This document shows, in pieces, positions 1 to 64,000 of a stretch of DNA of 64,000 nt. Made by a program: the position numbers and the translations under genes. The number at the start of each line of letters is the position of its first letter. Position 1 is the stretch's first letter. The notes beneath the pieces are model-generated. The model searched no databases. It was given only the letters and a program-made list of their open reading frames with translations, and was not told the DNA's origin. This stretch comes from Gammaproteobacteria bacterium (GTDB lineage Bacteria; Pseudomonadota; Gammaproteobacteria; UBA5861): contig JAKSCV010000068.1 in assembly GCA_022360445.1 (NCBI GenBank), positions 1 to 64,000 of the forward strand, written 5' to 3'.

Positions 1-585
1 TCTATAGAAGCGGTTGTCGTCCCGGGTTCTGGGAAGCTCAGTTACACTGGGAAACTGGGTGATGTCATGCAAGAGTCTATCCAGGCTGCGATGATGGTGA
101 TTCGCAGTCGTGCTGATTTGTTACGACTTCATAGTGATTTCTACAAGAAATATGACTCACATATACATGTCCCTGAAGGTGCAATTCCAAAAGATGGCCC
201 AAGTGCTGGTGTTGCGATGTGTACAGCACTTGTGTCGGCACTGACCAGTGTCCCCGTCGATGCTTCGGTTGCCATGACAGGCGAAATTACGTTGCGTGGG
301 AAGGTGTTGCCAATCGGCGGGGTAAAAGAGAAGCTGCTTGCTGCTATCAGAGGTAGAATTAAAACAGCGATTATTCCTAAAGATAATGAAAAAGATTTAG
401 CTGATATATCTCCAGAGATTTTAGGGCAAATCAAAGTCATCCCTGTCTCATCAATTGATGAGGTGTTAAAAGTTGCGCTCATTCAGCCTGAAACAGAGAT
501 AATCCCGAAAAAATCTGTATCAAAAGAGCAAGATGAGCTTGAAAAAAAAGCAATTTCAGACCATCATTCCCAATCTAGACACTAG
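1..585 (+). CDS. lon: ATP-dependent protease Lon, C-terminal part (5' end outside window)
   Basis: This is the C-terminal 194 codons of the ATP-dependent serine protease Lon, which degrades misfolded and regulatory proteins in the cytoplasm. The frame is open from base 1, so the first ATG at 67 is internal. The catalytic serine lies in the motif PKDGPSAG (codon 202-204) and the catalytic lysine in the EKLLAA context (codon 331-333). They are 43 codons apart, the same spacing as Ser679/Lys722 of E. coli Lon. The tail after the protease domain is short and charged. The ATPase and N-terminal domains are not in the window. The downstream order lon-hupB-ppiD is the usual one in Gammaproteobacteria, which supports the call. 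Confidence 0.97.
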
Positions 586-737
586 CGGTGATTTTTTTTA
601 TTGGCTAGTGTTAATATGGAAGCCGACCTCTAACGAGCTTATCTGTTGTTCTTCTTGATGTATGGACACAACAATAATTACGCTAGGGAATAAATTTACG
701 CTCTAAAATTAAGTTCTAAATATGATTAGGAGAAATG

Positions 738-1010
738 ATGAATAAAACAGAATTAATTGAGGCAATTGCCGCTGAAGCCGATTTGCCAAAAGCTACAGCA
801 TCCAAATCGCTGGATGCACTGATTAATACTGTCACACAAGCACTGAAAGAAGGTGATCAGGTAACACTGGTCGGTTTTGGAACATTCCTTAATCGTAAGC
901 GCGAAGCGCGACAAGGGCGTAACCCCCGTACAGGTGAAACTATCCAAATTGCGGCGGCAAATGTACCTAGTTTTAAAGCTGGCAAAGCATTAAAAGATGC
1001 TGTAAACTGA
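738..1010 (+). CDS. hupB: DNA-binding protein HU-beta
   Basis: Small basic histone-like protein of 90 residues that binds and bends DNA as a dimer and organises the nucleoid. The sequence starts [11 protein letters not shown] and carries the HU signature [20 protein letters not shown], which forms the DNA-binding arm, followed by a typical C-terminal helix. Two ATGs are adjacent (735 and 738). The second is chosen because the Shine-Dalgarno AGGAG at 728-732 is then five bases away and because HU proteins normally start MNK. It lies 152 bases after lon and directly before two tRNA genes, with which it may be cotranscribed. Confidence 0.97.
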
Positions 1011-1030
1011 TCAGCTTAACCTGTTCGGTT

Positions 1031-1106
1031 GGGTGCTTAGCTCAGTTGGGAGAGCATCGCCCTTACAAGGCGAGGGTCGGGGGTTCAAGTCCCTCAGCAC
1101 CCACCA
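1031..1106 (+). tRNA. tRNA-Val (anticodon TAC)
   Basis: A 76-base cloverleaf with encoded CCA. The acceptor arm GGGTGCT pairs with AGCACCC, the anticodon stem TCGCC/GGCGA encloses loop CTTACAA with anticodon TAC, and the T-arm contains GGTTCAAGTCC. It sits 20 bases after the hupB stop codon and six bases before tRNA-Asp. Confidence 0.97.
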
Positions 1107-1112
1107 GTTCAT

Positions 1113-1189
1113 GGAGCGGTAGTTCAGTTGGTTAGAATACCGGCCTGTCACGCCGGGGGTCGCGGGTTCGAGTCCCGTCCGCTCCGCCA
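1113..1189 (+). tRNA. tRNA-Asp (anticodon GTC)
   Basis: A 77-base cloverleaf with encoded CCA. The acceptor arm GGAGCGG pairs with CCGCTCC, the anticodon loop is CTGTCAC (GTC), and the T-arm contains GGTTCGAGTCC. This is the tRNA that GluQ, encoded at 35.2 kb, would modify at its queuosine position. Confidence 0.97.
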
Positions 1190-1325
1190 ACAATAAAACT
1201 GATTGATATACGAAAACACAATTTCTATCGTTATTCGGTTGATCTCGGTAGTCTTAACGTCCTATCTAAGTATATTTACTTCTTCTTGAAATTCTCTTTA
1301 GTGATGTAGGAATAATAAAAATACT

Positions 1326-3245
1326 ATGCTTTTATCCATCCGTGACAGGTTTAAAAAGTCTAAGTGGCTGGGTTACACCGTTGTGGTGATTATTTCTATT
1401 CCTTTTGTTTTGTTTGGTATAGGTTCTTATTTAAGCTCCGATGGTAATCAACATGTTGCTGTTGTCAATGGGAATGAAGTTTCTCTGGCTGCTTACGAAC
1501 AAAGTTACGCGCAGCAACGATTTAGGATGACACAAGCCTTTGGTGGGAAGCTGCCAGCAACACTATTGAATTCAGGCTTAATACAACAGCAGGCTTTGGA
1601 AGCTCTGATTGATCAAGAGATTCTGCGAGGGGAAGCAAAAGACGCAGGTTACGCTGTTACTGATAAATTAGTCAGGGACTATATTCTTAAATCACGGATC
1701 TTTCAGAATGAAGGCGCGTTTGATAAAACACTTTATCAGCAACAACTATATTCTATAGGGTCAAGTCCAGCGGCTTATGAACAAACCTTACGGCAAAGTT
1801 TGCCTACTGAACAGATGCAGGCAGGTATTGTTGACTCCGCATTTTTTACACAGCAAGAAGTAAAACTGATTTCTGCTTTGCTACAACAGCAAAGAAATCT
1901 GACTTATTTTATTGTCTCCTCTAAAGCGACCGAAAAGCAAATCACCGAACCGTCTGATACAGAATTGCAAGCTTATTTTGACACAAACCAGTCAATTTAT
2001 ATGCATCCAGAGCAAGTACAACTTGAATACTTAGAGTTAAATATTGATGCGATCAGTTCAGACATTTTTGTGTCTGACGAAGAAGCTCGGGCGTTTTACG
2101 AAGAACAAAAAAGCACACTGAAAACGGAAGAAAAGCGAAGAGCAGCCCACATACTGATTACGATCGATGAAGCGGGTTCGGAACAAGCGGCATTACAAAA
2201 AATAACAGAGATTAAGGAAAAGCTGGGTGCTGGAGTGGATTTTGGTGAGCTCGCCAGAGAGTCTTCTCAAGACTCGGGGTCGGCCTTACAGGCTGGTGAT
2301 CTTGGAATTGTGGCGAGAGGGGCCATGGTTGCACCTTTTGAGGAAGCCCTATTCAGTCTCAGTGAAAATGAAATCAGCGAACCAGTTAAAACAGAGTTTG
2401 GGTATCATCTGATCAAGCTGAATCAAATCTATCCGGCCACTCAAAAAGTCTACGAAGAAGTTAAAAATGAGCTTATTAACCAACTGAAAGTTAACAAGGC
2501 AGAGACAGCTTTTTTTGATAAAGCTGAATTGCTGGCAAACGAAAGTTTTGAAAATACGGATAATTTGGATATCACCGCGGAGGCTGTTGACTTGACTAAA
2601 CAGTCGACCGGTTGGCTTACGCGTGCAGATCAATCAGGAGTTGCACAGTATCCAGAAGTGATAGAAGCCGCTTTTTCAGAAGATGTTTTAAAAGAGCGCC
2701 ATAACTCTCAAGTGTTGGAAGTTGGACAAAACCACTTAATTGTATTGAGAGTGACTGACTACAAACCGGAAACGCCTAAGACGTTTGATGAAGCAAAAAG
2801 TGATATTCGAGCTTCATTGAAGTCTGAGAGACTTAGGCAAGCTCTCAAGCAGCAGGCAGAAAAAGCTATAGCGCGTCTTGTTTTGGGTCAGCCGCATCAG
2901 GCCATCGCTGATGAGTACGATGCAGAATTAATTGGAAAAGGTTTTGTGTCACGGCAAGATGAGGAAGTTAATCCTCAAATATTATCAGCACTGTTTAAAA
3001 TGCCTAAACCCAATAATGGGCAGTCAACATACCTATCCATATTGCTGAATACTGGTGACCAGGCTGTCCTTATTTTAAGTGATGTGCGTGTTCCTGAACC
3101 CTCTGAGAAGGCGCAAGGGCAAGATACATCCTTCAAAGCACAAATGGTCCAAAAAAGTGGTAATTCAGACTTCAGCGTGTGGTTTGATTATCTAAAATCC
3201 CAAGCTTCGATTAGCAGGAATCAAAGTGTTTTATCTGCAAACTAG
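1326..3245 (+). CDS. ppiD: Periplasmic folding chaperone PpiD (SurA-N / parvulin)
   Basis: Inner-membrane-anchored periplasmic chaperone of 639 residues, close to the usual length, that helps newly exported proteins fold near the Sec translocon. A single N-terminal membrane segment (about residues 15-35, VVVIISIPFVLFGIGSYL) follows a short basic cytoplasmic start. Next come a SurA-N-like chaperone region, a parvulin domain at about 265-365 (EEKRRAAHILITI...GDLGIV...FGYHLIKL) and a second rotamase-like C-terminal region. PpiD parvulin domains are usually weakly active or inactive. Its position after lon, hupB and two tRNAs is the conserved one. The ribosome-binding site is weak (AGG about 15 bases upstream of the ATG). 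Confidence 0.95.
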   Translation: MLLSIRDRFKKSKWLGYTVVVIISIPFVLFGIGSYLSSDGNQHVAVVNGNEVSLAAYEQSYAQQRFRMTQAFGGKLPATLLNSGLIQQQALEALIDQEILRGEAKDAGYAVTDKLVRDYILKSRIFQNEGAFDKTLYQQQLYSIGSSPAAYEQTLRQSLPTEQMQAGIVDSAFFTQQEVKLISALLQQQRNLTYFIVSSKATEKQITEPSDTELQAYFDTNQSIYMHPEQVQLEYLELNIDAISSDIFVSDEEARAFYEEQKSTLKTEEKRRAAHILITIDEAGSEQAALQKITEIKEKLGAGVDFGELARESSQDSGSALQAGDLGIVARGAMVAPFEEALFSLSENEISEPVKTEFGYHLIKLNQIYPATQKVYEEVKNELINQLKVNKAETAFFDKAELLANESFENTDNLDITAEAVDLTKQSTGWLTRADQSGVAQYPEVIEAAFSEDVLKERHNSQVLEVGQNHLIVLRVTDYKPETPKTFDEAKSDIRASLKSERLRQALKQQAEKAIARLVLGQPHQAIADEYDAELIGKGFVSRQDEEVNPQILSALFKMPKPNNGQSTYLSILLNTGDQAVLILSDVRVPEPSEKAQGQDTSFKAQMVQKSGNSDFSVWFDYLKSQASISRNQSVLSAN

Positions 3246-3390
3246 TTTCTTAATTAAACGATAGATCTTGATTACTTCCTAGGCTCGAGTGAAAAGATGT
3301 CGTTTTTATCGCTAGCTTCCGTTATCGCCTCAAAATAGTCCCTTCTGTTTTTCTGCAAGACCCTTAAAAAGAGTTATTCGAATTTTAGTC

Positions 3391-5283
3391 TTACAGGGCC
3401 TGTTCTGCTTGATCCCCCTTGGTTTGCAACCAATGTTTGCGATCTTGAGCGCGTTTTTTTGAGAGCAGCATATCCATGACGTTGTTGGTACTAAAATCAT
3501 TGTCCACTGTTAGTTGGACAAGGCGCCGAGTGTCGGGAGACATGGTACTTTCGCGCAACTGCAATGGATTCATTTCTCCTAGTCCTTTAAATCGGGTGAC
3601 GGTGACTTTCCCTAGTTTTTTTTCGGCAGTAATTTGATCCAGTCTACCTATGCGTTCCCGGTCATCTAAGGCGTAATAAACGTTTTTACCAACATCAATT
3701 CGATATAAAGGCGGCATGGCGACATGTATATGACCGGCTTCCACTAGAACGGGGAAGTGGCGGACAAAAAGGGCACATAAAAGGGTAGCGATATGTAGGC
3801 CGTCTGAATCGGCATCAGCAAGAATACAGATCTTTCCATAACGGAGCTTGCTTAAATCACCTGAGCCAGGATCGAGACCAATAGCAATGGAAATATCATG
3901 GATTGCTTGCGAACTGAGTACTTGATCTGTTTCAACTTCCCAAGTATTAAGGATTTTACCCCGGAGCGGCATAATCGCTTGAAAATCACGATCTCGAGCT
4001 TGTTTGGCCGAGCCGCCAGCAGAATCGCCTTCCACTAAAAACAGCTCTGTGAGTGCGAGTTCTTGCGATGTGCAGTCAGCCAGTTTGCCGGGCAGTGCGG
4101 GACCTGTTATGACTTTTTTTCGAGTAACCTTTTTGCTTGCTTTTAGACGCTTTTGAGCATTGGAAATAACATACTCACCGAGCAAATCACCGGTTTCTGG
4201 ATGTTGATTTAACCACAGTGAAAATGCATCTTTAATCACACCTGAGACAAAAGCTGCGCATTCTCGAGAAGTCAGCCGTTCCTTAGTTTGTCCTGAAAAT
4301 TGTGGATCACGTATTTTGACAGAAAGCACGTACGATAATTTTTCCCACACATCATCTGGTGTTAGGCGGATGCCCCGTGGCAATAAGTTACGATACTCGC
4401 AAAATTCTCGGATGGCATCGGTTAGCCCGGTTCGTAACCCATTAACATGTGTACCTCCACTGGCTGTTGGCACTAAATTGACATAACTTTCTGTCACACA
4501 CTCTCCTGCCTCCGGCAGCCAGGCTAAAGCCCAATCGACGGCTTCCTCTTGGCCTGCCATATGTCCGACAAAAGGTGACGCGGGAAGTGTTGGCCAGCCA
4601 TCGATTTCAGTTTGCAGGTAGCTTTGCAAACCATTTTGGTATTGCCAACTGATGGACTCATCACTTTTTTTGTCTGTAAAAGTAATCAGTAAGCCGGGAC
4701 ACAAAACAGCCTTAGCCCGAAGAATATGTTTCAAAGCCGGTAATGCAAATTTAGAGCTATCGAAATATTGGGAGTTAGGCCAAAAACGGATCGTGGTGCC
4801 CGTATTTTTTTGGCCAACGCTGTCGACTATTTCGAGAGATCGAATGGTTTCTCCGTTTTCGAACGCAGCCGCGTAGAGTTTGCCGTTTCGTTTCACGTGG
4901 GCGTCGAGACGAGAGGACAGTGCATTTACAACCGATACACCCACACCGTGCAGTCCTCCTGAAAAGGTATAATTTTTATTGGAAAACTTTCCGCCTGCAT
5001 GAAGTGTCGTTAAAATCACTTCAACACCGGGTAACTTTAGGTCAGGATGGTTGTCAACCGGTAAGCCGCGGCCATTGTCACTCACTTCGAGGGATCCGTC
5101 TTCAAATAAAGTAATGGCAATTTTGTCGGCGTAGCCTGAAATGGCCTCATCAACACTATTGTCGATGACTTCCTGAGCCAAATGGTTGGGACGTGTTGTA
5201 TCTGTGTACATACCTGGGCGCTTTCGCACAGGGTCAAGGCCGCTTAATACTTCAATAGCGGACGCATCGTATTTGTTCGTCAT
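3391..5283 (-). CDS. parE: DNA topoisomerase IV subunit B
   Basis: ATPase subunit of topoisomerase IV, which with ParC decatenates replicated chromosomes. Length is 630 residues, the same as E. coli ParE. The N-terminal GHKL ATPase shows GLDPVRKRPGMYTD, EVIDNSVDEA, DNGRGLPV and GGLHGVG. The transducer domain follows. The TOPRIM domain carries LVEGDSAGGSAKQ at about residue 410 and DADSDGLHI near 490, and the C-terminal region contains RFKGLGEMNPLQL. It faces ppiD tail to tail. parC is not in the window. Confidence 0.97.
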   Translation of the reverse strand: MTNKYDASAIEVLSGLDPVRKRPGMYTDTTRPNHLAQEVIDNSVDEAISGYADKIAITLFEDGSLEVSDNGRGLPVDNHPDLKLPGVEVILTTLHAGGKFSNKNYTFSGGLHGVGVSVVNALSSRLDAHVKRNGKLYAAAFENGETIRSLEIVDSVGQKNTGTTIRFWPNSQYFDSSKFALPALKHILRAKAVLCPGLLITFTDKKSDESISWQYQNGLQSYLQTEIDGWPTLPASPFVGHMAGQEEAVDWALAWLPEAGECVTESYVNLVPTASGGTHVNGLRTGLTDAIREFCEYRNLLPRGIRLTPDDVWEKLSYVLSVKIRDPQFSGQTKERLTSRECAAFVSGVIKDAFSLWLNQHPETGDLLGEYVISNAQKRLKASKKVTRKKVITGPALPGKLADCTSQELALTELFLVEGDSAGGSAKQARDRDFQAIMPLRGKILNTWEVETDQVLSSQAIHDISIAIGLDPGSGDLSKLRYGKICILADADSDGLHIATLLCALFVRHFPVLVEAGHIHVAMPPLYRIDVGKNVYYALDDRERIGRLDQITAEKKLGKVTVTRFKGLGEMNPLQLRESTMSPDTRRLVQLTVDNDFSTNNVMDMLLSKKRAQDRKHWLQTKGDQAEQAL

Positions 5284-5425
5284 GGAGTCTTTGCTTATGC
5301 GTTTGGCAGAAAAATAAAATTTTACCGTAATCTTTTGTTGGGTTGTGTATTTTTTATCAAGAGTTCAGGTGGATGTTAAAGCATGTCCTGAAACAATGAA
5401 TAAAAGGGCATTTCATCGTATTGTC

Positions 5426-5467
5426 TGGTGCATCCAACCTCTACCGGGCTTTGGGCTCGATGCACCA
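5426..5467. repeat. 9-bp inverted repeat downstream of the crotonase gene
   Basis: TGGTGCATC at 5426-5434 is the exact reverse complement of GATGCACCA at 5459-5467, with a 24-base loop. It begins 11 bases past the stop codon of the minus-strand crotonase gene. There is no U-tract, so a Rho-independent terminator is doubtful. A 3'-end stabilising hairpin is possible. Confidence 0.4.
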
Positions 5468-5477
5468 AATTGTCTGA

Positions 5478-6305
5478 TTAAGCTGATTTAAATTGTCCAG
5501 GTCGTCGCTCAGCAACGGCTTGCATGCCTTCATGAGCGTCTTCGGTTTCGACTAGCCATTCCTGTTCTTGGAGCTCTCTTTGAGTCGCTGCTCGTACTTT
5601 ATCGGCTAAACCTGCACGTACGGTTTCTCGGATAGATACAACGGCTAGTGGTGCTGCTGAGGCTATTTGTGCGGCAAGAGCATGAGCCGCCTGGCGTACG
5701 TTTGCTTTTTCTACCAAGGCGTCAATCAACCCGATTTCCTTGGCTTCTACGCCATCTATGCGGTGTCCAACAAAGAACATTTTATGTGCGTGTTGCTTGC
5801 CAATCAGTGCGGGCAGAGTGTATGTGAGCCCAAAACCGGGATGAATGCCAAGCAGTGAAAAGTTTGTTGCAAACTTGGCTTCTTTACAGCTTACACGGAA
5901 GTCAGGCACCAATGCTAAACCGAGCCCGCCACCAATGGCTGGGCCTTCAATGGCGCCGACAATCGGTTTTTTGTTTTGAAACAACCGTACTGCTTCGCCG
6001 TACAAGCGCCCGGAACTTTGTCGGAAAGCGGATTCATTTTCATTTCCTTCCGATTCGACGCCTGCAATGGGTGCATTTTTGTTGCTACCGTCTCCAAAGT
6101 TGGCACCCGCTGAGAAGGCTTTTCCTTCTGCGCAGAGGACAATAGCGCGGCAGCGCTTATCTTCATCTAAAGTGTGAAAGGCATCGCCGAGTTCGGAAAT
6201 CATCTGCATATCAAAAAAGTTGAAGGGCCCGTTTTGGAGCTCTACAGTGGCAACGTAGTCATCATGTAGAGTGATTCCAATCATTTGGTAGCTGTAATCT
6301 GGCAT
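5478..6305 (-). CDS. Enoyl-CoA hydratase/isomerase family protein (atypical active site)
   Basis: Crotonase-fold protein of 275 residues that should act on an acyl-CoA thioester in the cytoplasm. The oxyanion-hole region is present (KAFSAGANF near residue 64 and GPAIGGGLGLAL near 120). Aligned by eye to classic enoyl-CoA hydratases, both catalytic glutamates are replaced: the first position reads GLGLAL and the second reads TNFSLLG. A plain hydratase is therefore unlikely; an isomerase or another crotonase reaction is more probable. It diverges from a second crotonase gene at 6479, with a 173-base shared promoter region. Function within the family is uncertain. Confidence 0.88.
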   Translation of the reverse strand: MPDYSYQMIGITLHDDYVATVELQNGPFNFFDMQMISELGDAFHTLDEDKRCRAIVLCAEGKAFSAGANFGDGSNKNAPIAGVESEGNENESAFRQSSGRLYGEAVRLFQNKKPIVGAIEGPAIGGGLGLALVPDFRVSCKEAKFATNFSLLGIHPGFGLTYTLPALIGKQHAHKMFFVGHRIDGVEAKEIGLIDALVEKANVRQAAHALAAQIASAAPLAVVSIRETVRAGLADKVRAATQRELQEQEWLVETEDAHEGMQAVAERRPGQFKSA

Positions 6306-6478
6306 TGGTTTCTCCTCGCATCAATTAATCGCCTTATGCTAACAGGTTTCTACAAAAAAGGCCGACGTATGCTGTATTTCATAGCTGATCCGCTTACACT
6401 GTTTTATGACAATAAGCCTTAGTCAAGGGCAGCTCATTGCTTGAGTACATAAAAAACAGGATATGGAGGAAAAATTAG

Positions 6479-7294
6479 ATGTTGTATGAATTTCGTGCTT
6501 CAACTTTAGATGTGCAAAATCAGGTGGGTGTCTTCACACTGAATCGGCCCGATGTATTCAACGCAATCAACCCCGACATCAGGGACGATTTTCATGACAT
6601 GATGGCGCACGTCCGTAATAATAAATCCATCAGCGCGCTGGTATTGACAGGGGCTGGAAAGGGATTTTGTGCCGGTGGCGATATTGCGGACATGGATAAT
6701 GATGACAACAGAGATCCGGAGTTCAAACGGCGCAAGGTCCTTAACCTGCATATGGTGATCGAAAATCTCTACAACCTGGAAATCCCAGTCATCGGTGCTA
6801 TCAATGGCGCCGCTTTTGGCGCGGGTTTCAGTTTGGCGCTGAGTTGTGACTTTGTACTGGCTTCAAGCAAAAGTACTTTTTGTGCTTCTTTCCAGCGTCT
6901 AGGCGTTGTGCCCGATCTCGGCCTCTTTTACTTTTTGCCGCGCTTGATCGGGCAAAGAAAAGCCAAAGAGCTGATGTTAACGGCTCGTATTATTAATGCC
7001 GAAGAAGCTTATGAACTGGGTTTTCTACACGCTGTTCATCCCCCAGAGGAGCTATTGGAAGAAGCAATACATATGGCATCCAATTTTGCTCAGGCCTCCC
7101 GAGTCGCCACAGGCTTAACGAAAAATTTTGTCAACCAGTCGCTGGATTTAAATTATCGGGCCATGGCCGAGCTCGAAGCAAATGGCCAAGCCATCTGCGC
7201 AGCATCTCCCTACCACCACCAAGCTGTCGACCGCTTTCTTAAGAAGGAACCCATTGACTTTGATTGGGAAAAATTACAAAAAAAGGGGAGATAA
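6479..7294 (+). CDS. Enoyl-CoA hydratase/isomerase family protein, PaaG-like site
   Basis: Crotonase-fold protein of 271 residues. The oxyanion-hole segments are GKGFCAGGDIAD (about 60) and NGAAFGAGFSLAL (about 108). The two hydratase glutamates are absent, but the segment RLGVVPDLG keeps an aspartate at the place where PaaG-type epoxyphenylacetyl-CoA and delta-isomerases have their catalytic Asp. Isomerase-type chemistry is thus more likely than hydration; this is inferred from motif alignment by eye. A clear AGGAGG-like site (TGGAGGAAAA) precedes the ATG. Its stop is two bases from the start of the CaiB-type gene, so the two form an operon. Confidence 0.88.
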   Translation: MLYEFRASTLDVQNQVGVFTLNRPDVFNAINPDIRDDFHDMMAHVRNNKSISALVLTGAGKGFCAGGDIADMDNDDNRDPEFKRRKVLNLHMVIENLYNLEIPVIGAINGAAFGAGFSLALSCDFVLASSKSTFCASFQRLGVVPDLGLFYFLPRLIGQRKAKELMLTARIINAEEAYELGFLHAVHPPEELLEEAIHMASNFAQASRVATGLTKNFVNQSLDLNYRAMAELEANGQAICAASPYHHQAVDRFLKKEPIDFDWEKLQKKGR

Positions 7295-7296
7295 CA

Positions 7297-8499
7297 ATGT
7301 CCAAACCATTTGAAGGTGTAAAAGTGCTTGATTTCACTCAAGTGTTGGCAGGTCCTTTTTGTGCTGAAAATATGGCTTACCTAGGGGCGGATGTGATCAA
7401 AATTGAACAACCTAATCAAGGGGATCAAACACGTGCAATGCTAGGTGATCCGGCGCAACAAGATTTAAAACTGGGGCCTTATTTTCTCGCCATGAATGCC
7501 GGCAAGCGCTCGATGACGCTGGATTTAAAACATCCACGGGCAAAAGGGGTGATATATAAGCTCGCAGAAAAGGCTGATGTGTTACTGCAAAACTTCAAAG
7601 CCGGCACGATGGAGCGTTTTGGATTGGGGTACGCGGATCTCAAGAAGGTTAATCCTGATCTGGTTTACTGTTCAATCTCAGGTTATGGCCAAACCGGCCC
7701 GAAAGCTGGCGTTGCAGCTTATGACAGTGCCATCCAAGGCGCAAGTGGGATGATGAGCGCAACAGGCTACCCGGATAAAGGGCCAACCCGGATAGGCTTT
7801 CAGGCCATTGACATGATGACAGGGATGACAGCGGCTTTTGCGATCAGCGCGGCTCTGTTTCGGCGGACGAAAGGTGAGGGGGGCGAGCATGTTGACGTGC
7901 CTTTGTATGACACGGCACTCACAATGATGGCACCGTTGGTGGGTGACTTCATGAATTTTGGGACTGAAGCAAGACTTGTGGGTAATGGCGCTCAGGCCGG
8001 GCTACCTGCCGTGGATACGTTCAAAACAGAGGACGGATATTATTCGGTGGCAGCAGCTACACCGGCGCAATTCAGTGGACTTTGCCGCTGCCTGGGATTG
8101 GATGAGTTGGCCAAGGACGAACGTTTGTCGAGTATGGCGGAACAAATCAGGCGGGCCGATGAGATCCGGCGAGCGATGGCGGGAGTTTTTTTATCACGTC
8201 CCACTGCCTTCTGGGTTGAAACGCTGGGACAAGCGAAGATTCCCGGTGCAGCAGTCAGAACTTTTGCTGAGGCCCTTAGTGATGAGCAGCTTGAGCACAG
8301 AGATCTGTTTATCAAATTAAGGCCGGAGGGGTTTGAGCAGGAAGTGACGGTCTTGAACACCGCTTTTTCACTGCAAGAAACTGAAACGGGTACAACAGTA
8401 CCACCGCCGCGCTTAGGCCAGCACACAGAAGACATTTTACAGCAAGCGGGATTTTCGCCGGATGAAATACGGAGTTTGGTTGAAGATCAAGCCGTGTAA
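7297..8499 (+). CDS. CaiB/BaiF family (class III) CoA-transferase
   Basis: Class III CoA-transferase of 400 residues that moves CoA between carboxylic acids. The start MSKPFEGVKVLDF is chosen because a GGGGAG site at 7285-7290 precedes it; a longer reading from 7264 would overlap the previous gene. Family motifs are LAGPFCAENMAYLGADVIKIEQP near the N-terminus, GYGQTGP near 125, and FQAIDMMTG, whose Asp fits the nucleophile position of formyl-CoA transferase. The C-terminus has PPPRLGQHTEDIL, typical of the family. Together with the upstream crotonase it may activate and isomerise a carboxylic acid substrate, which cannot be named from sequence. Confidence 0.93.
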   Translation: MSKPFEGVKVLDFTQVLAGPFCAENMAYLGADVIKIEQPNQGDQTRAMLGDPAQQDLKLGPYFLAMNAGKRSMTLDLKHPRAKGVIYKLAEKADVLLQNFKAGTMERFGLGYADLKKVNPDLVYCSISGYGQTGPKAGVAAYDSAIQGASGMMSATGYPDKGPTRIGFQAIDMMTGMTAAFAISAALFRRTKGEGGEHVDVPLYDTALTMMAPLVGDFMNFGTEARLVGNGAQAGLPAVDTFKTEDGYYSVAAATPAQFSGLCRCLGLDELAKDERLSSMAEQIRRADEIRRAMAGVFLSRPTAFWVETLGQAKIPGAAVRTFAEALSDEQLEHRDLFIKLRPEGFEQEVTVLNTAFSLQETETGTTVPPPRLGQHTEDILQQAGFSPDEIRSLVEDQAV

Positions 8500-8546
8500 A
8501 TCTTACATTAATTGGTAACGGAGCTTGATTACAGGGCTCCACTGCA

Positions 8547-8571
8547 AGGCCCGACCGAGGGCTTCTATTTT
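8547..8571 (+). terminator. Possible weak terminator after the CoA-transferase gene
   Basis: AGGCCC at 8547-8552 pairs with GGGCTT at 8559-8564 (one G-T pair), with a six-base loop and a following CTATTTTG. It lies 47 bases after the CoA-transferase stop and 155 bases before the next gene. The stem is short, so this is tentative. Confidence 0.4.
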
Positions 8572-8725
8572 GTTTAGTCTGTTTAGTCATACCCGATCGT
8601 TAACTAAATTTTAATAGTTTTTATAAAAAGCTCGCTTAGTTCAAATTCAGGAAAAGTCAAGCCTGATAGCATGACGTTAGAGTTAATCAGCTCTGTCATT
8701 TTTTGTTTTGACGATTGAGGTTTTT

Positions 8726-11245
8726 ATGACGGCTAAATTTTATGGGCTCTTTTCTCGAAAAAAGAGCAACTCTTTCGAGGGTAAAGGGAGTGGTAGGTCA
8801 CGCTCATGGCTTGCGACCGCCATGACATCATCACTACTGGCTTGGGGGCTCTCTATTCCCGCTTTTTCTGTCCAAGCACAGGACCTACCAGGTGCATTAC
8901 CAGGCTATTTTGCACAGGAAGAGACAACGGAAAACCGCGTGACTCGCTCAGAAAGCCCGGTTCAGCTGTATGCTGCTACCCAGGCTGCATCGAATGAGTT
9001 TGAAACGACTACTTTTACCTTCAATGACATCACCATTTTTTCATACTTTGATGGTACAGAGGTGAGTATTTTTGATACCACGGGCACTGAGTTGTCCAGT
9101 ATCAGTCTCAATGCCAATGAGCAGCATACCGAACGCTTTGCACAGGGCATTTACCGTATCAAAGCGAACCAGTCATTCACCGTACTCGTGGGTGATGCGG
9201 TCTCCAGCAGCGTGCAGGGTTTTTTCGCAGTGGACCAAAGTGGGCGAGGAACATCGACCCTGTTAAATACATTTATGGTTAATCGCTATACATCCCAAAC
9301 TCAGTTTATTGTGTTTGGCTATCAGAACGGCACAGAATTTTCGATCCGGAATCTTGAAACAGGTGATTTACTGTATGCCGGTACATTGCAGGAAGGGCAG
9401 TACTACAGTATGCCCAACCCGCCAAACGGGACATTTTTGCAAGTCTCTGCCAATAAAGCCGTCTCTGCACTGTCCTATGGCGATCAGGATTACTATGTGC
9501 CTGCGTCAAACGGTACGTTTGCGGGAGAGACGTTTTATGGCTTCTCGGGCTACATTGGCGGTTGGGAAAACTCGATTACAGTGACGGCTTATCACGATGA
9601 CACGCAGGTCACCATCACCAATACAGATACTGGGGAGGTAATCGACGAATACGAACTAGACGAAGGGCAGGTCAATACATTCGGTATTAACGCGCCCACT
9701 TTTTGGACGGTTAAAACCTCTCGCCCTGTCACCGTTGCCAATATTCCTTTTTCCGGCTGGACAGGCAGTTATGCATACATGACTCGGGCGATCGACCAGA
9801 CAGGTACTGGTGCCGGCACCTTATTTTACGTACCGGTGATTGGTTCGCAAGTGGATGTTGCGTCTTTCTCTGATGGGAATAAAGTCAAAATCACGAAACT
9901 GGGCCTTTATACAGAGAAGCCTTATACATTACCGGAAACGGTTTCGATTCCAGGGCTAACGCCTGATGCCGATGGTTTCGTAACATTAAATAATGGCGAT
10001 GTTGCCACATTTAATACGGAATCTGGCGCACAGGTTTATAAAGTGGAATCAACTGATCGCGTATCTGTTCTGCAAAGCAATAATGGCTTTGGCGCAGACT
10101 TCATGCCGCTCAACTTTGCGCTTGAACTGCCGGATCTGTCGGTTTCTGCTGATGGTGTGTCTTTTTCACCGGCAAATACCGCTGTTTCGGCAGGGGACAA
10201 CATTGATGTGACAGTGAATGTTAAAAACATCGGTGTTGAGGCAACCGAAAATATTCGTGTGAATGTCTACGAAGGTGACCCGGTCGATGGCGTTGTACCA
10301 CTGGTTGCGACACAAATCATTGATCGTATTGACGCAGGTGCTGACAAGGATTTTACCTTCGCTTATTCCGTACCGAAATTTCCGGAGTATCGCAAACTGG
10401 TCATTCTGGTGGACCCCAATGCTGATATCGTGGAAGCGAACTCATCGAATAACCAGGCCGAAGTGCCCCTGCTGGAAAATGAAGATCTGACAGCGCCTCT
10501 TGCACTTTATATCGAAGCGGAAGACGGCCTGGAAATTGATGAAAACGGTGTTGTTTCTCCGAATCCTTTCACAGTTAAATTGAACCTATTTAATTCTGGT
10601 CTCGAAGCCATTAATAATGTAACGGCGACCATTACATTACTGGAAGGGCTTTCATTAAACAGCTCGTCAGATACGGTTACGATTACTTCCATACCGGCAC
10701 AAAGCTCTGACTCTTTAAGCTGGGAAATTGCTGTGGATTCAAATGTTTCCGGGTTTAATCGGTATGAAATTCAGGTAACGGCAGATAATCTACCCATTAC
10801 CACACTAGCTGCGGCGAAGGCTCTGGATAAGACCGCCCGTCGAGTAGTGAATGTGCCGGATCTTACAGCGCCCGCAAAACCCCAGAATTTTACAGCGGTG
10901 AAGGGTACCAACGATAATTCGGTTAAATTTTCCTGGAGTGCCAACACGGAATTTGATGTAGCAGGCTATATTGTGAGCCGCAAATCTGGAACCCAATATA
11001 CGGAACTCGTCCGTGTTTCAACGGCGAGTGAAATTACCGTTGAGGGCGTCACGGGTTTGCCAGCAACATTCAGCCTCCAGGCATTTGACTCGTCAAACAA
11101 CGTGAGTGGCGAGACAGAAATTGAATATGGTGAATCGTCAGACGATGATAGCTCTTCCGGTGGTGGCGGCCATTTTGGTTATGCCATGATGGCACTTCTG
11201 CTGTTGAGCCTGGTTGGGCGCCGTAAAAGACGCTCTTTGGTTTAA
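8726..11245 (+). CDS. Secreted multi-domain surface protein with GlyGly-CTERM tail
   Basis: Exported protein of 839 residues. The ATG at 8726 is preferred because GAGG lies five bases upstream; a TTG at 8708 would add six residues. A long signal peptide ends near PAFSVQAQD (about 45). Residues about 60-440 resemble an IgGFc-binding-type beta domain. Then come a CARDB-like adhesion domain (LSVSADGVSFSPANTAVSAG), a second beta domain, and a fibronectin type III domain (PAKPQNFTAVKG...FSWSANTEFDVAGYIVSR). The end is an acidic/Ser linker, GGGG, one hydrophobic helix and RRKRR. This is the GlyGly-CTERM sorting signal, processed by a rhombosortase and exported by type II secretion. Ligand and role are unknown; surface adhesion is an inference. 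Confidence 0.85.
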   Translation: MTAKFYGLFSRKKSNSFEGKGSGRSRSWLATAMTSSLLAWGLSIPAFSVQAQDLPGALPGYFAQEETTENRVTRSESPVQLYAATQAASNEFETTTFTFNDITIFSYFDGTEVSIFDTTGTELSSISLNANEQHTERFAQGIYRIKANQSFTVLVGDAVSSSVQGFFAVDQSGRGTSTLLNTFMVNRYTSQTQFIVFGYQNGTEFSIRNLETGDLLYAGTLQEGQYYSMPNPPNGTFLQVSANKAVSALSYGDQDYYVPASNGTFAGETFYGFSGYIGGWENSITVTAYHDDTQVTITNTDTGEVIDEYELDEGQVNTFGINAPTFWTVKTSRPVTVANIPFSGWTGSYAYMTRAIDQTGTGAGTLFYVPVIGSQVDVASFSDGNKVKITKLGLYTEKPYTLPETVSIPGLTPDADGFVTLNNGDVATFNTESGAQVYKVESTDRVSVLQSNNGFGADFMPLNFALELPDLSVSADGVSFSPANTAVSAGDNIDVTVNVKNIGVEATENIRVNVYEGDPVDGVVPLVATQIIDRIDAGADKDFTFAYSVPKFPEYRKLVILVDPNADIVEANSSNNQAEVPLLENEDLTAPLALYIEAEDGLEIDENGVVSPNPFTVKLNLFNSGLEAINNVTATITLLEGLSLNSSSDTVTITSIPAQSSDSLSWEIAVDSNVSGFNRYEIQVTADNLPITTLAAAKALDKTARRVVNVPDLTAPAKPQNFTAVKGTNDNSVKFSWSANTEFDVAGYIVSRKSGTQYTELVRVSTASEITVEGVTGLPATFSLQAFDSSNNVSGETEIEYGESSDDDSSSGGGGHFGYAMMALLLLSLVGRRKRRSLV

Positions 11246-11263
11246 TTAACAACACATCTTGAT

Positions 11264-11292
11264 AAAAAGGCAGCTTTTGGGCTGCCTTTTTT
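11264..11292. terminator. Bidirectional Rho-independent terminator
   Basis: GGCAGC (11269-11274), loop TTTTGG, GCTGCC (11281-11286), flanked by five A on the left and six T on the right. It lies between convergent genes and can stop transcription from both sides. Confidence 0.93.
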
Positions 11293-11299
11293 ATTTGGG

Positions 11300-12502
11300 T
11301 TATACCGGCGTGGTTTTTACGATGTGCGTTTTGTGCAGACGTTGAATATCGTCTTGAGAGAAGCCTAAATCCAGGAGTACATGCTCGGTGTGCTGCCCCA
11401 ATAAAGGCGCTGCCTGATAAGTATCCGGTGTTGTGTTGTCAAAACGAATGGCTAACCGGGGCATATGGATTGTTCCTGAGCGTGGGTGTTGTACATGGGC
11501 TAGGCCTCCGCGAAATGTCACCTGAGGATCTTCCAATACCTGTTCTAGGTTATTGATTGGTGTGCAGGGTACGCCATGTTTCAACATATGCTCGACAATG
11601 TCAGTGACGGTATAGTCGGCGAGAGCCGCGCTGAAAACATCCAGAATTTCTTCTCTGTGAGCTTTTCTGGCGTCTTGTGAACGGTATTGTGGATCTTGGG
11701 TATATTTTTTATCGAGGCTCAGTGCCTGGCAGGCGGCGGTAAAGTGCTTTTCTGTCATACAAGCGAGGATGACAGCCCCATTTTTCACGTGAAATGCTTG
11801 GTAGGGCACCATAGAGGGGTGAGCTGAACCTGCTCGCTTGGGAAGCTCTCCCGAAACCTCCCAAGCTGCCCAGAAGTTTGTTAAAAACGCCATTTGACTT
11901 TCGAGTAAAGTTGTTTCTATCAGTGAACCTTCGCCTGTTGCGTCGCGCGTTCTGAGTGCAGCTAATGCGCCGACAACCGCATATAAACCAGCGCCCAGAT
12001 CGGATGTGGCTGTCGGTGCGCGAGAGGGGGGGCGATCAGGCTCGCCGGTCAGGTCCATCAGCCCTGAGAATGCCTGCATGAGCAGCTCCATGGCCGGCTC
12101 CTTAGCGCGAGGGCCATCGCGGCCAAATCCACTGATTGAGCAATAGATAATATCGGCTTTTATCGATTTGATAGCATCATAGCCGATCCCCATGCTGTCA
12201 GAGACGCCCATACGGTAATTGTCGATGATAATGTCGGCAGTTTGGACCAGTTTTAAGTAAATGTCTCGGCCTTCATCGGACTTGAGGTCGAGTGCTATCC
12301 CTTTTTTACTACGGTTAAAAGCAAGATAAAAAGCGGATTCTCCCGCCTCGTCGACGGGTGGCCATAGGCGAGCCGCTTCGCCTTCGACCGGTTCTACTTT
12401 GATAACTTCTGCGCCAAGGTCTCCCAACAGTGCACCGGCAATGGGGCCGGCCAGTACCGTACCTAATTCAACAACACGAATGCCTTTAAGGTGATTGAAC
12501 AT
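11300..12502 (-). CDS. CaiB/BaiF family (class III) CoA-transferase
   Basis: A second class III CoA-transferase, 400 residues. It shows VVELGTVLAGPIAGALLGDLGAEVIKVEP at the N-terminus, YCSISGFGRDGP near 125, ATSDLGAGLYAV with the expected nucleophilic Asp near 168, and APLLGQHTEHVL at the C-terminus. It is not a close copy of the 7297 protein, so it is probably not a recent duplication. It stands alone on the minus strand, downstream of an unrelated flavoprotein gene. Substrate unknown. Confidence 0.92.
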   Translation of the reverse strand: MFNHLKGIRVVELGTVLAGPIAGALLGDLGAEVIKVEPVEGEAARLWPPVDEAGESAFYLAFNRSKKGIALDLKSDEGRDIYLKLVQTADIIIDNYRMGVSDSMGIGYDAIKSIKADIIYCSISGFGRDGPRAKEPAMELLMQAFSGLMDLTGEPDRPPSRAPTATSDLGAGLYAVVGALAALRTRDATGEGSLIETTLLESQMAFLTNFWAAWEVSGELPKRAGSAHPSMVPYQAFHVKNGAVILACMTEKHFTAACQALSLDKKYTQDPQYRSQDARKAHREEILDVFSAALADYTVTDIVEHMLKHGVPCTPINNLEQVLEDPQVTFRGGLAHVQHPRSGTIHMPRLAIRFDNTTPDTYQAAPLLGQHTEHVLLDLGFSQDDIQRLHKTHIVKTTPV

Positions 12503-12553
12503 CGTTTCCTCCTGCGTTTTTATAATTGTCTGTATGCAAACAATGTATGCGTT

Positions 12554-14185
12554 TTATGAGGTTTGTTTCAATGCATCTTCAACTTGTACGGTCGGTGTTT
12601 TAGAAACAAAGTATTCGGCAGAGCCCTCTGACAGAGCCATCCGGTAACGTTCAGGGTAAGGAGGTGCCAACATACTGCCTTTTTCTACATAAGGGTAAAT
12701 TTCATCGTAGCGGGCGATTGTGGTTGCACTAATGCGCCGGTGGATATGAGAACGATTGAGCGCTTCTAGGTGTTGGATACCCGCTGCTGCAAGTAATTCC
12801 TGAACACTTTTTAAAGTTTCGGCATGGTAGTTGGCCACTCGCTGTGCTTTGTCTTCAATATTCAGACTCTTACTCAGTTCAGGGTCTTGTGTTGCGATAC
12901 CGGTTGGACAGGTGTTTTTGTTGCACTGAAGCGCCTGTATGCACCCAAGTGCCATCATCATACCTCTAGCGCTTTGGCAAATATCGGCACCTAAGGCCAG
13001 GTTTTTGATGATGTGAAAACCTGTTAGTATTTTGCCACTCGCGATAATACGGATGTCGTTTCTTAAACCGAATCCGGTCAGGCAGTCTGCAATAAAAGCC
13101 AAACCTTCTCTGAGCGGGAAGCCAACGGAGTTTGAAAACTCCAGCGGCGCGGCACCAGTTCCCCCTTCGCCGCCATCGACGGTGATGAAGTCAGGTTTTA
13201 CTCCCGTCAGCACCATAGCTTTACAAAGGCCGACAAATTCGCTCCGCCTTCCAAGGCAGAGCTTTATTCCAACGGGTTTGCCTCGCGCAAGTTCACGCAA
13301 TTGCTGGATAAAATGCATCATTTCAATGGGGTTGGAGAAGGCCGTGTGGGTGGCTGGAGAGTCTACGCGCTCGAAGGCTCGTAAACCTCTGATGGCAGCA
13401 ATTTCCGGTGTGTTTTTTTCTGCCGGGAGGATCCCCCCATGGCCGGGTTTGGCACCTTGAGACAGTTTAATTTCGATCATTTTTACCGGATCATCCTGCA
13501 CATGTTCTTGGAATTTCTCAGGCGAGAATCGTCCATTGTTATCACGGCAGCCAAAATAGCCGGTACCGATTTGCCAGATCAGAGCACCGTGACCGCGGCG
13601 ATGGGCCGGGCTAATGGAGCCTTCACCTGTGTTGTGAGCGAATTGCCCGGCTTGGGCACCTCTGTTGAGGGCTTCGATGGCATTGCTGCTGAGCGCACCA
13701 AAGCTCATCGCAGAGATATTCAGTAAGCTGCTACTGTAAGGTTGTGTGCACTCGGGCCCTCCGATCATGATTCGAGGCAGCGCATGATTTTCAGCCGTTG
13801 GTGTAGCGCCAAGTGAATGATCCATCCACTCATAGCCTGTTCGGTAGACATCTACTCGGGTGCCTAGAGGCAAAGTGTCGAGTTCACGTTTTGCACGCTG
13901 ATAAACAACAGAACGAAACATTCGATTGGTTGGTGCGCCACCAGTATCTGACTCTACAAAATATTGTTGAATTGGGACGCGCATGCCTTCCAACAGCCAG
14001 CGAATATGAGCGATAACAGGGAAGTTACGCCAGAGTGTGTGACGAGTCTGGAAAATATCGTAGTAGCCCAGAAGTGTCAGAAATAGGACAACCAGGAACA
14101 GCCAGGTAAACAGCGGCCAGAGGGTGCTGAGTAGCAGTAAAATGAGTAACGCAACAGTGGAGACAATATAAAAGTGTTTGCGCAT
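12554..14185 (-). CDS. Membrane-anchored FMN-binding glutamate synthase family protein
   Basis: Protein of 543 residues with one or two N-terminal membrane segments (residues about 5-40) followed by a glutamate-synthase central FMN domain. Visible motifs are KLSQGAKPGHGG, TVDGGEGGTGAAP (flavin/phosphate binding), and CIQALQCNKNTCPTGIA, which is the CX5CX4C pattern that holds the [3Fe-4S] cluster in GltS. No glutamine amidotransferase domain is present, so it is not a complete glutamate synthase. Stand-alone proteins of this family are widespread and their reaction is not settled. A redox reaction at the membrane is an inference. Confidence 0.88.
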   Translation of the reverse strand: MRKHFYIVSTVALLILLLLSTLWPLFTWLFLVVLFLTLLGYYDIFQTRHTLWRNFPVIAHIRWLLEGMRVPIQQYFVESDTGGAPTNRMFRSVVYQRAKRELDTLPLGTRVDVYRTGYEWMDHSLGATPTAENHALPRIMIGGPECTQPYSSSLLNISAMSFGALSSNAIEALNRGAQAGQFAHNTGEGSISPAHRRGHGALIWQIGTGYFGCRDNNGRFSPEKFQEHVQDDPVKMIEIKLSQGAKPGHGGILPAEKNTPEIAAIRGLRAFERVDSPATHTAFSNPIEMMHFIQQLRELARGKPVGIKLCLGRRSEFVGLCKAMVLTGVKPDFITVDGGEGGTGAAPLEFSNSVGFPLREGLAFIADCLTGFGLRNDIRIIASGKILTGFHIIKNLALGADICQSARGMMMALGCIQALQCNKNTCPTGIATQDPELSKSLNIEDKAQRVANYHAETLKSVQELLAAAGIQHLEALNRSHIHRRISATTIARYDEIYPYVEKGSMLAPPYPERYRMALSEGSAEYFVSKTPTVQVEDALKQTS

Positions 14186-14251
14186 GGGGCATCTCGTTAT
14201 GTTCTCTGTTTAGAGGATAAGCAGTGAGTGAAGTTTCCAAGTCCAGGAAGT

Positions 14252-14818
14252 TTATGCGCGGGAGATGAATTTACCCGTCGCAGTGCTGACTTTAATCTGT
14301 TCGCCTGTTTCTAAGTATTCGGGGACCTGTACTTCTAAACCCGTGCTGAGCTGGGCGGGTTTGGTCCGTCCTGTGGCCGTTGCTCCTTTTACACTGGGCG
14401 TCGTTTCAATAATGGATAGTATGACGGATTGGGGGAGTTCAATGCCTAGAATCTGGTCATTGTGAAGAATGGCGGTAATCCCTTCTAGACCCTCGAGGAG
14501 GTAACCTGTTTGTGTCTCGAGATGTCTTTCATCAAGGTCATACTGGTTAAAATCTTCAAGGTCCATAAAAACGAAGCGGTTCTCTTCGCGATAGGAATAT
14601 TGAACCACTTTTCGCGTGCAGTCACCTTCTTGAAGAAAGTCATCCCCTTTAAAGGTTTCATCACGTTTTTGACCGGTCTTAAGATTGTTCATACGAACTT
14701 TGTAAAGCGTTGCCGCACCTCGAGAGGAAGGGCTGCGGGATTCCATTTGTTTAATGAGGAAGGGCATTTGGTCTATTTCAATGACCATGCCCCGTTTCAG
14801 TTCACTGGCTTTTGGCAT
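14252..14818 (-). CDS. yeiP: Elongation factor P-like protein EfpL/YeiP
   Basis: Translation factor of 188 residues built from three EF-P beta-barrel domains, predicted to relieve ribosome stalling. It begins MPKASELKRGMVIEID. The tip of the first-domain loop reads RSPSSRGAATLYKVR, with arginine rather than the modified lysine of classic EF-P, as in the YeiP/EfpL subfamily. The C-terminal OB domain ends QIKVSTATGKFISRA. Canonical efp and its modification genes epmA/epmB are not in this window. A short AT/GC palindrome lies just upstream (14835-14848) and may be a weak terminator of the preceding gene. Confidence 0.93.
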   Translation of the reverse strand: MPKASELKRGMVIEIDQMPFLIKQMESRSPSSRGAATLYKVRMNNLKTGQKRDETFKGDDFLQEGDCTRKVVQYSYREENRFVFMDLEDFNQYDLDERHLETQTGYLLEGLEGITAILHNDQILGIELPQSVILSIIETTPSVKGATATGRTKPAQLSTGLEVQVPEYLETGEQIKVSTATGKFISRA

Positions 14819-14851
14819 GTGGAAGACCTTCTAAAAAAACGGCCGTTTTGA

Positions 14852-15220
14852 TCAGCGTTGCTTGCGAATATGAACCAAGTGTTTGGTATGTGTAATTAAA
14901 AGTTCGATATCTTCACACTTCAGGTGGTTACAAGCAAGATGCTTACTGATCAGTTGCTCCAGCTCCTGTTGCTTTTGTTGTTTTAAGGGCTGAGATCCAG
15001 TCATGCTCTCACAAGGTGCAATGCCTTTCTTCAATCGATCAACATCAAGGCCCAGTAGTATAGAAACTTCAAAGAGTGCGTTTTCAGGGATGCCCGATGT
15101 ACACCACGCTTGATAAGTGTGGTGACTAATACCCAGTGCTTTGATGAAGGATTGTTTATCCAGTGTTAATTCTCGCAATGTGGCTTCTGCCAGTGCCATG
15201 GTCGGATGCATTGTCTGCAT
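14852..15220 (-). CDS. Small helix-turn-helix protein, function unknown
   Basis: Protein of 122 residues. The start at 15220 is chosen because its ATG overlaps the stop of the dehydrogenase gene as TAATG, with GGGGAG six bases upstream. This implies translational coupling. Residues about 15-60 (LTLDKQSFIKALGISHHTYQAWC...ALFEVSILLGLDVDRLKKG) resemble a Cro/CI-type helix-turn-helix. The rest is Lys/Gln-rich, then a Leu/His-rich helix. No family is recognised with confidence. It could regulate its own operon, but nothing in the sequence proves DNA binding. Confidence 0.7.
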   Translation of the reverse strand: MQTMHPTMALAEATLRELTLDKQSFIKALGISHHTYQAWCTSGIPENALFEVSILLGLDVDRLKKGIAPCESMTGSQPLKQQKQQELEQLISKHLACNHLKCEDIELLITHTKHLVHIRKQR

Positions 15221-16380
15221 TAGTGGGCTCCCCATAAACTGTGTGAGTTTTCAGAAACTTCGCCCAGTAAAAAATCAGCACCCGCACGGTCGGCAACCCC
15301 TTTGATCAAGCCCAGTAACTTCAGGGGAACGGGTATGCCATTTTTTTTACGGTCATCAAAATGAGCCCACTCGTTATCGCCATGGACCAGAACGGGCTTT
15401 TGGGGATCAATGGGCGTGGCCGCATGGAGTGCATCAATCATCTCGTCGAGATCGTTTTGAAAGTCACCCGGCTCACGGAAGAATTCAGGCTTTAGTGCCA
15501 TAAAAAAATGTCCTCCGGACATGGTATTTGTGGCCTCTGGATTACGCCTGATCAGTGCGGGGCCATAGACAGCACCAGACAAAATGGTGGAGAGAATTTC
15601 TACCATGGCAGCTAGGCCATATCCTTTATGGCTACTCATGTCTTCGGTTCCACCCAGGGGGGTTAAGCCGCCCTGACGTTCTCTGGTCGATAGTGGGTGA
15701 GCAATGGCGGGGTCGGTAACACTTTGTCCTTCTGCATCAATGACCCAACCGGGTGGAAGAGGACGGTCATTGAACCAGGCAATGGAAATTTTACCCACCG
15801 CGACCGTGCTGGTTGCAAAGTCCATTACAAAGTGACGGTTTTTACCTGCGGGCGCTGCAAAGGCAATGGGATTGGTGGCAAACATGGCGTCTTTTGAACG
15901 CGTGGGTGGAATGCAATGTGCCCAGGCGGCAGTGCAGCCAAAGCCAATCATACCGCGGCGTGCGGCTCGTAAAGCATAAGCACCTACCGCTCCATGATGC
16001 ATGGAGTGAGTTACTGAGACGATGCCAACGCCCAACTGTTCGGCTTTGTCGCACGCCATTTCGATGGCTTTAACGGAAGGGGCATGGCCTAAGCCTGCGT
16101 CCCCTGTTATCTGGGCCACTGCGGGTGTTTCCTTGAGTGTTTTTATATTTGGGCGGATGTTGAGAAGCCCTTTTTGCAAGTATTCCTCGTAGCGCATGAT
16201 CATGCCAATGCCATGACTGTCGATACCGCGGAGATCTGTTTCCACCATGGTGTAAACAGTCGGTCCAATAATGTCTTCCGGCATACCCCAAGCACTGAAA
16301 ATAGCTCTGAGCTGCTTGTCCAAAAGATTGGCTTCTATGCGGATTTTTCTGGGCACCGTGGTTTTTTTTTGTGACGTCAT
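15220..16380 (-). CDS. Malate/L-lactate dehydrogenase family oxidoreductase (Ldh2 type)
   Basis: NAD(P)-dependent oxidoreductase of 386 residues of the YlbC/ComC/MdlB-type family, which reduces 2-oxoacids to 2-hydroxyacids. Motifs: DLRGIDSHGIGMIMRYEEYL (about 50), SMHHGAVGAYALRAARRGMIG (substrate histidines), ATNPIAFAAPAG and DFATSTVAVGKI. The ATG at 16380 has AGAGGGGA directly upstream, and a longer GTG start at 16395 would sit inside that site. The next gene is coupled by TAATG. Members act on malate, lactate, ureidoglycolate or delta1-piperideine-2-carboxylate; which one applies here is not visible. Confidence 0.9.
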   Translation of the reverse strand: MTSQKKTTVPRKIRIEANLLDKQLRAIFSAWGMPEDIIGPTVYTMVETDLRGIDSHGIGMIMRYEEYLQKGLLNIRPNIKTLKETPAVAQITGDAGLGHAPSVKAIEMACDKAEQLGVGIVSVTHSMHHGAVGAYALRAARRGMIGFGCTAAWAHCIPPTRSKDAMFATNPIAFAAPAGKNRHFVMDFATSTVAVGKISIAWFNDRPLPPGWVIDAEGQSVTDPAIAHPLSTRERQGGLTPLGGTEDMSSHKGYGLAAMVEILSTILSGAVYGPALIRRNPEATNTMSGGHFFMALKPEFFREPGDFQNDLDEMIDALHAATPIDPQKPVLVHGDNEWAHFDDRKKNGIPVPLKLLGLIKGVADRAGADFLLGEVSENSHSLWGAH

Positions 16381-16592
16381 ATTATCCCCTCTCACCCCGT
16401 CAGCGTTGATTCGCCGTTTATATTGTTATGTTATTGGGAGCTGTCATGCACTCTAAGTGAATGCGGATTTCTTATCCGTTTTTATGTGCTTTATTTCTCT
16501 CAATCGTGTGCCTTTATTTTTATAACACAAAGGATAGTGTGAGGGTGCTTTATCTCGCACGCAGGCTTCAGTGATGACAGGTGGATATATTA

Positions 16593-17498
16593 TTAACGTG
16601 TTTGTATCAGCATTTCCAGCAATGCTTTTTGGGCATGTAGGCGATTGCCGGCCTGATCCCAGACCACGCTTTTAGGGTCATCAAGAACGGATGCGCTGAC
16701 TTCTTCACCCCGATGGGCGGGCAGGCAGTGCAGGAAAAGAGCGCCGGGATTGGCCAATTTCATCAATTCTGGTGTCACCTGATAGTTGGCAAATGCTTTG
16801 CGCCGCTCTGCCATCTCGTCTTCCTGTCCCATACTGGCCCAAACATCGGTGGTAATAATATCAGCACCCAGGCAAGCAACGGATGGGTTAGGTTCCAAGG
16901 TAACGTAATCACCACCTGAGGCAACAATTTTAGGATCAGGTTCGTAGTCTGCCGGGCAGGAAACGATTAATTCGAATTCAAGCAGTCTAGCGGTATTGAT
17001 GTATGAGTTACACATATTATTCCCATCACCGACCCACACAACACGCTTACCCTTAATATCACCTCTGTGTTCAAACCATGTTTGCATGTCTGCCAGCAGC
17101 TGGCATGGATGGAGCAAATCGGTTAGTCCATTGATGACGGGAATGGATGCGTATTCAGCAAAGCGCTCGACAGTTTTGTGGTTGTAGGTACGAATCATGA
17201 TCGCATCGACCATTTGCGACAGCACACGAGCAGTGTCTTCAATGGGTTCGCCTCGTCCCAATTGGGTGTCACTAGGCGATAGGAAAATTGCGCTACCGCC
17301 AAGCTGTACCATACCGGCTTCAAAAGATACGCGTGTGCGGGTGGATGATTTCTCAAAAATCATCCCAAGAACTTTGCCCTTTAAGGGTTGGAAAAGCTGA
17401 CCGGCCAGCTGTTGTTTTTTTAATTCGGCCGCTCTGGCAAGCAAGTTTTTAAATTCTTGCGCCGTTAAATCAAGTTCACTCAGATAGTGCCTGACCAT
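16593..17498 (-). CDS. argF: Ornithine carbamoyltransferase
   Basis: Makes citrulline from ornithine and carbamoyl phosphate in arginine synthesis. Length is 301 residues, near the family norm. The carbamoyl-phosphate loop is [12 protein letters not shown] (about 49-60). HPCQLLAD (about 130) and the ornithine-side motif [13 protein letters not shown] (about 255) are intact. It starts nine bases after argD ends, so argD and argF form one transcript. Confidence 0.97.
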
Positions 17499-17507
17499 AG
17501 CGTATCC

Positions 17508-18683
17508 TCATGGGCGTGCCAAGAATTCGGTAACCAACTGGCTCAGGGTTTCAATAATGTGCGCTGCCTGGGTGTCAGTGAGAATCAAAGGGGGTAGAAG
17601 TCGTATCGTTGAACCGGCAGTAACATTAATTAATAGACCTGCTTCCAATGCTGCGGATACAAGCGCTGTGCACTCTGTTTCCAACTCAATGCCTATCATT
17701 AACCCAAGGCCCCGAATCTCTTTAACACCACTTTGTTGACCAATGCGCTGTTCAAGTCCTTCTATGAGCTGAGTTCCTAACTCATTGGCACGCATGACCA
17801 AGCTTTCTTTTTGGATAATATCAATGACGGCTCGGCCAACCCGACAAGCAAATGGGTTACCGCCAAATGTACTGCCGTGTGTTCCCGGCTGCAGCAAGTC
17901 CGCTGCACTTCCGCAAGCCATCGTCGCGCCGATGGGGATACCGTTACCCAGTGCTTTTGCCACAGTGATGATGTCGGGTTTAGCATGAGTATGTTGCCAT
18001 GCAAACCACTTTCCGGTACGGCCCATGCCCGTCTGAATTTCATCCAGGATCATTAACCAACCATGTTTGTCACAGAGTTCACGAACTTGTGACAGATAGC
18101 GTTCATCCGGTACGTTTATGCCGCCTTCTCCTTGGATCGGCTCAAGCAGAACAGCGACAACATTTTTGGAGTTATGAGCGATTTTCGTAATCGCTTCAAT
18201 ATCGTTATAGGGGGCACGGATAAAACCCTGGACAAGTGGTTCAAAGCCTGCCTGAATTTTACGGTTACCCGTTGCTGATAATGTTGCCATGGTGCGTCCA
18301 TGAAAACTGTTTTCCATCACAATAATTTCTGGACGGGCAACTTTTCGCTTGCGTGCATGCAGTCGGGCCATTTTGATAGCCGCCTCATTGGCTTCGGCGC
18401 CAGAGTTGCAGAAAAATACACGTTCCATCTCTGCGATGTTGCAAAGTTGTTCGCCAAGCTTTTCTTGCTCTGCAATCCGGTAGATATTTGATGTATGAAT
18501 CAGTTTTTCTGCCTGATCAGTGATAGCCGCAGTCACTTCTGGGTGTGCATGTCCCAGTGCACAGACCGCAATACCGCCCAGCGCGTCAAGGTATTCCTTG
18601 CCGTTGCTATCCCAGAGGGTTGCGCCTTCTCCTCGTTCGAAAACGACAGCTTGCCTCGCATATGTTGACATGAGTGATGACAT
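17508..18683 (-). CDS. argD: Acetylornithine aminotransferase
   Basis: PLP-dependent class III aminotransferase of 391 residues that converts N-acetylglutamate semialdehyde to N-acetylornithine; many ArgD proteins also serve lysine synthesis (DapC). Visible: NSGAEANEAAIKMAR (PLP phosphate), SFHGRT, ILDEIQTGMGRTG (PLP-binding Asp) and the Schiff-base lysine in ITVAKALGNGIP. The ATG at 18683 follows a GTGGGG site, with a second in-frame ATG four codons later. An intrinsic terminator ends only about 15 bases before the start codon (see 18698-18724), which is unusual and suggests leader control. Confidence 0.96.
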   Translation of the reverse strand: MSSLMSTYARQAVVFERGEGATLWDSNGKEYLDALGGIAVCALGHAHPEVTAAITDQAEKLIHTSNIYRIAEQEKLGEQLCNIAEMERVFFCNSGAEANEAAIKMARLHARKRKVARPEIIVMENSFHGRTMATLSATGNRKIQAGFEPLVQGFIRAPYNDIEAITKIAHNSKNVVAVLLEPIQGEGGINVPDERYLSQVRELCDKHGWLMILDEIQTGMGRTGKWFAWQHTHAKPDIITVAKALGNGIPIGATMACGSAADLLQPGTHGSTFGGNPFACRVGRAVIDIIQKESLVMRANELGTQLIEGLEQRIGQQSGVKEIRGLGLMIGIELETECTALVSAALEAGLLINVTAGSTIRLLPPLILTDTQAAHIIETLSQLVTEFLARP

Positions 18684-18697
18684 AGCCCCACTACCTA

Positions 18698-18724
18698 ATA
18701 AAAAAAGGCGACAGGTTCGTCGCC
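18698..18724 (-). terminator. Rho-independent terminator in the argD leader
   Basis: Read on the minus strand: GGCGAC (18724-18719), loop GAACCT, GTCGCC (18712-18707), then a run of seven T and TATTA. The U-tract ends about 15 bases before the argD start codon and 100 bases after the fumarase stop. It may terminate fumarase transcripts, act as an attenuator for argDF, or both. Confidence 0.9.
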
Positions 18725-18746
18725 TTGAATCATGATGAAACGCTAT

Positions 18747-18775
18747 TATTTACGCGATTTTTATTTTCCAGTCAA
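18747..18775 (-). promoter_or_regulatory. Candidate argDF promoter
   Basis: On the minus strand TTGACT (18775-18770) is followed after 17 bases by TAAATA (18752-18747). The -35 is 5/6 to consensus and the -10 is weak. Transcription from here would start roughly 15-20 bases before the terminator hairpin, placing the hairpin in the argD 5' leader. Confidence 0.4.
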
Positions 18776-18822
18776 GGAATTATCGGATTTTGTCCCTGAG
18801 CATCCCTGTCTGGTGCTTGGGT

Positions 18823-20337
18823 TTAGGCCTGCTTTTGAAGGATAATTTGCTGCCATTTTTCTGGGCCTGACCGGTGCACTGAGTCACCTGTGCTGTCAAC
18901 CGCTACGGTCACGGGCATGTCCTGCACTTCAAATTCATGAATGGCTTCCATGCCCATTTCTGGAAAAGCCACAACGCGTGATGATTTGATCGCTTTTGAG
19001 ACGAGATAAGCCGCACCGCCCACTGCAATGAGATAAACCGCCTTATGTGCCTTGATGGCATCAATGGCGAGCTGACCGCGTTCAGCCTTTCCAATCATTC
19101 CTAAGAGCCCGGTTTTTTCGAGCATCATATCGGTGAACTTATCCATCCGCGTAGATGTGGTGGGCCCGGCGGGGCCAACCGCTTCTTCTCGGACAGGGTC
19201 AACCGGACCAACGTAGTAGATAAATCGGTTGGTCAGGTCGACCCCTTCGGGTAGTCCCTGTCCGCTATCCAGTAATTCCTGTATTTTTTTGTGCGCGGCA
19301 TCTCGGCCAGTCAGCATTTTTCCTGAGATCAGCAGGGTATCACCGGGCTTCCACTGCGCAACGTCTTCTCGTGTGACAGTATTGATGTCAACTTTTCTAG
19401 CATTTGGGCCGGCTTCCCAGGTGATTTTTGGCCAGTCGTCAAGACTTGGAGGTGTTTGTAGAGCAGGTCCGTTGCCGTCCAAGACAAAGTGAGCGTGGCG
19501 TGTTGCTGCACAGTTTGGAATCATCGCGATTGGCAGAGAGGCTGCGTGTGTTGGATAGTCTTTAATTTTGATATCCAAAACTGTGGTTAAGCCACCGAGT
19601 CCCTGTGCGCCAATGCCCAGCTCATTCACGCGGTCCATAATTTCAAGCCGCAGTTCCTCCACTTTGTTTTGAGGTCCGCGTTCGCGAAGTTCATGAATAT
19701 CAATGGGGGCCATGAGTGATTCTTTAGCAAGGACAGCGGCCTTTTCTGCCGTTCCGCCGATCCCGATACCGAGCATTCCAGGTGGACACCAGCCTGCGCC
19801 CATAGCGGGGACAGTTTTAACAACCCAGTCAACAATGCTGTCACTTGGGTTCAGCATGACGAGTTTTGATTTGTTTTCGGAGCCGCCACCTTTGGCCGCA
19901 ACAGCGACGTCAACGGTATCGCCTTTGACAACTTCCATGTGGATAACGGCGGGGGTGTTGTCGCCGGTATTTTTCCGGGCACCTGCCGGGTCGTTCAAAA
20001 TGGATGCTCTGAGCACATTATCCGGGTGCGTGTAGGCTTTGCGAACGCCTTCATTGACCATCTCTGAGACACTGAGTGTGGCATCCCACCTAACATCCAT
20101 GCCGATCTTTAAAAAAACGGTGACAATGCCGGTATCCTGGCAAATCGGGCGGTGTCCCTCGGCACACATACGTGAGTTAAGAAGGATTTGCGCCATAGCA
20201 TCTTTGGCTGCAGTAGATTCTTCTTTTTGATAGGCGTCGTGAACTGCTTGTATAAAATCGACTGGATGGTAATAAGAGATGAATTGCAACGCATCGGCGA
20301 TGCTATCAATAAAGTCGTCTTGCCGGATAAGAGCCAT
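18823..20337 (-). CDS. Fumarate hydratase, class I ([4Fe-4S])
   Basis: Iron-sulfur fumarase of 504 residues that interconverts fumarate and malate in the TCA cycle. The alpha and beta parts are fused, as in E. coli FumA/FumB. Cluster cysteines are visible in MCAEGHRPICQDTG (about 57-70) and IPNCAATRHAHF (about 280), and GGGSENKSKLVMLNPSD is typical. The beta part has GKMLTGRDAAHKK and GPTTSTRMDKF. Related L(+)-tartrate dehydratases are an alternative, but the fused length favours fumarase. Upstream ATG 20337 has AAGGAATCCC; the neighbouring genes are unrelated. Confidence 0.93.
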   Translation of the reverse strand: MALIRQDDFIDSIADALQFISYYHPVDFIQAVHDAYQKEESTAAKDAMAQILLNSRMCAEGHRPICQDTGIVTVFLKIGMDVRWDATLSVSEMVNEGVRKAYTHPDNVLRASILNDPAGARKNTGDNTPAVIHMEVVKGDTVDVAVAAKGGGSENKSKLVMLNPSDSIVDWVVKTVPAMGAGWCPPGMLGIGIGGTAEKAAVLAKESLMAPIDIHELRERGPQNKVEELRLEIMDRVNELGIGAQGLGGLTTVLDIKIKDYPTHAASLPIAMIPNCAATRHAHFVLDGNGPALQTPPSLDDWPKITWEAGPNARKVDINTVTREDVAQWKPGDTLLISGKMLTGRDAAHKKIQELLDSGQGLPEGVDLTNRFIYYVGPVDPVREEAVGPAGPTTSTRMDKFTDMMLEKTGLLGMIGKAERGQLAIDAIKAHKAVYLIAVGGAAYLVSKAIKSSRVVAFPEMGMEAIHEFEVQDMPVTVAVDSTGDSVHRSGPEKWQQIILQKQA

Positions 20338-20426
20338 GGGTGGGATTCCTTTTAAATAGTCATTGAGTCATGCATTAAACGGCGCTATTTTAACGCTGTT
20401 TTAGCTAATCGTGTTAATAGAGGAAT

Positions 20427-21314
20427 CTACCAGCGGTAGTGGAGACTGCCACTGAAAAAGCGGATTTCGTCCTGATCTTCCCGGTTGAACCAGCCACCTC
20501 CGGTTGTGGCGCCCCATTTATGAGACAGTGGCCAGGTCAAAGAAAAGGAGGTGACGTTTAATAAGCTGTCGTCCACCGCTGACCGGCTCTGTGAGAGTTC
20601 AATGCCGACTGTGACGGGATTAAAACTATAGTCTACAGCAACGGATAGTGCTGAGTCTTCAAGGCCCTGGGAAAAGCTCAAAGTGGCCGGTGTAAAAAAG
20701 AGAGATAAAGCCGGGCGAGATGCGACATCCAGTTTTGAAACATCCTCAGAGTAGCTGTAGTTGATGTAGCGCCCGTGAATAAAGAAGTGCTCAAAGCCGT
20801 AAAAGCCCAGATCGACAGATAACCCCTGGCTGTCAAAGCTGACATTATTGGCTCTGCCAGATGGGTTTGTGCGAGAAATATCAATATTTCGGAGGTAAGG
20901 TGTTAACCCAAACGACCAGTCTGTTGAATTAAAACGCACAGTGCCGCTCAGCGTGCCGATGGAAAAAGTGTCGTCTTGCCCCCAGTCTTCATAGTTGGCA
21001 GAGAACTCGACGGGGTTAGCGGGGTTGCTGCTGAGGCCAAAGGAATAGGATTTTGAGTCGAGGTTTTGTTCAGAGTCGTCCGCTGATTCACTGGTGTCTG
21101 CGCTTTGGGAAAGCGCCATGCGGAATCGTTTGCCTGTGGCATCAAGGTTAACGTCCAAATCGACAGCATAGCCGGCGCTGTCGTCGTCAAACTGGAAAGT
21201 TGTTGAGCCTTGTGACGGTAAGAGAGGGGCAGCTGAAGCGGATGCACTACGCATGCATAGGAGGGTGATCAGTATGACCAAAGATGTGATGACTTGTTTT
21301 GAGTCGCCTATCAT
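20427..21314 (-). CDS. Predicted outer-membrane beta-barrel protein, unknown function
   Basis: Protein of 295 residues with an N-terminal signal peptide (VITSLVILITLLCMRSASASAAP, cleavage near 29). The rest is made of alternating short strands rich in Ser, Thr, Asp and aromatic residues, and ends SGSLHYRW, with a terminal aromatic as expected for an outer-membrane barrel. Strands such as FSLTWPLSHKWGATTGGGWF fit membrane-spanning hairpins. It starts 28 bases after the DUF3106 gene on the same strand, so it may be the last gene of the ECF sigma operon and a target of that pathway. No named family is recognised. Confidence 0.7.
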   Translation of the reverse strand: MIGDSKQVITSLVILITLLCMRSASASAAPLLPSQGSTTFQFDDDSAGYAVDLDVNLDATGKRFRMALSQSADTSESADDSEQNLDSKSYSFGLSSNPANPVEFSANYEDWGQDDTFSIGTLSGTVRFNSTDWSFGLTPYLRNIDISRTNPSGRANNVSFDSQGLSVDLGFYGFEHFFIHGRYINYSYSEDVSKLDVASRPALSLFFTPATLSFSQGLEDSALSVAVDYSFNPVTVGIELSQSRSAVDDSLLNVTSFSLTWPLSHKWGATTGGGWFNREDQDEIRFFSGSLHYRW

Positions 21315-21342
21315 GTTGTTTCCGAGGCGACATCTGATAGTT

Positions 21343-21861
21343 TCAGCGTGTTAGTCGCCTTTGTGTTGATCTAGGATTAGATTGTAGCCTATGGTTTCGC
21401 TGCTTCAATCTGTTCAGTATCTTTCTTTTCTGAGCAGGTGAAAAGCTATTCCATCGATTTTTTAGTTCCGTTTGTCTATCGGAGGGTAAGCTTTTAAATA
21501 GTTTATAGTTTTCTACCGCTTGTCTTTGTGCGCTGGGTGGAAGTTTCAGAAAGGTATGAAAGCGTTTGCGTATGGCGGTTCGTTGCTCAGGTGTGAGAGA
21601 CTTCCACTGCTTGAAGCGCTCTTTGAGATGCTGCTTTTCTTCGTTATCAAGCTGATGCCAGCGGTTCAGACCGGACAAAATACGGGCTTGACGTTCAGAT
21701 GACATGGAGTCCCATGTCGGCGCTAATGTTTTCAAAACCTGTTGATTTGCTGTACTCAGGCTGCTCCAAGGTATTTTTTTAGTAGTCTCGGCATGCCCGG
21801 ATTGAGCAATAAACATCATGAACACCCAAAAAATGATTAATCGGAGATGTTGTCTAGCCAT
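21343..21861 (-). CDS. DUF3106 periplasmic protein of an ECF sigma operon
   Basis: Protein of 172 residues with a signal peptide (FWVFMMFIAQSGHAE, cleavage about 24) and a highly basic alpha-helical mature part. It contains several imperfect repeats of the form W-x2-L-T-x-E-Q-R, for example WKSLTPEQRTAIRKRF and FKSLPSDRQTELKNRW. This is the DUF3106 pattern and recalls CpxP/Spy-like LTxxQ helices, which sense or buffer envelope stress. It overlaps the preceding small gene by 25 bases. A periplasmic accessory or sensing role is inferred. Confidence 0.85.
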   Translation of the reverse strand: MARQHLRLIIFWVFMMFIAQSGHAETTKKIPWSSLSTANQQVLKTLAPTWDSMSSERQARILSGLNRWHQLDNEEKQHLKERFKQWKSLTPEQRTAIRKRFHTFLKLPPSAQRQAVENYKLFKSLPSDRQTELKNRWNSFSPAQKRKILNRLKQRNHRLQSNPRSTQRRLTR

Positions 21862-22067
21862 TCTTCTTTGCCTTCATCAGTCTCTACCAACTGGTTGGTT
21901 TCTTGTTCACCGAAAAAAATGATGGGGTCGACCCACTCGCCATTATTTGTTTGCCATTGTGCTAAAAATTCTAAAAACTCTGGGTCTACAGCTTCTTTTG
22001 CGTGAATGGCGCTGACCAGCATCACGCCTGTTAGTAAAGGGCAAAGCGGCCACCTAACCCAGGTCAT
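21837..22067 (-). CDS. Small exported acidic protein in the ECF sigma operon
   Basis: 76-residue protein with a signal-like N-terminus (RWPLCPLLTGVMLVSAIHAKE, cleavage after AHA-type site near 24) and an acidic mature part (EFLEFLAQWQTNNGEWVDP... EEWLDNISD). It overlaps DUF3619 upstream by 14 bases and DUF3106 downstream by 25 bases, which is strong evidence that it is translated. The acidic peptide sits next to a very basic DUF3106 partner, so an interaction is plausible but unproven. No known family is recognised. Confidence 0.75.
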   Translation of the reverse strand: MTWVRWPLCPLLTGVMLVSAIHAKEAVDPEFLEFLAQWQTNNGEWVDPIIFFGEQETNQLVETDEGKEEWLDNISD

Positions 22068-22419
22068 CGTGGATCTCAGTTGTCATCCAGATGTAAAAGT
22101 CCATATTTTCAAAAAACTCTAATGATTGAGTACTTAATATGATTGGCAAATCTTCAAACGCTGTGTTTGCAAGTTGAGGTGGTTGCTCGCGGATGGGCAC
22201 GAGGTAGATGGTCACGCTCATGATGGCAAACATGGCAAAACCGGCCAGGCTGTAAGCCGCTGGCCTCTTCCACAGGTTATTTTGTGTCTCGACTTTTGCA
22301 AGTGCTGCCACTCGTGACGCTCTAATCTGTTGTAATGTGTCAGCATCAATTTCTTCACAGCGCTGATCTAAGTGTGTTTTTATTGCTGTTGGATTGATAG
22401 GGTCATTGCCGGGGATCAT
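22054..22419 (-). CDS. DUF3619 single-pass membrane protein, candidate anti-sigma factor
   Basis: 121-residue protein with a soluble N-terminus (about 1-50), one membrane helix (AAYSLAGFAMFAIMSVTIYLVPI, about 53-75) and a periplasmic tail. The topology matches anti-sigma factors, although no ZAS zinc motif is visible. Its ATG overlaps the sigma factor stop as TAATG, so the two are translationally coupled and made in similar amounts, as expected for a sigma/anti-sigma pair. DUF3619 proteins often accompany such sigma factors. The anti-sigma role is an inference. Confidence 0.8.
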   Translation of the reverse strand: MIPGNDPINPTAIKTHLDQRCEEIDADTLQQIRASRVAALAKVETQNNLWKRPAAYSLAGFAMFAIMSVTIYLVPIREQPPQLANTAFEDLPIILSTQSLEFFENMDFYIWMTTEIHDDLG

Positions 22420-23057
22420 TATTTATACTCTTTTAACGTCGTTTGGAGCGCTTTTAACGCTCTTGAGTAGTGTGTTTTTACACTGCCTTCCGAACATTTC
22501 ATGATCTTTGCGGTTTCTTTTGTGTCAAAGCCTTCCCAGAGTCTGAGGAGAAAAGCCTGTTGTTGTCGAAGTGGCAGATTATGTATAGCCCAATCAAGGG
22601 TATCCATGGCTTGTGTCCCCATTAGTGCGCCATCTGGTCTGAATGTGATAGGCGCCGGGGCCTGCTCCAGTGGGTCTTGGTCATCATCGGTATGTTTTTT
22701 TAAAATCTGTCGCCAACGGTTGCGTACCGTATTTTTTCGGTGCCAGTCTTGTATTTTACTTTGCAATATGCGATGAAAAATAGGTGGCCACTCGGCAGCC
22801 GGTTTACGGTGGTATTTTTCCGTGAGCTTCAGCATCGCTTCCTGGACGATATCCAGCGCCTCTTCACGGTGCCCTGTTGCCAGTAAAGCGATTCGATAAG
22901 CTTTTTTTTCGATACCTTGAAGGAATCGGTTAAGGGCTTCAGTAGAGTAACTCGTTTTTGTCTTCCTGATGGTGTATCTGCAGTCCAACGGGTCTAGTTG
23001 AAATAGTGGCAGTGTTTTAATTAAATGGACATCAAAAAAAAGCATATCAGAAATCAT
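22419..23057 (-). CDS. ECF-type RNA polymerase sigma factor
   Basis: Sigma-70 family protein of up to 212 residues. Region 2 is IEKKAYRIALLATGHREEALDIVQEAMLKL and region 4 is LPLRQQQAFLLRLWEGFDTKETAKIMKCSEGSVKTHYSRAL, a helix-turn-helix for -35 recognition. The first ATG at 23057 has no clear ribosome-binding site, and the family usually begins close to the region 2 helix. The true start may therefore be downstream, possibly a non-ATG codon. It heads an operon with DUF3619, a small exported protein and DUF3106. Upstream lies a long perfect inverted repeat. Confidence 0.9.
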   Translation of the reverse strand: MISDMLFFDVHLIKTLPLFQLDPLDCRYTIRKTKTSYSTEALNRFLQGIEKKAYRIALLATGHREEALDIVQEAMLKLTEKYHRKPAAEWPPIFHRILQSKIQDWHRKNTVRNRWRQILKKHTDDDQDPLEQAPAPITFRPDGALMGTQAMDTLDWAIHNLPLRQQQAFLLRLWEGFDTKETAKIMKCSEGSVKTHYSRALKALQTTLKEYK

Positions 23058-23094
23058 TACGCTGCGTTTTATATGAGGAGAGGATTTGTGAGGT

Positions 23095-23141
23095 CATACT
23101 GATGTCAACGCGCAGTTGTTGGATTCGTTGACATCAGTATG
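23095..23141. promoter_or_regulatory. Perfect 16-bp inverted repeat in a divergent promoter region
   Basis: CATACTGATGTCAACG at 23095-23110 is the exact reverse complement of CGTTGACATCAGTATG at 23126-23141, with a 15-base spacer. It lies between the divergent sigma factor and DUF2058 genes, 37 bases from the sigma start and just upstream of a candidate promoter for DUF2058. There is no adjacent long U-tract and no gene ends here, so an operator or RNA structure is more likely than a terminator. Confidence 0.75.
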
Positions 23142-23147
23142 ATTTTA

Positions 23148-23176
23148 TTTACAGTTATAATTAAAAATAGTATGAA
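23148..23176 (+). promoter_or_regulatory. Candidate promoter of the DUF2058 gene
   Basis: TTTACA (23148-23153), 17-base AT-rich spacer, TATGAA (23171-23176); 5/6 and 4/6 to the sigma-70 consensus. The start codon is 31 bases downstream with GGAGGG before it. Confidence 0.45.
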
Positions 23177-23207
23177 GTCTTTTGTCTTAGTATGAGGAGG
23201 GTTTTGG

Positions 23208-23711
23208 ATGTCCGATTCATTACGTGACCAGCTGATTAAAGCCGGGTTTTCGTCAAAGGAAAAATCAAAGAGGGCACCAGCTCAAGGGCGTGATGAAAAA
23301 TCATGGAAGAAATCGCTTGGTCCTAAGTCCTCCCTAAGTGCTAATCAGACGGTTCCGCTTTCAGGTTCCGTTAATGTTGACCAAAAGAAAGCAATCAAGG
23401 TGAAAATTAAACAACTGATTGAGGCTTCTTGCTTGACCGATCATAAAGGAGAAAAGCCTTACAACCATATTGTCAACTCACGTGTAAGGCAGGTTTTTGT
23501 TAATGAAGACGCTTATAAGAAGCTGGTTGAAGGCAGTTTAGCGATTACCCGTTTAAATGGTTCAACATACCTTATTCCTGTAACCGTTGGTCGCGAAGTG
23601 AAAGCATTGAACCCTGATTGGGCTGTCAGTTTTGTTGATAAAAGTGATGCAGACCCAAATGACGACTTGGATTATGCCGAACATAAGGTCCCCGAAGATC
23701 TTTCGTGGTAA
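23208..23711 (+). CDS. DUF2058 family protein (YaiL-like)
   Basis: Cytoplasmic protein of 167 residues. It begins MSDSLRDQLIKAGFSSKEKSK, has a long basic Lys/Ser/Gln region, and ends with a compact domain (KPYNHIVNSRVRQVFVNEDAYKKLVEG... AITRLNGSTYLIP) typical of DUF2058/YaiL, sometimes labelled nucleoprotein/polynucleotide-associated enzyme. The molecular role is unknown; binding to nucleic acid is suggested by the basic region. A strong GAGGAGGG site precedes the ATG. It diverges from the sigma factor operon across the inverted repeat. Confidence 0.88.
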   Translation: MSDSLRDQLIKAGFSSKEKSKRAPAQGRDEKSWKKSLGPKSSLSANQTVPLSGSVNVDQKKAIKVKIKQLIEASCLTDHKGEKPYNHIVNSRVRQVFVNEDAYKKLVEGSLAITRLNGSTYLIPVTVGREVKALNPDWAVSFVDKSDADPNDDLDYAEHKVPEDLSW

Positions 23712-23816
23712 CGGCCACCCAAGACCGAGTCGCATATTTTATACCTAATAGTACTTTGTTCGGAGTACTTGGTTGCTTGACGCTAGCTTGGGTGAGGGCT
23801 TTTATGGCTTCAGCAA

Positions 23817-23844
23817 TTAAGGGGCTTAAGGTTAAGCCCCTTAA
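23817..23844. terminator. Long perfect hairpin between convergent genes
   Basis: TTAAGGGGCTTAA (23817-23829) and TTAAGCCCCTTAA (23832-23844) are exact reverse complements separated by two bases. It lies between the ends of DUF2058 (+) and the OmpA gene (-). There is no U-tract on either side, so termination efficiency is uncertain, but the position fits a bidirectional stop or mRNA 3'-end hairpin. Confidence 0.6.
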
Positions 23845-23868
23845 CGTCTATTAGAAGGGTAAAAGTGT

Positions 23869-25083
23869 TTATTTTGCCAAAATCTTGAACTCAACACGCC
23901 GGTTGAGTTTACGGCCCTGTTTTGTCCGGTTATCTGCAATTGGCTCACTTTCACCGTAACCTCGAGGAACCATTCGTCGCATTTCAACGCCTTGTGATAC
24001 GAGGTAGTCTCGTACAGAGCGGGCTCTGCGATAGGACAGATCCAGATTGTATGCTTCTGATGCCGTACTATCGGTGTGTGCTTGAATTTCGACAACTATG
24101 CGTGGATACTTTTGAAGTTCCTGAGCAACACCATCTAAAAGAATTTTAGACTCCGGTAATAGTTTTGCGGAGTCGATTTCAAACTTCACGCCATTTAATG
24201 CGCCAGCAAAAAAGCAACCAACAGCATCAACTTGGGAGCCTCGAGGTGTTTTTGGACAAGCATCATCTTCATCACGGACACCGTCCTTGTCGGCATCATT
24301 GAAAATAGAACCTCCAACGATGGGCTTGACCACAATTGGATCGGGTATGGAAGAACCAGCGCCAACGCTCTCCAATGTCGATTGTCTTATTAAGTATGCG
24401 CTCTTGTTGCCACCAAATCGCCAGAGTGCGCTCACTGAAAAAAACTGTGCGTCTTTATCATACAATTCGATATCGGCACGTAGCGATACATTGCGGGGCA
24501 GCGCATATTCCAGGCCCCCACCCCAGTGGAGGTGAAAGTTATTCTTTGTTCGGGTATCCACATTGCCCTTGGAACCGGTTTGCAGGTTCCCAAGGCCGGC
24601 GCGCGCAAAAAATGACAGGCCTTTGCGTGTTTGAATACCTTGGGCTTTTTTAGTGTTATAAAAATAGTAAAGTGCACTAACACCAAGTACTTGATACTCA
24701 CTGGCGCCATCTGGATTCACACTGGTTTCACCCAAGTCGAAATAGTAGCCTTCGAGGGAGATTTTTTCGGCAAAGTCATATCCGACATAAAAGCCAATGC
24801 CCAAATCATTTTTATCATCAATACTGGAGCCTGCGGTCTTGACATTGGGTTCCAGTTGAGAAATCCCGAGTGTGCCACCTACGTACCATTGTGGAAAAAA
24901 TTCTGATGGGGTAGCGGGTGGTGTTTTTTTTGCTTTTGTATCTTTTAAACTTTTTTTCTCAACGACCGATGCCGAAGCAGTTGTCGGTTTTTCTTCGGAA
25001 CCCTCGGGGCTCTCTGCTGCAATAAGCGACAACGAAAGCATTGCCAAAGAGATCCCTGTGGCCGATTTTTTGAAAGTGTTCAT
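23869..25083 (-). CDS. OmpA family outer-membrane protein
   Basis: Protein of 404 residues. The start MNTFKKSATG at 25083 is chosen because GGAAGGA lies just upstream; the ATG at 25098 lacks a site. A signal peptide ends near SLIAAES. After a Lys/Thr-rich spacer comes an eight-strand OmpA-like barrel (about 65-220), then a short calcium-type loop FNDADKDGVRDEDDACPKTP, and the peptidoglycan-binding OmpA C-terminal domain (FEIDSAKLLPESK...HTDSTASEAYNLDLSYRRA...RKLNRRVEF). It links outer membrane and cell wall. It follows the TSP3 protein by 18 bases, so both are probably made from one transcript. Confidence 0.93.
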   Translation of the reverse strand: MNTFKKSATGISLAMLSLSLIAAESPEGSEEKPTTASASVVEKKSLKDTKAKKTPPATPSEFFPQWYVGGTLGISQLEPNVKTAGSSIDDKNDLGIGFYVGYDFAEKISLEGYYFDLGETSVNPDGASEYQVLGVSALYYFYNTKKAQGIQTRKGLSFFARAGLGNLQTGSKGNVDTRTKNNFHLHWGGGLEYALPRNVSLRADIELYDKDAQFFSVSALWRFGGNKSAYLIRQSTLESVGAGSSIPDPIVVKPIVGGSIFNDADKDGVRDEDDACPKTPRGSQVDAVGCFFAGALNGVKFEIDSAKLLPESKILLDGVAQELQKYPRIVVEIQAHTDSTASEAYNLDLSYRRARSVRDYLVSQGVEMRRMVPRGYGESEPIADNRTKQGRKLNRRVEFKILAK

Positions 25084-25101
25084 TGCTGATCCTTCCATGA
25101 A

Positions 25102-27051
25102 TTAATGTTGTGGGCCCACATGAAGCGGTTGTGAGTAAGGCTGTTTGCTGTGTTTAGTCTGGCGTCGGTATAGGCCCAGCACTATCAGTACGGCGATGAG
25201 AAATACGCCACTGCTGCCACCAACACCATTGACACCGGCTTTAACTACGGTGGTTGGGTCATCCTCAGCAGGTGGGGGGGTGGCGCCAGCAGGGTCCAGG
25301 TAGTCAGGAATGCCATCGTTATCGGTATCCGGAAGGGGAAGGGGTGTGCCGCCTGTTGATGTAGTGAACTCATCAGCAATGCCATTGTTGTTCCGATCAG
25401 GGTCCCGGGTATCATCAATGCCATCGGCATCACTATCTTGGCCGCCGGTCTGGTCTACGTCGGCCGTGTCATCAATGCCGTCGCCATCGCTATCGCCACC
25501 ACCGGTTTGATCAGCATCAACGGAGTCAGGGATGAAGTCACCATCCGCATCTGCCAGGCTGTCGACACGACCGTTGTTGTCGGCGTCTGTGCCACCGCCT
25601 TCAATGAGGTCTTTGAAATTATCGCCATCACTATCTCGATCCACATAATTTGGCTTATCATCGGCATCAACATCGCCTGGTCGAAGGGCTAACCCATTCT
25701 CATGGCTATCATCCAGCCCGTTGCCATTGTTATCTGTAAAGTCGTCAACTTTGGCGTCTCCGTCACTGTCTTCACCGCCGGCTTCGATGATGTCGGGTAT
25801 GCCATCATTGTCGCTGTCCAGGTCAAGGTAGTTCGGTTTGCTGTCATTGTCGTTATTAGGTATGGGGAGAGGAATCGTTGCGTAAGCATCGTGCAGGCCG
25901 TCTCCATCGCTATCGACCTGAGAGTCGACGAGCCCATTGCCGTCCTGGTCGGTGCCACCGGCTTCAACCAGGTCGCTAATACCATCGTTGTCGCTGTCCA
26001 GGTCAAAGGAGTTGACGACCCCGTCGTCATCGTCGTCGCGAGTGTCGTCTTCCTGATCATCCGGCACGCCGTCATTATCGTCATCACGGTCTTCGTCGTC
26101 GATGACGCCGTCGTTATCTGAATCCGAACCCACAGTCAGGTTAACCTGTACAGTGATTTTGCTGAGTGTACAACCGGTTGTATCAATGGTAGCAGTATAA
26201 TCAACGTCGTTTGAGCGCCAGAAATGTCGGGCATCGTTAACCGAATATTGGGTGTAGATTCCCAGCTGTAAATTATCAAACTCAGCTGGTGTGATGTCCG
26301 TAAGAGTGTAGTTCAGCGTTCTTGTCTCTTGGGGACTCGAACCCCAATCGCTCTCGGTTACAGAATCCGCCGCCAAGGGGTCATTGTTGGTTTTATTGAT
26401 CGAAGCAGCATAGCCTTGGCTGTCCCCGCTGGTTTTGGTTAATTGCCAGGTAAGGCTGGTTGTAATGATCGGTTTTTCTGGCGTGTGGCAACCCTGGTAG
26501 TTAGCGATAGGTTTAATGATGATACCAAGATAGCTGGTCGCTGCGGTTGTTGAAGGCTGAGGCCAATCGCCGGTAGGCTGCAAAGCGTCAAAAATAGGCT
26601 CTTGAGGACTTGCGCCAATGCGTGATCCAGCCGGGGTCGAATGACTTCGGCTGACAGAAATGGATCGTGCACTCTCTCTCCAGTCCTGCTCGGTGACCTC
26701 ATAGCTGAAGCTGTCAGCGCCTGAAAAGTCCGTAGGTGGTGTGTAACGAATTTGTCCATTTTCTATAGCGAGACTGCCTCCGTTATCACTGCTTGAATTA
26801 GGCAGCGTTAACGTTGAGGCATTTGGGGAGCCTCCATCATTTGCGAGCACGTTGAGTAGCTTGCTGGTATTGATCACCACAGAAAAATTGTCTGTACCTG
26901 CGGTTAAGTCAATCGGCCGATCTGAAATGCCGGCCCGTGTTGTGGTGCTAGCTAGGCTTGCCAATGCAGTTAAAGTGATCGCAGAGAAGAGCGGCAAGTT
27001 TTTTTTGTGTCGTTGGCTTGTGTTGCGATTTGTCAATCTGTAAACACACAT
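25102..27051 (-). CDS. Secreted thrombospondin type 3 repeat protein with C-terminal membrane anchor
   Basis: Protein of 649 residues. A signal peptide (about 1-40, LFSAITLTALASLASTTTRAG) is followed by a cadherin-like/Ig-like domain (LLNVLANDGG...YTPPTDFSGADSFSYEV), a non-repetitive region to about 310, then about ten thrombospondin type 3 calcium-binding repeats of the type DSDNDGIPD (about 315-600). The C-terminus has a Gly-rich stretch, one hydrophobic helix (GVFLIAVLIVLGLY) and Arg/Lys, which resembles a CTERM sorting tail. A calcium-stiffened stalk at the surface is the likely form. The OmpA gene follows by 18 bases and carries the same loop type, suggesting a physical partnership. Confidence 0.85.
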   Translation of the reverse strand: MCVYRLTNRNTSQRHKKNLPLFSAITLTALASLASTTTRAGISDRPIDLTAGTDNFSVVINTSKLLNVLANDGGSPNASTLTLPNSSSDNGGSLAIENGQIRYTPPTDFSGADSFSYEVTEQDWRESARSISVSRSHSTPAGSRIGASPQEPIFDALQPTGDWPQPSTTAATSYLGIIIKPIANYQGCHTPEKPIITTSLTWQLTKTSGDSQGYAASINKTNNDPLAADSVTESDWGSSPQETRTLNYTLTDITPAEFDNLQLGIYTQYSVNDARHFWRSNDVDYTATIDTTGCTLSKITVQVNLTVGSDSDNDGVIDDEDRDDDNDGVPDDQEDDTRDDDDDGVVNSFDLDSDNDGISDLVEAGGTDQDGNGLVDSQVDSDGDGLHDAYATIPLPIPNNDNDSKPNYLDLDSDNDGIPDIIEAGGEDSDGDAKVDDFTDNNGNGLDDSHENGLALRPGDVDADDKPNYVDRDSDGDNFKDLIEGGGTDADNNGRVDSLADADGDFIPDSVDADQTGGGDSDGDGIDDTADVDQTGGQDSDADGIDDTRDPDRNNNGIADEFTTSTGGTPLPLPDTDNDGIPDYLDPAGATPPPAEDDPTTVVKAGVNGVGGSSGVFLIAVLIVLGLYRRQTKHSKQPYSQPLHVGPQH

Positions 27052-27329
27052 TTATTTCACCATTTATGTTAGGTCATTAGGTATTGCTGAGACATTAAAA
27101 ATGTCACGGTTAGATTGCTTTATTTGAAAGGATTTATAAAACAAATTTTTTTTAAAATCAAATAATTAACAATTGAATGCTACTTCTAACTTTACATTTA
27201 CTTTGTAACTATTTAATTAGTAATATTTTTATATTGAGCTACCTATAAAAAAGATGAAGTTTTTACGTGCTGAATGCCACGGGTTTATTTACGTTTCTGC
27301 TAAATTTAGAAGAGGAGGTTTCTTGATAT
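27052..27329. other. AT-rich non-coding stretch of 278 bases
   Basis: Between the start of the TSP3 gene and the end of pdxH, both on the minus strand. The sequence is strongly AT-rich, with runs of A and T and no open frame or hairpin that stands out. It must hold the promoter of the TSP3-OmpA pair and the 3' end of the pdxH transcript. Confidence 0.6.
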
Positions 27330-27980
27330 TCAAGGCGCAAGACGATTAATTACCCAGTGGCCACTCGATTCCAGCTGATAACGAAAACGATCATGCAACC
27401 TGTCATCTCGGCCTTGCCAGAACTCCAGGCTAATTGGTGACAGGCAATAGCCTCCCCAATTTTTTGGGCGTGGGACGTCACCGCTTGGATGTTTTTTCCT
27501 CAACGTATCAACAGCAGTTTCCAGCACACCTCGGCTACTCACTTCAGAAGATTGCCGAGAACCGGCTGCGCTAAAGCGACTACCTTCTGGTCGACTTTGA
27601 AAGTAGTGATCAGAATCACTGTCCGGCAGCTTTGTAACGGTGCCACGGATACTGACTTGTCTCGAAATATCGCGCCAATAGAAGAGCAAACAGGCTTTGG
27701 TATTCTCAGCTAGCTCCATTCCTTTTTGACTCAAGTAGTGGGTGTACCAGCAGAAGCCCTGCTCATCAAAGTGTTTCATTAACACAGTTCGGGCAGAGGG
27801 CATGCCTTGGCTGTCAACCGTTGCGAGCGTCATCGCTGTTGCATCGATTGCACCGGCTGCCTCAGCATCTTCAAGCCATTGGCCAAATTGTTCAAAAGGG
27901 TTTTCGAAGAGATTAATGCGGCGCAATGGTTTGGAACCGTACTCGCGTCGCTTATCGCGTTGGTCCTGGGAATCAGTCAT
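27330..27980 (-). CDS. pdxH: Pyridoxamine 5'-phosphate oxidase
   Basis: FMN-dependent oxidase of 216 residues that makes pyridoxal phosphate from pyridoxine or pyridoxamine phosphate. Motifs: YTHYLSQKGMELAENTKACLLFYW (FMN and substrate contacts), RGTVTKLP, and the C-terminal signature EFWQGRDDRLHDRFRY with the family ending NRLAP. Its ATG overlaps the DUF423 stop by four bases (ATGA), showing coupling. Confidence 0.97.
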   Translation of the reverse strand: MTDSQDQRDKRREYGSKPLRRINLFENPFEQFGQWLEDAEAAGAIDATAMTLATVDSQGMPSARTVLMKHFDEQGFCWYTHYLSQKGMELAENTKACLLFYWRDISRQVSIRGTVTKLPDSDSDHYFQSRPEGSRFSAAGSRQSSEVSSRGVLETAVDTLRKKHPSGDVPRPKNWGGYCLSPISLEFWQGRDDRLHDRFRYQLESSGHWVINRLAP

Positions 27981-28378
27981 GGTGTGTTATGTTTGCTTTT
28001 TATTGCCTGAATTGTGAAGCAAGTCCATCCGATTACAAAGGATAAACCGCCGAACGGTGTCAAAAAAACCAGCCACTGCAACTTGAAAACGGCCAAGGCG
28101 TAAAGGCTACCGCAAAACAACAAGATGCCGACGATGAAAGAAAAGCCAGCAAGATTCAACCACCCGCTGGTTTGATAATGGGCTTCATAAAGTCCCAAGC
28201 CGATCAGCCCTAGCGCATGGTAAATATGATAATCAGCAGCCGTTTGGTAAATAGCTATGCCATGGCTTGTCAGGTGAGGTTTCAAGCCATGGGCGCCAAA
28301 GGCTCCCAGTAATACACTCAGCATCGCCAGAGTGGCCCCGATTGCTATAAAGTTGTAAGAAGTTTTTAGCGTTGTCAT
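27977..28378 (-). CDS. DUF423 family membrane protein (YgdD-like)
   Basis: 133-residue inner-membrane protein with four hydrophobic helices. The family motif LGAFGAHGLKPHL appears at residues about 24-36, followed by YQTAADYHIYHALGLIGLGL. The function of DUF423 proteins is unknown. It is coupled to pdxH through an ATGA overlap and diverges from yajQ. Confidence 0.92.
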   Translation of the reverse strand: MTTLKTSYNFIAIGATLAMLSVLLGAFGAHGLKPHLTSHGIAIYQTAADYHIYHALGLIGLGLYEAHYQTSGWLNLAGFSFIVGILLFCGSLYALAVFKLQWLVFLTPFGGLSFVIGWTCFTIQAIKSKHNTP

Positions 28379-28421
28379 ATTCGGTGTATTTTAAACGGGT
28401 TTGGATGACAGGAGAACGAAA

Positions 28422-28904
28422 ATGCCAACATTTGATGTGGTTTCAGAAGTGGATATGCATGAGTTGACCAATGCAGTTGATCAAGCGAATCGTGAGCTGG
28501 CCAACCGCTATGATTTTAAAGGCAGTGGTGCAAACGTCGAGCAGAGCGACACCTCGATCACTTTAGTCGCGAGTAGTGACTTTCAAATTAAACAAATACA
28601 TTCCATTTTGTTTGAAAAAATGACCAAGCGCGGCATTGACATCGCTTGTTTAGATATGGGGGGCATTTCTATGCGGGGACAAAAAGCAGTACAAGTCTGC
28701 CAAGTGCAAACTGGTATCGACAAAGAACTCGCGAAGGAGATTAGTCGGCGAATTAAAGACTCCAAGCTAAAAGTTCAAGCGGCGATTCAGGATCAACAGG
28801 TCCGAGTCAGTGGAAAGAAGCGAGATGTCTTGCAGGAGGTCATTGCCCTGTTGAAAGCGGCTGAGATCAAAACGCCTTTGCAGTTTAAGAACTTTCGTGA
28901 CTGA
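28422..28904 (+). CDS. yajQ: YajQ family nucleotide-binding protein
   Basis: 160-residue cytoplasmic protein of the UPF0234 family. The start MPTFDVVSEVDMHEL is chosen because GGAG precedes the ATG at 28422. Motifs include ANRYDFKGSGANVE and QVRVSGKKRDVLQEVIALLK. Members bind nucleotides or RNA, and some bind cyclic di-GMP, as in Xanthomonas. The role here is not known. Confidence 0.95.
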   Translation: MPTFDVVSEVDMHELTNAVDQANRELANRYDFKGSGANVEQSDTSITLVASSDFQIKQIHSILFEKMTKRGIDIACLDMGGISMRGQKAVQVCQVQTGIDKELAKEISRRIKDSKLKVQAAIQDQQVRVSGKKRDVLQEVIALLKAAEIKTPLQFKNFRD

Positions 28905-28951
28905 AACTTGTATTTCGCCGTTCTGCAGGTGCCGTGAGTGACATTAAATGG

Positions 28952-29710
28952 TCACACTTTTTGAACATAGACATCATAACGAATCGTTTTGCCATTGATT
29001 GAAAATGTGGGTGTTTTTTTTGCGAGAGGCAATGCTTTTGTCGGCCGTTTAACGACAACTCGTTCGGTCGCCACAGCTCTGGCTAGGTTTAGCAAATGTG
29101 TTTGATCTGTTGTTTCGCCCAGCAGCGCTTGGAGTATTTGCATATCTTTTTTGACAAGGGCGGACTTTGTTCTTTGAGGGAACATCGGGTCCAAATAGAC
29201 AATATGTGGTGGCTCTTGTGTAGACAATTGAGGCAGAATATTCAGGGCGTCGCCATGGCAGAGAGACAGGTTTTGAACGGTGTTCGAGGCGTGCTTAACG
29301 GCCTGATCAAGCAGTGCGCTCAGTACAGGGTTGCGTTCAATCATCAGCACACGGCAGCCTAGGCAGGCGATGACAAAAGCATCTGAACCCAAGCCGGCGG
29401 TCGCGTCGACAACAAAAGGCTGCTGAAACTTATGCAAGCCGAGTGCCTTACCCAGTGGCTGCTTCTTGCCAATACCGGTGCGCTGTCGATAGGCGTTTTT
29501 GCCGGAGGTAAAACTGATAGAGAGTGTTCTATGAGGGCGCAAACCAGTATCGATCAGTGTGAGCTCGGCATTTTCAACATTTAACAAAAATCGAGCTGAT
29601 GAGTTTTGTGACTGTAACAGTGGAAGCTGGAATTGTGTCGCCAGTGATGTGGCCAGGTCCTTATCGGCGGGAGTTTTGGCTAGGACTGCGGTGTTGGGTG
29701 AAGCGTTCAT
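28952..29710 (-). CDS. rsmJ: 16S rRNA (guanine-N2-)-methyltransferase RsmJ
   Basis: SAM-dependent methyltransferase of 252 residues that makes m2G1516 in 16S rRNA. It shows VDATAGLGSDAFVIACLGCRVLMIERNPV (motif I and the acidic residue that contacts SAM, about 105-135) and the catalytic-type motif VYLDPMFPQR (about 170). A strong terminator in its upstream region ends the preceding minus-strand operon, so rsmJ needs its own promoter or read-through. Confidence 0.95.
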   Translation of the reverse strand: MNASPNTAVLAKTPADKDLATSLATQFQLPLLQSQNSSARFLLNVENAELTLIDTGLRPHRTLSISFTSGKNAYRQRTGIGKKQPLGKALGLHKFQQPFVVDATAGLGSDAFVIACLGCRVLMIERNPVLSALLDQAVKHASNTVQNLSLCHGDALNILPQLSTQEPPHIVYLDPMFPQRTKSALVKKDMQILQALLGETTDQTHLLNLARAVATERVVVKRPTKALPLAKKTPTFSINGKTIRYDVYVQKV

Positions 29711-29720
29711 AAACTGCGGT

Positions 29721-29753
29721 TAAAAAGAGCGTACCGTTCGCACTGTACGCTCT
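29721..29753 (-). terminator. Rho-independent terminator of the DUF35-thiolase operon
   Basis: Read on the minus strand: AGAGCGTAC (29753-29745), ten-base loop, GTACGCTCT (29734-29726), then a five-T run. The nine-base-pair stem is perfect. It starts 25 bases after the DUF35 stop codon. Confidence 0.9.
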
Positions 29754-29777
29754 CCCAAACAGGCTGTCGACTTTGGA

Positions 29778-30185
29778 TCAGGCCGGTGTAAACATGGGTA
29801 GTGCCGTACCTTCCCCCGTGTCTTGAAAAATAACGCTCACCGGCTGACCGATTGCAAGCGCATCGACATCGCACTCGACAATATTGGTCATCATTGTTGG
29901 GCCTTCTTCGAGCGTAACGTAAGCCATGACGTAAGGCACTGTTGCCTTACGCATCACACTATAACTGTAGATGGCGCCGCGTCCGGATGCTTCTGTCCAA
30001 GTTGTGTTATCGCTGAAGCAAAAAGGGCAGATCGTGCGTGGGTAGTGGTGCACTTCACCACAGGTGTTGCATTTTTTAACGAGCAATTTACCGTTGATCG
30101 CCGCTTCCCAGTAAGGTTTACTTTCATCGTTGACCACTGGCGCAGAGTTGTTTGGGTTCATGTTTTCTTTGTTTAAAATTTTCAT
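29778..30185 (-). CDS. DUF35 Zn-ribbon/OB-fold acyl-CoA-associated protein
   Basis: 135-residue protein with a rubredoxin-like zinc ribbon (CNTCGEVHHYPRTICPFC, about 39-56) followed by an OB fold (SGRGAIYSYSVMRKAT...VSVIFQDT). These proteins form complexes with thiolase-like enzymes, for example in bacterial steroid side-chain aldolases and in archaeal HMG-CoA synthesis, where they help bind or pass acyl-CoA. The ATG at 30185 overlaps the stop of the thiolase-like gene by four bases, so the two are coupled and probably form one complex. Confidence 0.93.
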   Translation of the reverse strand: MKILNKENMNPNNSAPVVNDESKPYWEAAINGKLLVKKCNTCGEVHHYPRTICPFCFSDNTTWTEASGRGAIYSYSVMRKATVPYVMAYVTLEEGPTMMTNIVECDVDALAIGQPVSVIFQDTGEGTALPMFTPA

Positions 30186-31357
30186 GTGTCTTCTCTCCCA
30201 AGAATCACTGTTGCGCTACCCATCCGGGTTCCGAGCGAACCGCCTGTGCCGTGTGCCAGTGCAATCTGGCAATCAGGTACCTGCACCTTGGGGTGCGCCT
30301 CATCTCGAAGCTGACGGACGGCTTCGACAACTTTTGTCATGCCGCCTCTGTTGGCGGGGTGGTTGTTGCATAATCCGCCGCCGTCGGTGTTAAACGGTAA
30401 TTTGCCGACACCGGATATCAGGTTGCCGTCAGACACAAATTGACCACCTTGACCTTTTTCACAGAAACCTAGATCTTCCAGTGTCTCCAGAACGGTGATC
30501 GTGAACGAATCATAAATAGATGCATAGTCAATATCCGACGGCTTAACGCCGGCTTCTTCAAATGCTCTGGGTCCGGACCACCGTGCGCCGGTGAAGGTGA
30601 GGTCCGTTCGACCACCCATTTGGTGTTTAGGAGACTCACCATGCCCCAGCACTTTAATGCATGTGCGTTTTAGGTCTTTGACCACTTCCGGACTCACGAC
30701 GACAAGGGCTCCACCACCGTCTGTGATGACACAGCAGTCCAGCCGATGCAAAGGGTCACTGATCATGGGGGAGTTAACAACGTCTTCAACAGTCAGAACT
30801 TTGCGCACGATAGCATGTTCATTATGTTGTGAGTGGTGTGAGGCGGCGACTTTAATCCAGGCAAGCTGCTCACTGGTAGTGCCAAATTCGTACATATGGC
30901 GCATGGCGGCCATACCATACATGTTGGTTACGGTGGTGCCGTAGGAAAATTCAAAGCCAGTTTCTGGTGCGTCCGGTCCGAAGGTTCTAGGCCGGGTACC
31001 GGTTGGCATGCCTTCGGCCTTCGGGCGTCCGGCGAGCGTGATCAATGCAACCTGGCACTTACCTGCAGCAATGGCAGCGGCCGCATGACCCACATGAGCC
31101 ACGTATGATGAACCGCCAATTTCGGTGGAATCGATGTGTTTGAGCCGGAGCCCCATGTAGTCGGCTAGGGATAACCCACCTAGCCCAGGGGCATCTCCTG
31201 CGCAGTAGTAAGCATCCACATCGTCTTTAGTTAGGCCGGCGTCCTCAAGGGCGCCTTTGGCCACTTCGGCGTGCAACTGGGGAAGTGAACGCCCGACGGC
31301 ATTTCGTATGGGATGTTCGTACGCCCCGGCAATATAGGCTTTACCTCTGATACTCAA
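30182..31357 (-). CDS. Thiolase-like protein (SCP-x/Ltp2 group), nucleophilic Cys not visible
   Basis: Thiolase-fold protein of 391 residues. A TTG at 31357 is chosen as start because GAGGAGG lies eight bases upstream and the family begins right there (SIRGKAYIAGAYEHP). In the place of the usual active-site Cys the sequence reads EIGGSSYVAHVGHAAAAIAAG, with Ser but no Cys. The C-terminal region has NTDGGGLCNNHPANRGG followed by EAVRQLRDEA. Loss of Cys, the GGGL motif and a DUF35 partner recall Ltp2-type retro-aldolases of steroid side-chain degradation. A true thiolase is the alternative. Which reaction it performs is inferred only. Confidence 0.85.
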   Translation of the reverse strand: MSIRGKAYIAGAYEHPIRNAVGRSLPQLHAEVAKGALEDAGLTKDDVDAYYCAGDAPGLGGLSLADYMGLRLKHIDSTEIGGSSYVAHVGHAAAAIAAGKCQVALITLAGRPKAEGMPTGTRPRTFGPDAPETGFEFSYGTTVTNMYGMAAMRHMYEFGTTSEQLAWIKVAASHHSQHNEHAIVRKVLTVEDVVNSPMISDPLHRLDCCVITDGGGALVVVSPEVVKDLKRTCIKVLGHGESPKHQMGGRTDLTFTGARWSGPRAFEEAGVKPSDIDYASIYDSFTITVLETLEDLGFCEKGQGGQFVSDGNLISGVGKLPFNTDGGGLCNNHPANRGGMTKVVEAVRQLRDEAHPKVQVPDCQIALAHGTGGSLGTRMGSATVILGREDT

Positions 31358-31412
31358 AGTATTGTCCTCCTCAAAAAAAGTAATTTTGTTATTAAAATGG
31401 GTTAACGAGCGC

Positions 31413-32597
31413 TTAGTAAGACTTAGGGAGACCCAACACCCGTTCGGCAATATGACAGAGAATCAGTTGCGGGCTGACGGGTGCGATGCGTGGAATCAGG
31501 CTTTCGCGGAGATAGCGCTCTACATGAAATTCTTTGGCGTAACCCATGCCGCCATGTGTCATCACAGCCTGGGTGCACGCCTTAAAAGAGGCTTCCGCTG
31601 CTAGGTATTTGGCGGCATTGGCAAGGTGGCCAACGTCGTGTCCCTGGTCATACAGATTAGCAGCTTTAAACGCCATCAGGTTGGCGGCTTCGAGTTCAGC
31701 CCAGCACTCTGCCAAGGGGTGTTGAATGCCTTGGTTTTTGCCGATTGGGCGATCAAAAACAACGCGATCACGGGCATACTGTACGGCTTTTCGGATGGCA
31801 GCACGCCCAAGACCTACGCTTCCTGCTGCGGCGAGAATGCGTTCTGGATTTAAGCCGTCGAGCAGGTAGTAGAAGCCTTTACCTTCATTGCCAATCAGAT
31901 CGTCTTCGGGGATGGGCAAGCCATCAAAAAAAACTTGATTGGAGTCTGAAGCTTTACGCCCCATTTTTTCAATTTCTCTCACTTCGATGTAGTTGCGGTC
32001 AAAATCCGTGTAAAAGAGGCTAAGCCCATCCACAGGGCGGCGTGTGTTTTCGATGGGCGTTGTGCGAGCAATTAACAGAATTTTAGTGGCGTGTTGGGCT
32101 GTGGAAGTCCAGATTTTTTGGCCGTCAACAATGTAATGCTTCCCTTTTTTGGTGGCTTTGGTCTTTAGTTTGGTAGTGTCGAGACCCGTATTCGGCTCGG
32201 TAACGCCAAAACAGGTGATTTCTTTGCGCTGGATGACGCGGGGCACCATGCGTTCGATTTGTTCGGGACGCCCGTATTTGATGACAGGGTTAAGCCCAAA
32301 TATGGGGTGTGCGGTGGATGACAACGCGGTAATGCCACCGCCGGATTCACCGATCGTCAATGTGAGTACCGCACCTTCGGTAATACCAAGCCCGGAGCCA
32401 CCGTATTCAAGCGGTGTATTGATTCCCAGCCAGCCGTGTTCGGCCAGTTCGGAAACAAAGTCTTCCGGAAACTGGCCGGTTTGGTCGCGTTCAAGCCAGT
32501 AGTCGTCGTTATAATTTGCGCAGAGCTTTTGCAGGCTTTCCCGCATTTCCATTTGGTCTGGGGTCAGCACGGTTGCGTCGTCGAAAAAGTCTTTCAT
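31413..32597 (-). CDS. Acyl-CoA dehydrogenase family protein
   Basis: FAD-dependent dehydrogenase of 394 residues that introduces the alpha-beta double bond into acyl-CoA. FAD/substrate motifs ITCFGVTEPNTGLDTT (about 125-140) and KIWTSTAQHATKILLIART are present, as is the C-terminal signature THGGMGYAKEFHVERYLRES. A GGAGGAAC site precedes the ATG. The gene runs into the thiolase-like/DUF35 pair 55 bases downstream on the same strand, suggesting one catabolic operon. Confidence 0.93.
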   Translation of the reverse strand: MKDFFDDATVLTPDQMEMRESLQKLCANYNDDYWLERDQTGQFPEDFVSELAEHGWLGINTPLEYGGSGLGITEGAVLTLTIGESGGGITALSSTAHPIFGLNPVIKYGRPEQIERMVPRVIQRKEITCFGVTEPNTGLDTTKLKTKATKKGKHYIVDGQKIWTSTAQHATKILLIARTTPIENTRRPVDGLSLFYTDFDRNYIEVREIEKMGRKASDSNQVFFDGLPIPEDDLIGNEGKGFYYLLDGLNPERILAAAGSVGLGRAAIRKAVQYARDRVVFDRPIGKNQGIQHPLAECWAELEAANLMAFKAANLYDQGHDVGHLANAAKYLAAEASFKACTQAVMTHGGMGYAKEFHVERYLRESLIPRIAPVSPQLILCHIAERVLGLPKSY

Positions 32598-32711
32598 CAG
32601 AGTTCCTCCTTTTTATCTTTCCAGGCTTGGATTGCCTGGTGGCGTTGTTGTTTTTGGTGTATCGCCTGCTGGGTTTTTTACATATCTAGGTGTTGTAACA
32701 AAAGCAGTCTT

Positions 32712-32957
32712 TTAGCAACGGTTGCTCTGGGCCTTTTTGATGATGCGCGTTTGTGATGCTGGATATTGTGCAAGGGCGGCTTCGGGCCTGATGGGACGTT
32801 GGACCAGGTTGCCAAAACAGTTGGGGCAAATATTGCCTAGCACGTGGTTCGCGCAATGTTGACAAAATGTGCATTCGAATGAGCAAATCGTGGCTTCCGC
32901 CGATGCGGGCGGTAGGTCTTTGTTACAGCATTCGCAGTTAGGCCGAAGCTCCAACAT
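32712..32957 (-). CDS. DUF1272 zinc-ribbon-like protein
   Basis: 81-residue Cys-rich protein. The start MLELRPNCECCNKDLPP at 32957 has GAGAGG upstream; a longer reading frame to 33050 is not typical of the family. Cysteine pairs (CECC, CSFECTFCQHC, CPNC) suit two zinc sites in a RING/zinc-ribbon-like fold. DUF1272 proteins are common in Proteobacteria and have no assigned function. Confidence 0.9.
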   Translation of the reverse strand: MLELRPNCECCNKDLPPASAEATICSFECTFCQHCANHVLGNICPNCFGNLVQRPIRPEAALAQYPASQTRIIKKAQSNRC

Positions 32958-33161
32958 TGGGGTTACCTCTCTCATTAGCGTGTTGTATCTGTTGAGGTAT
33001 GACCATTTTTCAGCAAGTCGTCGGTTGCGCCGAACGGCACTTGTTAGCAAAGGTAATGGTCTATTGGTTCAATGTATATTACTTTCAAGCTTAAAAGAAG
33101 CCAAGCTCCGTGCTTTGAGATAGTCTCTTTCGGGTGGCTGGTTTAAAGTGGCTTATCCGTT

Positions 33162-34439
33162 TTATTGATAGAGTGCGCGCACCTGGTGCCAATCGCGATC
33201 GAGCTTTTCCCGGTCATCCGGGTGGGCAATGTTGATGAGTGCCTTGGCTCTTTCGTTCAATGTGCGCCCGTACAGGTTCGCCAAGCCATATTCCGTCACA
33301 ATGTAGTGAACGTGAGCGCGGGTTGTGACAACGCCCGCGCCGGGGTGCAGGGAAGCGACCAGACGCGACTGTCCCTTACGTGTCCGGCTAGGGAGGGCGA
33401 TGATCGGTTTACCTCCTTCAGAGAGAGAGGCCCCTCGTATAAAATCCATTTGCCCACCCACACCGGAAATAATCCGATGGCCAATAGAGTCCGCACAGAC
33501 TTGTCCTGTCAAGTCCACTTGCACTGCTGAGTTGATGGCTGCAACGCTGGGGTTTTTAGCGATTTCGGATGGGGAGTTGATCCAGTCGATCCGTGCTTGA
33601 ATGATGGAGGGGTTGTCGTCAATGAAATCATAAACTCGCTTTGTGCCAGCGATAAACCCTGAGACGGTTTTGCCCCGATGGTTTTTTTTTCTTGAATTAT
33701 CAATCACGCCGGATTCCAGTAAATTCAATAAGCCATCGGACCACATTTCTGTGTGGACACCCAGGTGCTGGTGATTTGCCAACGCATTGAGCACTGCATT
33801 TGGGATTGCGCCGATACCCGTTTGTATAGTTGCACCATCGTCGATCAGGCTGGCTGTGTGTTGACCAATCGCGATTTCAATATCCGTCAAGTGGGGAGGT
33901 GGGCTTTCTGGCAATGGATCGTCGACTTCAATAACGTGATCAAGCTGGGAAATGTGGATAAACCCATCTCCGTGCACACGTGGCATTTGATGATTGATTT
34001 GGGCAATCACCATCCTTGCGCAGCTGACGGCTTCCAAAGCGACATCCACGCTGCAGCCCAGCGTACAAAAACCGTGTTCATCGGGTGGCGAAAGATGCAT
34101 GAGTGCGATGTCAATTGGCCGCTCTCCGGAACGAAACAATGCGGGAATCTCAGATAGCAGGCAGGGCAGGTAGTCAACACGTTCGCCGTCATAGTGGGGC
34201 CTGATATTTCCGCCCACAAACAGATTGGCCACGCGAAAACTGTCTTTGAATATTGGTTTAGCGTAAGCGGCTTCCCCGTCAGTATGTAAATGCATAATTT
34301 CAACATTTTCCAGCCGGCTTGCGTGGGCCATGAGTCCATGAATTAATCGGTGTGGCGTAGCGGCGGCCCCATGGATAAAAATGCGATCGCCTGATTTAAC
34401 CGCAGATAAAGCATTTTCAGCAGAAAGGTGTTTTTTCAT
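33162..34439 (-). CDS. Acetyl-CoA hydrolase/transferase family protein
   Basis: Class I-type CoA-transferase of 425 residues (Cat1/4-hydroxybutyrate CoA-transferase group). Motifs: TIQTGIGAIPNAVL (about 218), the catalytic-type glutamate in GVHTEMWSDGLLNLLESGVI, and the C-terminal HYIVTEYGLANLYGRTLNERAKALI. It could activate short acids with acetyl-CoA or release CoA. The gene stands between the acyl-CoA dehydrogenase cluster and dksA and is transcribed alone. Confidence 0.92.
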   Translation of the reverse strand: MKKHLSAENALSAVKSGDRIFIHGAAATPHRLIHGLMAHASRLENVEIMHLHTDGEAAYAKPIFKDSFRVANLFVGGNIRPHYDGERVDYLPCLLSEIPALFRSGERPIDIALMHLSPPDEHGFCTLGCSVDVALEAVSCARMVIAQINHQMPRVHGDGFIHISQLDHVIEVDDPLPESPPPHLTDIEIAIGQHTASLIDDGATIQTGIGAIPNAVLNALANHQHLGVHTEMWSDGLLNLLESGVIDNSRKKNHRGKTVSGFIAGTKRVYDFIDDNPSIIQARIDWINSPSEIAKNPSVAAINSAVQVDLTGQVCADSIGHRIISGVGGQMDFIRGASLSEGGKPIIALPSRTRKGQSRLVASLHPGAGVVTTRAHVHYIVTEYGLANLYGRTLNERAKALINIAHPDDREKLDRDWHQVRALYQ

Positions 34440-34645
34440 AATGTATCTACCTTAGAGTCAAAAAAGAGATAGGGAGAGTTGAATGAAAATTTGAGTTTTC
34501 CGGCTTTAATTTGCACAGCTGTCCAGGCAACGTACAAGCCCCCACCTTTATTATGCCTACTTTGGATGATGTTGATGTGAAACACAGATCGTGTTGTTTG
34601 CAGATGAAGAGTTGAACACTCGCCACAAAATCATAAATGCAATAT

Positions 34646-34674
34646 TTGCAATATAGTGAATGACGTGCTATTTA
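34646..34674 (+). promoter_or_regulatory. Candidate dksA promoter
   Basis: TTGCAA (34646-34651), 17-base spacer, TATTTA (34669-34674), 37 bases before the dksA start. The -35 and -10 are each imperfect. The remainder of the 271-base gap (34440-34710) shows no gene or strong hairpin. Confidence 0.35.
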
Positions 34675-34710
34675 ATCCGCTCGGTTAACAACATATGAGA
34701 ATAACGGACA

Positions 34711-35139
34711 ATGCCTAAAGCTGATAGTGCGAAAGATCCTAACTTCGTTCCCTATAAAATGAAAAAGGGCGAGGAGTATATGAGTTCTGAGCAACTGGAG
34801 CATTTTGCTGAAATACTGAAGAAGTGGAAAAAGGACTTGATGGAAGAGGTTGATCGTACGGTGGGCCACATGAAAGATGATGCCACTAACTTTCCTGATC
34901 CGAACGATCGTGCAACCCAGGAAGAAGAATTTAGCCTGGAGCTCAGAACACGTGATAGAGAAAGACAGCTACTTAAAAAGATCAATGAATCGTTAAGGCA
35001 GATAGAGTCGGGCGATTATGGCTACTGCGAAGCTTGTGGAATTGAAATTGGTATTCGCCGACTGGAAGCCAGGCCTACAGCAACAATGTGCATCGACTGT
35101 AAAACGCTTGCTGAAATACGTGAACGGCAAACAGCTTAA
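34711..35139 (+). CDS. dksA: RNA polymerase-binding transcription factor DksA
   Basis: 142-residue coiled-coil protein that enters the secondary channel of RNA polymerase and works with ppGpp in the stringent response. The coiled coil (about 30-105) carries the tip [10 protein letters not shown] with the key aspartate and alanine region. The four-cysteine zinc finger is [25 protein letters not shown] (C-x2-C...C-x2-C). It is followed by gluQ, the usual partner in gamma- and some other Proteobacteria. Confidence 0.97.
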
Positions 35140-35188
35140 CGCTCTCTAAATTACCGCGCGCCGAGTCTTCGGCGTGCCCTTTTACTTT

Positions 35189-36082
35189 ATGGCTACATTG
35201 CCATACATTGGCCGCTTTGCGCCATCTCCTACAGGCTTTCTTCATTTAGGTTCTTTAGTCTCGGCGCTAGGAAGTTATATGGAAGCACGCACCTATCAGG
35301 GGCAGTGGCGCTTACGCATCGACGACCTGGACGTTTTCCGGACCTCACAAGATATTAGTGACGATATTATCGGTACGCTTGCGTGCCACGGGCTTCATTG
35401 GGATGGCCCGATTATTTACCAGAACCAGCAAATGACACATTATCACGAAACACTGGATAGTTTGTCGCGGCAGGGTCTGATTTATGCGTGTGCCTGCTCA
35501 CGTAAATCCATCAGCCGGGTTGCTCGACGAGGCCGTTATGGGCTTGTTTATCCAGGCACTTGTCGACATCTTCACTTACCCCATCTAGGCAACGCATTAC
35601 GCATTCAGGTGCCCCATGAAACAATCTGTATTGATGATTCGTTGCAAGGCCGATTTTCCCAGCAGTTGGATGCCGATATTGGCGATTTTGTGATTAAACG
35701 GCGAGATAGCCTCTTTGCATATCAACTGGCTGTCGTGGTTGATGATGCACTGATGGGTGTGACTCATGTTGTTCGGGGTGCTGACCTTCTGGATAACACG
35801 CCCCGGCAGGTTTATCTGCAACGCTTACTGAACTTGCCGGAACCTCGCTATCTGCACTTACCGCTCCTAGTGGGTCCAACGGGCCAAAAGTTGAGTAAGC
35901 AAACGCATGCTAAACCCGTCGAGCGTAAGCGGGCTGTGAAAAATCTGATGACCGCCTGGTCGCTACTGGGTCAAACCCAACCGGATGAGTGCCCGTCCAG
36001 CGTTGATGAGTTTTACCAGTGGGCGGTTCCTCAGTGGTCAGCGAGGAAAATACCCCGAGGTCCTGTTTCCCTTATTGGATAA
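35189..36082 (+). CDS. gluQ: Glutamyl-Q tRNA(Asp) synthetase
   Basis: 297-residue truncated glutamyl-tRNA synthetase paralogue that attaches glutamate to queuosine in tRNA-Asp. The HIGH-like motif is FAPSPTGFLHLGSL and the KMSK-like motif is QKLSKQTH. Zinc ligands are CAC...Y...C around CACSRKS and YPGTCRH. The ATG at 35189 is preferred over GTG 35174, since the family starts close to YIGRFAPSPTG. It follows dksA by 49 bases. Confidence 0.95.
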   Translation: MATLPYIGRFAPSPTGFLHLGSLVSALGSYMEARTYQGQWRLRIDDLDVFRTSQDISDDIIGTLACHGLHWDGPIIYQNQQMTHYHETLDSLSRQGLIYACACSRKSISRVARRGRYGLVYPGTCRHLHLPHLGNALRIQVPHETICIDDSLQGRFSQQLDADIGDFVIKRRDSLFAYQLAVVVDDALMGVTHVVRGADLLDNTPRQVYLQRLLNLPEPRYLHLPLLVGPTGQKLSKQTHAKPVERKRAVKNLMTAWSLLGQTQPDECPSSVDEFYQWAVPQWSARKIPRGPVSLIG

Positions 36083-36190
36083 TTATCCTGCTATTCTTAA
36101 AAGTTATGGGTTAAGTCAAATCAATTCATTGGTTTAATTCTAAATAGCCCGTTACGCTATCAGCCCTGTTTTTTGGACAAAGGCAGTACG

Positions 36191-37093
36191 ATGACATGGG
36201 TTTATCTGACGCTAATGGCAGCTACTTTGCAGGCTATACGTGTGGCAGCCCAAAAGCATTTGAGCCAGATGCTGTCACCGGGTGCTGTGACTTGGGTCCG
36301 GTATTTGTACGGTTTGCCTTTTGCGCTGAGCTATTTGCTGTTGATCAAATATTTTTTTGTCGAGCCATGGCCTGCCTTTAATATGCGTTTTTGGGTGTAT
36401 GTAGTCTTTGGCGGAGTTGCACAAATCGTCGCAACAGGGTTGATGATTCACTTGTTTTCCCTGCGTAACTTTGCCGTGGGTACAACCTTAGTGAAGACGG
36501 AAGCCATTCAAGTCGCTTTAATCGGTGCGCTTTTTTTTAATCAATCAATCAGCCATGTCGGCTGGTTTGGTGTGGTCGTGAGCGTTATAGGTGTTCTATT
36601 ACTCAGTGATATCCGGGTAGCCTTCCATATGTCCCGAGATCCTGGCTTTTTTTTCAACACATCGGCACTGATCGGGCTGCTTTCAGGCTGTCTTTTTGCA
36701 TTAACCAGTCTGTCCGTCAGGGAGGCGTCATTGGCACTTGCACACAATAATCTATTTTTCACTGCGTCTCTCACCTTGGCGAGTATGATCATCTTACAAA
36801 CGGTGATTAATGGTGTGTATCTCCTCTATCGAGAGCCCCGACAAATCCATTTAACCGTTAAACACTGGCGCCCGGCTCTTTTTGTGGGTATCACCAGTTT
36901 AGTTGGCTCCGTTGGCTGGTTTACGGCGATGACACTGCAGTTTCCGGCTTTTGTGAAGGCGTTAGGCCAGATTGAGTTTATTTTTGCGGTGTTGATTTCG
37001 ATCCGTTTTTTCAAGGAAATACCTAAACCCATTGAGGTCGCCGGCATGGTTTTGATTATTATGGGTGTGATTGTGATGCTAATACTTGCATAA
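36191..37093 (+). CDS. EamA/DMT family transporter
   Basis: 300-residue inner-membrane protein with about ten hydrophobic helices in two EamA repeats, typical of drug/metabolite exporters. The first repeat ends near VVSVIGVLLLSD and the second near VAGMVLIIMGVIVMLILA. Substrate is unknown. The ATG at 36191 is preferred to a TTG six codons earlier. Its end overlaps the broadest reading of the next gene, so they may be cotranscribed. Confidence 0.88.
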   Translation: MTWVYLTLMAATLQAIRVAAQKHLSQMLSPGAVTWVRYLYGLPFALSYLLLIKYFFVEPWPAFNMRFWVYVVFGGVAQIVATGLMIHLFSLRNFAVGTTLVKTEAIQVALIGALFFNQSISHVGWFGVVVSVIGVLLLSDIRVAFHMSRDPGFFFNTSALIGLLSGCLFALTSLSVREASLALAHNNLFFTASLTLASMIILQTVINGVYLLYREPRQIHLTVKHWRPALFVGITSLVGSVGWFTAMTLQFPAFVKALGQIEFIFAVLISIRFFKEIPKPIEVAGMVLIIMGVIVMLILA

Positions 37094-37127
37094 TTTGCTG
37101 TCAGTTCAATGGGGATCAGCCTGTCCT

Positions 37128-39011
37128 GTGAAATCTGAAAACGCGCTATATACTGTTACCGGTGTGGTGTTGATGCTGCTTGGGATCGCGCTCACCGCGA
37201 ATGCTAACTACTCTTTATTTGCCTCCGTTGGTAATAATTTAATGGCGGCAGATACCACAGCTTATACTTTTGCTGTTGTCTCTGTAGCATTTGCTCTAAC
37301 GGTCATTCTGGTGACTTTTTTACTCCCGACTTTCGCTGAGTGGAAATTCTGGTACAAAATCTTGTACTGGGTGGGGAGCAGTCTGATCCTTTTTTTCTTG
37401 CTTTGTGTGGTATTGAAGTCATGGACGAAGCTGGATAACCCTAAAGTATCGTACCATGAGCAGACACAGCTGGCGTATTTGTCTACGTTATTCAATGGAT
37501 TCGCCGCGGGAGATTTAAAAATTGGCGGGTCATTACAGTCTGGGGTGACTGTTCAATTCAGTGAATTAGATGTGGCGACGAGCACATCCTTTATTTTGTC
37601 AGGGCTTAACCTGGTCCAGGCAGGTAAGGACCATCAACTGATTCAGCAACTGTTTAAAATTGGTAGTGAAACGATTGTTACGGACGATTACCCCAAATTT
37701 TTAGATGTTAATGACCTAGTGGGAGCCTTATACCGGGATTACGATCTTGCTTCAAAACGCTATATGAAGCGCGTCAAGTCAGCACCTGAAGAGGCGGAAA
37801 AACAATGGCAGGCTCTGATGGAAACGCTGGACCGGCGGTGGGCCAATTTCAGTCAATCGCGAGAGCAGCTTATTCAGGCCGTTGACTCCAAAACAGAAGC
37901 ATTCATACCGACATTTCGTTTCTACTTGCGGATGCGAGGCGAATGTGGGGAGAGTGAAAGTTGTTTAGAACAAGTAGAAAAGAATTACTTGGATCGTATC
38001 GTCAATGGCTTATCGTTGCGCAAAGAGCCGCGATACTGGTGTGACAAAAGCAGCCGGACGGTGGGGCAGTTTTTCGCAGATTTTTTCTCGAATTTTGGTT
38101 ATCAGCCTAACTATGAAAATCGTTTGTATGTTATTGATCTCATCTACCAGTCGCGTGAGCATTACTATTGCCCGAATACAAAAGCGCATATTTACTCAAG
38201 GATATTAGCCATTGAAGCGCCACAGTTAACGGAGCGGTCAGGCATTTCTTTTGATATAACCGACAAAGATACTTACCTTGCGAGCGACCCCGTCCGTAGC
38301 TGGATACTGGAACAAAGCAGTCAAAAAGGTATGACCCTTCCGGATGCATGGGTCATTAGCCAAAAGGACGAATTTTTATCTCATGCTCAAGATGCGCTTA
38401 TCCATCAAGCAGAGACACGGTATCGGCAGGCTATTCATGTCATTTTGGGTGCTGCTGTTGAGCCAGGTTTGTCTCTCTTATCCTTTTCGCGTTCGCTTCC
38501 TGTGATAACGCGTGTTACGAGTAAGTTGGATTTGTCCCTAAACGATGTCATTCGAGTCGGTGATAGCCAGGAATTACTCATTCAAACAACCATGGCACCT
38601 TACTATATCAGCCGTTCGGATGAGCTGCTGACACAAGTGGGCGCGAAACCAACGGCTTTGAGTTCAGTGACATCACCTGAGGATTTAAAGCCGATTATCA
38701 ATTTAGTGTCCACAGGGCGATTATTGATTGCGACGTCCTTTGCCTTCGTGGCATTAATTATCGCCGTCTTGATTTTTATCATCCGCTCCATGTTTTCACT
38801 CACTGTCACCTCTCAGATGCTCTCGAGTCTCGGCCTATTTTTAGTGATTTGGCTTCTACCGCTGGTGAGTGCGCCAGCCGTTGTCAATATGCCTTTTTAT
38901 CAGTTTTTTGTTAAAGACTTTTTGAGCTGGGATAAGTCACTTATCTACAGTTGGCTTGTACATTTCGAAACAGCGATCTATCGCTTTGGCCAGTTTTTAT
39001 CCTGGGCGTGA
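37128..39011 (+). CDS. Large membrane protein of unknown function
   Basis: Predicted protein of 627 residues from a GTG at 37128; a TTG at 37086 would extend it by 14 residues and overlap the transporter gene. Three hydrophobic helices lie near the N-terminus (VTGVVLMLLGIALT, FAVVSVAFALTVILVTFLL, YWVGSSLILFFLLCVVL). A large soluble part (about 115-540) with a few cysteines (GECGESESC, YWCDK) follows, then two or three helices near the C-terminus (LLIATSFAFVALIIAVLIFII, LGLFLVIWLLPLV). No family is recognised. Its stop codon abuts that of ybaN in the sequence TGATCA. Confidence 0.82.
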   Translation: MKSENALYTVTGVVLMLLGIALTANANYSLFASVGNNLMAADTTAYTFAVVSVAFALTVILVTFLLPTFAEWKFWYKILYWVGSSLILFFLLCVVLKSWTKLDNPKVSYHEQTQLAYLSTLFNGFAAGDLKIGGSLQSGVTVQFSELDVATSTSFILSGLNLVQAGKDHQLIQQLFKIGSETIVTDDYPKFLDVNDLVGALYRDYDLASKRYMKRVKSAPEEAEKQWQALMETLDRRWANFSQSREQLIQAVDSKTEAFIPTFRFYLRMRGECGESESCLEQVEKNYLDRIVNGLSLRKEPRYWCDKSSRTVGQFFADFFSNFGYQPNYENRLYVIDLIYQSREHYYCPNTKAHIYSRILAIEAPQLTERSGISFDITDKDTYLASDPVRSWILEQSSQKGMTLPDAWVISQKDEFLSHAQDALIHQAETRYRQAIHVILGAAVEPGLSLLSFSRSLPVITRVTSKLDLSLNDVIRVGDSQELLIQTTMAPYYISRSDELLTQVGAKPTALSSVTSPEDLKPIINLVSTGRLLIATSFAFVALIIAVLIFIIRSMFSLTVTSQMLSSLGLFLVIWLLPLVSAPAVVNMPFYQFFVKDFLSWDKSLIYSWLVHFETAIYRFGQFLSWA

Positions 39012-39425
39012 TCAGGCCTGCTGCGGTTCAGGGAGTCTTAGGATATAAATTGACACACAAAGACCAATCAGCCCCAGTATGATGCGTACTGGCCAGAATG
39101 GTACTAAATAAATGGCCAAAGGCATGGTGAGCCAGAGCATCAGCAGCGTATACTTTTTAGCTTTAAGTGGCATACCGCTACCATCCAGGTAGCAAAGTAC
39201 ATACTGCCCTAAGGTCGGGTGGTCCAGCAGCCACTGATAGAACCGTTGTGAACTTCTCACGTAGCAGGCCGCTGCGAGTAGCAGAAATGGTGTTGTGGGG
39301 AGAATGGGAAGGAAGATACCCAAAACACCTAAGGCAACACACAGCCCCCCGACGGCTAATAACGCATAACGTAATACCGGATTGCTGATTTGTTTTGAGC
39401 TTAAAGCCGCCTGAGAAGTATTCAT
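39012..39425 (-). CDS. YbaN family (DUF454) inner-membrane protein
   Basis: 137-residue protein with the DUF454 pattern LGVLGIFLPILPTTPFLLLAAACYVRSSQRFYQWLLDHP (about 35-75) and three to four membrane helices. The family is widespread and has no established function. The ATG at 39425 is used; the longer frame begins with TTG. Confidence 0.9.
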   Translation of the reverse strand: MNTSQAALSSKQISNPVLRYALLAVGGLCVALGVLGIFLPILPTTPFLLLAAACYVRSSQRFYQWLLDHPTLGQYVLCYLDGSGMPLKAKKYTLLMLWLTMPLAIYLVPFWPVRIILGLIGLCVSIYILRLPEPQQA

Positions 39426-39573
39426 GGCAATGTCCAGCAATGGGTCATATTAAGCAAGTTTCCTTAAACCAGCGGCCAGCGCTCCCGGGGCTTGAGAGAA
39501 CACATGCTGGAAAGTACACTTTTTTCAATTAAAGTCCAGAATGACATATTTCCAAACTATTTTTAATGTGCCA

Positions 39574-39604
39574 TTGACACAAAAGACCTGTTATTCGCTA
39601 TTAT
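39574..39604 (+). promoter_or_regulatory. Candidate promoter of the slyD-type gene
   Basis: TTGACA (39574-39579) matches the -35 consensus exactly, and TATTAT (39599-39604) is 5/6 to the -10, but the spacer is long at 19 bases. The start codon is 28 bases downstream. Confidence 0.45.
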
Positions 39605-39632
39605 GATCAGTCTGTTTCCCTGAGTAAAATCG

Positions 39633-40127
39633 ATGCAAATTGAAAACAATAAAGTTGTTTCATTCTATTATGAGTTACGTGAATATTTAGGCGGAGAAGA
39701 AACCCGTGAGATTGAAAATAACCGTAAAGGGGACCCTTTGGTTTATTTACACGGGTACCGCAATATTTTATTGGGGCTGGAAACAGAGCTGACGGGAAAG
39801 GAGGTTGGAGACACGATATCGGTCACCTTGAAACCCGAAGAGGCTTATGGACTGCACAATGAGGATGCCGTGAGCCGAGTCCCTTTGAAACGCATCCGCC
39901 AAAAAGGGAACCTAAAGCCGGGGATGGTGGCTCAAATTCAAACTTCCAATGGCTTGCGGGATGCAGTCGTTGTCAAAGTGGGGCGGTTCAATGTCGATGT
40001 TGACAAAAACCACCCCCTCGCAGGCAAAACCTTAACGTTTGAGATTGAAATTACGGATGTTCGGGAGGCCACAGAAGAAGAGCTTGCCCATGGCCATGCC
40101 CATGGGGTAGGCGGGCATCAGCATTGA
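39633..40127 (+). CDS. slyD: FKBP-type peptidyl-prolyl isomerase, SlyD-like
   Basis: 164-residue prolyl isomerase/chaperone. The FKBP core is interrupted by an IF domain (LKPEEAYGLHNEDAVSRVPLKRI...TFEIEITDVREAT), as in SlyD. The tail HGHAHGVGGHQH is a short histidine-rich metal-binding segment, less extensive than in E. coli SlyD. A role in folding and nickel handling is typical of the family. Confidence 0.93.
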   Translation: MQIENNKVVSFYYELREYLGGEETREIENNRKGDPLVYLHGYRNILLGLETELTGKEVGDTISVTLKPEEAYGLHNEDAVSRVPLKRIRQKGNLKPGMVAQIQTSNGLRDAVVVKVGRFNVDVDKNHPLAGKTLTFEIEITDVREATEEELAHGHAHGVGGHQH

Positions 40128-40152
40128 TGTTATCGCGCTTAAGTCGTGCTTC

Positions 40153-40866
40153 GTGGGCCTGAAGATTGTCTCCCAAGAGCAGTGGTCTATTGCAGGCCTC
40201 ACTGTTCGAGTCCTCCGTAAGCGTGTTAAAAACTACACGTTGAGGATATCCAGAGTCGACGGCCATGTCGTCATCACCGCGCCATTGCATGTGCGAGAGG
40301 ATGATATTCAGCATGTCATTCTGACTAAGCTGGCTTGGATCAAACAAAAGCAGAACTCACTTAAACACCACCAAAGCCAGCAGTACCCGATGGAGCCGTT
40401 GGAGTCGGGTTCGACCGTCTTACTCTTTGGCCAGCCATTGACCTTGAAAGTGATTACAGAAGCCTCAAAGAAACAAATTGAATGGGTCGACCAGCAGCTT
40501 TGTTTTTATGAAAAATCCGTGGCTTCTCAAGCCGAGCGACTCGACTCACTGCAAGCATGGTATCGGAGTGCATTGAAAGCCCGATTGCCGGTACTGATTC
40601 AAACTTGGGAACCTGTCATTGGTGTTGATGTGGCTGAATGGGGCGTGAAGCGCATGCGAACCCGCTGGGGCAGTTGCAACATCCAAGCACGACGGATTTG
40701 GGTGAACCTGGAGCTGGCCACAAAACCGGTGCGATGTTTGGAGTATGTTGTCGTGCACGAGATGGTCCACCTCCTGGAGCGTCATCATAATGCGCGTTTT
40801 AAGGCGTTACTCAACCAGTTTTTCCCAGGCTGGCGGGAGGTTGAAAAAACACTGAATTCCATGTGA
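40153..40866 (+). CDS. YgjP-like M48-type metallopeptidase (DUF45)
   Basis: 237-residue protein with a zinc peptidase signature VVHEMVHLLERHHNARF (HExxH plus downstream His) near residues 195-211 and the family motif RTRWGSCN just before it. Start codon uncertain: GTG at 40153 is the first option and no strong ribosome-binding site is visible. YgjP/WLM-type proteins are linked to protein-DNA or SUMO-like processing in other organisms, but the bacterial role is unclear. Confidence 0.88.
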   Translation: MGLKIVSQEQWSIAGLTVRVLRKRVKNYTLRISRVDGHVVITAPLHVREDDIQHVILTKLAWIKQKQNSLKHHQSQQYPMEPLESGSTVLLFGQPLTLKVITEASKKQIEWVDQQLCFYEKSVASQAERLDSLQAWYRSALKARLPVLIQTWEPVIGVDVAEWGVKRMRTRWGSCNIQARRIWVNLELATKPVRCLEYVVVHEMVHLLERHHNARFKALLNQFFPGWREVEKTLNSM

Positions 40867-40924
40867 TCCCGCGCATCTTTGCACATTCTGAGCACCCTCG
40901 CACAATCACAACACACTTGAAAAA

Positions 40925-40943
40925 GATAATGATAATCAATATC
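40925..40943. promoter_or_regulatory. Fur box
   Basis: GATAATGATAATCAATATC matches the 19-base Fur consensus GATAATGATAATCATTATC at 18 of 19 positions. It lies 43 bases upstream of the small gene at 40986, so that gene is very probably repressed by Fur when iron is available. Confidence 0.9.
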
Positions 40944-40985
40944 ATTTAAGAAAAGAGTTTAATATCCGAAAGCTCCTAAAACTTT

Positions 40986-41180
40986 ATGGACAACAGCATG
41001 GAACCAAAGCGCGTGAAAATTGCGATTGACCCGTCACGTTTGCAAGCACTGCTTTCGAGAGGAGAACTCGTCGTTCAGGATTTCACGTGCCTGGACCATG
41101 AAGCTAAAGAGTCCGTTCGCCAAACCTTTTTACAACGCCTCTTATACCAATTAAAAACAAGCGAGGGTGTCACGCCGTGA
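40986..41180 (+). CDS. Small Fur-regulated protein, unknown function
   Basis: 64-residue protein beginning MDNSMEPKRVKIAIDPSRL; a second ATG at 40998 (MEPKRV) is an alternative start. It has no signal peptide or membrane helix and contains LSRGELVVQDFTCLDHEAKES and one cysteine. A Fur box lies directly upstream, which is the main evidence for a real gene. The last codons form a perfect palindrome TGTCACG-C-CGTGACA (41168-41182) that may be the 3' hairpin of the transcript. Function unknown; an iron-starvation role is inferred. Confidence 0.75.
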   Translation: MDNSMEPKRVKIAIDPSRLQALLSRGELVVQDFTCLDHEAKESVRQTFLQRLLYQLKTSEGVTP

Positions 41181-41344
41181 CAGATGCTGTATTTTACGAG
41201 TAGGCCAAATTGCGTGTTTACCTTTAACGCGATTGCGGTTACCTCAAAACACAAGAGCCCAAGTGCCTAGAAGAGTGCGTGGTAGGCCTGGCTAAACCCT
41301 GTCAAACTCATGCGAGCTGCCTAAAAAATAATGAGGAAAAGGGG

Positions 41345-42232
41345 ATGGGAAAAGCACTGAAACTCGGGAATATTGAGATATCGATCGTGACAGAATACGT
41401 CACACTATTTGAAAAGCTCGAAACATTTCTGCCAGACCTCAAGCCAGAGATGGTGCAGCAACAGCGCCACTGGCTGGAGCCACGCTTTCTGGACCCGGTC
41501 ACGGGCCGTTCCATTTTCAGTTTCCATATGTACCTCTTGAAAACAACCTACCATACCGTGCTGATTGATACCTGTGTGGGTAATCATAAATCCCGGAAAT
41601 CATTTGACCACTGGCACCTGCGCAATACACCCGTCCTGGATTATCTAGCCACTGTGGGGGTGCGGCCGGAAGATGTAGACTATGTGATGTGCACCCACCT
41701 GCATGCCGACCATGTCGGCTGGAATACCGTTTGGACAGGAACAAAGTGGGTGCCCACATTCCCACGCGCGAAGTACGTTTTTGCCAAAAAAGAATGGGAA
41801 GTCCTGCAAACACGGAGCCAGGCCGGTAAAAAGCTCTACGATGATGGTTGTTATGAAGACAGCATCCTGCCCATCATTGAGGCTGGGCAGGCGCTGCTAA
41901 TAGACGACGATTTCAACCTAGATGATAGCATCTGGATAGAACCCTCACCTGGGCATTCACCCGGCCATGTGTGCTTTCACGTGGAATCCAAACAGGCCTC
42001 AGGCTTGCTGACGGGCGACATGATCCACCACCCAATTCAAATTACCTACCCGGACCTTGCTACCGCTTTCTGTCAGGATAAAAAGTTATCCACGCACACC
42101 CGAAGGCGGTTTATCGAACAGTATGCAGACACGGGAACGCTGATTTTACCGGCGCACTTCCCGGACCCAACTGTGGGCTATATTCGCTCAGAACAGGCGA
42201 AGTTTCTGTTCGATTTTCTGGGTAAGCTTTAG
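41345..42232 (+). CDS. MBL-fold metallo-hydrolase (lactonase-like)
   Basis: 295-residue metallo-beta-lactamase-fold enzyme. The zinc signature is MCTHLHADHVGWN (about 117-129), with further ligands in PGHSPGHVCFH, LLTGDMIHH and LPAHFPDPTVG. The start at 41345 follows GAGGAAAAGGGG; the longer frame from 41279 is not supported. The pattern is close to the AttM/AiiB-type lactonase group, but many family members hydrolyse other esters or lactones, so the substrate is not assigned. Confidence 0.92.
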   Translation: MGKALKLGNIEISIVTEYVTLFEKLETFLPDLKPEMVQQQRHWLEPRFLDPVTGRSIFSFHMYLLKTTYHTVLIDTCVGNHKSRKSFDHWHLRNTPVLDYLATVGVRPEDVDYVMCTHLHADHVGWNTVWTGTKWVPTFPRAKYVFAKKEWEVLQTRSQAGKKLYDDGCYEDSILPIIEAGQALLIDDDFNLDDSIWIEPSPGHSPGHVCFHVESKQASGLLTGDMIHHPIQITYPDLATAFCQDKKLSTHTRRRFIEQYADTGTLILPAHFPDPTVGYIRSEQAKFLFDFLGKL

Positions 42233-42284
42233 AAACGGGCAGAACGTCTTACAAACGAATTTGCATGCCTTTCGCGAATGACTT

Positions 42285-42407
42285 TTAGTTCAATTTCAGG
42301 TCGAGTGCTTTCACCTTGCGAAGGACACCTTCGGCCTCTTCGGTGCGGTTCGATTTAATAAGCAAAATGCCTAGTTTTTGTGCGAGAAAAGCAGTTGCCC
42401 GTCCTGA
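42285..42407 (-). pseudogene. Possible gene remnant with a TPR-like helix pair
   Basis: A 40-codon open stretch with no start codon runs from a stop near 42408 to a TAA at 42285. It overlaps the 3' end of the PrcB-like gene in another frame. The translation contains LGILLIKSNRTEEAEGVLRK, which has the spacing of a tetratricopeptide repeat. It may be the 3' end of a lost gene. The region otherwise has no annotation (42233-42370). Confidence 0.35.
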
Positions 42408-42904
42408 TTAAGAATATACAGCGTATCGTAGTTTATGCGCGGTATTTGTATGGCCAGGCAAGGTTGCGTGAGTGCCTGTGTAACGACCCTGCCTTTCGCA
42501 GGCGGCTTCCAGCGTACTTTAATTGTCGCGTCGTTGTCTTCTAGAGAAAGATGTGTTGAGAGTAGCTCCAGTGTGTACCCGCCGGTTGACTTTTGCCCCA
42601 TATTAATAACCACCAGGTCGTCTGTCGCCAATAGGGTGCTGAATTGCTCGGTTTGCAGAGTCCGGTTTTCGGAGCCCAGTTGCGAACTGAGCGATGCCTG
42701 GAGCGTTTGAAGCTCGCCCACGGAACGCACATGATGTAGGGAGGCTGTTTGCGGCAGCGATGCACAAGCTATTGAAGGTGCAACACGGTTAATCTTAAGT
42801 GCTGGTGCTTCCGAAGCCATAGCTGTTTGCCTGGGGGTCATGCTGCAAGCGGTTGTGAGCATGCAGCATGTGATACCTAAAATGGTGAATAAAGTACGTG
42901 ACAT
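42371..42904 (-). CDS. PrcB-like lipoprotein paired with a subtilisin
   Basis: 177-residue predicted lipoprotein. The lipobox LTTAC lies at about residue 20 after a hydrophobic stretch. The C-terminal domain (about 100-177) shows VVINMGQKSTGGYTLELLS and ends in a beta strand, the PrcB_C pattern known from the subunit of the Treponema dentilisin protease complex. Its ATG overlaps the protease stop as TAATG. That coupling and the known PrcB-subtilisin association support a protease-accessory role, probably at the outer membrane. Confidence 0.82.
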   Translation of the reverse strand: MSRTLFTILGITCCMLTTACSMTPRQTAMASEAPALKINRVAPSIACASLPQTASLHHVRSVGELQTLQASLSSQLGSENRTLQTEQFSTLLATDDLVVINMGQKSTGGYTLELLSTHLSLEDNDATIKVRWKPPAKGRVVTQALTQPCLAIQIPRINYDTLYILNQDGQLLFSHKN

Positions 42905-45567
42905 TAGGGTTTCCGTTTGTAACCGGGATGAGTGTTTGGCTGCTTGGCCTTGTCTTGCCCGATTGATGCGGCTGATTCTGCCAATATCGAGGATTGGTGC
43001 TGAACACCGAAGTTCAGACCGGGTCGATCGCCGGAAATAACAATTTGGCTCACATTGTCCAGCGTGAGATAAGCTCCGCAGGATTCGCCCCGGTCGCAGA
43101 TAAGTTGGTCGTTATCAATGTCAGATCCGGCCACCAGGGTGTAAGTCCCTGCACTCACATCGGGAATAGAATAAGCATACTGGCCGTTGAATACCGCAAC
43201 ATTAGCTTGCCCAACATTGTCTCCATTTTCATCCAGCAACAGAACGTAGATAAATCCCGAACTGTTTTCAGTGCTGATGGTGCCCACTTGCATAAAGACT
43301 TTTACCGTTACTGTGTTTGCGGCAGAAGAAAATGTGACGTCGGCAGAATAAGTGCCATCGGCCAAGCCTGCTCGGTTGGCGCTCAATGTGTAGCTTCCCA
43401 GCCCATTGCCATCGACCTGCGTGTCTGACACGGTGAGCCAGGTCTGGTTCGAAACCGCCGTCACGCCGGTCAAAGCTTCTTCACCACTGTTACTGGCCAA
43501 CAGTGTTTTCGTAGACTGCAGGCTGCCGAGATTGACTGTGGCCGGGGTGACATCAAGGTGAGCCGGGAGTGTGACGCCACCTTGCACTTCGGTGACAGCT
43601 TTATAGGCATCAATCAGCCCGTGTCCAAATAGATCGTCCCGACCGGCAGTACCGAGATCCTCAGTGATCATGCTGCTGGCGATCAGGGTGTCGAGCTGGT
43701 TCGGGGTAAGTGTGGGTTCAACGGCTTTCATCAAGGCGACAACCCCCGCCATGTGAGGCGCGGCCATGGAGGTCCCTTGGTAAAAAACATAGTTGTATTG
43801 AAGGCTGTTTGAATCGTCCGCTGCGGTACTTAACACCCCGTCGGCATAGCCATCGGCATTCAAATCGACTGACGTCTCCCCACCGGGTGCAGCAATATCA
43901 ATCGCGGTGCCGTAGTTTGAGTAAGACGCTTTGCTCTTATCAAAGCCCACAGCGCTTACGGAGACGACACCATCGTAGGAGGCTGGGTATGACAGGGATG
44001 ACGTATTTTCATTACCGGCTGCGGCAATGATGATGACGCCCGCATTTCTCGCCTGGGTAATCACATCCTGATCAGCTTGAGAAAAACCGGCACCCCCGAG
44101 ACTCATATTAATAATATCGGCTTTCTGAGGCGGGAGGGTATTGGAATCATTGGCCAACTGGGCAGAGTAGAGAATGGATTGGTTAATATCGTAAGACGTG
44201 CCGCCGCCTCGGCCAAGCACACGCATGGGCATGATTTTGGATTGCCAGGCAATGCCCGCAACCCCATTGTCGTTGTTGCTGGCTGCTGCAACCGTACCGG
44301 CCACATGGGTGCCATGAAACGAGCTGGGCCGTGTGCCATCGCTGTCGCCGGGATCATCCGGGTTGCTGTCAATCCCGTCGCCATCAACGGCAATACTGGG
44401 ATCGCTGATGAAGTCGTAACCACCAATCAGCTGTCCAACCATGTCGGGGTGATTTAGCAAGACACCGGTATCAATGACGGACACGATGACATTGCTGCTG
44501 CCGGTGGTGATATCCCAAGCGTCCGGCAAATTGATTTGCGGATAATGCCATTGGTAAGCATAGTAAGTATCGTTGGGCGTGGCCAAGGCTTGCCGAATGT
44601 AGTTGGGCTCTGCGTAGAGTACGTCGACACGCTTGCGCAGTGCGCTGATGACATCCAGCGTTTCCAGTTTTAATTGTTGTTCAGCGGTTTGTCGCGCAGC
44701 CTTAAGTTTCGCTTTTTGGCTTGGTTTTTTATTCAGCCCCAATGTGGCGCGCGCGATGTTTTGTTGCCCCGCATCGCCGAGTGACATGAGCATTTGCCGT
44801 CCGGGTGTGCCAGCGAGTGGTTTTAAGCCCACGGTGGCGGCACGCGATTCTAGTGTGTGACTGGAGGTTTGTTGGGTGGTAACCCCATTTTCTTTGAATT
44901 TAACAATCACCTCGCCCGGGACAAAGTCAGCATCTGTTGTTAAGGCAGGGGCTGATGAAGGCGCTTGTCCGATAGCGAGCGTATAGTTAGAGGCACCATC
45001 CCAGGCGCACACTTCAATGAAATAGTTACCGTTCTCAGACACTGTGATGGTTTCCAGTTCACCTTCGGTGACGGATTTGCCAACCAGCCCATTGCCAAGT
45101 TCGGCCTCAAAGTCGCATGACACATAGCAGCTTTCCGTACACGTGCCTTCATAGAGGTACAGATCGGCATCCCCGAGATCGGTATCGGCGACTGTTAGAT
45201 TGATCGATTGTCCAGCCAGTAGCGAGGCGGCAAAACGGTCGGAGATATCGCCTGAACTCATCGAGCGACCTGATTCACCCGAGTTTGGTTGATTGACGTA
45301 ACCGCCCAGTGTGGCAGGATTGGGTATGGATTGCGCTGCACTGAATGTATCGTTAGCTGTGTAGTCGGCTAACGGGTCGTTGACGTCTGAGTCTGCCACA
45401 TCACTGGCGCCAGCATTGATGGTTCCGCTGAGGGTATATGTCTCGTTTTCTACGGGTTCTTCATCGTCATCCCCGCCGCTACTACAAGCTGATACAACGG
45501 TTAAGAGTAATGTGAAAAACAACCATGTGATAGAACGATAGAGTTTGTTGAGAAAAACAGTTTCCAT
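42904..45567 (-). CDS. S8 (subtilisin) family serine protease lipoprotein
   Basis: 887-residue exported protease; the start at 45567 (METVFLNKLYRS) leads directly into the signal peptide. The lipobox VSAC is followed by SSGGDDDEE. Domains in order: pre-peptidase C-terminal-type beta domain (about 50-200), a propeptide-like segment (FVPGEVIVKFKENG), then the S8 domain with Asp366 (VIDTGV), His421 (GTHVAG) and Ser600 (GTSMAAPHMAG), all intact, and a C-terminal Ig-like beta region to 887. The acidic residues after the lipid Cys suggest surface or outer-membrane retention. It is coupled to the PrcB-like gene. Confidence 0.92.
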   Translation of the reverse strand: METVFLNKLYRSITWLFFTLLLTVVSACSSGGDDDEEPVENETYTLSGTINAGASDVADSDVNDPLADYTANDTFSAAQSIPNPATLGGYVNQPNSGESGRSMSSGDISDRFAASLLAGQSINLTVADTDLGDADLYLYEGTCTESCYVSCDFEAELGNGLVGKSVTEGELETITVSENGNYFIEVCAWDGASNYTLAIGQAPSSAPALTTDADFVPGEVIVKFKENGVTTQQTSSHTLESRAATVGLKPLAGTPGRQMLMSLGDAGQQNIARATLGLNKKPSQKAKLKAARQTAEQQLKLETLDVISALRKRVDVLYAEPNYIRQALATPNDTYYAYQWHYPQINLPDAWDITTGSSNVIVSVIDTGVLLNHPDMVGQLIGGYDFISDPSIAVDGDGIDSNPDDPGDSDGTRPSSFHGTHVAGTVAAASNNDNGVAGIAWQSKIMPMRVLGRGGGTSYDINQSILYSAQLANDSNTLPPQKADIINMSLGGAGFSQADQDVITQARNAGVIIIAAAGNENTSSLSYPASYDGVVSVSAVGFDKSKASYSNYGTAIDIAAPGGETSVDLNADGYADGVLSTAADDSNSLQYNYVFYQGTSMAAPHMAGVVALMKAVEPTLTPNQLDTLIASSMITEDLGTAGRDDLFGHGLIDAYKAVTEVQGGVTLPAHLDVTPATVNLGSLQSTKTLLASNSGEEALTGVTAVSNQTWLTVSDTQVDGNGLGSYTLSANRAGLADGTYSADVTFSSAANTVTVKVFMQVGTISTENSSGFIYVLLLDENGDNVGQANVAVFNGQYAYSIPDVSAGTYTLVAGSDIDNDQLICDRGESCGAYLTLDNVSQIVISGDRPGLNFGVQHQSSILAESAASIGQDKAKQPNTHPGYKRKP

Positions 45568-45853
45568 TATTGAGTCCCTGATCCTGGTTGGTGGGCCGGC
45601 AGTTGATGCCTTCATTATCTGCCGGTAATTTAACAAGAATGTGTACTGGTGAATAGCTCCCGAGGCGATGTTATTCACAAAACAGCTATCACAAATAAAG
45701 AGGGGTAGGAACTGTGTGCACTCGCCAAGCGTAATTTTACGAATATACCTCTGTGATTTTCTTTGATAGAGTCCCGGATTTAGATGCGCTTAAGACAGTT
45801 CTGCTGTGTCATGTTGGCAATTTTATGCACGCAGCGCGTAAAAAGAAGGGGAG

Positions 45854-46372
45854 ATGATGTTTGATTTGGAAGCGGTAAGCGCACAATGGCTTGGGTTTAC
45901 AACTGAAAAAATGACGGCGAAATACCCTGTCGAACATGAGCCTATTCGGCGGCACTGTCAAATGGTTGGTAACACCAATCCCCTGTATTTGGAACCGGGA
46001 TACGTGGAAAAGACACCGTGCCCGCCCACAGCTATTCCCATTTTTGCATTGTCAGGTAGGCTGCCCCCCGATCCCAAACCAAGAACAACTGTTCTGGATA
46101 TCGGGTTGCCAGTGATGGGGCAAGGGTTTACTAATATGAGTCGAGAGCAGGAGTATCTGAAGCCGGTTTATGTGGGGGATCACCTGGCCATGCAGATGCG
46201 CATCATTGAGCTGTATCAGAAACCCACACGGCTGGACCCTGATTCACTTTGGATTGTGACAGAAGACTTGATTACCAATCAGAATGATGAACTGGTTTGC
46301 CTGGTACGCAACACGCTCTTGAACTTTCGAACAGATGAAGAATGGACGGCCACAGGAGTCACAAAGCCATGA
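45854..46372 (+). CDS. FAS1-like/MaoC N-terminal dehydratase domain protein
   Basis: 172-residue hot-dog-fold protein of the MaoC N-terminal type. It contains HCQMVGNTNPLYLEPGYVEKTPCPPTAIP and a strand pattern typical of the hydratase 2 non-catalytic half. It overlaps the next MaoC gene by four bases (ATGA), so the two probably form a heterodimeric enoyl-CoA hydratase, as in actinobacterial and some proteobacterial systems. An AAGGGGAG site precedes ATG 45854. Confidence 0.87.
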   Translation: MMFDLEAVSAQWLGFTTEKMTAKYPVEHEPIRRHCQMVGNTNPLYLEPGYVEKTPCPPTAIPIFALSGRLPPDPKPRTTVLDIGLPVMGQGFTNMSREQEYLKPVYVGDHLAMQMRIIELYQKPTRLDPDSLWIVTEDLITNQNDELVCLVRNTLLNFRTDEEWTATGVTKP

Positions 46373-46809
46373 GTTGCCAACGATATTGGGAAAGGGTCGA
46401 AGTGGGTGAAGACATTCCTGAGTACTCGTTAGAAGTTACGCCAACATTAATTGCTGACCAAGTTTCAGGTTCGCAGGATTATAATCTCATGCATCATGAC
46501 CGAGCGTTTGCGCAATCCCAGGGCGCACCGGATATGTATCTCAATACCGGATTCATTGAAGCCATGTTATGCCGTTTGGTAACCGACTGGATGGGGGATT
46601 CCGGTACTCTCAAGAAATTGGGCATCCAAATGCGCCGTTTCAACACGTTTGGCGATAAGCTCACCATTAAAGGAAAAGTGACACATAAAGGCATGAACGC
46701 CGGCGAACACCTGGTTTATTGTGATGTTTGGGTGGAGAGCGATCGTGAAGGGGTCACAGTTCCCGGGAAGGCAACGATCAGCCTGCCCAACAACCCATCA
46801 AATCATTAG
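46369..46809 (+). CDS. MaoC-like dehydratase subunit
   Basis: 146-residue hot-dog-fold protein. Catalytic-type residues of the R-specific hydratase motif are visible as SGSQDYNLMHHDRAFAQSQGAPDMYLNTGF, with Asp and His in the expected order. The start at 46369 overlaps the previous stop. Together with the upstream half it should hydrate an enoyl-CoA, possibly one that is bulky, since split MaoC pairs often act on steroid or branched acyl-CoAs. Confidence 0.88.
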   Translation: MSCQRYWERVEVGEDIPEYSLEVTPTLIADQVSGSQDYNLMHHDRAFAQSQGAPDMYLNTGFIEAMLCRLVTDWMGDSGTLKKLGIQMRRFNTFGDKLTIKGKVTHKGMNAGEHLVYCDVWVESDREGVTVPGKATISLPNNPSNH

Positions 46810-46823
46810 TTATGGAGTGAAAT

Positions 46824-47630
46824 GTGGCACATAAAAATCCAGAGTTTCAACCGCTCAAAGTAGAAGCATGCGATACGCGTGAGGAGGGTGTTTTTGTTCG
46901 AGGTTATCCACAAACACAGATCTGCGGGAATTTGACATACACCGAAAGCTTTTTCCTCACAACCCGGGGCCGGCTGCCAAATTCGGCAGAAACCAAAGTG
47001 CTGGATGCCGTACTCAACGGCATGATCGGCTACACGTACTGGAGTATTGGCCGTACCATCGTCAGCGCAAACCCCAAGCCCTTTCCTGCATTCATGGGGA
47101 CGTTTTTGGCCGGAGGTGAGTACACCATCTTTCCACAACATTGCGCAGAGGAAATTCTACGCTGGGAGAAGATGCTGGAGACCGGAATGAGTATGGACGA
47201 AGTGGCTACTCAGGTCGTTGCGGATTACGACAAAAATAAGACCCGCATGCCCGGTGTTGGCCACCCCTTGTTCACAGAGATTGATCCACGATCTGAGGCG
47301 GTACGCAAAGTTGCCGAGGAACAGGGTTTTGTCAGCCTAAAAACACAACTGTATGAAGCCGTACACGCAAAATATATTGAACACCCAAAACGCAAAGATC
47401 TTTGTATTAATATTGATGGACGTTTTGCTTGCACATTGCTGGAGCTAGGCTTTGAACCACCAGAAATTTCCATTATCGCTATGTTATCGTTAGCCCCTGG
47501 CGTGTTGGCAGACATCATGGAGCAAATGCGGCAGAAACCTTCGTTGCAATTGATGGTCGGTCTGCCTTACGAATACGTTGGGGAAAACGATCGCGACTTG
47601 CCGAATGAGTTTCTGAGCAGAGATGCATAG
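46824..47630 (+). CDS. Citrate synthase-fold protein (citryl-CoA lyase-like)
   Basis: 268-residue protein that begins at GTG 46824, with TGGAGTGA upstream. It has only the core of the citrate synthase fold. Catalytic residues appear in VGHPLFTEIDPRSE (His of the GHxxY/F-DPR motif, about 148) and INIDGRFA (Asp), both in the order of citrate synthase, while the N-terminal region is reduced. It sits inside a beta-oxidation operon rather than with TCA genes. A retro-Claisen cleavage or condensation on an acyl-CoA intermediate is the likely type of reaction; the substrate is unknown. Confidence 0.85.
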   Translation: MAHKNPEFQPLKVEACDTREEGVFVRGYPQTQICGNLTYTESFFLTTRGRLPNSAETKVLDAVLNGMIGYTYWSIGRTIVSANPKPFPAFMGTFLAGGEYTIFPQHCAEEILRWEKMLETGMSMDEVATQVVADYDKNKTRMPGVGHPLFTEIDPRSEAVRKVAEEQGFVSLKTQLYEAVHAKYIEHPKRKDLCINIDGRFACTLLELGFEPPEISIIAMLSLAPGVLADIMEQMRQKPSLQLMVGLPYEYVGENDRDLPNEFLSRDA

Positions 47631-47690
47631 TGCATAAAATCGGGCAGCCGATCGTAATTCAGTTTCATTTTGAAAATCAGGAGTAATGTA

Positions 47691-48902
47691 ATGACAACAG
47701 AAGCCTATATCTATGATGCGGTGAGAACCCCCAGAGGTAAGGGTAAATCTGGCGGGGCACTGAATGAAGTGAAGCCGGTTTCACTTGTAACGACATTAAT
47801 GCATGCCCTCACAGACAGAAATTCAGAGTTGGATACGGCAGGCATTGACGATGTCGTGCTTGGCTGTGTGACACCCATTGGTGATCAAGGAGCTGATATT
47901 GCCAAAACAGCGACGCTGGCGGCTGATTGGGACATCAAAGTAGCCGGTGTGCAGATGAACCGTTTTTGTGCTTCAGGCTTGGAAGCTGTCAACATGGGTG
48001 CGATGAAAATTCGCTCAGGTTGGGAAGACCTGGTCGTCGCCGGTGGTGTCGAGTCCATGTCGCGTGTGCCGATGGGGTCAGACGGTGGTGCATGGGCGCT
48101 GGATCCTGAAACGAACCTTCACACAGGCTTCGTGCCGCAAGGCGTAGGGGCTGATCTGATTGCCACATTAGAAGGTTTTAGCCGGACGGATGTTGATGAA
48201 TTTGCCTGTGTTTCACAGGAGCGTGCTGCTGCCGCACGAGCAGAAGGTCTCTTCAATAAATCCATCATTCCTGTAAAAGATGATGTCGGTCTTACGATTC
48301 TGGCTGAAGATGAGTTCATTCGCCCAGGCACCACAGTGGAAGGTCTGGGGCAACTCAAACCTTCTTTTCAAATTCCTGGAAAAATGGGCTATGACAGTGT
48401 CGCTCTCCAAAAATACCACTGGATCGAACAGATCGAACATGTTCATACCCCGGGCAACAGCTCAGGGATTGTTGACGGAGCATCGCTGGTCCTGATCGGT
48501 AATGAGGCCGCTGGAAAACGCCACGGACTAACACCTAGAGCACGCATTGTAGCGACCGCCGTGACCTCAACAGACCCCACTATTATGTTGACGGGGCCTG
48601 CGCCTGCGACAGAAAAAGTGCTGGCCAAGGCGGGCATGTCTCTCGATGATATTGATTTGTTCGAAGTCAACGAAGCATTCGCGTCAGTTGTTATGAAGTT
48701 CATGAAAGAAACGGGCGTTCCACATGAGAAAATTAACGTCAACGGCGGAGCCATTGCCATGGGACACCCCTTGGGTGCCACAGGCGGCATGATTGTCGGC
48801 ACACTGGTTGATGAATTGGAGCGACGTGATCTTAAACGGGGGCTTGTAACCCTGTGCGTAGGTGGCGGAATGGGTATTGCCACCATTATCGAACGCGTAT
48901 AA
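47691..48902 (+). CDS. Acetyl-CoA C-acyltransferase (thiolase)
   Basis: 403-residue thiolase that cleaves 3-ketoacyl-CoA to acetyl-CoA. All catalytic elements are present: nucleophilic Cys in [12 protein letters not shown] (about 91), NEAFA (about 325), His in [15 protein letters not shown] (about 355) and the general-base Cys in TLCVGGGMG (about 388). The start at 47691 has AGGAGTA just upstream. It is followed by a FadJ-type gene 34 bases later, as in fadAB operons. Confidence 0.95.
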
Positions 48903-48936
48903 GTCGCAGCCAGGCTAACATTTAGAGAGAAGAATC

Positions 48937-51087
48937 ATGACAGAATCAGCAATTCGATACGAAAAAGACAATCAAAATATCGTCACACTCATCCTCGACG
49001 ACCCCAATCAATCCGCAAACACCATGAATGCTGCCTACAAAGCGGCTATGAGCGATGTCATAACCCGCTTGGAAGCCGAAAAGGAGCAGATTGCCGGTGT
49101 TTTGATCACCTCGGCCAAAAAAACGTTCTTCGCTGGCGGGGATCTGAACGATTTAATCCAGGTGACAGAAGACGATGCCGAAGCCTTCATGGATGATGTC
49201 ACAAAACTCAAAGAGACACTGAGGCGCCTGGAAACCCTGGGCGTTCCTGTTGTCGCCTGCATCAATGGTGCGGCCATGGGAGGTGGTTTGGAAATCGCCT
49301 TGGCAGCTCATCACCGCATTATCCTTGATGACCCGCGTATTCCTCTTGGTTTGCCGGAAGTTACCCTGGGGCTTTTACCAGGCGCAGGGGGTGTTGTTCG
49401 AGTTGTACGCATGCTTGGTCTGGAAAAAGCGTTGCCCTTCTTAATGGAAGGGCAGCAGCTGAACCCACAAAAAGCACTAAAAATGGGCATTGTCGACGAG
49501 TTGGCCAGCAGTGCTGAAGACATGCTTGAAAAAGGGCGCGCCTGGATCGCCTCCAACCCGGATACTCAGCAACCCTGGGATAGCAAAGGTTATCGGATTC
49601 CCGGAGGGGACCCCAGCTCACCCAAAGTTGCCCAAATGTTGGCGATCGCCCCTGCCATGTTGCGAGACAAAACGAAGGGCTGCTATCCCGCACCGGAAGC
49701 CATCATGTGTGCCGCAGTTGAGGGTGCACAGGTGGATTTTGATACGGCGCTGCGTATTGAAAGCCGTTATTTCATCCAGCTGGCAACCGGCCAGGTGGCT
49801 AAAAATATGATCTCCGCTTTCTTTTTTCAGCTGCAGGAAATTAAAAAAGGCGCGTCACGTCCGGCAGGTTACAAACCTTGGCAGCCCAGCAAAGTAGGGG
49901 TGTTGGGTGCTGGAATGATGGGATCTGGCATTGCCTGGTCTTGCGCAAACAGTGGTATTGATGTTGTGCTGAAAGATGTCTCTTTGGCAAGTGCAGAGAA
50001 AGGTAAAGCCTATTCCGCCTCACTGTTAGAAAAGCGTGTGGCTAAAGGTCGGATGGATCAGGCGAAAGCGGAGGCTATTCTCAGCCGTATTACGCCGACA
50101 GAAAGCGCCGAAGACCTTGCCGGTTGTGACATGATCATCGAAGCAGTTTTTGAAGACCGCGAACTCAAAGCGAATGTCACAAAAGAGGCCGAATCGCAGG
50201 TGCAAACCGGGGCGTTAATGTGTTCCAACACCTCAACATTGCCGATTACAGGCCTGGCGACGGCGAGTGAGAAGCCCGAAAATTTTATTGGACTTCACTT
50301 CTTTTCGCCGGTAGACAAAATGCCCTTGGTTGAAATTATCCGAGGCGAAAAAACCAGTGACGAAACTCTGGCCAAAGCTTTTGACTTTGTGCTTCGCATT
50401 AAGAAAACACCGATCGTCGTTAATGACAGCCGTGGATTCTTTACCAGCCGTGTGTTTGGTACCTTCGCAATGGAAGGTGTGGCCATGCTGGGCGAACAGA
50501 TCGACCCGAACACAATCGAAAAAGCGGCTTTGCTGGCCGGTATGCCGGTTGGTCCACTCGCTGTCGTTGATGAAGTCACGCTGAGTTTGTCACGTAATAT
50601 TCGCATGCAAACAATGAAAGACCTAGCAGCTGAAGGTAAAGCTTACGTGCCGCACCCGGCTGATGCGATTATTGACAAAATGGTCACCGAGTTTGGGCGT
50701 GAATCAAAAGTCAGTGGCAAAGGCTTTTACGACTACCCAGAAGGTCAACCCAAGCGTTTGTGGCCGGGCCTTAAAGAGCACTTTGGTGGTGATGCTCACG
50801 ATGTGCCGATGCAGGATCTGAAAGACCGGATTTTATTCATCCAGGCCATTGAAGCCGTCAAATGTGTCGAAGAAGGTGTTTTGAACTCTGCAACCGATGC
50901 CAATATTGGTTCCATTTTTGGCATCGGTATGCCTGCCTGGACGGGCGGGGTACTGCAGTTTATTAATGGCTATGGGCTGTCGGCCTTTGTTGCCCGCACC
51001 AAAGCGCTTGCCGGAAAATATGGCGATCGTTTCCAACCGCCAGCGTTACTGGTTAAAAAAGCAGAAGCAGGCGAAAAGTTCGAATAA
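48937..51087 (+). CDS. Bifunctional enoyl-CoA hydratase/3-hydroxyacyl-CoA dehydrogenase (FadJ/FadB type)
   Basis: 716-residue multienzyme protein. The N-terminal crotonase domain keeps both catalytic glutamates (GGGLEIALAAH and GLPEVTLGLLPGAGG). The dehydrogenase domain carries the NAD-binding motif VGVLGAGMMGSGIAW near residue 320 and the catalytic-type HFFSPVDKMPLVEI near 450. It should hydrate enoyl-CoA and oxidise 3-hydroxyacyl-CoA. The operon from MaoC pair to this gene therefore contains two alternative hydratases, suggesting more than one substrate shape. Confidence 0.95.
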   Translation: MTESAIRYEKDNQNIVTLILDDPNQSANTMNAAYKAAMSDVITRLEAEKEQIAGVLITSAKKTFFAGGDLNDLIQVTEDDAEAFMDDVTKLKETLRRLETLGVPVVACINGAAMGGGLEIALAAHHRIILDDPRIPLGLPEVTLGLLPGAGGVVRVVRMLGLEKALPFLMEGQQLNPQKALKMGIVDELASSAEDMLEKGRAWIASNPDTQQPWDSKGYRIPGGDPSSPKVAQMLAIAPAMLRDKTKGCYPAPEAIMCAAVEGAQVDFDTALRIESRYFIQLATGQVAKNMISAFFFQLQEIKKGASRPAGYKPWQPSKVGVLGAGMMGSGIAWSCANSGIDVVLKDVSLASAEKGKAYSASLLEKRVAKGRMDQAKAEAILSRITPTESAEDLAGCDMIIEAVFEDRELKANVTKEAESQVQTGALMCSNTSTLPITGLATASEKPENFIGLHFFSPVDKMPLVEIIRGEKTSDETLAKAFDFVLRIKKTPIVVNDSRGFFTSRVFGTFAMEGVAMLGEQIDPNTIEKAALLAGMPVGPLAVVDEVTLSLSRNIRMQTMKDLAAEGKAYVPHPADAIIDKMVTEFGRESKVSGKGFYDYPEGQPKRLWPGLKEHFGGDAHDVPMQDLKDRILFIQAIEAVKCVEEGVLNSATDANIGSIFGIGMPAWTGGVLQFINGYGLSAFVARTKALAGKYGDRFQPPALLVKKAEAGEKFE

Positions 51088-51133
51088 GTCTGCCTTCACT
51101 CGCGAGTCCTTTTTGGGTTCGTTTGCAATATTG

Positions 51134-51180
51134 AGGCGGTTTGTTGCTGGAGTGGACTCCAGGGCAGGCCGCCTTTTTGT
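51134..51180 (+). terminator. Rho-independent terminator after the beta-oxidation operon
   Basis: Outer stem AGGCGG (51134-51139) with CCGCCT (51169-51174) encloses an inner stem CTGGAGT/ACTCCAG (51147-51162). A five-T run follows. A TATAAT sequence at 51182-51187 may be the -10 of the mutL promoter, although no good -35 is visible. Confidence 0.85.
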
Positions 51181-51236
51181 TTATAATAAGGGCCTCTAAT
51201 CGCAAACAGGTCACTGAGTGGCCTGATTGAATTGAT

Positions 51237-53069
51237 ATGCATATCCATCAACTATCTGACCAACTGATTAATCAGATTGCCGCAGGTGAAGTGATTGAGC
51301 GGCCATCCTCCGTCGTGAAAGAGCTGGTGGAAAACAGCCTGGATGCGGGTGCCAGTGAAATAGTGATTGACCTGGCCCAAGGAGGCACCAGCCGAATTCG
51401 AGTGCGAGACAATGGCTGTGGTATCGCCCAGGAAGATATACCATTGGCCCTTTCCCGTCATGCGACAAGCAAAATCCAAACGTTGGATGATCTGGAGTCC
51501 GTTGCCAGTCTCGGTTTCCGGGGCGAAGCGCTATCGAGTATTGCTTCGGTCTCCCGGCTCACGCTCAGCACGTGTGTGGCAGGGGCGTCGCAAGGTTGGC
51601 AAGTCAGTTATGATGCTGGCGTTTCTGATGAACAGCCAGTAGCCCACCCTCAAGGCAGCACCCTTGATGTACGGGACCTGTTCTTCAATGTGCCTGCCCG
51701 GCGAAAGTTTCTACGCGCTGAAAAAACAGAACTGAAACACATCGAAACCTTGCTCAAACGGATGGGTTTAAGTTATTTCGATGTGGACTTTAAACTGACT
51801 CACAATGGCAAGCCGGTCTACCATTGGCGCGCGGTTGACAAAGCCTCAGAGTATCCCGCGCGTTTGCAATCTGTTTGTGGCCAGGCCTTTGTTGAAAATG
51901 CGTTTATTATCGAGCGGGAGAGCGCCGGTCTCAAGCTTCATGGCTGGGTGGCGCAACCGACCTTTTCACGAAGCCAGGCAGATATGCAGTATTTTTATGT
52001 CAACGGTCGAGCGGTGCGGGACAAAGTCGTAGCGCATGCCGTGCGGCAGGCGTTTGGGGACGTGTTGTACCATGGTCGTCACCCCGCATTTGTGCTCTTT
52101 TTGGAGCTTGATCCAACAACGGTCGATGTCAACGTGCACCCAGCAAAAGCCGAAGTACGTTTTCGTGACAGCCGGCTCGTGCATGATTTTATCTACCAGA
52201 CACTCCATCGGGCCATTGCTGAGCTTCGGCCAGGCGATGGATCTACCACGGCACCTTCCGGGTTCGTGGATAAACTGCACACTGCGGCAACCCGTGTCGA
52301 AGCAGACCGAACAGATCGCTCAACAGGGGAATATCATGCAAACCCCCGGCAAAACGCCATTGCGCTTGAGCTTAACGATGCGACCGCAGCTTATCGAAAA
52401 CTCTACGGTTTTGACCGGCCAAGCCCTGTCACAGACAGGGGGGATCTCGATATCTCTTCCCCAGATATTTCAGCCAGTGAGGTTCCTCCTTTAGGGTTTG
52501 CCCTGGCGCAACTGCACGGCCTTTTTGTTCTGGCGCAAAATAAAGAAGGTTTGATCATTGTCGACACACACGCCGCTCATGAGCGAATCACCTATGAGCG
52601 GATGAAAACCGCTTATGAGCAAGAAGGCCGGATACTACAACAACCGCTGTTGGTACCGGTTACCCTGCATGTTAGTGAGCGGGAAGTGCAGATCGTCGAG
52701 GAAGGAAAAGTGACTTTTGAGACAATGGGGTTTGAGGTCTCACCCTCGGGGCCTGAGTCCATCATCATTCGCCAGATACCGGCCATTTTGCAGGGGGCAG
52801 ACGTTGCTAGCCTGATCAGAGATATCGTGTCCGACTTCCTCACGCATGGGCGCTCCAACCGGCTGGAGACTGCCGTTAATGAAATGCTGGCCTCAATGGC
52901 TTGCTATGGCTCTGTTCGCGCTAATCGCAAACTCGCCATTGCAGAAATGAACGCGTTACTTCGGGATATGGAGACCACGGAACGGAGTGGTCAATGCAAT
53001 CACGGGCGGCCAACCTGGGTGCAACTCAGTATCGCCCAACTTGACCAGCTGTTCCTTCGTGGGCAGTGA
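51237..53069 (+). CDS. mutL: DNA mismatch repair protein MutL
   Basis: 610-residue GHKL ATPase that links MutS to MutH or to the endonuclease step in mismatch repair. ATPase motifs are VVKELVENSLDAGA, DNGCGI, HATSKI and GFRGEALSSIASV. The family signature VDVNVHPAKAEVRF is at about 300. No DQHA(X)2E(X)4E endonuclease motif is visible in the C-terminal half (VDTHAAHERITYERM is there instead), as in MutH-type Gammaproteobacteria. It is 13 bases upstream of miaA. Confidence 0.97.
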   Translation: MHIHQLSDQLINQIAAGEVIERPSSVVKELVENSLDAGASEIVIDLAQGGTSRIRVRDNGCGIAQEDIPLALSRHATSKIQTLDDLESVASLGFRGEALSSIASVSRLTLSTCVAGASQGWQVSYDAGVSDEQPVAHPQGSTLDVRDLFFNVPARRKFLRAEKTELKHIETLLKRMGLSYFDVDFKLTHNGKPVYHWRAVDKASEYPARLQSVCGQAFVENAFIIERESAGLKLHGWVAQPTFSRSQADMQYFYVNGRAVRDKVVAHAVRQAFGDVLYHGRHPAFVLFLELDPTTVDVNVHPAKAEVRFRDSRLVHDFIYQTLHRAIAELRPGDGSTTAPSGFVDKLHTAATRVEADRTDRSTGEYHANPRQNAIALELNDATAAYRKLYGFDRPSPVTDRGDLDISSPDISASEVPPLGFALAQLHGLFVLAQNKEGLIIVDTHAAHERITYERMKTAYEQEGRILQQPLLVPVTLHVSEREVQIVEEGKVTFETMGFEVSPSGPESIIIRQIPAILQGADVASLIRDIVSDFLTHGRSNRLETAVNEMLASMACYGSVRANRKLAIAEMNALLRDMETTERSGQCNHGRPTWVQLSIAQLDQLFLRGQ

Positions 53070-53082
53070 CGACAGCAGCCCG

Positions 53083-54024
53083 ATGAATACCGATCATACG
53101 GCACCCAGTGTCATATGCCTGATGGGGCCAACCGCTTCAGGGAAAACGGATCTGGCAGTCCGCCTGGTTGAAACATTTCCCTGCGAAATCGTGAGTGTGG
53201 ATTCGGCGCTGGTCTATAAAGGGATGGATATCGGTACGGCAAAACCGGACGAAGCGTTATTAAAAAAAGCACCGCACCGCCTGATCAACCTTATCGAACC
53301 AGAAGAAAGCTACTCCGTTGCACGCTTTCAAAAAGATGCCTACTGGGAAATCCAAGCCATTCACCAACAAGGGAAAATACCGCTTCTAGTGGGTGGCACG
53401 ATGATGTATTTCAACGCCTTGATGAACGGATTGGCCCAGCTACCCGATGCGGACCCAGAAGTCCGGGCAGATTTGGACAAGCAAGCTCTCCGGCATGGCC
53501 TACACACCTTGCACAAACAGCTAGCCACGATTGATCCTCATGCGGCGGCACGCATACACCCCAATGACTCGCAGCGTATACAAAGAGCAATCGAGGTCTG
53601 GCGAATTACCGGTCAAAGTCTCACAGCATTACAAGCTAAAGCGCAGGCTCAAATGCCGCCCTACCGGTTCGTTCAGTTTGGCATTGCGCCCGCTGACCGG
53701 AAAATACTGCACGAACGTATTGCAAAGCGTTTTCACCAAATGCTCGAGCAAGGTTTTGTCAGCGAAGTCGAGGCACTGAGAAGACACTCTTCCCTGGATA
53801 AAACCATGCCTTCCATGCGGTGTGTTGGCTATCGACAAATATGGGATTACTTAGAAGGCATTGGCAGCTACGATGAGATGCGCCAGAAGGGAATTGTTGC
53901 CACTCGCCAACTTGCTAAACGCCAATTAACTTGGCTGAGATCCATGTCAGAGCTGCATTGGCTTCAACTCGAAGAACCCATAGAAAAAACGCTGGAGATC
54001 ATTCAAACCCGCGTTTTTGATTGA
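53083..54024 (+). CDS. miaA: tRNA dimethylallyltransferase
   Basis: 313-residue enzyme that adds the dimethylallyl group to A37 of tRNAs reading UNN codons. P-loop GPTASGKTDLAV, DSALVYKGMDIGTAKP, GGTMMYFNALMNGL and the C-terminal TRQLAKRQLTWLR are all typical. The start at 53083 avoids a long overlap with mutL. In most Gammaproteobacteria miaA is followed by hfq; here an initiator tRNA follows instead. Confidence 0.96.
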   Translation: MNTDHTAPSVICLMGPTASGKTDLAVRLVETFPCEIVSVDSALVYKGMDIGTAKPDEALLKKAPHRLINLIEPEESYSVARFQKDAYWEIQAIHQQGKIPLLVGGTMMYFNALMNGLAQLPDADPEVRADLDKQALRHGLHTLHKQLATIDPHAAARIHPNDSQRIQRAIEVWRITGQSLTALQAKAQAQMPPYRFVQFGIAPADRKILHERIAKRFHQMLEQGFVSEVEALRRHSSLDKTMPSMRCVGYRQIWDYLEGIGSYDEMRQKGIVATRQLAKRQLTWLRSMSELHWLQLEEPIEKTLEIIQTRVFD

Positions 54025-54032
54025 AAGGAGCC

Positions 54033-54061
54033 TTGCGTAAAAAACTAGGCGTTGCTATAAT
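54033..54061 (+). promoter_or_regulatory. Promoter of the initiator tRNA gene
   Basis: TTGCGT (54033-54038), exactly 17 bases, then a perfect TATAAT (54056-54061). The tRNA begins 15 bases downstream. The -35 is imperfect, but spacing and -10 are ideal. Confidence 0.75.
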
Positions 54062-54075
54062 CCCCTCTTGCCTGA

Positions 54076-54152
54076 TGCGGGGTGGAGCAGTCTGGCAGCT
54101 CGTCGGGCTCATAACCCGAAGGTCGCAGGTTCAAATCCTGCCCCCGCTACCA
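54076..54152 (+). tRNA. Initiator tRNA-fMet (anticodon CAT)
   Basis: 77-base tRNA with encoded CCA. Anticodon loop CTCATAA gives CAT. Initiator features are visible: three G-C pairs in the anticodon stem (GGG/CCC) and no Watson-Crick pair at position 1-72 (T opposite T). It is a single copy in this window. Confidence 0.96.
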
Positions 54153-54185
54153 AGTCACCTTCGAGTGACAGACCAGGAATCCATA

Positions 54186-54220
54186 AAAGTCAGTTAGATT
54201 ACGTCTTTCTGGCTTTTTAT
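54186..54220 (+). terminator. Likely terminator of the initiator tRNA transcript
   Basis: AAAGTCAG (54186-54193) pairs with CTGGCTTT (54209-54216) with one G-T pair and a 15-base loop, followed by TTAT. It begins 34 bases after the CCA end. The loop is large, so strength is uncertain. Confidence 0.45.
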
Positions 54221-54347
54221 TGCACGGTCGTGTTTCTTAAGAAATCAATGAGGGAATATCCAGGTCGTTTGTTCATAGGCTAAGTTTCTCAAGAAAGATA
54301 GCCTCCGACAAAGCTGGGGCGATTCACTACGTAAGATTTTATTTTTG

Positions 54348-55043
54348 TTATTGTTTCATTTTTCTCTCATTAAGCAATATATTTACATGCTCAACAGCAA
54401 TTTTTAATAGTGCATTAGGCCCGTTTAAATTCAGCTTATTACAAATATTGGAGCGATGATTTTGGACGGTTCGATGGCTGATCTTAAGAATCCCCCCAAT
54501 TTCCTTGCTGGTTTTTCCCTGTTGTAAAAGATAGAGAATATTTTTTTCCTGGTCAGTTAAAACAGAAAAGTCTGGCTCGTCCTTAACCAGAGGTTGGCTA
54601 ATAATGCCAGAGGAGTAGCTCTTTAAATTGTCATTGATCGATTTGCTGACGTGAAATTTATTTTTTTGAGCGAGCTGGATACAGGTTTTGATTTCTTCCT
54701 CATCTTCTGACTTTGCGATGTAAGCATCTGCACCAAACTCACGCGCCCGATGAGCAAACAGATGGTCTTCGTGCATACTGATGAAAACAAAAAGGCTTTC
54801 CAAACACAAGGATTTACATGCTTTTACGATATCGAAACCTGATAAATCGGGCAGTTCAATGTCAATGGTAATCAGGCTTGGATGAAGCATCTTTGCTGCG
54901 CTGATTCCAGACCTCCCACTTGTTTCCAAAAAAACCTCTGAATATCCTAAGTCTAATAAGATAGCCTCCAGGCTTTTACTGAATAGAGGGTGATCCTCAA
55001 TGATAATGGCTGTTTTTTTTCGGGATGTTTTTTTTGTGGACAT
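54348..55043 (-). CDS. LuxR/NarL-type response regulator
   Basis: 231-residue response regulator. The receiver domain has the acidic pair IIEDHP (Glu16/Asp17), the phospho-acceptor Asp61 in LITIDIELPD and the conserved Lys in YIAKSEDEEE. A LuxR-type helix-turn-helix follows at about 160-225 (LTDQEKNILYLLQQGKTSKEIGGILKISHRTVQNH). It starts six bases after the histidine kinase gene ends, so the kinase is its obvious partner. Base composition is clearly more AT-rich than in the mutL-miaA block. Confidence 0.93.
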   Translation of the reverse strand: MSTKKTSRKKTAIIIEDHPLFSKSLEAILLDLGYSEVFLETSGRSGISAAKMLHPSLITIDIELPDLSGFDIVKACKSLCLESLFVFISMHEDHLFAHRAREFGADAYIAKSEDEEEIKTCIQLAQKNKFHVSKSINDNLKSYSSGIISQPLVKDEPDFSVLTDQEKNILYLLQQGKTSKEIGGILKISHRTVQNHRSNICNKLNLNGPNALLKIAVEHVNILLNERKMKQ

Positions 55044-55049
55044 ACTTAC

Positions 55050-56870
55050 TTACAAAGGTACATAGACGCTGACTTCGGTACCTTGCTTTTCTGATGAATG
55101 AATGCTCACCTTTCCTCTGAATAACTCAAGGTTGTCTTTAATCATACGGTGCCCCAGGCCTTCGCTATAATTAGTTTTTTCGAACCCCATTCCATCATCT
55201 TTAACATATAAGGTTACAGATTTTCCATTTGCGTTATCTTCTTTTAGTAAACGTACGATAACCTCCGATGCGTGAGAGTGCTTAATGATATTACTCAAGA
55301 GTTCTTGCAAAGCGTAAAATAACTCAAACTCGACTTCTGTCGGCAGCTTCACACTCTCAATAGCAACCATATGATCGATATCCGTGTCTTCAAAAGTATT
55401 CTTGACAAGGTTCTCGATAGCCATTGGTAGCCCAAGTTGTTCGAGATGGAACGGGTGAAAAAGATGAGATATGTCACGAATTTTTTTAGCTGTCGAATTG
55501 ATAGAAGCCAATAACTCATCAACTTTATAATTTTCTGGAAGCTTTTTTAGCTTATTTTTAATGATTAGAAGGTCGTGTCCCACGCTATCGTGCAAAAGCT
55601 TTCCAAGCCTGTTTTTTTCCCTTTCCCTTTCGTTAATTAGGTCTTTATAAAATCTTTTTTGAATCGTACTTTTTTCAGTGATCAATGCGATATTTCTGAT
55701 TTTTATTAAGTTTACTCTATATGCCATGCCAATAGATAAGAGTAAGGCTTCAAAAACAATTGCGATCTCCATCATATGTTGGGATAGGAAGCTGGCCTCG
55801 ATTATTTTATTTTGTTGGAAAAGGGCCAGGATTATACCAAAAAAAAGTAAAATATAGCTGGTTGCCATGTAAGCAGCGGGCCAGTCCCTGTTTATTGTTC
55901 GTTTAATTGAAATGTAAAGAACCAGAGATATATTAATAAATGAAAGAATATGTAATGAGTTTTGGACAAAAATATAGTTTTCTAGAAAAAGAAAAGGGAT
56001 GAAAGCAAGTGGTATTGATGAAAAAAAATTCATTGTCTTTCGTGTCTTTGGGTATACTTCTTTTATAGATAAATAGTTGATGGCAAATAAAGGTAAGAAA
56101 AAATTAGTCAATGCAATAGAAGATAGCGCGATGACGGTTGTTTCTTGAGAGTTCGGCCAAAAAATCTGTTGGCCTAACCCTGTAATCGAAAGTTGGACAA
56201 GTGAAAACATGGTGATGTAGAGTACATAGTAAAAGTAACTTATGTCTTTCATGAATAAGTAAATGAATAAGTTGCTTAACACCAATGCGGAGAGCATTGA
56301 AAATATGGCTGTGTAATAAATTTTACTAAATGTTATTTCTTTATGAAGATTTTCTTGGTTGATTATTTTTAAAGGGAAAATAAGTGGGCTATATGTTGTT
56401 ATTTTTGCATAGATAGTGTCTTCTGGATTGTTACCCAAAGGTACTGTTGGTATCCTGTAATTGACAGGCCAATTAGAAAATTTTGTACTGTCTCCAACAT
56501 TATAATTCTTCCATGCCTGATGGTTTGTTTCTTTTATATAGAATTCAACTTTATCAATATTTGGGAAATCAACTTTCAAAAACCAATTTTTATTATTCAT
56601 CATTTTTTTTATCGGTAATTGAATTTTTGCCCAATAAATATTTTTCCCATAAATGTACTTTGGGTGCTTTGAAAAACTGTCACTCTCTAACGAGCTAACC
56701 TTGTCAAAGGTTAACTCATGATGGGGGGGTTCCAAATAAGAAATAATTGGGGTTATTTCTGAATTTAAGTCGTTGTTAGTGGCAAAAGAGAGTGACGGAA
56801 AGGTCAGTATTAATATCAACGCGGTGATCAGCATTATATCTACTAAGCCGAATATTTTATTTTCTGACAT
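55050..56870 (-). CDS. 7TM-DISM sensor histidine kinase (HisKA_3)
   Basis: 606-residue membrane sensor kinase. Order: signal peptide or first helix (1-30), a periplasmic 7TMR-DISMED2-type carbohydrate-binding-like domain (about 35-180, GKNIYWAKIQLPIK...NIDKVEFYI), seven membrane helices (about 185-395), a short coiled coil, the HisKA_3 dimerisation domain with phospho-acceptor His427 in KLLHDSVGHDL, and a HATPase domain (LLSNIIKHSHASE, DDGMGFE, GLGHRMIKDN). Such sensors often detect carbohydrates or other small ligands outside. It is divergent to the giant exoprotein gene, which could be a target; that is inferred from position only. Confidence 0.93.
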   Translation of the reverse strand: MSENKIFGLVDIMLITALILILTFPSLSFATNNDLNSEITPIISYLEPPHHELTFDKVSSLESDSFSKHPKYIYGKNIYWAKIQLPIKKMMNNKNWFLKVDFPNIDKVEFYIKETNHQAWKNYNVGDSTKFSNWPVNYRIPTVPLGNNPEDTIYAKITTYSPLIFPLKIINQENLHKEITFSKIYYTAIFSMLSALVLSNLFIYLFMKDISYFYYVLYITMFSLVQLSITGLGQQIFWPNSQETTVIALSSIALTNFFLPLFAINYLSIKEVYPKTRKTMNFFSSIPLAFIPFLFLENYIFVQNSLHILSFINISLVLYISIKRTINRDWPAAYMATSYILLFFGIILALFQQNKIIEASFLSQHMMEIAIVFEALLLSIGMAYRVNLIKIRNIALITEKSTIQKRFYKDLINEREREKNRLGKLLHDSVGHDLLIIKNKLKKLPENYKVDELLASINSTAKKIRDISHLFHPFHLEQLGLPMAIENLVKNTFEDTDIDHMVAIESVKLPTEVEFELFYALQELLSNIIKHSHASEVIVRLLKEDNANGKSVTLYVKDDGMGFEKTNYSEGLGHRMIKDNLELFRGKVSIHSSEKQGTEVSVYVPL

Positions 56871-56879
56871 TCAGAATTC

Positions 56880-57246
56880 TTAGCCACGCGCGACGGTTTT
56901 TTTTGAAGCATTTTCATATGAGATAGCATCTTGTTCATGTTGGCTGTCATTGCACACGTCTGTCTCACCACCCCAATAGATCAGGCGCTTTATCAATGAT
57001 TAACATTTGGGTCAGTTTCTCTTGATCTGGTGAGAGATGTCGACCGTCACCAATATGACGGCCATCACAGTTTACCTTAAGATTTTTCTTATCCGGCTTT
57101 AGCCAGCGGCCAGCAGTGTCAAGAACACCAACTTGTTCACCAGTTTCTGCGCGTGTCATACCCAGCTGTTGAAGCTTACGAGTCTGACGGCGTTTCTCTT
57201 CAATTAACACTCTCGGTAAATTTCTTGTGTCTATTTTTTCATCCAT
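56880..57246 (-). pseudogene. Broken IS630-family transposase
   Basis: The 5' part (57246-56965) encodes an IS630-type N-terminal helix-turn-helix region: EEKRRQTRKLQQLGMTRAETGEQVGV, GRWLKPDKKNLKV and GDGRHLSPDQEK...IIDKAPD. It then stops. In another frame the next stretch to TAA 56880 reads MNKMLSHMKMLQKKTVARG, which resembles the extreme C-terminus of IS630 transposases. The whole catalytic DDE region is missing. This is a relic with an internal deletion and frameshift. Clear terminal inverted repeats were not found. Confidence 0.75.
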
Positions 57247-57505
57247 AAAATATATATTTATCAAATACTTTTCATTATCTGGGTATTAAAAATAAGTAAA
57301 GCAGGACCAAGAATCATAAACAGAAAATTGCTTTTTAGCAGGTTTTAGAACCATTTCACAATTATTATGTTACTACTAGGTATTTGTACTCATTGAGCAG
57401 AGGGGCTTTGAGGCAGTAGGCTTAATCATACAAGGTTTATTGCTTTACCGACTGGCAAAATTCGATCGTGTACATGATTACTTTATACTGTTTTTGGGGA
57501 ATAAA

Positions 57506-60500
57506 ATGGGCTTTTTCTGGAAATTATTTGTTAGCTTGATTGGCCTTACGGCATTTATTAATCCTTTGTTTGCGAATCCTATTTACTATGAGACTGTTGC
57601 GATTGGATCTGATCGATTTGAGTATCACTACACGGTTGATAACCAGACGGGGACAGTCATAGATGAGTTTACGGTTTGGTTTGATTTAGGGCTCTATGAC
57701 AATCTGCAAATTACGGGAAACCCTGCGGGTTGGGATGGTCTGGAAGCCCAACCAGACCCTTGGCTGCCGGATGATGGCTTTGCTGATTGGTTGGGTTTTG
57801 CTGATGTGCTTGGCCCGGGGGAAACACTGGATGGCTTTTCTGTATCATTTGACTGGCTCGGGAGTGGTGATCCGGGTGAACAGTTTTTTGAGATCGTCGA
57901 TTCTCTAACGTTGAACGTAGTGAGTGATGGCCTTACCGAGTTACTCTCACAGCCGCCGGTTACCGATGTGCCAGAACCTCCAACTTGGGCGTTGCTGAGT
58001 GTGTTACTTTTATTGCTGATTGGCTCTCGCTGGAAAAAGTTTTCTAAACCGCTTGTCGGCTTGCTAGTCAGCCCAGTGTTTTTTTTTGTCCTGCCGACAG
58101 TAAACGCTGACACCTCAGGCATTCAAGTAACGGATCGTCAACTCGTTGCCAAGCAACGAGCTGGGCGCACCAGTTTTAACTACAGCTATCAACTTACAGT
58201 CACTAATAGCGGTGAGCCGCTGACCAATGTGGTGGCAACTGTCACCAGCAGCTCGCCGCATACCGTCATTCTGGATGATGAAGTTGTCTTTGGCGATCTT
58301 GATTCAGGCGAAGTAACAAGCCCTGATACCTTTACTTTCCAACAAAACAGGCGAGTAAGCTTCGACCCCGGTGTGCTCATTTGGAGTTTTACAGCCGACT
58401 CCGTACCCATTGGAGACAACCCGCCCGCGATTACCTCAACACCTCCTGTTTCCGCCAGTGTTGACACAACCTTCAATTATGACGTAGAAGCCACCGATCA
58501 GGACGCAGGAGACAGCCTGAGTTTTGAATTATTGACAGCACCTCCGGGCATGGATATTGACGCAGAAACCGGCCTGATCGAATGGACACCTGCCCACTCC
58601 GGTGCCGTGGATGTTGATGTCCAGGTTTCTGACAGCACAGGTTTAACAGACCGACAAATTTTTTTGGTGACAGTTAATCGGGGTGAGGATGATCAAGCAC
58701 CCAGCATCGTCGCCATCTCTGATCAAATAACCATCGTTGGTCATTCACTACAACTACAGGCTTCAGCAACAGATCCAGAAAACGAGGCTATTCGTTACGG
58801 CTTGGAAGCTGCACCAAGAGGCATGGTGATCAACAGCGTACAGGGCGGCATTCAATGGACACCTGCGGCCGATCAAGTTGGAAGTACAGCAGCGACAGTA
58901 GTTGCCAGTGATCCCGGTGGTCAAACTGCGCGCACCAGTTTTTCTGTAAATGTACTGAGTGAGGCCGTGAATCAACCCCCTGTTATTTCTGCAGTAGCCG
59001 ACCAAACAATCCCCGTGGGTGAAAGCCTGGCGTTGCTACTAAGCGGTAGTGACCCGGATGCCAATGATATTCTTAGTTTCAGCCTCACAGGCGGCCCCGG
59101 TGGATTACAGCTAAACGCTGCGACAGGGACAGTCAATTGGACAGCCAGCAGTGACGCTATTGGCAGCTATGCGCTGGTTGCTGCAGTAACGGATTCAGCA
59201 GGTGCTAGGGCATCAACTGAGTTTAACCTTACTGTCACCGGCACGCCGAAACCACCGGTCGCAATCGGCGACAGCTACATTCTGTCTCAATGGGAAACAC
59301 TAACAGTAAACGCACCGGGTATATTGTGGAATGACACAGATGCTAATAATGACCCTTTATCAGCCAGGAAAATAAGCGACCCGATACTCGGAACGCTGCT
59401 TAGCTTTACCGAGGACGGCGCTTTCAGTTATGACCCTCCGGAAATCCCTTCGATCAGCATAGGTTTACAGCAGCAGTGCATTTACTATGACCGAGGCGGC
59501 TTCAGCAAAGGCATGGCAGTCGGTGATATTGACGCCGATGGTGAGGTCGAAATGGTTGCGGTGTTAACACCCACTACTGGACCTGAGGTGGTGGTGTTGA
59601 ATGGTGACTGTGAGGTGGAAAGCATAGAGCCAGTGGGTGCCGGAGAAGCGATCGGCGAGCCTGAGAGCACTGCCACAGTAACTTTGGTAAATCTGGATGA
59701 CGATGCTGACCTGGAGATTGTCGTACCCTATAGTCGTTGGAATCCGATGGTTGCCACACCCGAGGGTGATAAAAAATACCTGATGGCGTTGAACCGTGAT
59801 GGCTCTGCCGTGTGGCAAAGTGCCACTCGGTTATCTGAATTGCCCAGCTTTTCTGGCAACTCCAATCAAGATGAGGAAATTGGCCCTGTACCTGTCGATC
59901 TTGATGGTGATGGCCAGGTTGAATTATTGCAGGCCTGGACAGCAACCGGCACACATAGCTCGAATAAGCGAGGTGCTGTGGTCGCTTTTGATGGGCGCAC
60001 CGGTAATATACTTTGGGAGTATGTTGGCCCTAAGCAAAGAACTACCGGGTCGCCTGTGCCACCGCGCAATCCTGGTGTGGCCGATCTTGACCTGGATGGT
60101 CGTGTTGAAATTATCTGGAATCACAGCGTATTGAATGCTGATGGCTCCTTAAAGTTTTTGCTGCCTGTTGATGAGTTCTCGACAGGGACTGCGAATTTTC
60201 TCGTGTCGGCCATTGCTAATTTTGATGATGACCCCTATGCTGAAATTGTTGCTTATGATCCGTACAACCACTATGTCTTCGAACACACGGGCGCTTTAAA
60301 GTGGAAGATAGCTCGTTACATGGGGTCCGTGAGCGGTTCAATTCGTGCGTACTCCCTGATCACTGTGGCTCAACTGGATGATGACACGCTGCCGGAATAC
60401 GTGGTGACACGTCGCTATGAGTCTGAAACCTGGGGCTTGTTTGCCTATGACACAGACGGAACAGAGCTTTGGAAGCATTATGACCAGGGCCTATCGATCG

Positions 60501-63217
60501 ATGGCTTAAACCGGGTCGCACCAGCCGCTTTTGACTTTGACCGAGACGGTATTGATGAATTAGTCGTTCAGCACCCGGGGGGCAAGAATGGGCCACCGGC
60601 GCAAGGGCTTTACATCTTCTCCGGTGAAGACGGCAGCGTGATAGCCTCAGACACAACCGTTTTAAGTGGTAGCGACCCTGCAGAGCCACCGACCATTGCG
60701 GATATTGATGATGACGGTTCGGCTGAGATTATTGCTGCGCACACTTATCGCTTCGGTAATGGCTCTGAACTGCGAATATTTGAAGGGCTGGCAGGCAATC
60801 CCTTTCCGCCTGCCCGCTCGATTCGCAACCAAGGTAACTATCAGCCGACTTTGGTCAATGATGATGGTTCCATTCCCACCTATCCCAAGCCACATTGGCT
60901 GATTCCCGGGTTGAATAAATTCTTTGCCACGTCCGTCATCCCAGGCGAGAAAGGGGAGCTATCCGATGTATTTTCTTACGTCGCCAATGACGGCACCAGT
61001 GATTCTAACGAAGCAGTCGTTGAAATTACCTTGGCAGAAGTCAATGCGCCGATGATTATTTCATCCGCTGCGTTGGGCGCTTCCCCTGGCTTTGACTATA
61101 CCTATGCTGCATTGGCAACAGATGCCGATTTTGGTGATGTATTCAGCTGGACATTGGTTGACGCCCCCGAAGGGATGGCGGTTAATGAATTTGGCATTAT
61201 CAGCTGGCAACCTGAAGCTGAGGATCTGGGCAGCTTTCGGGTTCAATTGGTAGTAACGGACAGTGAAGGCAATACAGCCAGCCAGGCTTTTACCATTAAC
61301 GTACAACCACCGGTTACGGTGCCCAATATATTGGGAGACACTCAAGCCACGGCGACCGGCACTTTAGAAGGTGTCGGCCTTTCCGCAGGCAATATTACGG
61401 AATCTTTTAGCCTGTCGGTGCCTGCCGGGCAGGTGTTTTCCCAAAGTGAGCCAGCGGGCATTGAGGTCGCGGCAGGCGCGATCATTGATTACGTGGTGTC
61501 GTTAGGTCCACCGCCTATTTTTGTGCCGGATCTCGATAACCTGACGGTGGCTGTGTCGGAAACCGAGCTGCTTAACCTAGGTTTGGCTCTGGGTACTGTC
61601 TCCTATGCAAACGATGCGGATATACCCAAAGGCCTGGTAGTGGAGCAGAGCCTGGCCGCTGGTACTGATGTTCACGCGGGTACCGCGGTCGATCTGGTCG
61701 TCTCGGGAGGCCCGTCGCTGTCAGTCGCGTTAGCCCAGGACTTCATCGGGCCAAGCAGCAGTATAACGTTCGAAATTCAGGCGTTTGACACCAGTGGGGT
61801 GTTGACACCATTACCACTTGATCTGAATATCAGCATCGTTCCCGATGCAGACGCAATAGGCAGTGTGCCGCAAGTGGTTGGCACGGCCATTACTACAGGC
61901 AGCGATACGCTTGGAGCCTACACCCTTGCGATCAGCTCAGATCAGCTTGGCGTTTCATTGAATGAGTCGTTCCTGGTAGCAGCTGTCTTTAGCGTTGATC
62001 AAATTCAGGAGGCTTACACACTTTTTTCCACGCAGTTGAATGAGACCGCTGAACTCACGCGAGCACTGACGGAAGCACTGATTGAGGGGGACTTGAATCG
62101 TGTGACCTCTCTGGCGAGTGAACTCGCGAGTTTGCAGGACAGCCTAGATCTTGAAACGCTGAGGCTTACACCAGCTGTGGCGTTTGAATCCGGTTTTCTG
62201 CCCGATACCTTGCCGGACGTCCAGACTTCGTCAGACGACTCTTTTGCCGAAAACCTACCCCCTGTGACGGCTGCGGTGCAGGGGAGTCGATTATTCCTGG
62301 AGCAGATTATTCCAGGCTCGGGCCGTAACGATGATGTACGGGCACGCTTCGTTAACCAGAATCTGCAAACCGCTTATGACGCCTTGAATTGGGCTCACTT
62401 CACCCGCCGAGGGGTTGTGGCCAATGCACCTCAGCTGCATGCTTTGCTGTCGGTTGAGGTACCCAAACTGCTTGCTGCCGATTTGAATTTTTTGACCAGT
62501 ACCTTGCAAGACGAAGGCCTGTTGAGTGCATCGGCAATCAGCCCGGCGGCGTTTTATGCTGAGCTGGAAGCACCGGCGCCACTGGCCCCTGTTGCTTTGC
62601 AACCTGCATTTTTCTCTCTGGTTGGGCAGATGAGCGCTACGTCGATTCGCTCCAGCCTGATTAAATCGATTTACAAAAAAGCACTGATTGAAATTGTCAA
62701 AAACTCGCAAAATCTGGTCCTCAATAGTCTGGTTAAAGAGTCGATATCCGCTGCGGATATTCCAGGTATTATTACGGGTGCCTCGCAATCATTTCACGTG
62801 TTCGAATCCGGTCACTCGATTGTTGAAGCCCACAGCCGCTTTCCATATCCCAGCGCCTACACTGTGCAACTTGTCGGGCCAACGCTGATTAGCGATGCGA
62901 TCGACATCATCAACAGCATTAAAGGATTAAGTTTCAATAGCATGAAGAGTGCCTATAAGTCATTCAAGAAGGTAAAAAAGGCGGCGAATAGTGCAGTAAA
63001 CATTCAGGATGGTTTTAAGGAAGCCTATCCGGTTTGGGTTGAAAACGGCTGCATCTTTGACACTATCTCTGACGACTGCCAACAGCTGCTCTTTGATGAC
63101 GGGTTGCCTGTGGTACATAAAACCGGGCAGTTTCCTGGCCCTGTGTGGATTATTGTGTACGATGCTGTCAGTGGGCAGATTTCCATGAATACTTTCTTAT
63201 TTATGCCTAAAAAATGA
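57506..63217 (+). CDS. Giant exported multi-domain protein with internal PEP-CTERM segment, FG-GAP propeller and PASTA domains
   Basis: 1,903-residue exported protein; start 57506 has GGGGA five bases upstream and begins a signal peptide (MGFFWKLFVSLIGLTAFINPLFAN). Order: beta domain (30-150); PEP-CTERM-like tail (VPEPPTWALLSVLLLLLIGSRWKK, 155-178); a second signal-like segment (KKFSKPLVGLLVSPVFFF...VNA, 177-201); a DUF11-like domain; three He_PIG/cadherin-like repeats (300-585); half of an Ig/cadherin-like domain; about eight FG-GAP calcium loops such as DIDADGEVE and DLDGDGQVE (654-1100); the other half (FSYVANDGTSDSNEAV); a fourth He_PIG repeat; two PASTA domains (1272-1402); a mostly helical C-terminus of unknown type. 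Probably a surface-adhesive protein. The next gene overlaps its stop. Confidence 0.88.
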   Translation: MGFFWKLFVSLIGLTAFINPLFANPIYYETVAIGSDRFEYHYTVDNQTGTVIDEFTVWFDLGLYDNLQITGNPAGWDGLEAQPDPWLPDDGFADWLGFADVLGPGETLDGFSVSFDWLGSGDPGEQFFEIVDSLTLNVVSDGLTELLSQPPVTDVPEPPTWALLSVLLLLLIGSRWKKFSKPLVGLLVSPVFFFVLPTVNADTSGIQVTDRQLVAKQRAGRTSFNYSYQLTVTNSGEPLTNVVATVTSSSPHTVILDDEVVFGDLDSGEVTSPDTFTFQQNRRVSFDPGVLIWSFTADSVPIGDNPPAITSTPPVSASVDTTFNYDVEATDQDAGDSLSFELLTAPPGMDIDAETGLIEWTPAHSGAVDVDVQVSDSTGLTDRQIFLVTVNRGEDDQAPSIVAISDQITIVGHSLQLQASATDPENEAIRYGLEAAPRGMVINSVQGGIQWTPAADQVGSTAATVVASDPGGQTARTSFSVNVLSEAVNQPPVISAVADQTIPVGESLALLLSGSDPDANDILSFSLTGGPGGLQLNAATGTVNWTASSDAIGSYALVAAVTDSAGARASTEFNLTVTGTPKPPVAIGDSYILSQWETLTVNAPGILWNDTDANNDPLSARKISDPILGTLLSFTEDGAFSYDPPEIPSISIGLQQQCIYYDRGGFSKGMAVGDIDADGEVEMVAVLTPTTGPEVVVLNGDCEVESIEPVGAGEAIGEPESTATVTLVNLDDDADLEIVVPYSRWNPMVATPEGDKKYLMALNRDGSAVWQSATRLSELPSFSGNSNQDEEIGPVPVDLDGDGQVELLQAWTATGTHSSNKRGAVVAFDGRTGNILWEYVGPKQRTTGSPVPPRNPGVADLDLDGRVEIIWNHSVLNADGSLKFLLPVDEFSTGTANFLVSAIANFDDDPYAEIVAYDPYNHYVFEHTGALKWKIARYMGSVSGSIRAYSLITVAQLDDDTLPEYVVTRRYESETWGLFAYDTDGTELWKHYDQGLSIDGLNRVAPAAFDFDRDGIDELVVQHPGGKNGPPAQGLYIFSGEDGSVIASDTTVLSGSDPAEPPTIADIDDDGSAEIIAAHTYRFGNGSELRIFEGLAGNPFPPARSIRNQGNYQPTLVNDDGSIPTYPKPHWLIPGLNKFFATSVIPGEKGELSDVFSYVANDGTSDSNEAVVEITLAEVNAPMIISSAALGASPGFDYTYAALATDADFGDVFSWTLVDAPEGMAVNEFGIISWQPEAEDLGSFRVQLVVTDSEGNTASQAFTINVQPPVTVPNILGDTQATATGTLEGVGLSAGNITESFSLSVPAGQVFSQSEPAGIEVAAGAIIDYVVSLGPPPIFVPDLDNLTVAVSETELLNLGLALGTVSYANDADIPKGLVVEQSLAAGTDVHAGTAVDLVVSGGPSLSVALAQDFIGPSSSITFEIQAFDTSGVLTPLPLDLNISIVPDADAIGSVPQVVGTAITTGSDTLGAYTLAISSDQLGVSLNESFLVAAVFSVDQIQEAYTLFSTQLNETAELTRALTEALIEGDLNRVTSLASELASLQDSLDLETLRLTPAVAFESGFLPDTLPDVQTSSDDSFAENLPPVTAAVQGSRLFLEQIIPGSGRNDDVRARFVNQNLQTAYDALNWAHFTRRGVVANAPQLHALLSVEVPKLLAADLNFLTSTLQDEGLLSASAISPAAFYAELEAPAPLAPVALQPAFFSLVGQMSATSIRSSLIKSIYKKALIEIVKNSQNLVLNSLVKESISAADIPGIITGASQSFHVFESGHSIVEAHSRFPYPSAYTVQLVGPTLISDAIDIINSIKGLSFNSMKSAYKSFKKVKKAANSAVNIQDGFKEAYPVWVENGCIFDTISDDCQQLLFDDGLPVVHKTGQFPGPVWIIVYDAVSGQISMNTFLFMPKK

Positions 63218-63897
63218 GGCTTCTTTGGGGAGTGCCTAGGCAACCATTCAGCGGTGCAATCCGGCACCGCTGGATAGGCGCGGGCAACTGGGTCTTTACA
63301 TCGATTTATCTGCTGTTGCTGAGTGCTTGCAGCAGTCCTTTTTCTGGCGATCAACCGCATGCCGTATTGCCTCAGGTAGCGTCATCGGTTGTGTCGATTC
63401 ACTCAACAACTGGGGCTGTCGGTAGTGGTTTTATCATCAGGGGCGGGTGGGTTGTGACCAATGCCCACCTTCTCACCGGAGGTAAATTGATGGTGGTTCT
63501 GGCCGATGGAGCCCGATCTCCCTGGCAAACGGTTGCTGAGGATAAAACGCGAGATCTCGCCGTTGGACGTATCCAGAAGGAAGCTTTGTCTTTCCTCCCG
63601 TTGCGTCAGATGCCGGTTGATTTAGGCGAGCCTGTGTTTGCGGTTGGTAATCCGTTTGGGCTGGGCTTGACAGTGACGGAGGGCATCATCAGTGCGCTAC
63701 CCCGGGCGATTGGGAAGACAACACTGATACAAACCGATGCTGCGATTAACCCGGGCAACTCAGGTGGGCCACTGATCGATCATCACGGACGCGTTGTGGG
63801 TGTCGTGAATGCCCGAGCAAAGGCCGGATCAGGAGTCGGGTTTGTGGTGTCGGCAGCGTCGCTTACACTGCTTCTTCAGAATATCAGTGCTGAATAG
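63214..63897 (+). CDS. Trypsin-like (S1C/DegP-type) serine protease lipoprotein without PDZ
   Basis: 227-residue exported protease. After a basic N-terminus the lipobox LLSAC lies near residue 39. The chymotrypsin-fold catalytic triad is visible as TNAHLL (His), TRDLAVG (Asp) and NPGNSGGPL (Ser), and VFAVGNPFGLGLTVTEGIIS is typical of DegP/HtrA. No PDZ domain is present. The ATG overlaps the stop of the giant gene (ATGA), so both are translated together. It may process or control that exoprotein. The sequence after the stop (63898-64000) contains no further gene. Confidence 0.92.
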   Translation: MRLLWGVPRQPFSGAIRHRWIGAGNWVFTSIYLLLLSACSSPFSGDQPHAVLPQVASSVVSIHSTTGAVGSGFIIRGGWVVTNAHLLTGGKLMVVLADGARSPWQTVAEDKTRDLAVGRIQKEALSFLPLRQMPVDLGEPVFAVGNPFGLGLTVTEGIISALPRAIGKTTLIQTDAAINPGNSGGPLIDHHGRVVGVVNARAKAGSGVGFVVSAASLTLLLQNISAE

Positions 63898-64000
63898 CGG
63901 CTCACTTACGCTCGCCTTGGGCCAGCTCTGAAACGCTTATTTCGCTATGCTGGGAAGCTGAAGGGGCTTGAGTGTTCGCCCTTTTCGAGCTCTGTGACGT

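What the first reader, a model, noticed from the sequence alone, without database searches (positions are those of the whole stretch)
29778..32597. Thiolase-like/DUF35 pair that may be a retro-aldolase
Seen: the thiolase-like protein lacks the usual active-site Cys (EIGGSSYVAHVGHA), has GGGL near its end, is coupled by ATGA to a DUF35 protein and follows an acyl-CoA dehydrogenase. Established: Ltp2-type proteins with DUF35 partners cleave steroid side-chain acyl-CoAs by retro-aldol reaction. Inference: this cluster may shorten a branched or steroid-like side chain.
Basis: partly seen in the sequence, partly recalled or inferred. Interest (0 to 1): 0.5.

Follow-up and report, generated by a model that had tools for sequence, protein, structure and literature searches.

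The report
Cys-less thiolase-like enzyme with DUF35 partner
A widespread but uncharacterised enzyme pair, built like a fat-breaking thiolase that has lost its key cysteine, probably splits a hydroxylated acyl-CoA in two by a reverse aldol reaction; it is a relative of, but not the same as, the known steroid side-chain enzymes, and steroids are unlikely to be its substrate.

Summary
On the minus strand lie an acyl-CoA dehydrogenase (31413-32597), a thiolase-like protein (likely start TTG 31357, stop 30182) and a DUF35 protein (29778-30185), the last two joined by ATGA. The nucleophile Cys is Gly (80 of 80 orthologs). The protein is a strong member of NCBIfam NF006010/PRK08142, a family without an assigned reaction. 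It falls in the Cys-less half of the SCP2-type thiolases with Ltp2, Sal and the ibuprofen protein IpfD (100/100 branch), in its own clade beside 4u4e. The Ltp2/Sal base tyrosine is kept (Y282 in YDSF, 80 of 80); the second Ltp2 tyrosine (Y344) is an invariant His (H333, 80 of 80), and Sal's cysteine is Ser. So: a retro-aldolase class is likely; membership of Ltp2 is not; a steroid substrate is unlikely (no KshA_C match in this genome, one weak match over cut-off in 33 ortholog genomes; one Mycobacterium plasmid has both). Best reading: an acyl-CoA retro-aldolase using a Tyr/His pair, beside an isovaleryl-type dehydrogenase, cutting a branched or short hydroxyacyl-CoA. Activity and substrate are unshown. 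Interest moderate.

The parts
30182..31357 (-). thiolase-like protein, 391 aa, TTG start, NF006010/PRK08142 family
   Evidence: NF006010 712.8 bits vs cut-off 462; GGAGG at 31366-31370 and TTG at 31357; AlphaFold model pLDDT 75.8, pTM 0.83, nearest solved folds 9myr CtSal Z 45.8, 4u4e Z 44.8, 6ok1 TcLtp2 Z 44.5, about tied
29778..30185 (-). DUF35 partner (ChsH2-type zinc ribbon with CxxC-CxxC, plus OB fold), ATGA overlap with the thiolase-like gene
   Evidence: PF01796 69.2 bits, PF12172 45.8 bits, both over cut-off; best solved match 6ok1_B ChsH2
31413..32597 (-). acyl-CoA dehydrogenase, 394 aa, Glu252 (NPERI) at the helix-G base position, Pro at the C-terminal position where YEGT-type enzymes have Glu
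   Evidence: Pfam; residues aligned in the window protein and 8 homologs from 7 loci; nearest solved 1ws9 212.7 bits, isovaleryl-CoA dehydrogenase 1ivh 178.3 bits
31112..31114 (-). codon of Gly82, in the column of the thiolase nucleophile Cys
   Evidence: 80 of 80 orthologs Gly; Cys in 4 of 4 Cys-thiolase references
30512..30514 (-). codon of Tyr282 (YDSF), column of Ltp2 Tyr294 and Sal Tyr302; proposed base
   Evidence: 80 of 80 orthologs, 10 of 10 plasmid orthologs
30359..30361 (-). codon of His333 (LCNNHP), column of Ltp2 Tyr344, Sal Gln352 and the thiolase HP histidine; proposed acid
   Evidence: 80 of 80 orthologs, 10 of 10 plasmid orthologs
31842..31844 (-). codon of Glu252 of the acyl-CoA dehydrogenase, proposed helix-G base
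   Evidence: Glu in the window protein and all 8 aligned homologs

Best explanation
The thiolase-like protein and the DUF35 protein form a complex that cleaves a beta-hydroxyacyl-CoA by a retro-aldol reaction, releasing an aldehyde or ketone and a shorter acyl-CoA (acetyl- or propionyl-CoA). Tyr282 takes the proton from the beta-hydroxyl; His333, helped perhaps by Ser284, protonates the enolate; the missing Cys rules out ordinary thiolysis. The neighbouring dehydrogenase makes the 2,3-enoyl-CoA, probably of a beta-branched or short acyl-CoA, and a hydratase encoded elsewhere adds water. Shown: gene order, Cys loss, invariant Tyr/Ser/His, clade, DUF35 pairing. Inferred: the activity, the roles of the residues, the complex, the substrate type. 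Steroids are not the likely substrate.
For: Cys to Gly in 80 of 80 orthologs, with Tyr282, Ser284 and His333 each 80 of 80, and Tyr/Ser/His 10 of 10 in plasmid orthologs from Proteobacteria, Actinomycetota and a haloarchaeon. Cys-less group split from Cys thiolases at 100/100. In 43 rows Gly at the nucleophile column goes with Tyr at the YD position in 25, Cys or Ser goes with His in 16 and with Ala in 1; one fragment has a gap (the 43 include the window and three more members of its family and some near-copies from the sister genome; 11 further window-family rows, all Gly/Tyr, were left out). The two characterised relatives with Tyr there, Ltp2 and Sal, are retro-aldolases in which this Tyr is essential (PMC12329534). 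DUF35 adjacent in 80 of 80 and annotated directly downstream in 9 of 10 plasmid loci. Nearest folds are Sal, 4u4e and Ltp2. IpfD, whose disruption gives an Ibu-minus mutant and to which release of propionyl-CoA is ascribed (PMC9195938 passages), is Cys-less with Tyr too, so the architecture is not limited to steroids. The dehydrogenase has Glu at the helix-G position.
Against: No member of this clade has a measured activity known to me, and none showed in the searches made. The Tyr/His pair is new relative to Ltp2 (Tyr/Tyr) and Sal (Tyr/Cys); His333 lies in a stretch of the model with pLDDT under 50 (331-338), so its geometry is unproven. The Cys-Gly/His-Tyr coupling traces to one branch of the tree and so may be one event. 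His333 is also the thiolase HP histidine, so it may only be ancestral. No hydratase lies in the window cluster. The dehydrogenase ortholog is directly upstream in only 8 of 80 loci. In Sal, replacing the Cys of the motif by Ser abolished activity, so Ser284 cannot be assumed to do its work.
Confidence: 0.6

Rival explanations
1. It is a true steroid side-chain aldolase (Ltp2 or Sal function) and the cluster shortens a sterol or bile-acid side chain.
For: Fold and sequence relatives include Ltp2 and Sal; DUF35 partner; Tyr294/302 equivalent kept. A Mycobacterium branderi plasmid bears both an ortholog (L146) and three KshA_C proteins.
Against: Own clade; Tyr344 and Cys304 equivalents replaced; KshA_C absent in this genome, over cut-off in 1 of 33 ortholog genomes at 31.2 bits, with one more below cut-off at 20.8 bits, against 82-111 bits for the three Mycobacterium matches; orthologs in very different neighbourhoods. 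The same genome has other relatives that look closer to the steroid enzymes by motif: L015 with Tyr in the Y344 column and L013 with YDCF.
Confidence: 0.05
2. It is a Cys-independent acyl-CoA enzyme of another kind: a hydrolytic or decarboxylating retro-Claisen enzyme that uses His333 and Tyr282 on a 3-oxo- or malonyl-type CoA.
For: It keeps the thiolase HP histidine, unlike Ltp2 and Sal; TbSLP, with the YDCF motif, shows slow malonyl-CoA decarboxylation (kcat 0.005 per s, quoted in PMC12329534).
Against: Sal showed no malonyl-CoA decarboxylation in the same paper; the His that thiolases have at the YD position is Tyr here.
Confidence: 0.2
3. It runs in the forward direction, joining an acyl-CoA enolate to an aldehyde or ketone (aldol or Claisen-type synthesis).
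For: Retro-aldol reactions are reversible; DUF35 partners also occur in synthetic acyltransferases such as PhlABC (one search lists PhlB).
Against: Where neighbours are recognisable they are catabolic types: dehydrogenases, hydratases, CoA transferases, CoA ligases, CitE-type lyases.
Confidence: 0.08
4. It is an ordinary thiolase misread because the Cys lies elsewhere.
For: Invariant Cys330 in LCNNHP (80 of 80; 10 of 10).
Against: Cys330 is not in the nucleophile column; that column is Gly in 80 of 80; tree.
Confidence: 0.03

Closest known systems
NCBIfam NF006010 / PRK08142 (thiolase domain-containing protein)
   Same: 712.8 bits over a 388-position model, cut-off 462: the same family
   Different: nothing seen; the model's description gives no specific reaction
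4u4e, putative thiolase of Sphaerobacter thermophilus (solved; title gives no function)
   Same: 47.9% identity over 374 aligned residues; Gly nucleophile column, YDSF, HP histidine; its group with PRK06158-like proteins is sister to the window clade (94/89 and 98/92)
   Different: THPGMYGM loop instead of NHPANRGGM
TcLtp2-ChsH2(DUF35), 6ok1
   Same: Cys-less thiolase fold, DUF35 partner, base Tyr in YDxF
   Different: 34.3% identity; YDHF, Tyr344 instead of His; separate in the trees; steroid substrate
CtSal-Shy(DUF35), 9myr
   Same: Cys-less, YDxF Tyr, fold Z 45.8
   Different: 33.1% identity; catalytic Cys304 is Ser here; Gln352 is His; its DUF35 is in one protein with a MaoC domain (abstract in the listing)
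IpfD/IpfE of Rhizorhabdus wittichii pIBU218 (ibuprofen)
   Same: Cys-less protein with Tyr (YDAF) next to a DUF35 gene
   Different: 31.6% identity; Tyr in the Y344 column; groups with Ltp2 (88/83) on a long branch; I identified the gene by position, as the record names it hypothetical protein
BbsAB benzoylsuccinyl-CoA thiolase, 7pxp
   Same: thiolase/DUF35 pair
   Different: has the nucleophile Cys and HDAF; on the Cys side of the tree

Membership tests
NF006010 / PRK08142 | score over the curated cut-off | tested here: met
   712.8 vs 462 bits, model positions 1-388 of 388
Ltp2 steroid aldolase | no nucleophile Cys | tested here: met
   Gly82, 80 of 80 orthologs
Ltp2 steroid aldolase | base Tyr294 in YDHF | tested here: met
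   Tyr282 in YDSF, 80 of 80; the third motif residue is Ser, not His
Ltp2 steroid aldolase | acid Tyr344 | tested here: not met
   His333 in that column, 80 of 80
Ltp2 steroid aldolase | groups with TcLtp2 in a tree | tested here: not met
   TcLtp2 groups with the pIBU218 lipid-transfer protein (100/100); with own-genome L015 at 100/98 (flagged there as a join of long branches) but only 81/59; the window clade is separate in both
Ltp2 steroid aldolase | cleaves a C3 steroid side chain | not testable with these tools
   needs an assay; genome content speaks against it
Sal bile-acid aldolase | catalytic Tyr302 and Cys304 (YDCY) | tested here: not met
   Tyr kept, Cys304 column is Ser284, 80 of 80
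Sal bile-acid aldolase | DUF35 in one protein with a MaoC hydratase (Shy) | tested here: not met
   separate 135-aa DUF35 protein
Cys-dependent thiolase (AACT, SCP2, BbsB) | nucleophile Cys and HDxF | tested here: not met
   Gly82 and Tyr282; outside that group at 100/100
DUF35/ChsH2 | zinc ribbon plus OB fold | tested here: met
   PF12172 and PF01796 over cut-off; CxxC-CxxC in the window protein
thiolase-fold retro-aldolases as a working class | measured retro-aldol cleavage of a beta-hydroxyacyl-CoA | not testable with these tools
   no assay possible

The most novel reading that the evidence does not exclude
A third catalytic solution for retro-aldol cleavage in the thiolase fold (Tyr base with the old thiolase HP histidine as acid), used by a large enzyme family shared by Proteobacteria, Actinomycetota and haloarchaea for one common, still unnamed non-steroid acyl-CoA, possibly a beta-branched or dicarboxylic one.
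Probability: 0.35. Interest if true: 0.6.

Novelty: new variant of a known kind. Interest (0 to 1): 0.4.

Why it matters
Public records call these proteins thiolase, thiolase domain-containing protein or acetyl-CoA acetyltransferase; if they are aldolases, the pathways around them are mis-drawn. The family is common (42 of 443 matching plasmid records at 60-80% identity) and its model names no reaction. The difference at one position (Tyr in Ltp2 and IpfD, Gln in Sal, His here) gives a direct test of how the fold was re-used, and a non-steroid aldolase would be of use in making aldehydes and ketones.

Tried and rejected
Rejected: canonical thiolase (Cys column is Gly, tree). Rejected: Ltp2 or Sal membership (residues, tree). 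Set aside: a steroid substrate (KshA_C test, with positive control). I gave 34 of the 80 ortholog loci to that test and 33 genomes were searched (L031's is not held); no completeness is given for these 33, and a divergent oxygenase could be missed. The record that served as positive control itself bears an ortholog (L146), which is a case against my reading.

Substrate from neighbours: tried on 80 loci and on 10 of the 40 listed plasmid hits. No neighbour but DUF35 is constant. A recurring operon in 8 of 80 loci (SDR, IclR, dehydrogenase, thiolase-like, DUF35, CaiB, MaoC, CitE, enoyl hydratase, not all in each; MaoC and CitE checked with Pfam, SDR, IclR, CaiB and hydratase named by eye) suggested a leucine-like or itaconate-like diacid route, but it stays a guess. 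The window genome holds a MaoC-CitE pair on two small contigs that are 92.5% identical. The CoA transferase upstream in the window (33162-34439) has a 34% homolog in the Rhodococcus DK17 cluster and none in the 80 loci at E 1e-15, so I do not count it as a part. The first gene calls were spoiled by antisense ORFs in high-GC loci and were redone with codon scoring; the gene caller is home-made, and its misses of DUF35 genes (10 of 80) were corrected by tblastn. Locating IpfD: it was not among the 60 rows listed by either of two homology searches (of 566 records, of 384), so the plasmid was fetched by its accession. Papers: no paper holds PRK08142 and none of the listings showed work on this clade by title or abstract start; the 2019 Ltp2 paper is not held, so its residues are taken from PMC12329534. 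The helix-G base of isovaleryl-CoA dehydrogenase and the C-terminal YEGT Glu of other acyl-CoA dehydrogenases are recalled, from no call. Structure: one AlphaFold job on the window protein with 19 orthologs; the His333 loop is too uncertain for geometry. The trees used 20 of 80 orthologs and 7 of 80 plus 4 of 10 plasmid orthologs.
Full report
What is there. Three minus-strand genes run in the order acyl-CoA dehydrogenase (31413-32597), thiolase-like protein, DUF35 protein (29778-30185). The thiolase-like gene most likely starts at TTG 31357 behind a GGAGG, 55 bases after the dehydrogenase stop, and overlaps the DUF35 start by ATGA. Domains: Thiolase_C_1 (Thiolase_N and Thiolase_C under cut-off); zf-ChsH2 plus OB_ChsH2_C; the acyl-CoA dehydrogenase domains. 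The thiolase-like protein belongs to NF006010/PRK08142 (712.8 bits, cut-off 462). Upstream on the same strand lie a DUF1272 gene (32712-33050) and an acetyl-CoA hydrolase/transferase (33162-34439), whose link to the cluster is unproven.

Is it more than chance. The DUF35 gene is adjacent in all 80. On plasmids, 443 records match at E 1e-20, 42 of them at 60-80% identity, among them Cupriavidus, Variovorax, Rhodococcus, Mycobacterium and the haloarchaea Natrinema and Halomarina. Among 56 genomes searched as relatives (the own genome and one of the same genus included), 4 have a match over the family cut-off. So the pair is a conserved, widely spread unit that is absent from most relatives of its class sampled there.

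Active site. With sequences of solved relatives, the nucleophile column is Cys in AACT (7yvy, 6esq), BbsB and SCP2-thiolase, and Gly in the window protein and in 80 of 80 orthologs. The HDxF histidine of those thiolases is Tyr282 (YDSF), 80 of 80. That column holds Tyr294 of TcLtp2 and Tyr302 of CtSal, which PMC12329534 (outline with abstract, section 9 and part 1 of section 11 seen) reports as catalytic bases. The column of TcLtp2 Tyr344 and CtSal Gln352 holds His333, 80 of 80; it is the histidine of the thiolase HP motif. The column of Sal's essential Cys304 holds Ser284, 80 of 80; in Sal itself a Cys304Ser change abolished activity. A further histidine, His369 in HGTGG, is 77 of 80 and 6 of 10 in plasmid orthologs, whereas Tyr282, Ser284 and His333 are 10 of 10 there. 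In 43 rows Gly at the nucleophile always goes with Tyr (25), Cys or Ser with His (16) or Ala (1); one fragment has a gap. Those 43 include the window, three more members of its family and near-copies from the sister genome; eleven further window-family rows, all Gly/Tyr, were left out of the count. Since the Cys-less proteins form one side of a single branch, this may be one ancient switch.

Phylogeny. Two IQ-TREE trees (37 and 30 rows) put the Cys thiolases on one side of a 100/100 branch and the Cys-less proteins on the other. The window family is a 100/100 clade, next to 4u4e and PRK06158-like proteins of the same genome (94/89; 98/92). TcLtp2 groups with a lipid-transfer protein of pIBU218 (100/100); its join with own-genome L015 was 100/98, where the program warned of long branches meeting, and 81/59. 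CtSal stands alone. Deep branches among the Cys-less groups are long and partly weak, and the bootstrap of the second tree had not settled; I rely only on the Cys/Cys-less split and on the window clade. An AlphaFold model (pLDDT 75.8, pTM 0.83) matches 9myr, 4u4e and 6ok1 best (Z 45.8, 44.8, 44.5; about tied), before archaeal thiolase 7yvy (42.6); Foldseek ranks 4u4e first. The loop with His333 is below pLDDT 50.

Context. In the 80 loci, same-strand runs contain an acyl-CoA dehydrogenase in 15, an SDR in 15, a MaoC hydratase in 11, an enoyl-CoA hydratase in 9 and a CitE-type lyase in 5 (home-made gene calling and profiles; some family names given by eye). An ortholog of the window dehydrogenase lies directly upstream in 8 (61.7-76.8% identity, the highest a partial match at a contig end), in operons of the same kind. 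Five Roseomonas-type loci have a CoA ligase (by eye), a MaoC hydratase and two dehydrogenases before the pair, an order that recalls the dehydrogenase, hydratase, aldolase sequence of steroid side-chain operons. Ten plasmid loci show other settings: P450 cluster, pca/pobA genes, tricarballylate genes, CoA ligases, tripartite tricarboxylate transporters; the DUF35 gene is annotated directly downstream in 9 of 10. Where neighbours are recognisable they are catabolic types, but no substrate is common to all.

The dehydrogenase. Glu252 in NPERI is kept in the window protein and in 8 homologs, while the C-terminal position where SCAD/MCAD-type enzymes have Glu is Pro. From recall, a base on helix G is the isovaleryl-CoA and long-chain dehydrogenase pattern. 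This agrees with a beta-branched substrate but does not prove it; the nearest solved protein is 1ws9 (212.7 bits), with isovaleryl-CoA dehydrogenase 1ivh at 178.3 bits.

Steroids. KshA_C (PF19298), my marker for aerobic steroid ring opening, gives nothing in the window genome (97.9% complete). In 33 ortholog genomes it gives one match over cut-off (31.2 bits) and one below it (20.8 bits). As a positive control the same search of four plasmid records finds three matches of 82-111 bits, all on a Mycobacterium branderi plasmid, and one below cut-off on another; the Mycobacterium plasmid also bears an ortholog of the window protein, so the two can occur together. The window genome has ten other members of the superfamily, of which L015 has Tyr in the Y344 column and L013 the YDCF motif; if any protein here acted on steroid side chains, those would be the first candidates.

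Non-steroid precedent. In R. wittichii MPO218 an insertion in ipfD gives an Ibu-minus mutant, and the authors ascribe the release of propionyl-CoA to the ipfDE-encoded thiolase (PMC9195938, passages only). The protein I take to be IpfD from its position (L150) is Cys-less, with YDAF and Tyr in the Y344 column. So Cys-less thiolase-like/DUF35 pairs are not limited to steroids.

Mechanism. I commit to a retro-aldol cleavage with Tyr282 as base and His333 as acid (0.6 for the retro-aldolase class, lower for the exact residues). Activity, complex and substrate are not shown.

Verdict. A conserved, unassigned family and a variant active site make it worth a bench test, but the architecture itself is known.

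Noticed in passing
own genome: L009-L018 (G000 contigs C85, C63, C88, C30, C56, C5, C97), plus C15: Besides the window protein the genome has ten further SCP2-thiolase-like proteins and, window included, nine DUF35 matches. Of nine paralogs aligned, six are Cys-less; several sit beside genes that look by eye like dehydrogenases, MaoC proteins or CoA transferases.
   Followed up: partly
L015 (G000:C63 12880-13947) and L013 (G000:C85 241164-242282): One paralog has Tyr in the Ltp2 Tyr344 column (GGHLCEGY) and lies near genes that look like a CoA ligase, a dehydrogenase and an SDR; the other has a Sal-like YDCF motif and lies near two MaoC-like and two CoA-transferase-like genes (neighbours by eye).
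   Followed up: partly
L019, L031, L045, L047, L061, L086: Some ortholog loci have a DUF35 partner whose zinc-ribbon cysteines are largely lost (SPFT in place of the second CxxC). 20 of 80 loci did not show the CxxC-CxxC pattern; of 9 of those 20 looked at, these 6 showed the variant, L079 looked disrupted and 2 gave no match.
   Followed up: partly
G000 contigs C8 (L157) and C83 (L158): Two small contigs carry similar genes (MaoC, CitE, others) at 92.5% identity over 5.25 kb, which points to mixed strains in the assembly or a duplication.
   Followed up: partly
33162-34439 and 32712-33050: An acetyl-CoA hydrolase/transferase and a DUF1272 protein lie upstream on the same strand; a 34% homolog of the transferase sits in the Rhodococcus DK17 plasmid cluster that holds the thiolase-like gene.
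   Followed up: partly
L041, L049, L053, L058: In these gammaproteobacterial loci the pair follows a gene row that by eye looks like hfq-hflX-hflK-hflC-hisZ-purA, with no dehydrogenase found in the run.
   Followed up: no
23869-25098 and 25102-27051: An OmpA-like protein and a large protein with many Asp-rich calcium-binding-type repeats lie side by side (by eye); they look like a surface pair.
   Followed up: no
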